A stretch of DNA of 37,857 nucleotides from Nitrospinaceae bacterium (lineage in GTDB: Bacteria; Nitrospinota; Nitrospinia; Nitrospinales; VA-1), in contig JAJDAW010000070.1 in assembly GCA_029261635.1 (NCBI GenBank), positions 1 to 37,857 of the forward strand, read 5' to 3'. Below are positions 1 through 37,857 of the stretch, piece by piece. Made by a program: the position numbers and the translations under genes. Within the stretch, counting starts at the first letter, position 1; every line of letters begins with the position of its first letter. A model generated the notes under the pieces. The model was not told the DNA's origin and did not search any database. It was given only the letters and a program-made list of their open reading frames with translations.

Positions 1-155
1 GTGGCCTGTATGAGATTCGACTAAACCTGACCCCACTAGAGGATCCCGGCATTGATTGCATATAGCGGGGACCCCAGGGACTATATCAGCTAAAAGGTTT
101 TCAATTCCGCAAGCTGCGCACTCAATCAATAAAGATTTTTCAACAGGCATGGAAT

Positions 156-524
156 TTAGGAATCTGAGCCTTCTGGAAATATTTTGGACATATCGCCCAT
201 TTTCTCCATAGCTTCTTCTTTAGACATTTTGGTGATATCGATACCCATTTCGGCGAGAGCACCGGAGAATGGACATTTGCTGGCACCACTTTTTGGTTCT
301 TCTCCTTCAGCCTGTGCAGCGGGCTTTTCCGTCTCAATTTCACCGGCTTCTGCCATGATGATCCAATGCATTGATTCGATCGTCTGCTGTTTTTCAGTGG
401 TTAGCTTTTGCAAGGTTTCCTTGGTTTCCGGATGGGTTACCATTGCAGCGGCTTCCTGATATTTTTCTAAGGCTTTCTTTTCAAATTCAACAGCTTCTTT
501 CAATGCTGCGGCAGAGTTGGACAT
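156..524 (-). CDS. Ferritin-like/rubrerythrin-like small protein with C-terminal KCPF motif (start at internal ATG MSNSAAALKEAV)
   Basis: ORF 156..605 trimmed to the ATG at 522-524; helical EFEKKALEKYQEAA...TKETLQKLTTEKQQTIESMHWI resembles rubrerythrin/ferritin-like repeats. Confidence 0.6.
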   Translation of the reverse strand: MSNSAAALKEAVEFEKKALEKYQEAAAMVTHPETKETLQKLTTEKQQTIESMHWIIMAEAGEIETEKPAAQAEGEEPKSGASKCPFSGALAEMGIDITKMSKEEAMEKMGDMSKIFPEGSDS

Positions 525-678
525 TGTCACGTCTCCTGACAAATAAGGGTAATTAAATTCATTCTGGAATAGTAAAATATACCAAATACGGCATCCAAAT
601 AGCAAGTCGACCTTTTATAGTTTACCTATACAAGAAAGATTGATCGAAAAAAAGAATATATCTTTGGGGCAATAGGTT

Positions 679-1356
679 CTAGTACATTAGCTGTTGGTAA
701 TCTTTCAGCCGTTTCCCTTTTTCATCTCGAAAACAGTTCTCTGTAATTTTCATTTTATGCATTCTGTCTAAACGAAAATTTCTAAAGTCGTTGCGCATTT
801 CGCACCACCCTAGTAGCAGCCAGACGGGGCCAAAAAATGCGAGGCATAAGGGACGCACTTGTCTATTGGATTGTTTACCATCTTCTCTTTTATAGCTGAA
901 TTCTACGAAATTCTTGCTCCGGATGGCTCGGCGAAGTCCTGTAAAGTCTATTGTGACCAGGGGTTTTGCCTGTGACGGCAAGGAGAATAAAAAGGTCTTG
1001 GCAATTTCTCCCTGCAAACTTTCTGGGAGTACGCTGGTAATTTTGTCTATGGCTTGATGGGCAGCTTGACTGAGCCCTTTATCTCCCCAGCTTTCGACCA
1101 TTTGTGCACCCAGCATTAACGCGTCTAATTCTTCGATATCAAACATCAATGGGCGAACTATATAGTCTCTGTCCAGCATATAGCCCACTCCTGCTTCTCC
1201 AATGATCGGGACGCCTGATGCCCCTAAATCAGCGATATCACGATAAACGGTGCGAGTGCTGACTTCCAGTGTATCTGCAAGCGATTGCGCTGTGACCACG
1301 CTTCTTCTTGCTTTAAGGTGTTCAACGATACGAAATAGTCGGTCTGCTCTGCGCAT
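679..1356 (-). CDS. HTH + WYL domain transcriptional regulator (YafY-like)
   Basis: N-terminal DeoR/HTH_11-like helix-turn-helix (RRSVVTAQSLADTLEVSTRTVYRDIADLGASGVPI) and C-terminal WYL-type region (FGPVWLLLGWCEMRNDFRNFRLDRM). Confidence 0.85.
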   Translation of the reverse strand: MRRADRLFRIVEHLKARRSVVTAQSLADTLEVSTRTVYRDIADLGASGVPIIGEAGVGYMLDRDYIVRPLMFDIEELDALMLGAQMVESWGDKGLSQAAHQAIDKITSVLPESLQGEIAKTFLFSLPSQAKPLVTIDFTGLRRAIRSKNFVEFSYKREDGKQSNRQVRPLCLAFFGPVWLLLGWCEMRNDFRNFRLDRMHKMKITENCFRDEKGKRLKDYQQLMY

Positions 1357-1393
1357 CCCATCTCCTTTTTTGTTTTAATTATACAATGCTGCC

Positions 1394-1423
1394 ACACTAC
1401 TGACAATATGCTGTCAGCAGTGT
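1394..1423. promoter_or_regulatory. Operator-like inverted repeat between WYL regulator and VOC genes
   Basis: ACACTACTGACA-atatgc-TGTCAGCAGTGT: 12-bp arms, one mismatch, 6-nt spacer, in the divergent intergenic region. Confidence 0.6.
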
Positions 1424-1485
1424 TGCTCATAATGTTGAGATAGTCCGCAATCAAAGCGGAAATAACTTAACTTTGGAGAACTTTT

Positions 1486-1947
1486 ATGGGTACGATTCCT
1501 GATGGATTCACTTCTGTAACACCATTTATCACTTTTGATGACACCACAAAGGCTGTTGAGTTTTATAAAAAAGCTTTGGGTGCAGTAGAAAAGTTGACCT
1601 TTCCAGCCCCCGATGGAACATTGATGTATGCTGAAATCCAGATAGGAACAGCTCGATTAATGATGGGTATGCCTTGTCCTGAAACGGGAACAGAATCTAC
1701 AAAGCTTGCTAAAGATTTAAGGGGTTCCTCGGTTTCTTTTTATGTTTATGTGGAGAATGTGGAAGCCGCAATTGAGAAAGCAAAAGATGCAGGTATGAAC
1801 GAGAAAAAAGGAATTGTAGATATGTTTTGGGGTGATCGCATGGGCACGCTTACCGATCCATTTGATATTGAATGGACGATAGCTCAGCATATACGCGATG
1901 TTTCACCTGAAGATATGCAAGAAGCTATGAAAACAATGTGTGCTTAA
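1486..1947 (+). CDS. VOC family protein (PhnB-like glyoxalase/bleomycin resistance fold)
   Basis: VTPFITFDDTTKAVEFYKKALGA...DRMGTLTDPFDIEWTIAQH pattern. Confidence 0.85.
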   Translation: MGTIPDGFTSVTPFITFDDTTKAVEFYKKALGAVEKLTFPAPDGTLMYAEIQIGTARLMMGMPCPETGTESTKLAKDLRGSSVSFYVYVENVEAAIEKAKDAGMNEKKGIVDMFWGDRMGTLTDPFDIEWTIAQHIRDVSPEDMQEAMKTMCA

Positions 1948-2009
1948 ATACTACGAAGGCAGGCGGGTTTATCCCGCTTGCTTTCGCAATATTAAAAGGA
2001 GGAATTTTT

Positions 2010-2360
2010 ATGGGAAACATAAATAACAGCATCAACTATATCGAGCTCCCTATGGTAAAAAATGCCGAGACTAAAAAATTCTACCAGCAGGCGTTTGAAT
2101 GGGAGTTTGCAGATTGGGGGCCGGACTACATTAGTTTTTCCGGGGCAAATATTGATGGCGGGTTCAATGGTATGGGAGATGCGCAAATATCTAATCCCGG
2201 TATCCTTGTTGTTCTTTATGCAAGCGACCTTGGTAAAAAACTGAAAGAGGTGATTCAGGCAGGAGGAGAGATTTTAAAGTCAATTTATGAATTTCCCGGC
2301 GGGAAAAGATTTCACTTTCTCGATCCTAATGGGAATGAGTTGGCAGTATGGTCAGAATAA
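2010..2360 (+). CDS. VOC family protein
   Basis: MGNINNSINYIELPMVKNAETKKFYQQAFEWEF...FLDPNGNELAVW; AGGAGG-like RBS just before the ATG at 2010. Confidence 0.8.
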   Translation: MGNINNSINYIELPMVKNAETKKFYQQAFEWEFADWGPDYISFSGANIDGGFNGMGDAQISNPGILVVLYASDLGKKLKEVIQAGGEILKSIYEFPGGKRFHFLDPNGNELAVWSE

Positions 2361-2379
2361 ATTTCAGAGGAAATGGTAA

Positions 2380-2949
2380 ATGAAAAAACGATGCGCATGG
2401 GTGGGGCATAATTCCAAACCCCTGGATATTGAGTACCATGATGAAGAGTGGGGTGTTCCCGTTCACGATGATAAAACATTGTTCGAGTTTCTTATTTTAG
2501 AGGGTGCGCAGGCAGGGCTTAGCTGGACTACGATTCTAAATAAGCGCGAGAACTACCGCAAAGCCTATAATAAATTCGATCCCAAAAAAGTGGCAAAGTT
2601 CGACGATGCCAAACAACAGAAACTCCTGCAAGACCGGGGAATTGTGCGTAATAGATTGAAGGTGGCCGCTTCGGTCACCAATGCCAGAGTGTTTTTAGAA
2701 GTGCAGAAGGAATTTGGCAGCTTCGATAAATATATCTGGGGCTTTATAGGAGGTAAGCCTCGAAAAAATAAATGGAAATCGATGGATCAAATTCCAGCGA
2801 CTACAAAAGAATCAGATTTCATGAGCAAAGATTTAAAAAAACGCGGATTCAAATTTGTCGGTTCCACCATCTGCTACGCCTTCATGCAAGCCACGGGTAT
2901 GGTGAACGACCACACAACAGATTGTTTTAGATACAAGGCTAAGCCTTGA
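2380..2949 (+). CDS. tag: DNA-3-methyladenine glycosylase I
   Basis: MKKRCAWVGHNSKPLDIEYHDEEWGVPVHDDKTLFEFLILEGAQAGLSWTTIL...FVGSTICYAFMQATGMVNDHTTDCF is characteristic of Tag. Confidence 0.95.
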   Translation: MKKRCAWVGHNSKPLDIEYHDEEWGVPVHDDKTLFEFLILEGAQAGLSWTTILNKRENYRKAYNKFDPKKVAKFDDAKQQKLLQDRGIVRNRLKVAASVTNARVFLEVQKEFGSFDKYIWGFIGGKPRKNKWKSMDQIPATTKESDFMSKDLKKRGFKFVGSTICYAFMQATGMVNDHTTDCFRYKAKP

Positions 2950-3051
2950 GGAGGGATATGCAATCAAAAGTTCATCCATTTTCAAGCAATGTGTTGTATT
3001 AGGGAAACCACAACTTGAAGTCAAGAATGGACTGATATATTTATAAAACTA

Positions 3052-3492
3052 TTATGGTTTTGCAAAGCTAGTCACCCCATCGTGCCTTATCGATAATATC
3101 CAAGAAAACGTTTCATCAAAAATGTCTATATCATCTGCGCTGGGATACCAAATGTCATTAAAGTGTTTTTCAAGATCATTCACCTTGAATCTATCTACAT
3201 CATCATATCTATACCAATTTAAATAAACACAGCTATTTGGCTGAATATTATGATCGCGCAATAAATCTAGCAAACTAAAGCTATCATCTGATGAACTAAC
3301 ACCATCAACAATCAATGCAATTGTGTTTATTTTTTCAACTAATTTTAATAAGTCGTTGTTTTGATTTAATAGAAATTTTTCAAATAAATTCTTTTGTAGA
3401 TCAGATAAGTCTGCTTTTTTAAGCGAATAATACTCAGGGAAAACTTTATCAGGGTATTCGTTTTTAAAATGCATAATTTTAAATTCTTGCAT
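3052..3492 (-). CDS. Hypothetical protein, A/T-rich orphan
   Basis: Open 146-aa frame; no family recognised. Confidence 0.5.
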   Translation of the reverse strand: MQEFKIMHFKNEYPDKVFPEYYSLKKADLSDLQKNLFEKFLLNQNNDLLKLVEKINTIALIVDGVSSSDDSFSLLDLLRDHNIQPNSCVYLNWYRYDDVDRFKVNDLEKHFNDIWYPSADDIDIFDETFSWILSIRHDGVTSFAKP

Positions 3493-3522
3493 TAACTTGA
3501 CCCCTTAACTTAATAGGGAAAT

Positions 3523-4035
3523 TTATTTACTGCAATATAAGCTCAAGGCAAACCATTTGCTTTCACTTGTTCTTAAAGTGGATTTAAAAATCGAAGGAAT
3601 CTCTAAACCACGTTCACAGTCAAAAAGAATATGGGTAGATTGGCTATAATCTATTCCATTCCTTCTAACATCCAGACTAGAAATACATTTATTGCTGGAA
3701 GTTTTTTTATCTCTCTCGCTTATTACTGTTGCCTGCCATTTATCACTTGATGAATTAAATGAAAAACTAGAATGCCCTTCTAGCCAATTTTTCTCACTGC
3801 CGTTAGGCTCTACTTTTTTAAGTTGGTAAATTTCTAATGGTTTGATTTTTTTGTTCTCGACTTCGATCACACATTTCCCCCAAGGCTCTTCTTTATTTTT
3901 TTGAGCAACTTGATATTCGAGCGACGCGCAATTGTTTAGGATTGCAGCAGAAGCTAGTAGCAGGAAAAAGTATAAAAATTGTATTCTCCAAAATGCCATT
4001 TTGACTCCACTAATGATCTCCGCTATTGCCGTCAT
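3523..4035 (-). CDS. Hypothetical protein, possible lipoprotein (likely internal start MAFWRIQFLYFF...NNCAS)
   Basis: Hydrophobic N-terminus followed by Cys; 170-aa ORF. Confidence 0.5.
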   Translation of the reverse strand: MTAIAEIISGVKMAFWRIQFLYFFLLLASAAILNNCASLEYQVAQKNKEEPWGKCVIEVENKKIKPLEIYQLKKVEPNGSEKNWLEGHSSFSFNSSSDKWQATVISERDKKTSSNKCISSLDVRRNGIDYSQSTHILFDCERGLEIPSIFKSTLRTSESKWFALSLYCSK

Positions 4036-4411
4036 AACCGCTTATTGAAGAGCCCCCATCGTCGGGGTTGCTACCAAAACTACCACCGCTCACCTCATTT
4101 GTCAGAAGAAGCATTTCATTTGCGGTGAAATTGGTATCTCCGCCAAAAAATTTATCGCCTACTTCTTGTTTTAAACTTTTAAAATCAAATTCGCCTTCAA
4201 TTTCTTTGGGATTTTGATAGAGGGATTGTTTTTCAATGAACATGGCATAGGCATATCCAATGTAATAATCATTGATTCCATAAATGCTAATGGTCTTTTT
4301 TATTTGTTTTGGCGTGTAGGATTTCAGTTTGCCATATCTTGCTTTTAAAAGTGGCCCCAGTTTATTGATATAGGATTTTAAGGCGACGTATTTTTTAATT
4401 CGTTCGAACAT
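4010..4411 (-). CDS. Hypothetical protein, DUF6559-like
   Basis: MFERIKKYVALKSYINKLGPLLKARYGKLKSYTPKQIKKTI...YAYAMF pattern; family name from memory. Confidence 0.5.
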   Translation of the reverse strand: MFERIKKYVALKSYINKLGPLLKARYGKLKSYTPKQIKKTISIYGINDYYIGYAYAMFIEKQSLYQNPKEIEGEFDFKSLKQEVGDKFFGGDTNFTANEMLLLTNEVSGGSFGSNPDDGGSSISGYDGNSGDH

Positions 4412-4539
4412 ATACTTATTCCAAAGAATGATTTTAAAACCATTTTTTTAAATATTGTGTTCTGGAGTTAGAGTGGCAATTTTATGCATCACCTCTTTAC
4501 CTTTACAAGAAAATGCTTGTCTCCCTTTTTTTTAACTGG

Positions 4540-4917
4540 CTATCGGGAAGGCCAAAACTTTGGGATTGATTCCACTGGCAAGTTTTTGTAATAAAACAAA
4601 AAGCTATATTTAATTAGCCAGCTACCTGCAAAACCAATAAAAACAAAAATCATACTTATATTAGGAAAATTTTTTACATATACAATTAAAACCCCATTTC
4701 CTACAGTCATCAAAGACATTAAGCTGCAAACCCAAAAAGCCAACTTGTCCGATTCTTTTATTAATTCATTTTTATCTTTAAAGAATAAGTGATCAGGGTC
4801 GATCGTAAACGAAAAATTTCTCTTGTAACTATTGTGAAATAAACCATATAAAAACATCAGGCCTAATATCAAAAGACCGAACCCCAACGCAAAATTAATT
4901 ATTATTTCTTCCGGCAT
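4540..4917 (-). CDS. Hypothetical membrane protein
   Basis: Several hydrophobic segments in a 125-aa ORF. Confidence 0.45.
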   Translation of the reverse strand: MPEEIIINFALGFGLLILGLMFLYGLFHNSYKRNFSFTIDPDHLFFKDKNELIKESDKLAFWVCSLMSLMTVGNGVLIVYVKNFPNISMIFVFIGFAGSWLIKYSFLFYYKNLPVESIPKFWPSR

Positions 4918-5015
4918 AAAAAATTAAATTGCCTTTAAAATAGAGAAAACCATTAGATTGTTATTGCTGAAAGAAATTTGCAACATACCGTCAATAGTGA
5001 GCTTGACCTCTTTAT

Positions 5016-6377
5016 TTATAAAATTTGTTTTCCAACGCCGGCTTTATCCAGTAAATTTCTGATTGCATTGTCAGTAGCTAGATCCAGAGCATCTTCCCCG
5101 TGTTCATCCTTGGCATTGATGTTGGCACCATTTTCGATCAACATTTGGACTATTTTTAAATTGCTTCCTTGTACCGCTTGAAGGAGAGGAGTGGACCCAC
5201 ATCCCAGTTCTATATTGACCTCCGCTCCCTTTCGAAGCAGGGCTTCCACCAAACTAGAACTACCATCGCTTGAGGAATTTAAAGGATCAACCGCTAGCCC
5301 TAAAGGTGAAGCCCCACAGTCGATGGCATTCACACCCGCGCCCTTTTTTATCAATTCTAAGGCAATTTTTATTTGTCTCTTTGAAACTGCCTCTAATAAG
5401 GGGGTTTGGCCTGCGATATCGATTGCGTTAACATCTGCTCCGCTACGAATTAACTCTGAAACTATGTCTACTTTTCCCTCTGAAATTCCCATTAATAAAG
5501 GAGTTTGACCTACGATGTCGGTTGCGTTAACGTTTGCCCCATTTCGAATTAATTCTGAAACAATATTGATAGAACCCTTCGACACCGCAATGAACAATGC
5601 CGTCTCGCCAAGTAAGTCTTTTGCGTCCACCTCGGCTCCATCCAACAGTAATTGGCGGACTTCTTGAATGTCCTCCGAAGTAGTCGCTTGCATGAGAGGA
5701 GTTATGCTAAATATTGTGAATAGGCCTACGATTGTGAGCCCAAAAATCAGGATGCTGTATGTCAAGATTCCGAAATCCCCTGCGGACACCGAAGTCTGTA
5801 TTATCCGGTCAGGCTGCTTATCTTGTTCAGTTTTCCAATAAACATTTAGAACTTTCTGTACCTGCCACAAAATATAAGTTTCCCCAAAAACATAAAAGAC
5901 TGTGGACCCTATAAGGATAGATGCCATGGTTGGGTTGGGAACGTTTGAGAACAGGCTGATCAAGAAGGAAGGAATGATAAAAATAGAATAAATCCAAGTC
6001 AATTGGGTTGGTGAAAAAGTTAACGAGCAACCGGCCTCGCTGGCATATTGTTTAATCGTGCGAATTTGAAGAAACCAAAAAAGAAGGAGAATGGCTGTTG
6101 GTAAAAAGACTCCTCCCAGTATTGAGATTATAGTTAAAGGGTTTTCCTTCGCGACAATTAATTCGGTGAATAACAGGGAGACAATTAAAGGCAAAAGGGC
6201 AAAACCTAGAGCCCTCCAGCCTGCTTTTACGTTTAAATTTTTATGGTTTTTAAAATGCTTATAATTTCGATAGAACCAATATGGTGCGTAAAAAGAAAAT
6301 GTCAGTGCTTGCCAGAATATAAGATGCCCCAGAGTTCTAGAGTTACCCGATAAATTCTTATTTTCCTGTGTGATCAT
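5016..6377 (-). CDS. Membrane-anchored ankyrin repeat protein (N-terminal multi-TM region, C-terminal ankyrin repeats)
   Basis: Repeated (D/N)xxGxTPLLxAVSxGxxxIVxxLIxxGAxVNAxD units after a hydrophobic N-terminal half. Confidence 0.85.
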   Translation of the reverse strand: MITQENKNLSGNSRTLGHLIFWQALTFSFYAPYWFYRNYKHFKNHKNLNVKAGWRALGFALLPLIVSLLFTELIVAKENPLTIISILGGVFLPTAILLLFWFLQIRTIKQYASEAGCSLTFSPTQLTWIYSIFIIPSFLISLFSNVPNPTMASILIGSTVFYVFGETYILWQVQKVLNVYWKTEQDKQPDRIIQTSVSAGDFGILTYSILIFGLTIVGLFTIFSITPLMQATTSEDIQEVRQLLLDGAEVDAKDLLGETALFIAVSKGSINIVSELIRNGANVNATDIVGQTPLLMGISEGKVDIVSELIRSGADVNAIDIAGQTPLLEAVSKRQIKIALELIKKGAGVNAIDCGASPLGLAVDPLNSSSDGSSSLVEALLRKGAEVNIELGCGSTPLLQAVQGSNLKIVQMLIENGANINAKDEHGEDALDLATDNAIRNLLDKAGVGKQIL

Positions 6378-6682
6378 TTCTTGACCTCAATAAACTTAAC
6401 TTAAAAAAGATATTTGTATTCTTTTTGTGGTGTGATGGAGCTCAAATTGCCATTCGCGTCATACGTGAAATTTATTTCGCGCAGGTCTGGCAATATCTGT
6501 TTTGTTACCCGACAAAGAGGGTTTAGTGTATGGGAATCATTTTTATTTCAATCGGGTTTACCGAACCCTATACCTCTATAAATGATGGGTCAAGGGATAG
6601 TTTTCAGATATCCGATAAAACGCGAAATTACATCGGTTTTCAGGTAATATTTTTTGCTGGGAATAGACCACCCCATGCCGCT

Positions 6683-6868
6683 CTTACAGGGGAAGCGGTA
6701 TTTACAAACCTATGGCAAAAGGCTCAATTGCATTTGCTGGCTTTATGGGTACCGACCCATTGGCTCCACGCCGCCCCTTACAGGGGAAGCGGTATTTACA
6801 AACCTATGGTAAAAGGCTCAATCGCATTTACTGGCTTTATGGGTACCGACCCATTGGCCCCACGCCGA
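6683..6868. repeat. Tandem repeat, two copies of a 94-bp unit
   Basis: CTTACAGGGGAAGCGGTATTTACAAACCTATGG(c/t)AAAAGGCTCAAT(t/c)GCATTT... starts at 6683 and again at 6777; each copy has the perfect hairpin ATGGGT-accg-ACCCAT (6745-6760, 6839-6854). Confidence 0.9.
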
Positions 6869-6970
6869 GAGGGTGGGATTTTTATTTGAAAAGGGTTGGA
6901 AAAAGTGTAGACTTCGGCCTTCAATCGTTCCCGATTTCAGAATCTGTAAATTTAAGGCAAGGTGTACATT

Positions 6971-7147
6971 ATGAGCGATGCAGACCAAAAAAAAGATATT
7001 CCTGATGCTCCTGAGCAAAAAGAAGAGCCTGGTCTGATGGAATCGTATGGGTCTTTCCCTGTATGGTCTTTAAAGTTGATTGATGCGTTGACCCCAGAAT
7101 TTCTGATTACCAAGGGACCCGTTGAGAAGAAAAAACTTCCCCAGTAA
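6971..7147 (+). CDS. Small hypothetical protein upstream of purH
   Basis: MSDADQKKDIPDAPEQKEEPGLMESYGSFPVWSLKLIDALTPEFLITKGPVEKKKLPQ; same strand, 15 bp before purH. Confidence 0.5.
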   Translation: MSDADQKKDIPDAPEQKEEPGLMESYGSFPVWSLKLIDALTPEFLITKGPVEKKKLPQ

Positions 7148-7162
7148 CAACTTCCAAATAAA

Positions 7163-8707
7163 ATGAAATCCATACAAAGGGCATTGATAAGTGTGTCGGA
7201 CAAGACAGGTGTCCTTGAATTCGCCAGGGAACTGCATAATTCCGGAATAGAAATTCTTTCCACGGGAGGCACCGCAGAGCTTTTGCGGAAAGGTGGTTTG
7301 CCTGTTATACAGGTGTCAGACTACACGGGCTTCCCGGAAATGATGGATGGCAGAATAAAAACCCTGCATCCCAGGGTGCATGGCGGAATTCTGGGGCGCA
7401 GAGATGTCCCCGAGCATATGCAAGCCATGGAAGATCATGGCATTCGCCCGATTGACCTTGTGGTGATAAACCTTTATCCGTTTGAACAGACCATAGCAAA
7501 GGAAGGCTGTACTTTAGAAGAGGCCATAGAGAATATAGATATTGGCGGTCCTGCGATGGTTCGTTCTTCAGCAAAAAACTGCAATGATGTAACCATTATT
7601 GTCGATCCAAAAGAGTATGACCTGATACTTAAAGAGATGAAAACAGGCTCTGTTTCTCTGGAAACCCGTCGCCGATTGAGTCGAGATGCGTTTGCCCACA
7701 CCGCTCGGTACGATTCATTGATCGCTACTTTTTTATCCGGTCAATGGGAAGAGGGTTTCCCGCCTTCTTTAAATCAACCTTATACAAAAGTTCAAGATTT
7801 GCGCTATGGGGAAAACCCTCACCAGTCAGCCGCTTTGTATAGGGAGAGCCGTCCGCTGCAAACCGATATCGTGTCGGCCAAGCAGTTGCAGGGCAAAGAA
7901 TTGTCTTTCAATAACTTTATCGATTTAAACGCAGCCTGGGAATTGGTGCGGGAAATGGATTCGGGAGCGGTTGCTATTATTAAGCATACCAACCCTTGCG
8001 GAGTTGCATTGGGAGACGACCAGTTAAAAACTTTCATTTTGGCAAGAGAGGTAGACCCTACTTCCGCATTTGGAGGAATTTTGGGGTTTAATCAACCTGT
8101 CACCGTAAAGACGGCGGAAGAGATCCTCAAAAATTTTGTAGAGGCTGTGGTAGCACCTGGTTTCGATCCGGAAGCGGTCAAATTATTTTCTGCAAAGAAA
8201 AATATTCGTCTAATGCAAATGCCGGGTGAAGCATTGAATGTAAAAGACCAGCGTTTCGACCTGAAACGAATTGGCGGTGGACTATTGGTTCAGAGTCAAG
8301 ATTCTTTGAACTATGTTGAAGACCAGTTAAAAATTGCCAGTGATAGAGAACCCGATGCCCGGGAAATGGAAGACATGAAGTTTGCTTGGCTGGTGGCAAA
8401 ACACGTAAAGTCCAATGCCATCATTTATGCAAAAGACAAAGAGATTCTTGGAATCGGGGCAGGCCAAATGAGTCGGGTTGACTCTGCTCGGGTTGCGGTC
8501 GAAAAGGCTCGCAAATCGCTATCCGGCGCGGTCATGGCTTCTGATGCGTTTTTCCCCTTTAGAGATTCTGTCGATGAAGCTGCCAAGAATGGAATTTCAG
8601 CTATTATTTCCCCAGGCGGTTCCATTCGAGATGAAGAAGTTTTACAGGCCGCAAATGAGCATAATATTGCCATGGTTTTTACTGGCACCCGCCATTTTAA
8701 GCATTAA
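7163..8707 (+). CDS. purH: Bifunctional AICAR transformylase / IMP cyclohydrolase
   Basis: RALISVSDKTGVLEFARELHNSGIEILSTGGTA...DGRIKTLHPRVHGGIL...RYGENPHQ...KHTNPCGVA...TGTRHFKH. Confidence 0.97.
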   Translation: MKSIQRALISVSDKTGVLEFARELHNSGIEILSTGGTAELLRKGGLPVIQVSDYTGFPEMMDGRIKTLHPRVHGGILGRRDVPEHMQAMEDHGIRPIDLVVINLYPFEQTIAKEGCTLEEAIENIDIGGPAMVRSSAKNCNDVTIIVDPKEYDLILKEMKTGSVSLETRRRLSRDAFAHTARYDSLIATFLSGQWEEGFPPSLNQPYTKVQDLRYGENPHQSAALYRESRPLQTDIVSAKQLQGKELSFNNFIDLNAAWELVREMDSGAVAIIKHTNPCGVALGDDQLKTFILAREVDPTSAFGGILGFNQPVTVKTAEEILKNFVEAVVAPGFDPEAVKLFSAKKNIRLMQMPGEALNVKDQRFDLKRIGGGLLVQSQDSLNYVEDQLKIASDREPDAREMEDMKFAWLVAKHVKSNAIIYAKDKEILGIGAGQMSRVDSARVAVEKARKSLSGAVMASDAFFPFRDSVDEAAKNGISAIISPGGSIRDEEVLQAANEHNIAMVFTGTRHFKH

Positions 8708-8768
8708 GCCACCACATCCCCCCATTTTAGCTTCATCCTTCTAGGTCTAAGTGCGCCATTTCATTTTA

Positions 8769-8797
8769 TTGACAATGGCGAATTAAATTAATACAAT
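8769..8797 (+). promoter_or_regulatory. Sigma70-type promoter upstream of response regulator
   Basis: TTGACA (8769-8774) - 17 bp - TACAAT (8792-8797). Confidence 0.6.
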
Positions 8798-8851
8798 ATA
8801 TTCGATTCCCGATACGTATTTTTTCCGTAACCTTCACTAATTGGAGGATAT

Positions 8852-9274
8852 ATGGCCTGCTTGCCTGGGACATTGGATATTCTGTATGCCGAAGATGATG
8901 GGGAGGATTTTTCCTTGTTTCTTGATGCTGTGCAGGAAAATGGCTTTTCGTTTAATATTCAGCGCGTAAATGATGGCCAGGAATTGGTGGATTTTTTTGC
9001 AGAAACAACCTCGGAGTTACCCAAACTAATAATTTCAGATTTAAATATGCCGAAGAAAAACGGTCTTGAAGCGGTGCGCGAGATTCGTAGAAAATCGGTA
9101 CTCTCAAAAATCCCAATAATTATTTTTTCAGGTAGTAAGTCTCCGGAAGAAGTCCAGCTAAGCTATGATTTAGGGGTAAATAGTTTTATCCAAAAGCCGT
9201 TAAGCTATCAAGAGCACTTGCTGTGCATTAAGAACATTCACAACTTCTGGTTCGAGACCGCCCAATTACCTTGA
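8852..9274 (+). CDS. Single-domain response regulator (CheY/Rcp-like)
   Basis: DILYAEDDGEDFSLFLDAV...LIISDLNMPKKNGLEAVREIR...IIIFSGS...FIQKPLSY receiver motifs. Confidence 0.9.
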   Translation: MACLPGTLDILYAEDDGEDFSLFLDAVQENGFSFNIQRVNDGQELVDFFAETTSELPKLIISDLNMPKKNGLEAVREIRRKSVLSKIPIIIFSGSKSPEEVQLSYDLGVNSFIQKPLSYQEHLLCIKNIHNFWFETAQLP

Positions 9275-9284
9275 TCTTTATCGA

Positions 9285-10058
9285 ATGAATAAATTCATAA
9301 AAAAAATAATTAAACTCAGCATTTTTGGAGGTTTGGTTTTTGGTGGATGGCAGGCTAACTTGAAATGGGAAGAGTTTAAACCTGTTCTGGCAGAGCTTGA
9401 AGAAAAAGATCCGGAAAAATACGCGAAGATGGTGGAAGAGGCTCAATCTTTTCATATTGATGAAACGAGAAAATTATATCGCGCACTCGACAGGATGACC
9501 TTTGCTGAAGTAATTGACCTTCGCTACAGCAAGTTCTTGGAAAAAAGAAAATCCGATAAAAAATATAGAGAAGATTCTTACGATGAAGAACTTCAAATGA
9601 GGGAAGAGGAAAGAAAAAACAAGCTTGAAAACGACCAAGCCAAAATCGAAGAGCTAAAAAAACTCCGTTTAAAAAAACCTATCAAAGTAAGGTTCGGTCA
9701 GTGGGGAAAAATCTTGCCCTGGCAGCAAAGACTTATTTTGAGAGAAAAATGCATCAAATATTTTAAAAGGAAAATAGAGGATAACCAAACCCATAATAAC
9801 GGATTAAAAACTTCCAATGTAACCACTATGGTATCTCGTGTGGGGCAGGAGCCTTTGGAGGTTGAAAATCTTTGTGAGGGTTTAGTGCCGATGACATCTG
9901 ACCCGCAAGTAATTCAGAATTCAATTTTGAGCTTAAAGAAATCTATGAACTTTTTCTACTTCGCACAATTGCTGGAGGAGACAGGTATCCCGAGAGCCGT
10001 TGTTTTCCCTTTTAAAGATGAGTTGGAAGGAATGTCTCGGGATTATAACGACTCTTGA
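9285..10058 (+). CDS. Hypothetical protein, charged/coiled-coil
   Basis: 257-aa ORF 10 bp downstream of the response regulator; rich in K/E; no family recognised. Confidence 0.6.
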   Translation: MNKFIKKIIKLSIFGGLVFGGWQANLKWEEFKPVLAELEEKDPEKYAKMVEEAQSFHIDETRKLYRALDRMTFAEVIDLRYSKFLEKRKSDKKYREDSYDEELQMREEERKNKLENDQAKIEELKKLRLKKPIKVRFGQWGKILPWQQRLILREKCIKYFKRKIEDNQTHNNGLKTSNVTTMVSRVGQEPLEVENLCEGLVPMTSDPQVIQNSILSLKKSMNFFYFAQLLEETGIPRAVVFPFKDELEGMSRDYNDS

Positions 10059-10060
10059 TA

Positions 10061-10076
10061 AACCTGCGGTCAGGTT
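10061..10076 (+). terminator. Possible terminator hairpin
   Basis: AACCTG-cggt-CAGGTT followed by ATTTCTTTACTTTTTT. Confidence 0.4.
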
Positions 10077-10537
10077 ATTTCTTTACTTTTTTCCTGGTTC
10101 AATTTTTCGGTCAATACCGCAATCGCCGTTGCCAGCTGCTTTAATTCTGTATTAGACTTTATTTCAGGCAGTTCTGTCTTGCCATCTTCTTCCGCAAATT
10201 GTACCAGTTTCTTCAAGGGACGAATCACCATGCTGATGGTGTAGAGTCCACCGATCACACATATGATGGTGCCGAATACTGCCATCCCAAGCATTTCATT
10301 TTTTAACTGACCTGCACTGCGTGTGACCCGATCTTTTAATAATTCCAGTTGCTTCGGTTCCAAGGTTTCAGTGTTCATGGTTCCTACAATGCGCTCAACT
10401 TGCCCCAACTGAACATAGAGGAAAAAAGCCGCGTAACCGAGGCAGGAGATGACCACGATATAACCCGTCATCAAAAGGTTTATAATGCTTTTTTTCTCGC
10501 CTGGAAGCTCATCTCGAAAGATGGAATTATTTGCCAT
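10070..10537 (-). CDS. HAMP-domain membrane protein without recognisable output domain
   Basis: Two hydrophobic segments then IRPLKKLVQFAEEDGKTELPEI...TELKQLATAIAVLTEKL HAMP-like region. Confidence 0.65.
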   Translation of the reverse strand: MANNSIFRDELPGEKKSIINLLMTGYIVVISCLGYAAFFLYVQLGQVERIVGTMNTETLEPKQLELLKDRVTRSAGQLKNEMLGMAVFGTIICVIGGLYTISMVIRPLKKLVQFAEEDGKTELPEIKSNTELKQLATAIAVLTEKLNQEKSKEIT

Positions 10538-10538
10538 T

Positions 10539-11540
10539 TTAATTTTGCCTTTTTATAGCTACTTTATATCTTTTACCCAAGGTTGGGTATAGAGATGCTT
10601 TTTTATAGCGTGATGAAGATTTTTGCAGGAGATTATATCTTTCCCTGGACGTGGGGTGAGTGCTAGAAAAAATGGAACCTTGATTTTTCTTGCTGGCTCC
10701 TAATTTCTGGATAAACCTTTTCAAGGCTCCAGGATAGTACCCCGTGCGATAAGCGAACTCCCTTCCATATTTGTCTGCTTCAAATTCCAGATTCTTATCC
10801 AGACCTTTGGTGAACAATACATTGGAAACTTCATCGATGAGTTTATCGAACAGTCCGGGGTCTTTGTCCATTACTGCTAAAGTCAATGAGCTGACACCTT
10901 GTAGGCTACGACTTCTTTCCAGTGTTTGCAGGGCGTGTTTGCGAGCGATATGAGCAACTTCGTGAGCGAGTACGCCGGCTAATTCAGCTTCAGTTTCGAT
11001 CATTCTTAACAAACCGATACTGACAAACACATAGCCGCCGGGCGTAGCGAATGCATTGGGAAATTCTGTATTTAAAATCGCAAAATGATAATCGATATCG
11101 GATCGACTGGAAACATCGGCAACGGCCTGCCCCACCAAATTGATATAGCGTAGTAGCTCCGGGTCATCGTAAGTACCACCATAGCGGTTGAAAACTTCAA
11201 CGGCCAACCGCCCACCTATGGCTTTTTCTTCTTCATAGGCGATGGGCTGTAGAGATTTCAAAGTGTTGACGCTCTGTTGTAAAATTTTAGATGTTTTCTT
11301 ATCAAAAATTCCCAACGAGTCACCAAGTCCAATCAAGCCTCCGCTTTGTCCAGAACTCTGCTCAGAACTTTGAGCCTGACTTTGCGCCGGTTTTGTTTCT
11401 TCTTTTTTCGGTTGAGCTTTCTCTGGCGGTCGGGTGGACTTTTCCACTTCCTTTAGAATATCGCCAAAGTTAAAAGAGTGGGAAGGAATAGCCCAGAAGA
11501 CCGCACATAAAAAACATAGAATAAAAAATTTAGTTTTCAT
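10539..11540 (-). CDS. M48 family metalloprotease (exported)
   Basis: Signal peptide; HEVAHIARKHALQTL zinc motif; FEADKYGREFAYRTGYYPGAL. Confidence 0.92.
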   Translation of the reverse strand: MKTKFFILCFLCAVFWAIPSHSFNFGDILKEVEKSTRPPEKAQPKKEETKPAQSQAQSSEQSSGQSGGLIGLGDSLGIFDKKTSKILQQSVNTLKSLQPIAYEEEKAIGGRLAVEVFNRYGGTYDDPELLRYINLVGQAVADVSSRSDIDYHFAILNTEFPNAFATPGGYVFVSIGLLRMIETEAELAGVLAHEVAHIARKHALQTLERSRSLQGVSSLTLAVMDKDPGLFDKLIDEVSNVLFTKGLDKNLEFEADKYGREFAYRTGYYPGALKRFIQKLGASKKNQGSIFSSTHPTSRERYNLLQKSSSRYKKASLYPTLGKRYKVAIKRQN

Positions 11541-11542
11541 AA

Positions 11543-12046
11543 TTAGTCCGCATAAGCTCCTAGTCGACCTTCTTCAAGAAACTTGTCCAGGGCTTCATCA
11601 TCGACTTTATAACGTTCCATTTCTTTTACAGATTCAATACTCGCTGGTGACGCGCCTTTTTTAATAGCGTGTTCTTCAGATACAGGACTGAGACCACGAA
11701 TGCTGGAACCATAGGCAGACTCGCGAGCGGCGATCTGTTGTTGCCCGCCCAATGCGCCTAACACATCACCGTCTCCACTGCTGCCTGAAGGTGCATTTTT
11801 AGTTAATTTGAATCTGAAAATCCATCCTGTCTCGCCACCCGCAGAAACTTTATAAAATTTTCCGGATTTCCCGAGAACATCTACAGGAGTTCCTTTATTA
11901 AGTTTGCCTAATACTTTAGAGCGCGCTTTTGCCTTGGCTTGTAATTTGGTCGCAGATTTTTTCACATACCAAGTCTCTGCTGCAACTTGAGAGGTGAAAA
12001 CAAATCCGGAAAAAATAAATATAAAGCTGTAAATAAGTGGACGCAC
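11543..12046 (-). CDS. Bacterial SH3 domain protein (exported)
   Basis: Signal peptide; ATKLQAKAKARSKVLGKLNKGTPVDVLGKSGKFYKVSAGGETGWIFRFKLT. Confidence 0.8.
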   Translation of the reverse strand: MRPLIYSFIFIFSGFVFTSQVAAETWYVKKSATKLQAKAKARSKVLGKLNKGTPVDVLGKSGKFYKVSAGGETGWIFRFKLTKNAPSGSSGDGDVLGALGGQQQIAARESAYGSSIRGLSPVSEEHAIKKGASPASIESVKEMERYKVDDEALDKFLEEGRLGAYAD

Positions 12047-12124
12047 GAGTCTTTGAGTAAAAAAATTTATTATTGATTAGAGTAGACCCAGCTTCCCTTA
12101 ATCTGGCAAAAAGGTCAACTATTT

Positions 12125-13018
12125 TTAAGGTTTTGCTTTATTAAAAGCTTTGTGAAGACGTGCCCAGTTGAAAGCGGAACCGGGATCATATTTGCATTCG
12201 AGTCCCGTCGATCCATTTTGAATATGGCAATGCCCCAATACCCCCGCAAAGCGGGAAAAGTTTTTCAGACGGTCTAGAGGGTGTCGTCCGGTTTCTTTGT
12301 CGAGCGGAACTTTTAATTTTATTGCGGGGAGTAATTGGTTTAACCCCAAACTAAGTTTTATCAATGTTTCATATTGTTCTTCGGTGAAGTCCCACATCCT
12401 AACCATTTTTCCGTTAATTTTTTTACTGTAATAGCCTCTCTCTCCATAAGCCCGAGAAGGCATTGCACTAAAAGAATGACTCATCGTTTTGTGTTCATCG
12501 GGAAGGCTGAGTTTCCAACCCTTTGCTGTTTTTTTATATTTATCTTTTTTTGAAGGAAAATATTCGGCCTGCTTTGCCAATGCCTCCCAAGACAGGTTTG
12601 CGATTTCTACATGCACAGCTCTTTCATTGCCTTTTTTGTCGTCAGCCGGGGCGGTATTGGTTTTCCAGTACAAGTCGCACGTTTGAAAAAGAGTGCCGTC
12701 GAGGTCCAGATAAAAATGGCTTCCTTTAAATGGACTTGCAAGCATCAGTTGATGACAGTGCGAGGAGGTGTAGCAAACATCGTAATGCAGAACAAACTGA
12801 TGAACGGTTTTTATTAATTCGCGGTAGGCGGTTTGAGTATTTTTTATTTTATAGTTTGAGAATTTTTGCGTTGGCGCATCATTTAATGCTGAGGCATGCT
12901 GACTTAGAGCCTGTCGTCCGCGTCTATTGGGGCATGCGAATCCGTCTTTTTCGTTCCATAAAACCACGCGGGTGCCGATATCTACCTTTTTTTCGCAGGC
13001 AATGATGTTCTGGTTCAT
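12125..13018 (-). CDS. Putative N-acetylmuramoyl-L-alanine amidase (Amidase_2/PGRP fold)
   Basis: QFVLHYDVCYTSSHCHQ...SHFYLDLDGTLFQTCDL...GVLGHCHIQNGSTGLECKYDPGSAFNWARL. Confidence 0.7.
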   Translation of the reverse strand: MNQNIIACEKKVDIGTRVVLWNEKDGFACPNRRGRQALSQHASALNDAPTQKFSNYKIKNTQTAYRELIKTVHQFVLHYDVCYTSSHCHQLMLASPFKGSHFYLDLDGTLFQTCDLYWKTNTAPADDKKGNERAVHVEIANLSWEALAKQAEYFPSKKDKYKKTAKGWKLSLPDEHKTMSHSFSAMPSRAYGERGYYSKKINGKMVRMWDFTEEQYETLIKLSLGLNQLLPAIKLKVPLDKETGRHPLDRLKNFSRFAGVLGHCHIQNGSTGLECKYDPGSAFNWARLHKAFNKAKP

Positions 13019-13057
13019 GGTCGATTGGCTGGAGTTAAGTGTTAGGAGTTCAGAAAA

Positions 13058-13933
13058 TCATAAACTGTTTTCTGTTGTGCCACCCCAATGCAGTTTTTTT
13101 CTCAACAACTGATAATAATTTTTACCGGGAGTTTGAATAAGCTTTACGGGGATGTCTGCTTTTTTTGCTTCCAGAATATCTCCCGATTTCATGGAATACC
13201 CGGTTTGACCATCCAGTGTAACTCTCACGTCTTCATCTTCATTGCGGGTTGTTAGTTGGACTTTAATCGTTGAAGAATCGGGTATCACAATGGGCCTGTT
13301 TGTCAGGGCAAAAGGGCAAATAGGACTGAGCACCAAAGCCCGCATGCTGGGATGGATAATGGGGCCGCCCGCTGACAAAGAGTGAGCGGTGGAACCTGTA
13401 GGGGAAGCGATGATCAAGCCATCTGCACGGTAAGAAGTCATGTATTGGTCATCGACAAAAACCTCCAGATTCACTATCCTCGCCAACGCTCCATTATTGA
13501 TGACAATATCATTGAGCACATTGAAGTCTTCAATTTTTTTTCCATCCCGAAGGGCCCGAGCATTTAAAAGCATGCGGTTTTCTATTACGCATTTTCCATT
13601 TAAAACTTTTTCGAGAGTCGGGTAAAGATCTTCCGTAGTGGTTTCTGTTAAGAAACCCAGGCTTCCCAGGTTGACACCTAAAATGGGAACTTCATACGGG
13701 TGAGCAATGCTCGCGACATTAAGTAAGGTTCCATCACCGCCCAAAACTATTATGAGATCGGAATTGGAGGCGACTTCTTCTTTCGAGGTGGAAGGCTTTT
13801 TGCCGATAAGATCAGCGGTATCCGGCTCTAAATAAACCGTGCAATTTTTGGACTCTAACCATTGAGTCAGCTCGCTGACAATTTTTGCATCGATATTTGG
13901 CTTTTGTTTGCAGAATATTCCAATCTTCTTCAC
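13058..13933 (-). CDS. nadK: NAD(+)/NADH kinase
   Basis: SDLIIVLGGDGTLLNVA...GVNLGSLGFLTE...YRADGLIIASPTGSTAHSLSAGGPI. Confidence 0.95.
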   Translation of the reverse strand: MKKIGIFCKQKPNIDAKIVSELTQWLESKNCTVYLEPDTADLIGKKPSTSKEEVASNSDLIIVLGGDGTLLNVASIAHPYEVPILGVNLGSLGFLTETTTEDLYPTLEKVLNGKCVIENRMLLNARALRDGKKIEDFNVLNDIVINNGALARIVNLEVFVDDQYMTSYRADGLIIASPTGSTAHSLSAGGPIIHPSMRALVLSPICPFALTNRPIVIPDSSTIKVQLTTRNEDEDVRVTLDGQTGYSMKSGDILEAKKADIPVKLIQTPGKNYYQLLRKKLHWGGTTENSL

Positions 13934-13993
13934 AAAGTCACCATAACCAACGAAAAAATGTGTGGGGGAATAATATCAGACCGGCAGGAGAGT

Positions 13994-14491
13994 TTAGAGC
14001 TTGCCGAAATCTTCCGGTTTTATTTTGTTCAGCCAATCTTGCCATTGCTTTTCATCATCCGTATTTGTTTTTTCTGGATCAGGGAGATCCAGGCTTTTGG
14101 CAGCCTCGATAACTTGTTCTTCTACAAATATAGGTGACTTAGTCCTCAATGCCAGAGCGATAGCATCTGAAGGGCGGGAATCGATGGAGAGCGTGGTGTC
14201 TCCACAAACCACAGAAATAACAGCATAAAAAGTATTGTCTTTTAGTTCATTGACCAAGATGTGGTTGACCGTGGCTTTCATATTCTGGATCAGGTTTTTG
14301 ATCAGATCATGAGTCATCGGACGGGGTGTGGAAATATTTTCAATTTCCAGAGCGATCGCATTTGCTTCAAAATAGCCGACCCAGATGGGCAATGCTTTTG
14401 CGCCCGTAGAATCTTTTAAAATAATGATGGGCATATTAGTGAGTGGGTCTAAAGTCAGCCCCTCTACTTTCATTTCAACCATGTCCATCAA
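13994..14491 (-). CDS. Bifunctional nuclease family protein (DUF151)
   Basis: PIIILKDSTGAKALPIWVGYFEANAIALEIE...RPMTHDLIKNLI...DSRPSDAIALALR. Confidence 0.93.
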   Translation of the reverse strand: MMDMVEMKVEGLTLDPLTNMPIIILKDSTGAKALPIWVGYFEANAIALEIENISTPRPMTHDLIKNLIQNMKATVNHILVNELKDNTFYAVISVVCGDTTLSIDSRPSDAIALALRTKSPIFVEEQVIEAAKSLDLPDPEKTNTDDEKQWQDWLNKIKPEDFGKL

Positions 14492-14604
14492 CCTCAGGGA
14501 ATTGGGTAATAAATTATAGGATACTCTTATATCTTATCAGGTTTATGAAGGCAAATCGGATAAAAGAACCCCTGAAAAAATAAAGTAGGTTTTATATAGG
14601 GTGA

Positions 14605-14853
14605 TTAATTTTCACCTGGATGCTCTTTATTTTCCTTAAGAACTTTAAGCAGAGCCTCCCGAACTGCATCGGGAACTTGAACCTGATTCAAGGTGTCCCG
14701 GCAAATTGTTGTAGTCGATTTATAGGTTTTCATAAATGAAATACAGGGAGGGCATTCCTGAAAATGCTCTTCGAGGGAATCCGTCGTTTCTTGATCGAGG
14801 GAGCCTTCGATATAATCGTAGAGCAGGTCAAGGCACTCTTTGCAACAAATCAT
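14605..14853 (-). CDS. zf-HC2 anti-sigma factor-like protein
   Basis: CKECLDLLYDYIEGSLDQETTDSLEEHFQECPPC; 4-bp overlap with the upstream sigma factor. Confidence 0.88.
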   Translation of the reverse strand: MICCKECLDLLYDYIEGSLDQETTDSLEEHFQECPPCISFMKTYKSTTTICRDTLNQVQVPDAVREALLKVLKENKEHPGEN

Positions 14854-15479
14854 TTTTCTACCTTCCGGGATGTAAATTCTTCAAAATAGTTTGCAAGTTT
14901 TTTTCTCAAAAATAATCTCGCGCGATGCAATCTCGACTTCACCGCTGGAACGGTTAAATCCAGAATCTCACCTGCTTTTTCAGTCGAGAGCCCTTCAACA
15001 TCCCGCAAAAGGAAAACAACTTTTTCCTTTTCAGGGAGAAGGTCGATGGCCTTGTTTATGACATCGCGGGTTTCATTGGTGAACAATAACGATTCAGTGT
15101 TTTCTGACCAGTCCTGAATCTTTTCTTGTTGAAATCCCGCCCCATTAAACGAGGGCATCAGCTCATCTATAGATACGTTCGGTTCTTTCTTCTTGCTCCG
15201 CAGCTTCATGTAGCTGGCGTTTAGCGTGATTCGGTAAACCCAGCTCGAAAAAGCAGACTTGCCCTGAAACGTATGGATTTTGCGGAAGAGAGTCAGAAGA
15301 ACTTCCTGCGTCACATCCTGCGCATCCATTTGGTTGCGGGTCAAATTGAAACTGAGGCCGTATATCTTTTTTTGATAGATCTCAGCTATTTTGTCGTAAG
15401 CTTCAAGGTTGCCGCCTTGAAACTCCCGCACCAGAGCTTCTTCTAATTTTTTATCTTCTTTAGGCTGGGTAAAGGACAT
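14850..15479 (-). CDS. ECF-type RNA polymerase sigma factor (RpoE-like)
   Basis: QDVTQEVLLTLFRKIHTFQGKSAFSSWVYRITLNASYMKLR...LPEKEKVVFLLRDVEGLSTEKAGEILDLTVPAVKSRLHRARLFLRKKL. Confidence 0.95.
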   Translation of the reverse strand: MSFTQPKEDKKLEEALVREFQGGNLEAYDKIAEIYQKKIYGLSFNLTRNQMDAQDVTQEVLLTLFRKIHTFQGKSAFSSWVYRITLNASYMKLRSKKKEPNVSIDELMPSFNGAGFQQEKIQDWSENTESLLFTNETRDVINKAIDLLPEKEKVVFLLRDVEGLSTEKAGEILDLTVPAVKSRLHRARLFLRKKLANYFEEFTSRKVEK

Positions 15480-15636
15480 AACAAGTGGTTCGAAGTAGAG
15501 AGATGTCTCTTTTTACCAGGAAACCATGCACCCATCCTGATAAAATAAGATGCGCCGAACAGCAAAGCGATTCAATTGGAATGCGTTACCAGCATTTTTC
15601 TTGAGAAAAAAGAGCCGGGTAAACAGTAGAAACGGG

Positions 15637-15921
15637 TTATTTTGCTTCCGGTTCTGTGGAAGAAGCAACAGGATTTTCGTCAGAGCTGGCATCAGCAGCA
15701 GAATCACCCTCAGCAGTAGCACCTTCACCCTCTGTAACTGCGGCTGTGGCAGAGTCTTCGCCTTCTGGCAACTCTTCATTTTCTGCATCCTTCATCGATT
15801 TCTTAAAGTTCCGGATGCTATTTCCAAAGGCGCTACCAATTTCAGGCAACTTACCTGCTCCAAATATGATCATGATAATGACCAAAATGATCATCAATTC
15901 TGGAAAACCAATTCCCATCAT
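15637..15921 (-). CDS. tatA: Twin-arginine translocase subunit TatA/TatE
   Basis: MGIGFPELMIILVIIMIIFGAGKLPEIGSAFGNSIRNFKKSM. Confidence 0.93.
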   Translation of the reverse strand: MMGIGFPELMIILVIIMIIFGAGKLPEIGSAFGNSIRNFKKSMKDAENEELPEGEDSATAAVTEGEGATAEGDSAADASSDENPVASSTEPEAK

Positions 15922-16079
15922 AGCGAAAATCCCTTTATTTATTTGAGAAAACGCCGATTATAACACTAAACCTTATGCATGCAACCCAATTATTGCCTGG
16001 ATAAATCAACATTTTATGATACAATTTCGCCATTGAAGTTGAATTAATTACGTAATTAAATACTAGGATACAGATAGTT

Positions 16080-16685
16080 ATGAGATTTTTACTTGCCGTA
16101 GCCACGGCTTTTTGCCTGCTCTTGTCAACTCACACGTTTACCGCCGAGGCCGACACTTTTTCTCAACGATTCGAAAAAGGTTCTTCCGATTTTGGTGGCC
16201 AAGTTGGGTGGGGTTATACCTTCGATTTACCCCCCGGAAGAGATCGTATCAATATAGGTACGGCTTTCATCTTTCCCAACTGGCAAAAAAACCTCACAGG
16301 TTTGATAGGGGATTCCTGGTACAAAGGCGCGTTGTTCTACCATGCAGAAGCAGGGGTTGCCATTGCTGCCGATCGTGGTGGAAACACACTATGGGGTTTT
16401 TCTCCTCTCATGGCTCAATATAAGTTTCTCAGTCCCGACAGAAAATGGGCTCCGAATATTCTTGCAGGGGCAGGTTTCTCATACGGCGACTGGAATGATT
16501 TGGCCACACGCGAGATTGCAACACCCTTTGAATTTCTACTCCATATAGGTGCGGGTGTTGAGTTCTACAACCAAACCGGAGCCTGGTCTGTAAATTATCG
16601 CCTGTGGCATGTCTCCAATTCAGGAATCGAGTTCCCCAATATCGGCCTCAACGCTCATATCTTCAGTCTTGGCAAACGCTTCTAG
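16080..16685 (+). CDS. Acyloxyacyl hydrolase / lipid A 3-O-deacylase PagL-like
   Basis: Signal peptide, beta-barrel pattern, C-terminal YRLWHVSNSGIEFPNIGLNAHIFSLG matching the PagL His/Ser region. Confidence 0.8.
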   Translation: MRFLLAVATAFCLLLSTHTFTAEADTFSQRFEKGSSDFGGQVGWGYTFDLPPGRDRINIGTAFIFPNWQKNLTGLIGDSWYKGALFYHAEAGVAIAADRGGNTLWGFSPLMAQYKFLSPDRKWAPNILAGAGFSYGDWNDLATREIATPFEFLLHIGAGVEFYNQTGAWSVNYRLWHVSNSGIEFPNIGLNAHIFSLGKRF

Positions 16686-16731
16686 CGGCTCCACTGAAGG
16701 GGAATGAAACCCATCAATAAAACTACCTTGC

Positions 16732-16775
16732 CCGTCATCGCGAGCGACAATGGAGAGCGGCGATCCATTCTTGCG
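16732..16775. repeat. Dispersed GTCATCGCGAGCGA...GGCGATCC repeat, copy 1
   Basis: CGTCATCGCGAGCGACAATGGAGAGCGGCGATCCATTCTTGCG; related copies at 20198-20229 and 20928-20970. Confidence 0.65.
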
Positions 16776-16806
16776 ATATTTACGCGAGTAAGGAGTATAA
16801 GGTTTC

Positions 16807-19536
16807 ATGTCCGATCCCAATAAATCTACCATTCTAAACAAACTATTCAGCTTCATTGAAAGACTGGCGTTTAAACATTCGCTGATTGTTGTCGTTCTTT
16901 CTATAATTTTGGCAGGGGTCTCCATATGGGTCACCGGAGAAAAGCTGACCTTCAAAACCGGACGCGGAGACCTCGTCGCCAAAGGCCTGCCCTATGTAAA
17001 ACTTTATGAAGAATACCGCGACCAGTTTGAAGACCTTGAAGGCATGGTCATCGTCGCAGAAAGCGAATCGCCAGAAAAAATGGCCGAATTCGCCGAGACA
17101 CTAGCCGCAAAACTAAAAGTCAGGCCCGACCTTTTCTCGCAAGTCATCTATAAATTCGATACATCCTATTTCCGCTCCCGTTTTCTGCTCTACCTCGATC
17201 CGCCAGATTTAGAAAGCATGCAAACCAAACTCGAAGAGCACCAAGACTTTATCGAATCCATCAACGCCAGTCCCGGCCTCAATCCCCTTCTAAACGAAAT
17301 CAATAGAGAAATCAGCTCCGGCATGGTCGATTCCCTCATGACCGATTTTCTCGGTGAAGGTGATGCAGAGGATGAAGAAGAAAAGAAAAATGACGAGAAC
17401 GATCTGAATCTTTTAATACGCATCATCGAAGAGATGAATCGATCACTGGGAAAAACGTATCACTATCAGTCGCCTTGGCAGTCGTTGTTCAATTCTGGCG
17501 AAGAGTCACTTCGCGAAAAAGGTTATCTCGTTTCTAAAAACGAAAAACTACTTTTCATACTCGCAGTTCCCAACGAAGATGAAACCAGTTTCACAGGCTA
17601 TAAAGACTCCGTCTACTCCGCACGCGAACTGATCGCCGAAGTGAAAAAAGATTTTCCCAGTATCTCAGTAGGGTTGACAGGGGAAGACGTGATCTCCACC
17701 GACGAAATGATAACCACCCAAAAAGATGTCGAACTCGCATCAAAGATAGCCTTGGGCGGGGTCGCCCTGTTGTTCATCATCGCATTTAAGGGAATCGTAA
17801 AACCCCTGCTCGCCGTGTTCAGTCTGCTCATTGCGCTGGCATGGTCATTGGGCTTCACCTCGCTAACCGTGGGGCACCTGAATATTCTGTCAGTGGTGTT
17901 CACCACAATTTTAATCGGACTCGGCATCGACTTCGGCATCCACATTCTCGAACGCTATAAAGAAGAACGAAAAGAGGGAGACGATATTTCAACCGCCCTG
18001 CAAAAAACACTGCAAGGCACCGGGCAAGGAAATTTTTCCGGAGCCATCACCACAGCCATGGCGTTCGGCGCAATGGTGCTAACCGACTTCATCGGCATTG
18101 TAGAGTTGGGGTGGATAGCCGGATGGGGTATTTTGTTTTGCATGGTAGCCATGGTGCTGCTGTTACCCGCATTGGTTACACTCGAAGAAAAATGGCGAAA
18201 ACCTGTCTATAAAAAATCAGAAGAAAAACCCATCACCGCCAGTATCAGTTGGCTCGACCGATTTTTCAACCACTACAAACTCATCATCGCCGTGTGTTGT
18301 GCGCTGGTACTTGTGTCATCGCTGGCTTTAAGAACCGCGCATTTCGACTACAACCTGTTGAACCTGCAAACCAAAGGCACCGAAGCGGTGAAATATGAAA
18401 TGCGCATACTCGAAAACGCAGGTCGTTCCGCCTGGTCTGCCGCCATGCTCGCCGACACCCTCGAAGAAGTGCGACAAAAAGAAACGCAACTGAAAACCCT
18501 GCCTACCGTAGAAAACGTAGAAAGCATCGCGGCGATGGTGCCAAAACATCAAAAAGAAAATTTAGAATACGTCCGCGAAAACCTTTCTCCCCTGTTGAGC
18601 GAACTCTACGTCGAAGAAGAAGACGAACCGTTCTCACTCAAGGGGTTGACCAAAACCTTAAAACGCATCCGCTTTAAACTGCAAGGCCGGGAAGGTAAAG
18701 AAGACAAAGTCGCACAAGCCGCAAAAGAGATCGATAAATTTTTTAAGCAGAACGAAACCATCGCGCCGGAATCAGCAGAGAAAAAACTCGAGCAGTTCTC
18801 AGAAGAATTGTTTGTGGATTATCGTGGGCTGATGACCGACCTCAAACAAAATGCCGAACCGAAACTAGTAAAGATTTCAGAGATACCTAAAAGCCTGCGC
18901 GATAGATATGTTTCCAAGCAGGGTAAATATCTGATTACTGTTTTCCCAAGTGTCGATATCTGGAACCTCGATGAGCGCAACCGTTATCTCAAAGACCTGC
19001 GCTCCGTCGATGCCAACGTCACAGGCAGCGCGGTGCATATGTTCAACTCCACACGGTTGATGACCGAAGGCTATATCAACGGCGGCATCTATGCTATGAC
19101 CGCAATCATCATCTATGTTTTTATCGTGTTTAGAAATCCGCGCACGGTTTTCTTTATATTGCTTCCTGTCATAGCAGGCTCGATATGGACAGTGGGAATC
19201 ATGGAGTTGACCGGACTCAAACTCAATATGGCGAACCTCGTCATCCTGCCATTGATATTGGGGATAGGGGTGGTGAACGGAATCCACATCACCCATCGTT
19301 ACCGCGAAGAGAAAGATAAAAATTCCGTTGTGCTAGGTAAGAGTACCGGGCTGGCGGTGATCTTAAGTTCGCTCACAACCATGATCGGCTTTGGCAGCAT
19401 GATGGTCGCCGACCACTACGGCGTTTTCAGTCTGGGGCTGGTCCTGACACTAGGTGTGTTTTGTTGTCTGGTTGCGAGCATCACGTTCCTCCCCGCACTC
19501 CTGAAGCTAAGCGCAGCAAAAGGCTGGAAAGTCTAA
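16807..19536 (+). CDS. MMPL/RND family transporter (HpnN-like, sterol-sensing-like permease)
   Basis: 909 aa with two repeated TM halves; GLGIDFGIHILERYKEER and GIGVVNGIHITHRYREEKD. Confidence 0.9.
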   Translation: MSDPNKSTILNKLFSFIERLAFKHSLIVVVLSIILAGVSIWVTGEKLTFKTGRGDLVAKGLPYVKLYEEYRDQFEDLEGMVIVAESESPEKMAEFAETLAAKLKVRPDLFSQVIYKFDTSYFRSRFLLYLDPPDLESMQTKLEEHQDFIESINASPGLNPLLNEINREISSGMVDSLMTDFLGEGDAEDEEEKKNDENDLNLLIRIIEEMNRSLGKTYHYQSPWQSLFNSGEESLREKGYLVSKNEKLLFILAVPNEDETSFTGYKDSVYSARELIAEVKKDFPSISVGLTGEDVISTDEMITTQKDVELASKIALGGVALLFIIAFKGIVKPLLAVFSLLIALAWSLGFTSLTVGHLNILSVVFTTILIGLGIDFGIHILERYKEERKEGDDISTALQKTLQGTGQGNFSGAITTAMAFGAMVLTDFIGIVELGWIAGWGILFCMVAMVLLLPALVTLEEKWRKPVYKKSEEKPITASISWLDRFFNHYKLIIAVCCALVLVSSLALRTAHFDYNLLNLQTKGTEAVKYEMRILENAGRSAWSAAMLADTLEEVRQKETQLKTLPTVENVESIAAMVPKHQKENLEYVRENLSPLLSELYVEEEDEPFSLKGLTKTLKRIRFKLQGREGKEDKVAQAAKEIDKFFKQNETIAPESAEKKLEQFSEELFVDYRGLMTDLKQNAEPKLVKISEIPKSLRDRYVSKQGKYLITVFPSVDIWNLDERNRYLKDLRSVDANVTGSAVHMFNSTRLMTEGYINGGIYAMTAIIIYVFIVFRNPRTVFFILLPVIAGSIWTVGIMELTGLKLNMANLVILPLILGIGVVNGIHITHRYREEKDKNSVVLGKSTGLAVILSSLTTMIGFGSMMVADHYGVFSLGLVLTLGVFCCLVASITFLPALLKLSAAKGWKV

Positions 19537-19595
19537 CCCCCACTGGGCGTGGGGCCGACGCTTGAAATATTTATTGTATACGGAGGTTCTAGTCT

Positions 19596-19805
19596 ATGTG
19601 GTGGGAAATTGCCGTATATATCTTTGACATTACCTGGTTGTATCGTGGTTGGGCCTATATATTTTCCCTGGAATATAGAGCTGGGGTACAGGATGATTGG
19701 AGAGGTATGAACCGATTCTTCATAGGTATCGATATATTAATCTCATTGTTGTTTATGACTGCTGAAATTTATCTGGCCTATCTGGTGTACCAAAATAATA
19801 GTTGA
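19596..19805 (+). CDS. Small hypothetical membrane protein
   Basis: 69 aa with two hydrophobic segments. Confidence 0.45.
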   Translation: MWWEIAVYIFDITWLYRGWAYIFSLEYRAGVQDDWRGMNRFFIGIDILISLLFMTAEIYLAYLVYQNNS

Positions 19806-19833
19806 GACGTATTCGCGTGCGGGGTGTCACTTG

Positions 19834-20001
19834 TTAAAACATGACCTCCAGCTTGGCTCCATCCGATTGAGGTTTCTCGTTAGGCTCTTCTTCTTTTAAA
19901 GGAAGCTTTTTCGATTTTTTTGCAGGTTTCTTACTGGTCTTAATTAACTCTTTTAATTGGTCAGCATCTAATTCGTCAAATGATGGTAGTTTGTCTTTCA
20001 T
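19834..20001 (-). CDS. Small charged hypothetical protein
   Basis: MKDKLPSFDELDADQLKELIKTSKKPAKKSKKLPLKEEE; AGGA-type RBS before the ATG. Confidence 0.45.
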   Translation of the reverse strand: MKDKLPSFDELDADQLKELIKTSKKPAKKSKKLPLKEEEPNEKPQSDGAKLEVMF

Positions 20002-20165
20002 TATCCTCTCCCCAAAGAACAATAATTAATTTGTCCACATCAATATCTCAAAAGAATATTTCAATTCCTCCTCAGTTATGTCTCAGTTTCATCACAAAAC
20101 CTTGTTAAACCGGATATTAAATGGATTATCGGAATTCGAGGAGAGGAAATATTTATAACAGTAGT

Positions 20166-20180
20166 AATTTCAATTAGCTT
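20166..20180. repeat. 15-bp exact direct repeat, copy 1
   Basis: AATTTCAATTAGCTT, within a longer imperfect match; copy 2 at 21064-21078. Confidence 0.7.
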
Positions 20181-20197
20181 CTGAGGTTTGGGGTTTG

Positions 20198-20229
20198 CCG
20201 TCATCGCGAGCGAAGCGCGGCGATCCAGA
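20198..20229. repeat. Dispersed GTCATCGCGAGCGA...GGCGATCC repeat, copy 2
   Basis: CCGTCATCGCGAGCGAAGCGCGGCGATCCAG. Confidence 0.7.
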
Positions 20230-20248
20230 TTTTTGATAATCGCTTTTC

Positions 20249-20320
20249 ATGCTTCGACAAGCTCAGCATGACAGTAACAAGATCTTTTAGAATGTCATCC
20301 TGAGTTCATCGAAGGATCAC
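20249..20320. repeat. Dispersed GCTTCGACAAGCTCAGCATGACA / GTCATCCTGAG..CGAAGGATC type repeats
   Basis: CATGCTTCGACAAGCTCAGCATGACAG and GTCATCCTGAGTTCATCGAAGGATCAC; sequence types seen in intergenic regions of many bacteria. Confidence 0.65.
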
Positions 20321-20429
20321 CACACCCTTGTTTTTTCAGAGCCCCCGCCTTTGAGTAGCGAAAATGCAAATCAAGGCCCATCTTAATTGAAGGTTTTTAA
20401 TTTCTTTCAATACCTTCGGGGGTCTTCCC

Positions 20430-20861
20430 ATGAAACATAAAACACATCAATTCTCACAAGAAGAAAAGATAGAAGAAACCATCGCGCAATATATGTCAGC
20501 ACCTGTGCAAAGCGTTACTGGCAATTCAACAATCTTTGAAGTTTCCCAAATGATGGTCGAAAGAAATATCGGCTCCGTGTTGGTTAAAAACGGAGAAGAG
20601 TTTATCGGCATCATCACCGAGCGCGACTTAACTCGCAAAGTCATTGGTAAAGGGTTAGACCCTAAGACACCGCCAGTCACAGAAACCATGAGCAGTCCCT
20701 TAATCACATTGGATAGCGATCAACCCGTAACAGACGCCAACCAGTTCATGGCGAAACATAGAATCCGCCACCTCGCCGTAACCGTAGATGGGAAAATTGA
20801 AGGGATACTGTCTGTCAAAGACCTCGTGGCGTTTTATGCTAATCCTCGGTTGAGGCACTAG
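20430..20861 (+). CDS. CBS domain pair protein
   Basis: MSAPVQSVTGNSTIFEVSQMMVERNIGSVLVKNGEEFIGIITERDLTRKV...MSSPLITLDSDQPVTDANQFMAKHRIRHLAV. Confidence 0.93.
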   Translation: MKHKTHQFSQEEKIEETIAQYMSAPVQSVTGNSTIFEVSQMMVERNIGSVLVKNGEEFIGIITERDLTRKVIGKGLDPKTPPVTETMSSPLITLDSDQPVTDANQFMAKHRIRHLAVTVDGKIEGILSVKDLVAFYANPRLRH

Positions 20862-20896
20862 CGATGTAACCACCGCTGGCAGTAATAAAAAAACTT

Positions 20897-20970
20897 CCCC
20901 CTGATAAGGGGGATTGAGGGGGGGGTGCCATCATAGCGAGTGACTAACAAGAACGTGGCGATCCATCCAG
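20897..20970. repeat. CCCCCTGATAAGGGGG hairpin repeat plus degenerate GTCAT..GCGAG repeat copy 3
   Basis: CTTCCCCCTGATAAGGGGGATTGAGGGG (hairpin 20897-20912); CCATCATAGCGAGTGACTAACAAGAACGTGGCGATCCATC (20928-20970). Confidence 0.65.
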
Positions 20971-21063
20971 CTTTTGTTACTTCTATTTTATCATTCTGAG
21001 TTTTCGAAAAGGGAGGGAAATGCAGTTGTGGTCAAAAAGACCTGACTCCTTAATAACGATAGA

Positions 21064-21078
21064 AATTTCAATTAGCTT
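21064..21078. repeat. 15-bp exact direct repeat, copy 2
   Basis: AATTTCAATTAGCTT adjoining the 3' end of the OLD-like gene. Confidence 0.7.
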
Positions 21079-21084
21079 GTTATA

Positions 21085-23126
21085 TTAGGTCGAAATGCCA
21101 AATAGCTTCTCAATCTTGTTGTATAAAGGTTTGAAATCCTTAAATTCACTTTTATTTAACCCAACTAAGATTGTTGATAAGTTTGCTTTTTTATCTTTCT
21201 TAATCTTTAAATACTCTATAGATAATATTAATTCGTTGGTGACCAAATTATTTGTAGTTAGAACCTCATCGCTCAAAAAATTTTCTACTTCAATTAAACT
21301 TTGGAATTTTCCATTTTTTATATCGCCTACCTTGCCTAGATGCCTTTCAGGAATTGGAAGAAGAAGGCCATAAAAGCACGGGTGGTCATCACGCTTCTTA
21401 TAAAAACCACTTTCTGTATCGCCTTGAATTTCAGTGCTCCATTTTACCCCCTTTTTTAATTGGTAGAAATTTTCTGAGCCTTCTTTGTCAAAATCGAAAA
21501 GACCAATAACTTTTTTATCGTCATAACCATCAGTGTTGCTCATCCTTAAAAAACCACCAACATTACCAGCGCTCTTTGCTCTTCTTATTGTGAAAGGTGA
21601 TTTTTCTCTAAATAAATTTTCATAATTTTCTTTTGTGAAGGAAATATTTTTGAGTTTTAAATATGCAATTTTATAAATTGCGTCATACTTGTCTTCAACA
21701 ATTAAAATGGGTTTTAGATACTCCTCGATTTTTAATTTAACGCTTTCTTTTTCAGCTAAAGAATTTTTTAAATCTTCTTTTAATTCCTTATAAATCTCAT
21801 CACTTATTCTTTTTTGTTTTTCTTCTGACAACTGAGAAGCTTTAATTTCGTTAGCTTGGATATCGAGCCTTTCTTGCAAACGCTCAATAATTCTGGCTTC
21901 CTGTATGATTCCTAAGTCATCGCAGGTTTTTTCCCATTCATTATTTTTTTCATCAAACCGGGTTATAGAGGAATTATTGTTAGTATCTTCACTTTTCCAA
22001 ACTCTATATATTGAAACATCACTAGATGAATTTTCGATTTTTAGATTTTTAAGAGCCGCCTCTTTTTTAGAGTTGGTTTTTAGTTTTGAATCATTTTTAA
22101 TATTTTCTTCTTGTGGAGTGTGTTTTCGTTTTGTTGATAGGAATTCTTTAGTATGAGAAGTTATAAATATTTGTTTATTTCTCGAGTACTTTTCAAGAAA
22201 TTCATCTCTAATTTTTCTGATATTCTTTACTTCATATGAATTCTCAGGTTCCTCAAACCCCCAAATGATATTTTTCTTAGTGTTTTTTGATATTTCATCT
22301 AAGATTTCCGGAATAAAACGCGCTTGCACTCCATCACCTCTATCGAATAAAGAAATGTTGTTTTCTGTCCTAACAGAGAGTGTTCTGAAGAAATCAACTA
22401 GGGTAGAGGGGATATGGAAATTTGCGTCCACCCCACTACTTTTCTGGAATTTTTTAAATAGATCTTTTGTCTCAACTTGAAGCATCGAATTGAAATTTTT
22501 TGATGAAAGAGAAAACTTATTTTCTTTATTTTTATCCTCTTTTTCAAACAGATAAGATTGTAGTTTTTCAAACAAATGACCAAAGTAGGCTTTATCTTTA
22601 ATTGCTGGGACATACTCGAATTTAAAACTATTCAGAAAAAGTTTAACTTGGCGATTTCCTTTTAAATCAGTCTGGTAAATATATTCACCCTCAAAATTAT
22701 TTTTTTGTGAATATGATTTTGATATCCAAAATTTTTAGGAAGGCCTCTTTGATTTTTTTCGTTATTAAAAAGCAATTTAATTGAAATCACTTCATCTGAT
22801 CGTCTTAGCTCGCGAGGTTTTTCCTCAGGACTTTTTACAGTGTTTATTTTTTTTTGTGCTTCTTCTGTCCTTCTTTTCTCAATATCCAGATCGAATCGCA
22901 TAGCCGCATTTTTTGAGAAATCTCTATTCTTATCAAATTTAAGTCCGGGCGATATTTCATCATTAAAGAACAAATTTAAGGCTCTTAAAATATTAGATTT
23001 TCCAGAGTCATTTGCCCCAGAAAAAATATTTAAGTCCTTCAAATTATCAATTTTAACTTTTTCCTGATCTTTTCCTCCATCAAAGGACCTGAAGTGTTTT
23101 ATCTCAATTTTTTCAATAATATTCAT
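21085..23126 (-). pseudogene. OLD-like AAA ATPase + TOPRIM-like protein, split into two ORFs by a frameshift (or recoded)
   Basis: ORF 22662..23126 has Walker A (FSGANDSGKSNILRALNLFF). ORF 21085..22575 has IIWGFEEPENSYE, FITSHTKEFL and TOPRIM-like ILIVEDKYDAIYK...IGLFDFDKEG. The downstream frame stays open upstream of its ATG (FWISKSYSQKNNFEGEYIYQTDLKGNRQVKLFLNSFKFEYVPAIKDKAYFGHLFEKLQ). Confidence 0.8.
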
Positions 23127-23248
23127 TCTTGATGGCCAAATTCTAAAGTTATAATTATTTGTTCCGCAATCGGATTGTATCTGTTTGTAGGGGGTGGTGC
23201 AACTTACCCCTGCGGGGCACGATGGCTAAGGAAGAATATAACGGTGGC

Positions 23249-23260
23249 GGGGGGGGGGGG
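23249..23260. repeat. G12 homopolymer tract
   Basis: GGCGGGGGGGGGGGGTAG on the + strand, between the OLD-like gene start and the STAS gene. Confidence 0.85.
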
Positions 23261-23286
23261 TAGTTAAGAGAAAAGAGTCGCAGACT

Positions 23287-23619
23287 CTATAAACTCTCGG
23301 AGGCGGCTTGTTCGGTGGGGTAGATGTTGAAGTGGTCGCCCATGTTGGCGATATCGATCACTTCTTTGACCAGGGGTTGTAGTTCGCAGAATAAAAGTTT
23401 CAGCTGAAACCTTTCCAGCATTTGCGATAAGTTAATGAAGCTGGTCAGACCACTGCTGCTGATATATTCCAGTTCTTTACAGTTTATAATGAACGGGGTG
23501 AAGTTTCCTTCCAAATAACCTCCCAGGATAGTGTTGAACTCATCGGAGGCTTCCATATCAATTCGCCCTTTGACGGTCACCACAAATGCGTTGTTTTTAA
23601 GTTCACCTGTTACTTGCAT
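23287..23619 (-). CDS. STAS domain protein (anti-sigma factor antagonist-like)
   Basis: VTVKGRIDMEASDEFNTILGGYLEGNFTPFIINCKELEYISSSGLTSFINL. Confidence 0.9.
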   Translation of the reverse strand: MQVTGELKNNAFVVTVKGRIDMEASDEFNTILGGYLEGNFTPFIINCKELEYISSSGLTSFINLSQMLERFQLKLLFCELQPLVKEVIDIANMGDHFNIYPTEQAASESL

Positions 23620-23792
23620 GTATTTCTCTGAAATTTTTATAGTTTGTTAATTATAAGTTAAATGGAGATTCGAAGGAAGAACCATGATTGATAAACCCGT
23701 TTTTAATATTTGTGTTGTTTCTTGATGAGAGGGCAGTTATCCGTTACCATTAATACAGCTGTTTTCCATTCTTTGGGGAGAGATGAAAGGCG

Positions 23793-24119
23793 ATGGATGA
23801 AAAACTGACTTTTTCTGAGGGGGATTTGATCATACCGGAAGGTTCTTCTCACAGAGAGGCTTATATTATCGAAAAAGGCCGTGTGGAAGTTTCTCAACGG
23901 TCTGAAAAAGGGGAGAAGGTGGTTCTCGCCATTCGCGGTGAGAAAGAAATTATTGGCGAAATGGCGCTCATTGGCGGCGGAAGCCGTTGTGCAACTATCA
24001 CCGCTCTGGAAGATGTTGAGGTCAGCATCTTGTCGTATGAAAGATTCAAAAAACTTCCCAGTTCCAACCCCGGTGTCAAAGCAATTAAAAAAATTATGCA
24101 GGAAAGAATAAATTCTTAA
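23793..24119 (+). CDS. Cyclic nucleotide-binding domain protein (no HTH)
   Basis: FSEGDLIIPEGSSHREAYIIEKGRVEVSQRSEKGEKVVLAIRGEKEIIGEMALIGGGSRCATITALEDVEVSIL. Confidence 0.88.
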   Translation: MDEKLTFSEGDLIIPEGSSHREAYIIEKGRVEVSQRSEKGEKVVLAIRGEKEIIGEMALIGGGSRCATITALEDVEVSILSYERFKKLPSSNPGVKAIKKIMQERINS

Positions 24120-24208
24120 ATTTTCTTTCCCATCGGCCTAATTCCTATTACCCCAGTTTTTGTTTGCGCCGGATCACCTTCATATGGATGGTCGTATAAT
24201 AAACAGCC

Positions 24209-24556
24209 ATGGTCGAACTTGTTCTTATTTTTCATTTTCTAGTTATCGTGTTTGTTCTTGTCGGGTTCCCGATCGGACTCAAATACAACTTGCGTCGCTT
24301 CCGCATTTTTCATGCCTGTGTGCTGGTCTATATTTCAACTCTGATGGTTATGGGCAAGCCTTGCCCTATAACGATTCTTGAAGAGTCGCTCAGAGGCGGT
24401 GCTGTTTACCAGGGTTCTTTCATCGCCACATGGCTCAACCGCATTATCTATCTGGAAGGAATGGACGCCGGGTTTGTGGTTTATATGGCAGTCGCGTTCA
24501 CCGTTCTTGTGGCATCCTCCTTTTTCTTTAAGCCTCTGTCGAGGCACGAAAAATAA
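24209..24556 (+). CDS. DUF2784-like membrane protein
   Basis: LVLIFHFLVIVFVLVGFPIGLKYN...FHACVLVYISTLMVMGKPCPITILEESLR. Confidence 0.6.
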   Translation: MVELVLIFHFLVIVFVLVGFPIGLKYNLRRFRIFHACVLVYISTLMVMGKPCPITILEESLRGGAVYQGSFIATWLNRIIYLEGMDAGFVVYMAVAFTVLVASSFFFKPLSRHEK

Positions 24557-24663
24557 GAACAATAAAAGGCAACTTCCCCCTCATCCCAGCCTTCTCCCAC
24601 CAGGGAAGAAGGAGGATACGGTCGAACTTGTTCTCATGGCTTGTGGGTGGTAGAATTGCCGGG

Positions 24664-24683
24664 AATCCCCTCAGGGGATTTTG
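24664..24683 (+). terminator. Terminator-like hairpin upstream of dapF
   Basis: AATCCCC-tca-GGGGATTTT, 7-bp perfect stem with short T tail. Confidence 0.45.
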
Positions 24684-24748
24684 CATCTAAATCATAATAA
24701 ACACAGTATTTACGCGTTTTTTGCGGAAGAATTAAGAGAAAGTGCAGC

Positions 24749-25564
24749 ATGGCGATTAAATTTACCAAAATGAGTGGTAGTGGCAACGATTTCATCATCA
24801 TCGACAACCGTGAGCCTGTGATGGGCAACGATAAGAAAGTCGATTTCGTCAAACGGGTTTGTGACCGCAAAATGTCTATCGGAGCCGACGGTGTTATTTT
24901 TGTCGAAAACTCGGACAAGGCCGACATCAAATGGGATTTTTATAACGACGATGGTTCGTCTGCCGAGATGTGCGGCAACGGCGGTCGTTGTGTTGCGCGT
25001 TATGCTGTTGAAAAAGGAATGGCCTCGCCTGAACTGACTCTTGAAACTTTGGCGGGAATCATTGGCGCGAAAGTCGATGGTGCCAATGTGCGGGTCAAGC
25101 TGACGGCTCCTGAAAATTTACGCAAAGATATTGCGGTGGATTTGAATGGCGATCATTACCAGATCGACAGTCTCAACACGGGTGTTCCACACGCGATCAT
25201 TTATTCGGAAAATGTTGAAAATAATAATGTGAAGGCAGTGGGCAATGGAGTCCGTTTCCACAATGCGTTTGCTCCGTCAGGGACTAATGTCAACTTTGTC
25301 GAGAAGGTCGGCGACCATGCTTTGAAGGTTCGTACTTATGAGCGCGGTGTTGAAGATGAGACGCTGGCTTGTGGCACGGGTTGTGTGGCTTCGGCTTTGC
25401 TTTCGTCTTATAAAAATTTAGTGCAACCTCCGGTTGAAGTGAAAACCCGTGGAGGCGAGATTTTAAAAGTAGATTTCGAGTCCGCTAACGGAGCGGAGGT
25501 GACCGATGTTTATCTCGAAGGTCTCACTCGAATTGCTTTTGAAGGCACTCTTAAAGAATATTAA
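24749..25564 (+). CDS. dapF: Diaminopimelate epimerase
   Basis: KFTKMSGSGNDFIIIDNR...EMCGNGGRCVARY...ERGVEDETLACGTGCVASA. Confidence 0.97.
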   Translation: MAIKFTKMSGSGNDFIIIDNREPVMGNDKKVDFVKRVCDRKMSIGADGVIFVENSDKADIKWDFYNDDGSSAEMCGNGGRCVARYAVEKGMASPELTLETLAGIIGAKVDGANVRVKLTAPENLRKDIAVDLNGDHYQIDSLNTGVPHAIIYSENVENNNVKAVGNGVRFHNAFAPSGTNVNFVEKVGDHALKVRTYERGVEDETLACGTGCVASALLSSYKNLVQPPVEVKTRGGEILKVDFESANGAEVTDVYLEGLTRIAFEGTLKEY

Positions 25565-25581
25565 TCATTCCAGGAAAATTT

Positions 25582-26448
25582 ATGTTTGAAGGATCTTATG
25601 TAGCAATAGTCACTCCGTTTAAAAACGGTAAAGTGGATGCGGCGGCTCTTAAAGGGCTGATTGAGTTTCACATTGAAAATGGAACCAGCGGCATTGTTCC
25701 CTGTGGCACCACAGGAGAATCGGCCACGCTGAGTTCAGCAGAGCACGAAGAGGTTATTGGTATTACGGTAGAAGCCTGTGCGGGCCGAGTGTCTGTGCTT
25801 GCGGGTACCGGGTCGAACGCCACTCACGAAGCGATTGAACTGACGCAAAGTGCAGAAAAGCTTGGCGCCAATGGGGCGTTGCTTATTACTCCTTATTACA
25901 ACAAGCCGAGTCAAGAAGGGCTTTATCAGCATTTTGCCGCTGTCGCGAAAGAAACCAAACTGCCTGTCGTTCTTTACAATGTGCCGAGTCGAACGGCGAT
26001 TAATATGTTACCTGCAACGGTGGCACGACTTGCGAAAATTGAAAATATTGTGGGCATCAAAGAAGCTTCGGGCGACTTGGTGCAGATCAGCGAAATCATT
26101 CAAGCTTGCGATTCAGATTTCTCCGTCATTTCTGGAGAAGACGCGCTCAACTGGCCGATTCTGGCTTTGGGCGGAAAAGGTTTTATATCGGTCACCGCAA
26201 ATATTGTTCCGGGTAAGCTTGCTCAACTTTATAAAGCCGCGAGTGAAGACGATGTTGAAACTGCAAAGTCTTTGCATTACGAGTTATTGAAACTCAACGA
26301 CATCATGTTTGTCGAGACGAATCCTATTCCGGTTAAAGCCGCGCTTGCCATTATGGGTCGCGTAGATAACGAATTCCGTTTGCCGCTTTGCCCACCGTCT
26401 GACGACAATCTCAATAAATTGAAATCCGTTCTTAAAGAATACGTGTAG
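25582..26448 (+). CDS. dapA: 4-hydroxy-tetrahydrodipicolinate synthase
   Basis: GSYVAIVTPFKNGKVD...IVPCGTTGESATLSSAEH...YYNKPSQEGLYQHF...LYNVPSRT...GIKEASGD. Confidence 0.97.
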   Translation: MFEGSYVAIVTPFKNGKVDAAALKGLIEFHIENGTSGIVPCGTTGESATLSSAEHEEVIGITVEACAGRVSVLAGTGSNATHEAIELTQSAEKLGANGALLITPYYNKPSQEGLYQHFAAVAKETKLPVVLYNVPSRTAINMLPATVARLAKIENIVGIKEASGDLVQISEIIQACDSDFSVISGEDALNWPILALGGKGFISVTANIVPGKLAQLYKAASEDDVETAKSLHYELLKLNDIMFVETNPIPVKAALAIMGRVDNEFRLPLCPPSDDNLNKLKSVLKEYV

Positions 26449-26481
26449 ATATTCGTTTAATAGTTAACAGGAGCAGGTGCT

Positions 26482-27282
26482 TTGACAAAGATATTAGTTA
26501 TAGGAATTGCAGGTCGCATGGGCAAAACCATTGCCGAGTGCATTGATGACACCGACGGTGTTGAACTGGCTGGTGGAACCGAACGCGCAGGAAGCGATTT
26601 AATAGGTCAAGATGCAGGAGAAGTTTCTGGCCTTGGCACAAAGGGTGTTGCTGTATCGGATGATCTAGCCAAAGCGTTAGAAGGTTGTGATGCGGTGATC
26701 GATTTCACGACACCCGATTCGAGCATGGTTACTTTGCGCGCAGCGGCGGATAAAGGAAAATCGGTTGTGGTTGGCACAACGGGATTCTCCCCCGATCAGA
26801 AAAAAGAAATTGCCGAGCTTGCTAAAAAAATTCCTTTGGTTGTCGCTCCTAACATGAGCATTGGCGTTAATGTTTTGTTCAAGCTGGTAGCCGATGCGGC
26901 GCGTGTTTTGGGTGATGACTATGACGTCGAAATTGTTGAGGCTCACCATAAGTTTAAGAAAGATGCGCCTAGCGGCACTGCGGTTCGCATTTCTGAAATT
27001 GTTGCCGACTCGTTAAACCGCGATCTAGATGAGGTGGGGGTTTATGGAAGGCAAGGCATCACCGAACGTACCGCCAAGGAAATTGGCATCCATACCGTGC
27101 GCGCGGGAGACATTATTGGTGAGCATCGTGTGTTGTTTGGCGGCATGGGAGAAAACTTCGAAATTTTTCACCGAGCGCAAAGCAGACAAACTTTTGCCCG
27201 AGGGTCTATTCGTGCGGCGCAATGGATTCTTCAGCAGTCCAACGGTATCTACGATATGCAGGATGTTTTAGGATTGCGATAA
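26482..27282 (+). CDS. dapB: 4-hydroxy-tetrahydrodipicolinate reductase
   Basis: ILVIGIAGRMGKTIAECI...VIDFTTPDS...GTTGFSPDQ...APNMSIGVNVLFKL...EIVEAHHKFKKDAPSGTA. Confidence 0.97.
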   Translation: MTKILVIGIAGRMGKTIAECIDDTDGVELAGGTERAGSDLIGQDAGEVSGLGTKGVAVSDDLAKALEGCDAVIDFTTPDSSMVTLRAAADKGKSVVVGTTGFSPDQKKEIAELAKKIPLVVAPNMSIGVNVLFKLVADAARVLGDDYDVEIVEAHHKFKKDAPSGTAVRISEIVADSLNRDLDEVGVYGRQGITERTAKEIGIHTVRAGDIIGEHRVLFGGMGENFEIFHRAQSRQTFARGSIRAAQWILQQSNGIYDMQDVLGLR

Positions 27283-27298
27283 TGCGGTAAAAAAAGCC

Positions 27299-28108
27299 AT
27301 GGGAAAACCAACAAAAATTAAAAAAGGCGAAGCCTTTCAATTTGTTCGGCGGGATTTTTTAAAGCTTCTATCCTTTGCAGGTCTCTCCACTCTTCTGCCC
27401 GGTCGTGTTTTTGCGAAGGACGATTGGCGCAACGATAAAAACATACCCAAACAATACATACAAAATCGCGACCTTCCCGATTTTCATATTCGTAGTGCAA
27501 ATCCATTTATGGGTGTTGATATGAATGCTTGGGGCCTGGCCGTTGGCGGTATGGTGAAGAACCCTATTGGATTCAGCTATGAAGATTTGTTTGGGATGAA
27601 AATGTTTACCCAGATTTCCCGTCTCAAGTGCGTTGAATGCTGGTCGGCAAAAGCGGAATGGCAAGGCTTTCAGTTTTCTGAATTGGTTGGAAAGGTTCAG
27701 CCCGACCCCGCCGCGAAATTTGTTTATATTCAGTCTGCCGACTCTTATTACGAAAGTTTTGCTATCGAAGAACTGTTGCGTCCGCGTGTGTTGTTTGTTC
27801 TGCGTATGAACGGAAAGTCTTTAAGCAAAGACCATGGTTATCCGTTGCGGTTGATCGCGCCGTTTAAATACGGCTACAAAAATATCAAGTACATTACCAG
27901 CATCAAGTTCATGGATACTCGGAAAAGAAATTACTGGGCTAACAGCGGTCCTTATTCCGTAGATGGAACCATTCAGCCGGGCATCGATCATCCTCTCGAC
28001 TATAATAAAAAACCTCTGCCGATTAACGGCGGTGAAGTTTTCCACTTCTTCGACCAGCGTGACGCTGGACTCAATAGGTCGGCACCCAAAAAAAATTCCA
28101 CACCGTGA
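27299..28108 (+). CDS. Tat-exported molybdopterin-dependent oxidoreductase (sulfite oxidase/MsrP-like fold)
   Basis: RRDFLKLLSFAGLSTLLPG Tat-like signal; GMVKNPIGFSYEDLFGM...RLKCVECWSAKAEWQGFQFSEL...HGYPLRLIAPFKYGYKNIKYI. Confidence 0.88.
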   Translation: MGKPTKIKKGEAFQFVRRDFLKLLSFAGLSTLLPGRVFAKDDWRNDKNIPKQYIQNRDLPDFHIRSANPFMGVDMNAWGLAVGGMVKNPIGFSYEDLFGMKMFTQISRLKCVECWSAKAEWQGFQFSELVGKVQPDPAAKFVYIQSADSYYESFAIEELLRPRVLFVLRMNGKSLSKDHGYPLRLIAPFKYGYKNIKYITSIKFMDTRKRNYWANSGPYSVDGTIQPGIDHPLDYNKKPLPINGGEVFHFFDQRDAGLNRSAPKKNSTP

Positions 28109-28151
28109 GGCCTTTTACAATAGTCCGATCTGGTAGAAGAAAATTTCTCCT

Positions 28152-28167
28152 CCCCCTGATAAGGGGG
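28152..28167. repeat. CCCCCTGATAAGGGGG hairpin repeat
   Basis: Same 16-bp palindromic core as 20897-20912. Confidence 0.7.
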
Positions 28168-28177
28168 ACTGAGGGGG

Positions 28178-28939
28178 TTGCTCTTTATGCTTGACCGAAA
28201 GTTGAATGTCTTTGCGCCTTTTACTTTAACCCTCTTCTGTTGTTTTCTTTTTGCCTGCGACTCCTATGAAGTAAGGCAAATTAAGGTGGATGTTCCTGCT
28301 GATGTTCAGGTTCCTGATGGGATGGTTTATATCCCTGCCGGGGATTTTATTATGGGTCACAAAGAAGAGCCTCGAACGCGATTGGGAGAAACGGTTTCGT
28401 CGCATGCCTATCTCATTGATCGTTATGAAGTGAGCCACGAACAGTACAAAAAGTTTCGCGCGGAGCATAGCTATCATTCTAAATCAGCCGCTTATCCGGT
28501 GACACATGTTTCCTTTTCAGAGTCTTTAGACTATTGCAAATCCTACGGCAAACGGTTGCCAACAGAAATCGAATGGGAAAAAGCGGCGAGAGGCACAGAC
28601 GGCAGAAAATGGCCGTGGAGAGTATTTTTCGGTCATCCCAATAACGGATTTTCAGGTTTCATTTCAGAGCCAGTAGGCAAGAGAACGGAATGGATCAGTC
28701 CCTATGGCGTTTATGGAATGGGACACAATGTATGGGAATGGATTGGCGAAGGATATACTTATTCAGGGCAACCTGAAAACGAACGCGATCGATTTAAAAT
28801 TATACGCGGCGGATTGTTGCAGACCCATATCACAATAAAATTTTCACCTGCCTATTTTAGAAATTGGATGACTCCAGAATCTAAACTTAATTTTATTGGT
28901 TTTCGTTGCGCGAAAGATGTTGGAAAAATGGGAGAGTAA
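28178..28939 (+). CDS. SUMF1/FGE-fold domain lipoprotein
   Basis: Hydrophobic N-terminus ending FACDS (lipobox-like); MVYIPAGDFIMGHKEEPRT...VSFSESLDYCKSYGKRLPTEIEWEKAARG...HNVWEWIGEG...IIRGG...GFRCAK. Confidence 0.85.
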   Translation: MLFMLDRKLNVFAPFTLTLFCCFLFACDSYEVRQIKVDVPADVQVPDGMVYIPAGDFIMGHKEEPRTRLGETVSSHAYLIDRYEVSHEQYKKFRAEHSYHSKSAAYPVTHVSFSESLDYCKSYGKRLPTEIEWEKAARGTDGRKWPWRVFFGHPNNGFSGFISEPVGKRTEWISPYGVYGMGHNVWEWIGEGYTYSGQPENERDRFKIIRGGLLQTHITIKFSPAYFRNWMTPESKLNFIGFRCAKDVGKMGE

Positions 28940-28948
28940 AGCTGTGAG

Positions 28949-29425
28949 CTAGAAATCGCCTCTAAGGTGACTGGTGATTTCTTTAGCTGCTCGTTCAAAT
29001 AATTTATTTTCAGTGCCGCCGGTAGGCCCGCCTTTTACCCAAGAACTAACTTCCCATGCACCGACCATATCGCGACCATCAAAAAGTGCGACTTTGACTC
29101 TTAATTTCGATTTAGCCCAATCAGAAAACCCCATGGATGCGATGCGTAAAGCACGGTTACCTTCATCGTATTCGAGAACTTTATATTTTAGGCGGTAGCG
29201 GGCGCTTTCACCTGCAAGGGCATAACTGGTGTCTACCATTGCTTCTTCGACGGCACTTTGTAATTGCGAGCCCGCATTTTGCAATTCATAACCTCGGGAT
29301 GTCATATCTATAAGGACTATGGTGTTTTCAGCATTTTGGTAGCGCTTTTTAGTAAGTGAACCCACTCCCGAACAAGCTGGTAAAGTCAGCAGAGAGAGTA
29401 TTAAAATTTGAGTGATGAGTTTCAT
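28949..29425 (-). CDS. Hypothetical lipoprotein
   Basis: MKLITQILILSLLTLPACSGVGS lipobox; start at 29423-29425. Confidence 0.65.
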   Translation of the reverse strand: MKLITQILILSLLTLPACSGVGSLTKKRYQNAENTIVLIDMTSRGYELQNAGSQLQSAVEEAMVDTSYALAGESARYRLKYKVLEYDEGNRALRIASMGFSDWAKSKLRVKVALFDGRDMVGAWEVSSWVKGGPTGGTENKLFERAAKEITSHLRGDF

Positions 29426-29484
29426 AGTTCCTTTTGATAGATATAACTCCCTATATTCTAACAAAATTCAACCCATTTTGACAA

Positions 29485-29670
29485 CTGCTCGCCTCAGGGG
29501 CAAAGATTCTATCTCGAAGCTTGAGTGTTATTGTTTCGCAAAACGAGAATAGACCTATGGCCTCCCACGCTAGTGGGCTGCTCGACGCAGGGCAAAGATT
29601 CTATCTAGAAGCTTGGAGGCTCTTGTTTTGCAGAACGAGAATAGACCTATTACCTCTCACGTTAGTGAGT
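29485..29670. repeat. Imperfect tandem repeat, two copies of ~92-93 bp, each with a hairpin
   Basis: GGGCAAAGATTCTATCT(c/a)GAAGCTTG...AACGAGAATAGACCTAT; hairpins CCCAC-gcta-GTGGG (29564-29577) and CTCAC-gtta-GTGAG (29656-29669). Confidence 0.85.
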
Positions 29671-31410
29671 GAACCAGTGGAGGATGCCTTCTTCAAATTC
29701 GCTGAACCAGATTTGGACTTCAATGGGGATGAGGCTATTGATATAAGTCATGTATCCGGTGGCGAGGACGATTCCTAATATGATCAACAAAATTCCGCTG
29801 AACAGGTTGGTGGTGTGGAGGAAAATAGTTTTTCCTGCGATGGGAATATCCCATCCCTTTCCGCGAAGCAGAGTCCAGAACATTCCATCCTTTGGAAGAT
29901 TCCCGCACAAGGTGGCAACGAGGATCAAGGGCAGACCGAGCCCGACTGCGTAAAAGAAGAGAAGGTTCATTCCCTGCCAGACTGTTTTTTCAGAAGCCGC
30001 CAGCATGAGAATGCTGGAGAGAATAGGGCCAACACATGGAGTCCAACCGAGAGCAAAGGTGGCACCGAACAGGAAGAATCCGATAAACGTGGAAGCGGGT
30101 TTTCCCTGGAAGCTGGCACCTGAAAACCCTTTTCCAAATAAAGTCATGATACCGAAGACTACAACGACGCCGCCGCCGATTTGCGAAATCTGAAACATGT
30201 AGTCGCGTAACAATTGTCCGAGTACGCTGGCAGAGGCTCCCATTGCGACGAATAGACTGGCGAGTCCGAAAAAGAAAGCGAGTGACATCATGCCCATGCG
30301 TGCCCGATCGGTTTGCGCGGTCACGGCAAAATAAGCTGGCAGGATGGGTAAGGTGCATGGAGATAAAAAACTAAAAACTCCTGCGACAAATGCAAGAAGG
30401 GTTAAGACCAGAATTCCTGATTCGGGAAGATTGGTTTTAGGTGCGAATGGATTGAACGGAGCTGCCGTTTTGGAAGCTGTGTTTAGTGATGCAGGTTTTT
30501 CAGCGGCGCCTGTTGTAGTCGAGGAACTTGCAGGTTGGCTCGATAAAGACAATCCGGTTTTTGCTACTGTTGGTTTGTTTTCGCTGGCACAGCGAAACCC
30601 AACATCGGGCCCTGGCTCATCTGGGTTTGCAAATTGTCGATAACCGCTACGTGCAAACATTTTAATAGCTTCAGCGTACATAGGGAAATGGCCGATATCG
30701 CTTGCTGAGTGGCCGCGAATTATTTTGTATCCCGAATCGTAGTAATCGTTTTTATGGGTGCTGCCTTTATAGGGTTTGTAGTCGTCTGCTACCCATTCCC
30801 AAACATTTCCTATCAGATCGTGTATGCCCTCTTTGCTAGCGGACTTTGGGAAACTGCCTACAGCGACGGGTTTGTTCTTGCTGCCTGCTCGATTTGAAAG
30901 ATGCGATATGTTGGATTGGAATTCGTTTCCCCATGGATATTCATTGCCATTCGTTCCTTTAGCAGCGCGCTCCCACTGTTTTTCGGTGGGCAATTTTTTT
31001 TCCGCCCATTGACAAAAGTTTGCGGCGTTGAACCAGGTCACCCATGTCACCGGTTCCTTATCTTTTCCAGCGGCAAAATTATTGTCTTTCCAGTTGCCGG
31101 GTGGGACAGCTCCTAAGGCATCAATATATTTTTTGTAGCGTTCGTTAGTGACCTCAAAGGTGTCAATGTAAAATCCTTTTAGGAAAATTTTTTGTTGAGG
31201 GCTTTCATCTGCATACCAGGGTTTAGGGATGCCCATGGAAAGTGCCTCGGCGGTTTCATCTTTTTTATTCGTGCCGAAAATAAAATGTCCCGAAGGTATA
31301 TGAACCATTTCCCCTTCCAGAGAATGATCTGTCTGGGTCCATCCAGATGAAGAAATGAAGAGAAAAGAAATTGCGAGAGTGAGCGATAAAAATTTCAGGC
31401 GAAGTGGCAA
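29662..31410 (-). CDS. Fusion protein: signal peptide + SUMF1/FGE-fold domain + CcdA/DsbD-type membrane domain
   Basis: N-term EMVHIPSGHFIFGTNKKDE...KKLPTEKQWERAAKGTNGNEYPWG...GNVWEWVADDY...VGFRCAS; C-term LAFVAGVFSFLSPCTLPILPAYF...FALGWTPCVGPILSSIL. Confidence 0.92.
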   Translation of the reverse strand: MPLRLKFLSLTLAISFLFISSSGWTQTDHSLEGEMVHIPSGHFIFGTNKKDETAEALSMGIPKPWYADESPQQKIFLKGFYIDTFEVTNERYKKYIDALGAVPPGNWKDNNFAAGKDKEPVTWVTWFNAANFCQWAEKKLPTEKQWERAAKGTNGNEYPWGNEFQSNISHLSNRAGSKNKPVAVGSFPKSASKEGIHDLIGNVWEWVADDYKPYKGSTHKNDYYDSGYKIIRGHSASDIGHFPMYAEAIKMFARSGYRQFANPDEPGPDVGFRCASENKPTVAKTGLSLSSQPASSSTTTGAAEKPASLNTASKTAAPFNPFAPKTNLPESGILVLTLLAFVAGVFSFLSPCTLPILPAYFAVTAQTDRARMGMMSLAFFFGLASLFVAMGASASVLGQLLRDYMFQISQIGGGVVVVFGIMTLFGKGFSGASFQGKPASTFIGFFLFGATFALGWTPCVGPILSSILMLAASEKTVWQGMNLLFFYAVGLGLPLILVATLCGNLPKDGMFWTLLRGKGWDIPIAGKTIFLHTTNLFSGILLIILGIVLATGYMTYINSLIPIEVQIWFSEFEEGILHWFTH

Positions 31411-31421
31411 GAGTTTATCCT

Positions 31422-31937
31422 TTATTTGAGAAGGTTTTCAAAATAAAGAATATTGCTGGGCGTGGCCCAGTCTTCTGCACCAAATAGAGCACCGATAATT
31501 TTCCCTTCAGGATCAATCATAAAAGTGGCAGGAAGGCTAGTCACACCAAATGCGTTGCTGGCTTTTAACCGCTGGTCGAGAAGGATGGTGAAGTTGAGAT
31601 TATTTGCTTTAACAAAAGGCTTAACAATTGTTGCGCCAAACATATCGTTTGAAATGGCGAGCAGTGCAAAATTTTTATTTTTGAATCGTTGATAGAGGGC
31701 TTCCAAGGAAGGCATTTCTATTTTGCAGGGTCCACACCAGGTAGCCCAAAAGTTTACTAGAACATATTTGCCACGAAACTGACTGAGGCTGATTTCTTCT
31801 CCATCCATGTTTTTTAACGTAAAATTGGGGGCTACCATTCCTTCTTCCTCTGCTGCATGGGCTGAGGTATGCAAAACAAAAAGGAGGGCCAAACACGAAA
31901 TAGCCAGGGAAATTTTTTTATGAATCAAACTTTTCAC
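31422..31937 (-). CDS. TlpA/ResA-like thioredoxin-fold protein
   Basis: Signal peptide; APNFTLKNMDGEEISLSQFRGKYVLVNFWATWCGPCKIEMPSLEALY...VTSLPATFMIDPEGKI. Confidence 0.95.
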   Translation of the reverse strand: MKSLIHKKISLAISCLALLFVLHTSAHAAEEEGMVAPNFTLKNMDGEEISLSQFRGKYVLVNFWATWCGPCKIEMPSLEALYQRFKNKNFALLAISNDMFGATIVKPFVKANNLNFTILLDQRLKASNAFGVTSLPATFMIDPEGKIIGALFGAEDWATPSNILYFENLLK

Positions 31938-31996
31938 GGATGGTTTATTTTTGATGAAAAAAGCGAGGTAATTGGAAAAGGGTGTTTAAAGTGGAA

Positions 31997-32230
31997 CTAC
32001 TCGACAGCTTCTATACAGCGTACCATGGGAACGGCTTTTTTAAGTGCCTTTTCAATTCCCATTTTTAAAGTCATGGTCGAACTGGAACAGGAGGCGCAGG
32101 AACCTACCAGACGTAATTTAACCACTCCGTCATCAATGTCCACCAGTTCTACATTGCCCCCGTCCGCCATGAGCATAGGTCGCAGGGTTTCTAGTACTTC
32201 TTCGACTTCTTCTTTCATGGATTCTATCAT
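31997..32230 (-). CDS. NifU-like C-terminal domain protein
   Basis: [57 protein letters not shown]. Confidence 0.93.
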
Positions 32231-32315
32231 TCATTCACACAGGTTTTGGGACTAGAGGCGAAACTCTGCATTTAGTCCGTCTACATTTTTTTCAAAACAT
32301 AATTTGGCAGTGAGG

Positions 32316-33060
<745 letters not shown>

Positions 33061-33122
33061 AGAGTATTTTGGGGTGTTCGGGATGGGTTGTCAAATGGTT
33101 TTGGAAGATTTAGCGGCAGAAG

Positions 33123-33413
33123 TCAGGGATTGGTGCGGACAACAAGATCGTCCGTGACTGTCACCTGACAGGCCATACGAAAATCATCGGGTTTCTTACC
33201 CAATTTGTCGGTTTCGGTCTCATTTCTGGGATCGATCTTGCCAGATAAAACCTGTACTGTGCAAGCGGTGCATAAACCTCGCCCACGACAGTTGAGAATT
33301 TTGGTGATGTGAGGATAGATACTGAACTTGTTCCGAATCGCGGCTTCCCGCAGATTTTCCCCTTCTTCCACCTCAATGGTGCGGTTCTCTTTTTCAAAAC
33401 GAACTTTTAGCAT
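33123..33413 (-). CDS. 2Fe-2S ferredoxin
   Basis: TKILNCRGRGLCTACTVQVLSG...RMACQVTV four-Cys pattern. Confidence 0.9.
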   Translation of the reverse strand: MLKVRFEKENRTIEVEEGENLREAAIRNKFSIYPHITKILNCRGRGLCTACTVQVLSGKIDPRNETETDKLGKKPDDFRMACQVTVTDDLVVRTNP

Positions 33414-33600
33414 GGTCGACTTTTCTGTAAGTTTAGTGATTAGGAGATCATAGCTAAATCGACCCCATCAACGCAATTTTTTTTCTCCCCACTCCCATGG
33501 GGAGGACTGCAGTAAAACAAGTTAACACATGTGTTGCATCGATCAGTTGAAATGGCAGCCAAAAACGGGCATTAGATAAAAGGTTTTAACATCGAGTATA

Positions 33601-34011
33601 TTAAGTATCTATTTCTATATACCATTTTGGTTTCATTCGCCCAAAATCAGTCCTAATATTATTTTTCAAAGTGCTTTTTGAATCTAGGACATAGTGCAAA
33701 TTACCTTCACGTGCGAAAACTACCCAGTGCCAATAAGGTTTTCCATTTTCTTTATGCCACTTTATAGATAATAACGCACAGCTAGGCAATGAATTCCAGC
33801 TACTAAATAGTATTTCTTTGTTACTAGTTTTATGACCAAGTCCATTTAATAAGCGGCGCATATATTTTGTCTCAGACCATAGCAACTTATCATTTGCATA
33901 TATTCCTAGACTATTTGCTAATTTTTTTGCAGCTTTATATGAAACCCCTGCAATAGCTGCTGAACTAGCTATACCGCACCCTGTTACTTCTTCTTGGATT
34001 ACTGGTTTCAT
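33601..34011 (-). CDS. C39-like papain-fold peptidase domain protein
   Basis: EEVTGCGIASSAAIAGVSYKAAKKLANSLGI...ALLSIKWHKENGKPYWHWVVFAREGNLHYVLDSKS; Cys/His/Asp arrangement. Confidence 0.65.
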   Translation of the reverse strand: MKPVIQEEVTGCGIASSAAIAGVSYKAAKKLANSLGIYANDKLLWSETKYMRRLLNGLGHKTSNKEILFSSWNSLPSCALLSIKWHKENGKPYWHWVVFAREGNLHYVLDSKSTLKNNIRTDFGRMKPKWYIEIDT

Positions 34012-34137
34012 TAAGTCACCTTAGGAATTGATCGCATGAAATCTTTAGGCTCCTTTTTCAACTGAATAAGAGGTGACCCCTGTTTTCTTTATTAGCTCTG
34101 TACAGGGGAAGGATTGCTATAGCGGTTTATCTCATTT

Positions 34138-34479
34138 TCACGAACAGGCTTCAATTTGCACATACTCTCGGGCAGTTCCTTTTCCCCAATATCCATAGAA
34201 TGCGTTGCCTGGGGTGTTGCACTGGGTGGTCATGTGGATATACTGATTTTGTCCGTTACCTGCTTTTAAAATGCCGACATTTGAATAAGGGGGTATGGTT
34301 CCACCGCAGTTTGCACATTCTGTCGAATAAATTTCACACAATTTTTCCAGGCAAGGCTGGCAGATGGCCGGGTCAAAAAGAAAAATTTCTTCGCCTTTAA
34401 ATTCTAGACATGTGGGAACGGATTCCACTATTTCCCCGCACTCTTCACAAGGCGGAGTCTTTGATAGATTCATAAGCAC
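34138..34479 (-). CDS. Hypothetical Cys-rich (zinc ribbon-like) protein
   Basis: CEECGEIVES...CQPCLEKLCEIYSTECANCGGTI paired CxxC motifs. Confidence 0.6.
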   Translation of the reverse strand: MLMNLSKTPPCEECGEIVESVPTCLEFKGEEIFLFDPAICQPCLEKLCEIYSTECANCGGTIPPYSNVGILKAGNGQNQYIHMTTQCNTPGNAFYGYWGKGTAREYVQIEACS

Positions 34480-34524
34480 TGCAACAGGTTGGGTATTGAT
34501 GGAGGGAATTGTAGCGCAGCCGTT

Positions 34525-35559
34525 TTAATTGATACAGACTTTTTTCATATTATCAAAGTCGTCTAAAACTGCCCCGGCACCTTTGACAATGCTCAGCAAT
34601 GGATCTTCAGGAATAAAAACCTTGAGGGTGGTTCTTTCTTCAATCATTTTATCGAGTCCGCGGATCAGCGCACCGCCTCCCGTCAAGTAGATACCATTTG
34701 AATGAATATCCGCCGAAAGCTCAGGCGGTATTTTTTCTAAAGCACGCATGATGGAGGTCACGATTGTAGTCAGGGGTTCTTTCAAAGCTTCGCGTATCTC
34801 ATCATCACCAATGGTGATGGACATTGGGACTCCGGTCTTTACATTGAGCCCTTTGACTTCGATGGAGAGGTTGCTCGGTTGCGGGAACGCACTGCCGACA
34901 GCCACCTTAACGCGTTCGCCTTCAAACACGCCAATATTGAGATGATGTTGCAGGCGCATATAGCGGACGATCGATTCATCGATTTCATCTCCGGCAACGC
35001 GAACGGATTCCCCATAAGCAATAGCGGATAGAGATATAACAGCGACATCGGTGGTGCCACCGCCTATATCAATCACCATATTGCCTTCAGGGCGGTGGAC
35101 AGGAATGCCAACGCCAATGGCTGCGGCCATGGGTTCTTCAATTAGATGAACCTCTCTTATTCCGGCCATAAGAGAAGCATCGATGACGGCCTTTTTTTCT
35201 ACTTGGGTAATGCAGGTGGGGACTCCCACGACCATTCGGGGTTTGAAAAAACGGTACTTGTGCAATATTTTTTTTATAAAATACTGAATCATCTTATTGG
35301 TCACATCGAAGTCGGCGATCACACCATCTTTCATTGGTCGGATAGTGTTGACTCTCGAATGGGTTCGGCCAAACATTTTTTTTGCTTCCAATCCCACCGC
35401 TTCAACCGTGTTGTCGGAAACATTTACCGCCACGACAGAGGGTTCGTTGAGCACGATGCCTTTTTCGGTTATGTATACCAAGGTGTTGGCTGTCCCCAGA
35501 TCCATTGCTATATCGGTGGAAAAAAAACTAAATATCTTATTGAAAAATTGTTTTATCAT
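34525..35559 (-). CDS. mreB: Rod shape-determining protein MreB/Mbl family
   Basis: STDIAMDLGTANTLVYITEKGIVLNEPSVVA...RPMKDGVIADFDVT...LIEEPMAAAIGVGIPV...MVIDIGGGTTDVAVISL...LTGGGALIRGLD. Confidence 0.94.
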   Translation of the reverse strand: MIKQFFNKIFSFFSTDIAMDLGTANTLVYITEKGIVLNEPSVVAVNVSDNTVEAVGLEAKKMFGRTHSRVNTIRPMKDGVIADFDVTNKMIQYFIKKILHKYRFFKPRMVVGVPTCITQVEKKAVIDASLMAGIREVHLIEEPMAAAIGVGIPVHRPEGNMVIDIGGGTTDVAVISLSAIAYGESVRVAGDEIDESIVRYMRLQHHLNIGVFEGERVKVAVGSAFPQPSNLSIEVKGLNVKTGVPMSITIGDDEIREALKEPLTTIVTSIMRALEKIPPELSADIHSNGIYLTGGGALIRGLDKMIEERTTLKVFIPEDPLLSIVKGAGAVLDDFDNMKKVCIN

Positions 35560-36971
35560 GCCATCTCTTTAATTTTTGGGGACAATCTGTTTCGTGAAAG
35601 GCTTATCAACTCAAAAAGTTCTTTGGCGTCATCAGGATAAACCGATTGACCCCATTGTATGCTTGCTTGCATAGCCACCCCATTGACATGTAGAGGGTTG
35701 TATTCGAATAACTGCTTCAACTTGAATTGCAGTTGCTCCACTTCCTTTTGTTTGCGGTTCATTAACATGAGCGCGAACGTATTTTCTGATAACCGGAAAA
35801 CAAATTTCGGCGAGGGAATTACTTTTGCGAACAGGGCTATCATTTGTTTCAAGTAGGCATCACCTTGATCAACACCGTAAGCTTGGTAAAGATCGCCAAG
35901 ATTGGTGAGCTGCACCGACAAAAAATAAACCGGTTGATTGGATTTGAAAAGCTCTTCCGACACTGCAAGTTTGTATTCTGTCAAAAACCTATGGTTAGGA
36001 ACACCGGTGACCGGGTCAAGATTTTTATCATAGACCCAGCGATCTTTGGTATCTGCGCAAAATAATGCCGAAGCGGCTGCGGAAACAATAAGAGAAAGCT
36101 TGTCCATGTCAGCATGACTCAGCCCTTCTGGCAACGCAGACCCAACTAATAAAACTCCATATAATGTTTCATTGAGTTGTATGGGTAACGTAACAGCGGA
36201 TGACAGGTCTTCGGTTTTTTCTTCTTCAGAAAACAGGATGGTTTTTCGTTCTGAATTGAAACGTAATAATAAGGGGGATCGGTTTTTTGCGCAGGAACCT
36301 ACCAGGCCTTTTCCAAAATGCACGATAGTTTCAGACAAGTCATGGGTAAACCCGCTATGGCCGATGATACGGCCTTCTTTTTGATTCTCTTCAAACCAGA
36401 TTACAGCAATAGATTTAAAGGAAATAATTTCTTCAGGTATTTGCGTTAACCGGTCTGCCACAGAGGAACGGTTTGGAGATTCTGCCAGAAACCTGCAATA
36501 GGAATTTAGCTCCTGCAAATTGGGCATATCATTTAATATTGTTCCGTGTTTTTCCTGATGCAAATGCCATGCAATTTGTTCAGCGAAGTTTGACAGGATT
36601 TTCTGTAATTTAATGGATATTTGATAGCTTTCCTTGGTATCAATTATGAGCACACCGAGTAAATCTTCGGCGATAACGGGGACAGCTAGAAACCCTTTTA
36701 GATTCTCTGGTTTTTTATAAATTCCGCCGATGTCGGAATCTATGTTTTCTATCAATTGTGGTTTTAAGGTTTGTGCGGCAAGGCCTATCGGGCCTTCGCC
36801 AATTTTTATAACAATATTCCGGTTCAGGTGACGGCTAAGAGTGAAATGCTCTCGCATCACCAGCTTGTCTTTTGTTAAACCAAAGAGGGCCGTGGTGTGG
36901 GCATCTGCCACGTTTCCTATTAAATCAATAAGATGTGAAAGGAGATTTGATGGAATCATATGAGGTATCAC
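35556..36971 (-). CDS. GAF domain(s) + degenerate GGDEF-like domain protein
   Basis: GAF-like LVMREHFTLSRHLNRNIVIKIGEGPIGLAAQTLKPQLIENIDSD...FLAVPVIAEDLLGVLIIDTK; C-term DPVTGVPNHRFLTEYKLAVSEEL...FVFRLSENTFALML with GG(D/E)EF replaced by SENTF. Confidence 0.78.
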   Translation of the reverse strand: MIPHMIPSNLLSHLIDLIGNVADAHTTALFGLTKDKLVMREHFTLSRHLNRNIVIKIGEGPIGLAAQTLKPQLIENIDSDIGGIYKKPENLKGFLAVPVIAEDLLGVLIIDTKESYQISIKLQKILSNFAEQIAWHLHQEKHGTILNDMPNLQELNSYCRFLAESPNRSSVADRLTQIPEEIISFKSIAVIWFEENQKEGRIIGHSGFTHDLSETIVHFGKGLVGSCAKNRSPLLLRFNSERKTILFSEEEKTEDLSSAVTLPIQLNETLYGVLLVGSALPEGLSHADMDKLSLIVSAAASALFCADTKDRWVYDKNLDPVTGVPNHRFLTEYKLAVSEELFKSNQPVYFLSVQLTNLGDLYQAYGVDQGDAYLKQMIALFAKVIPSPKFVFRLSENTFALMLMNRKQKEVEQLQFKLKQLFEYNPLHVNGVAMQASIQWGQSVYPDDAKELFELISLSRNRLSPKIKEMA

Positions 36972-37414
36972 TTGCCTCTTTTTCTTAGCATGTCTTTATA
37001 ACTTTTTACTGCGTCTTGAGTGACCGCCATGGCAGCGACCTCAAATTCAGGAATCGTTCCCGGTTTAGTTTCTGTAACTCTTACCGCCTGACAATCAATA
37101 ATTTTTTTCTCTCCGGTAGAGGGAATCCGAAAAGAAACTTTCAAGAGATCGCCGTCTATAACCGTTCCTTTTATAGTAAATACGAGGCCATTGACGGACA
37201 TTTCCTTAATTAAAATTTTATGTAATTTGTAAAAAAATTCCTTTTCTCTTTCGATTTCTACTTGACCGACAATTTTAACTTTTGCTCTCTGGCCTTGGCG
37301 CTTTCCCAGATCTTTGTCGAATTTCTCTTTGATCAATTGATCTAGATCTTTTCGAACCTTAATTAATTCATCAGTTGACAGGCTCTCCAGAGAGGCCATG
37401 ATTTTTTCTGTCAT
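36968..37414 (-). CDS. PilZ-like domain protein
   Basis: RxxxR (RQGQR) followed by KEMSVNGLVF ((D/N)xSxxG-like with E at the first position). Confidence 0.65.
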   Translation of the reverse strand: MTEKIMASLESLSTDELIKVRKDLDQLIKEKFDKDLGKRQGQRAKVKIVGQVEIEREKEFFYKLHKILIKEMSVNGLVFTIKGTVIDGDLLKVSFRIPSTGEKKIIDCQAVRVTETKPGTIPEFEVAAMAVTQDAVKSYKDMLRKRGK

Positions 37415-37474
37415 GGTAGGAAAAACTGGGATCGTTCAGAAACAAAATAGGAAAACAAAAAAATTGCAGAAAAG

Positions 37475-37492
37475 CGGGAAAACCCTTTCCCG
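37475..37492. promoter_or_regulatory. Perfect hairpin upstream of the PilZ gene
   Basis: CGGGAAA-accc-TTTCCCG, 7-bp stem with 4-nt loop. Confidence 0.45.
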
Positions 37493-37626
37493 ACCTTAGA
37501 AAAGTATCTTATAGTGTAAGTCCCAAACTGTCAATTGTTTACCGCATTTTTGAGGGTATAAACGAAAAGGTTTTTTATGGTTTGACCGTGGAATGAAAAA
37601 CAGATTTGTCATTATTGGGAAATCGC

Positions 37627-37656
37627 TTGACAGAATGCCATCGGCATTTATATACT
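37627..37656 (+). promoter_or_regulatory. Sigma70-type promoter for the tRNA genes
   Basis: TTGACA (37627-37632) - 18 bp - TATACT (37651-37656), ~35 nt upstream of tRNA-Val. Confidence 0.75.
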
Positions 37657-37690
37657 CCCAGACTTCTTCTGAAGATGCCCATAATCGCTT

Positions 37691-37766
37691 GGGCGGGTAG
37701 CTCAGTTGGGAGAGCACCGGCCTTACAAGCCGGGGGTCACAGGTTCGAGCCCTGTTCCGCCTACCA
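37691..37766 (+). tRNA. tRNA-Val (anticodon TAC)
   Basis: GGGCGGG acceptor, CTTACAA anticodon loop, GGTTCGAGC T-loop, encoded CCA. Confidence 0.97.
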
Positions 37767-37780
37767 CATATAAAGATTGC

Positions 37781-37857
<77 letters not shown>

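Follow-up and report, generated by a model that had tools for sequence, protein, structure and literature searches.

An FGE-fold domain fused to a CcdA-type thiol conduit in the Nitrospina order

The fusion gene and its neighbourhood

The window, that is, the whole stretch of 37,857 nucleotides that was analysed, is one contig of an 81%-complete draft genome of a Nitrospinaceae bacterium (181 contigs, 2.18 Mb). On its minus strand an open reading frame with a TTG start (29662..31410) encodes a 582-aa protein that joins a domain of the formylglycine-generating enzyme (FGE) fold to a membrane domain of the CcdA type. It begins with a signal peptide of approximately aa 1-27 (31330..31410), including a hydrophobic segment at aa 1-21, which varies in sequence among homologues yet is present in them. 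The FGE/SUMF1-fold domain follows at aa 33-275 (30586..31314) and is matched over this range by the Pfam FGE-sulfatase family (E 1.2e-44). A low-complexity, largely unconserved linker occupies aa 277-327 (30430..30582), and the CcdA domain with its C-terminal tail, which contains six hydrophobic segments, takes up aa 328-582 (29665..30429). The Pfam DsbD_TM match at aa 336-513 (29869-30405; E 2.7e-17) is followed by one more helix and then the tail to the C-terminus; like the FGE-sulfatase match, it lies far over the curated cut-off. The redox cysteines C352 in TM1 (LSPC; 30355..30357) and C459 in TM4 (TPC; 30034..30036) are invariant in 52/52 fusions. A preliminary description of this DNA had read the frame as a signal peptide, a SUMF1/FGE-like domain and a CcdA domain with both redox cysteines, and the ORF and Pfam results confirm it. 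Loops L1, L3 and L5 are rich in K/R and the C-terminal tail is acidic. These charges and the signal peptide fit an N-out/C-out topology, which would place the FGE domain in the periplasm. The AlphaFold2 model of the full-length protein, built with 50 fusions, is too poor for domain placement (pLDDT 66, pTM 0.43).

The next gene upstream on the same strand (31422..31937) encodes a TlpA/ResA-like secreted thioredoxin of 171 aa with a WCGPC motif. It had been placed 11 bp from the fusion, and the ORF coordinates bear this out (gap 31411-31421). The thioredoxin fold, the WCxPC motif and an export signal are all present, and the scores fall under the NCBIfam cut-offs for both ResA (130.8 vs 170) and TlpA (93.5 vs 230); one homologue in the protein's alignment has WCIPC. 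The pairing is order-wide: the TlpA gene lies upstream of the fusion at 53/55 loci, the remaining two being contig edges, and the two genes overlap by 4-7 bp in several genomes. Further upstream, all on the minus strand, are genes for a 77-aa NifU-like protein (31997..32230), found at no fewer than 21/55 fusion loci (an undercount, since the query was in the wrong reading frame), and three conserved neighbours, a YfhL-type 4Fe-4S ferredoxin (32316..32672; true start probably internal), a JAB/JAMM protease-like protein (32599..33060) and a 2Fe-2S ferredoxin (33123..33413). The next gene downstream, also conserved and on the minus strand, encodes a DUF4410-like protein (28949..29464) with a Pfam score below the cut-off. 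Beyond it, on the plus strand and convergent with the fusion, lies the gene for a second FGE-domain protein, probably a lipoprotein (28178-28939), which has a homologue at 34/55 fusion loci. It adjoins a gene for an MsrP/YedY-like molybdopterin oxidoreductase with a Tat-type signal (27299-28108, plus strand), which scores under the NCBIfam MsrP cut-off (114.2 vs 207 bits) and has a homologue at 33/55 fusion loci.

Like CcdA (PF02683; T. thermophilus, PDB 5vkv), the fusion has a six-helix membrane domain with redox cysteines in TM1 and TM4, an adjacent TlpA/ResA-type partner gene and no attached thioredoxin domain; the solved T. thermophilus structure aligns with aa 339-570, most of the CcdA part. 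Unlike CcdA, it carries an exported N-terminal FGE-fold domain, a linker of ~50 aa and a conserved C-terminal tail. It also resembles DsbD in that a periplasmic N-domain precedes the membrane domain, and DsbD_N-like and thioredoxin-fold partners are encoded in the genome. However, the N-domain has the FGE fold, and the DsbD_N with its redox cysteine pair is a separate protein. Nor is there a C-terminal thioredoxin (gamma) domain: past the sixth helix there is just a short tail, and TlpA is separate.

Distribution and origin

The genome sample comprised 77 Nitrospinota genomes, 64 belonging to the Nitrospina order and 13 to other parts of the class. An in-frame FGE-CcdA fusion is found in 60/64 order genomes, single-contig ones included, and in all 28 of those with a completeness of at least 90%; it occurs in 0/13 of the class genomes outside the order. 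The four order genomes that lack it (G053, G060, G067 and G068) are 57-83% complete and have no DsbD_TM protein at all, which fits missing sequence. Given that the source genome is a draft in 181 contigs, one might suspect that gene prediction or assembly had wrongly joined two genes; the recurrence of the same in-frame fusion across the order, in some cases on a single contig, rules it out and leaves it a virtually nil probability. The same recurrence excludes a stop between the two domains, which the preliminary description had named as a possible refutation. The other refutation it named, that the architecture might prove common and characterised, holds in its first half, for the fusion is common within the order; as to the second half, a literature search found no paper describing an FGE-CcdA fusion, and the main text of the N. 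gracilis genome paper mentions neither CcdA nor disulfide. In G061 (contig C182) the fusion contains an in-frame TGA, probably a sequencing error, and G066 has two fusion copies (contigs C14 and C128), probably reflecting a mixed bin.

This survey had Nitrospinota genomes as its scope; one scan of genome contigs used two CcdA peptide patterns only. A search of viral contigs for the fusion gave no match, and a plasmid search returned 645 matching records, none covering 80% of the fusion query. In a tree that includes 18 fusions, their CcdA parts group together in a single clade (support 100/95), whose neighbours are the stand-alone CcdA of SZUA-224 and one relative. A single fusion clade adjoining stand-alone CcdA makes one origin of the fusion the simplest reading of the tree.

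The FGE-fold domain and its paralogs

AlphaFold2, run on the FGE domain with 48 relatives, gives a confident model (pLDDT 93, pTM 0.91), which in Foldseek matches the structures of CalU17, ToxD, EgtB, SUMF2 and FGE. The domain shares with SUMF1/FGE and SUMF2 (PF03781) the fold, the positions of the structural-disulfide cysteines and a GNVWEW motif. As in SUMF2, the catalytic, copper-binding cysteine pair (C336/C341 in human FGE) is absent. It had been proposed that the C-terminal region lacks the canonical pair and that the domain may bind a substrate or partner rather than act as an FGE: the former is correct, no cysteine standing at the catalytic positions, and this absence supports a function other than that of an FGE. 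Unlike SUMF1/FGE, the domain is fused to a membrane conduit, and by its catalytic residues it does not qualify as an FGE. Absence of the pair is ordinary within the large FGE-domain family of the source genome, where 22 matches to the FGE-sulfatase domain across 2.18 Mb amount to a marked expansion.

The domain contains only two cysteines, C133 (31012..31014) and C274 in a GFRC motif (30589..30591), neither at a catalytic position. They align with SUMF2/FGE positions and are the counterparts of human FGE C218 and C365, whose disulfide is structural (PMC4505483). Both are invariant in 52/52 fusions, as a redox-active or regulatory disulfide replacing the pair of the DsbD alpha domain would be. 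Such a role is nevertheless very unlikely: of 12 other FGE paralogs without a CcdA fusion, all 12 have a counterpart of C133 and 11 one of C274, the human counterparts are structural, and a DsbD_N pair is encoded elsewhere in the genome. The six closest paralogs keep C274 and have Ala at position 133. These closest paralogs have lipobox-like N-termini and look like lipoproteins, and in three regions their neighbourhoods show no apparent tie to redox. Conversely, no FGE gene was found near 25 non-fused CcdA loci.

An enzymatic role deserves somewhat more weight, although it too is unlikely. The fused domain could be an uncharacterised enzyme that consumes reductant from its own CcdA domain, since it belongs to the same superfamily as EgtB/OvsA, PvdO and FGE, FGE catalysis uses a thiol reductant (PMC4505483) and polar residues such as H241, R254 and R258 are conserved. 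However, the FGE catalytic positions 336/341 are without cysteine, the EgtB-type N-terminal iron-binding domain is absent from the fusion by Pfam, and the non-fused, lipoprotein-like paralogs share many of these residues, G240-H241-F242 among them. Among the sulfoxide synthases (EgtB/SenA/OvsA), the score lies under the NCBIfam cut-off for EgtB (85.6 vs 360 bits), as it does for PvdO (51.7 bits vs 500). Conservation of the domain is strong, with a mean pairwise identity among fusions of 63% vs 18% for the linker (aa 277-318), the length of which ranges from about 37 to 56 aa. Residues invariant in fusions but not in the six closest paralogs include R91, N131, G176 and P62, which are candidates for a fusion-specific surface.

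Reductant delivery in the order

The fusion is the only DsbD_TM protein in 17/17 fusion-bearing order genomes tested (10 + 7), several of them single-contig. Since it is the sole DsbD/CcdA-family protein there, the thiol reductant of the periplasm presumably all comes through it, that for the Ccm system included. The source genome carries a Ccm system I cluster on contig C124 (CcmE, F, H, A-like, B and C) together with a CcmG-like thioredoxin that is 38% identical to the fusion-adjacent TlpA, and CcmH was found in 10/10 order genomes tested. According to a review, DsbD is what reduces CcmG, and CcdA takes its place as a variant in some organisms (PMC3601427). From the sole-copy status, the Ccm genes and this precedent we infer that the fusion feeds Ccm in these genomes. 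The earlier suggestion of TlpA-CcdA reductant delivery gains support from the order-wide TlpA pairing, the single DsbD_TM protein and the Ccm genes.

The DsbD N-domain is encoded on its own. A PF11412 search detected a small secreted DsbD_N protein in 8/10 order genomes. A search with an alignment of five such proteins, in which the CX4C cysteine pair is invariant, found a free-standing DsbD_N in 53/64 order genomes, among them 26/28 with a completeness of at least 90%, and in 0/13 class genomes outside the order; the order being one clade, this co-occurrence with the fusion is not independent evidence of interaction. In five regions examined the gene adjoins that of a DsbA-like CPFC protein. 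At the corresponding locus of the source genome (L168, contig C154, 4698-6308), the CPFC protein next to the free DsbD_N is extended by a long N-terminal region. Some class relatives (G055, G056, G057 and G059) have instead a DsbD of the ordinary three-domain kind, a DsbD_TM protein of 640-680 aa made up of an N-terminal region, the membrane domain and a C-terminal thioredoxin. Pfam places DsbD_N over the cut-off in one of these four proteins and under it in two; the fourth is unscored and shows a CNDVTNIC motif by eye. Of the other families in the class, f8 has a stand-alone CcdA, and in f9 the DsbD_TM frames are short, at about 235-256 aa. The order thus differs from its class relatives in having an FGE-CcdA fusion, a separate DsbD_N and TlpA. 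DsbD has been replaced in the order by recruited parts, rather than broken up, because the CcdA part of the fusion groups with stand-alone CcdA.

A mechanism can be proposed on this basis. Because of its family membership and invariant cysteines, the fusion is expected to share the CcdA property of taking electrons from thioredoxin in the cytoplasm and passing them to thioredoxin-fold proteins in the periplasm. Electrons would cross the membrane through C352/C459 and pass to the adjacent TlpA and the CcmG-like protein, with the free DsbD N-domain protein as a probable further acceptor. The FGE domain would sit in the periplasm where DsbD has its alpha domain, with no free redox pair of its own, and would most likely recruit or orient thioredoxin-fold partners over the CcdA outlet. 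The reading slightly favoured here makes the fusion the order's sole CcdA/DsbD-type reductant conduit and gives its FGE fold the part of a docking platform without catalysis. The invariant CcdA cysteines, the fitting topology, the upstream TlpA, the single DsbD_TM protein, the presence of Ccm and of a free DsbD_N where three class relatives keep the N-domain in one chain with the other two, the conserved non-catalytic FGE domain and the single clade of the fused CcdA parts all speak for it. Elsewhere, however, CcdA works without a large N-terminal domain, also in the nearest relative (G058/L134), so docking is not generally required. The linker is moreover long and unconserved, and the FGE domain may therefore be a loosely tethered passenger.

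Among the rivals to docking, a general tether ranks first, followed by the reductant-using enzyme and then by the redox role of C133-C274. As a tether, the FGE domain would hold the conduit at a particular site by attaching it to something outside the redox path, such as an envelope protein or a glycan, with no recognition of partners. GldK/PorK, proteins of the T9SS ring, belong to the same family and have a structural role. The 22 FGE-fold proteins of the source genome, the closest of them lipoprotein-like, suggest a general binding fold in the lineage, and the nature of the linker also agrees with a tether. The adjacency of TlpA and the strong conservation of the FGE domain fit a role in the thiol pathway, although neither excludes a tether, which is on the whole rather improbable. 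The docking reading can be extended to a doubtful but possible scheme in which the order runs a disassembled DsbD, with conduit, DsbD_N and thioredoxin as separate proteins and a dead FGE fold, recruited from the local lipoprotein family, as the docking hub at the membrane.

Among the nitrite oxidisers of the sea, bacteria of the Nitrospina order are a major group; their energy metabolism relies on c-type cytochromes, and the fusion is apparently the one CcdA/DsbD-type path by which thiol reductant reaches their periplasm. If the docking reading is true, the FGE fold would serve electron delivery without acting as an enzyme, and DsbD would prove to have modules that can come apart and be exchanged. 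Large N-terminal modules also occur in other members of the same CcdA subfamily, namely L133 and L137 from Deltaproteobacteria and L141 from Woesearchaeota, in which the module is an alpha/alpha-barrel-like region and not FGE. That of L141 contains a DsbH-type thioredoxin domain, and L137 and L141 are 36% identical over 563 aa, CcdA part included. Most Chloroflexota relatives have short N-terminal extensions.
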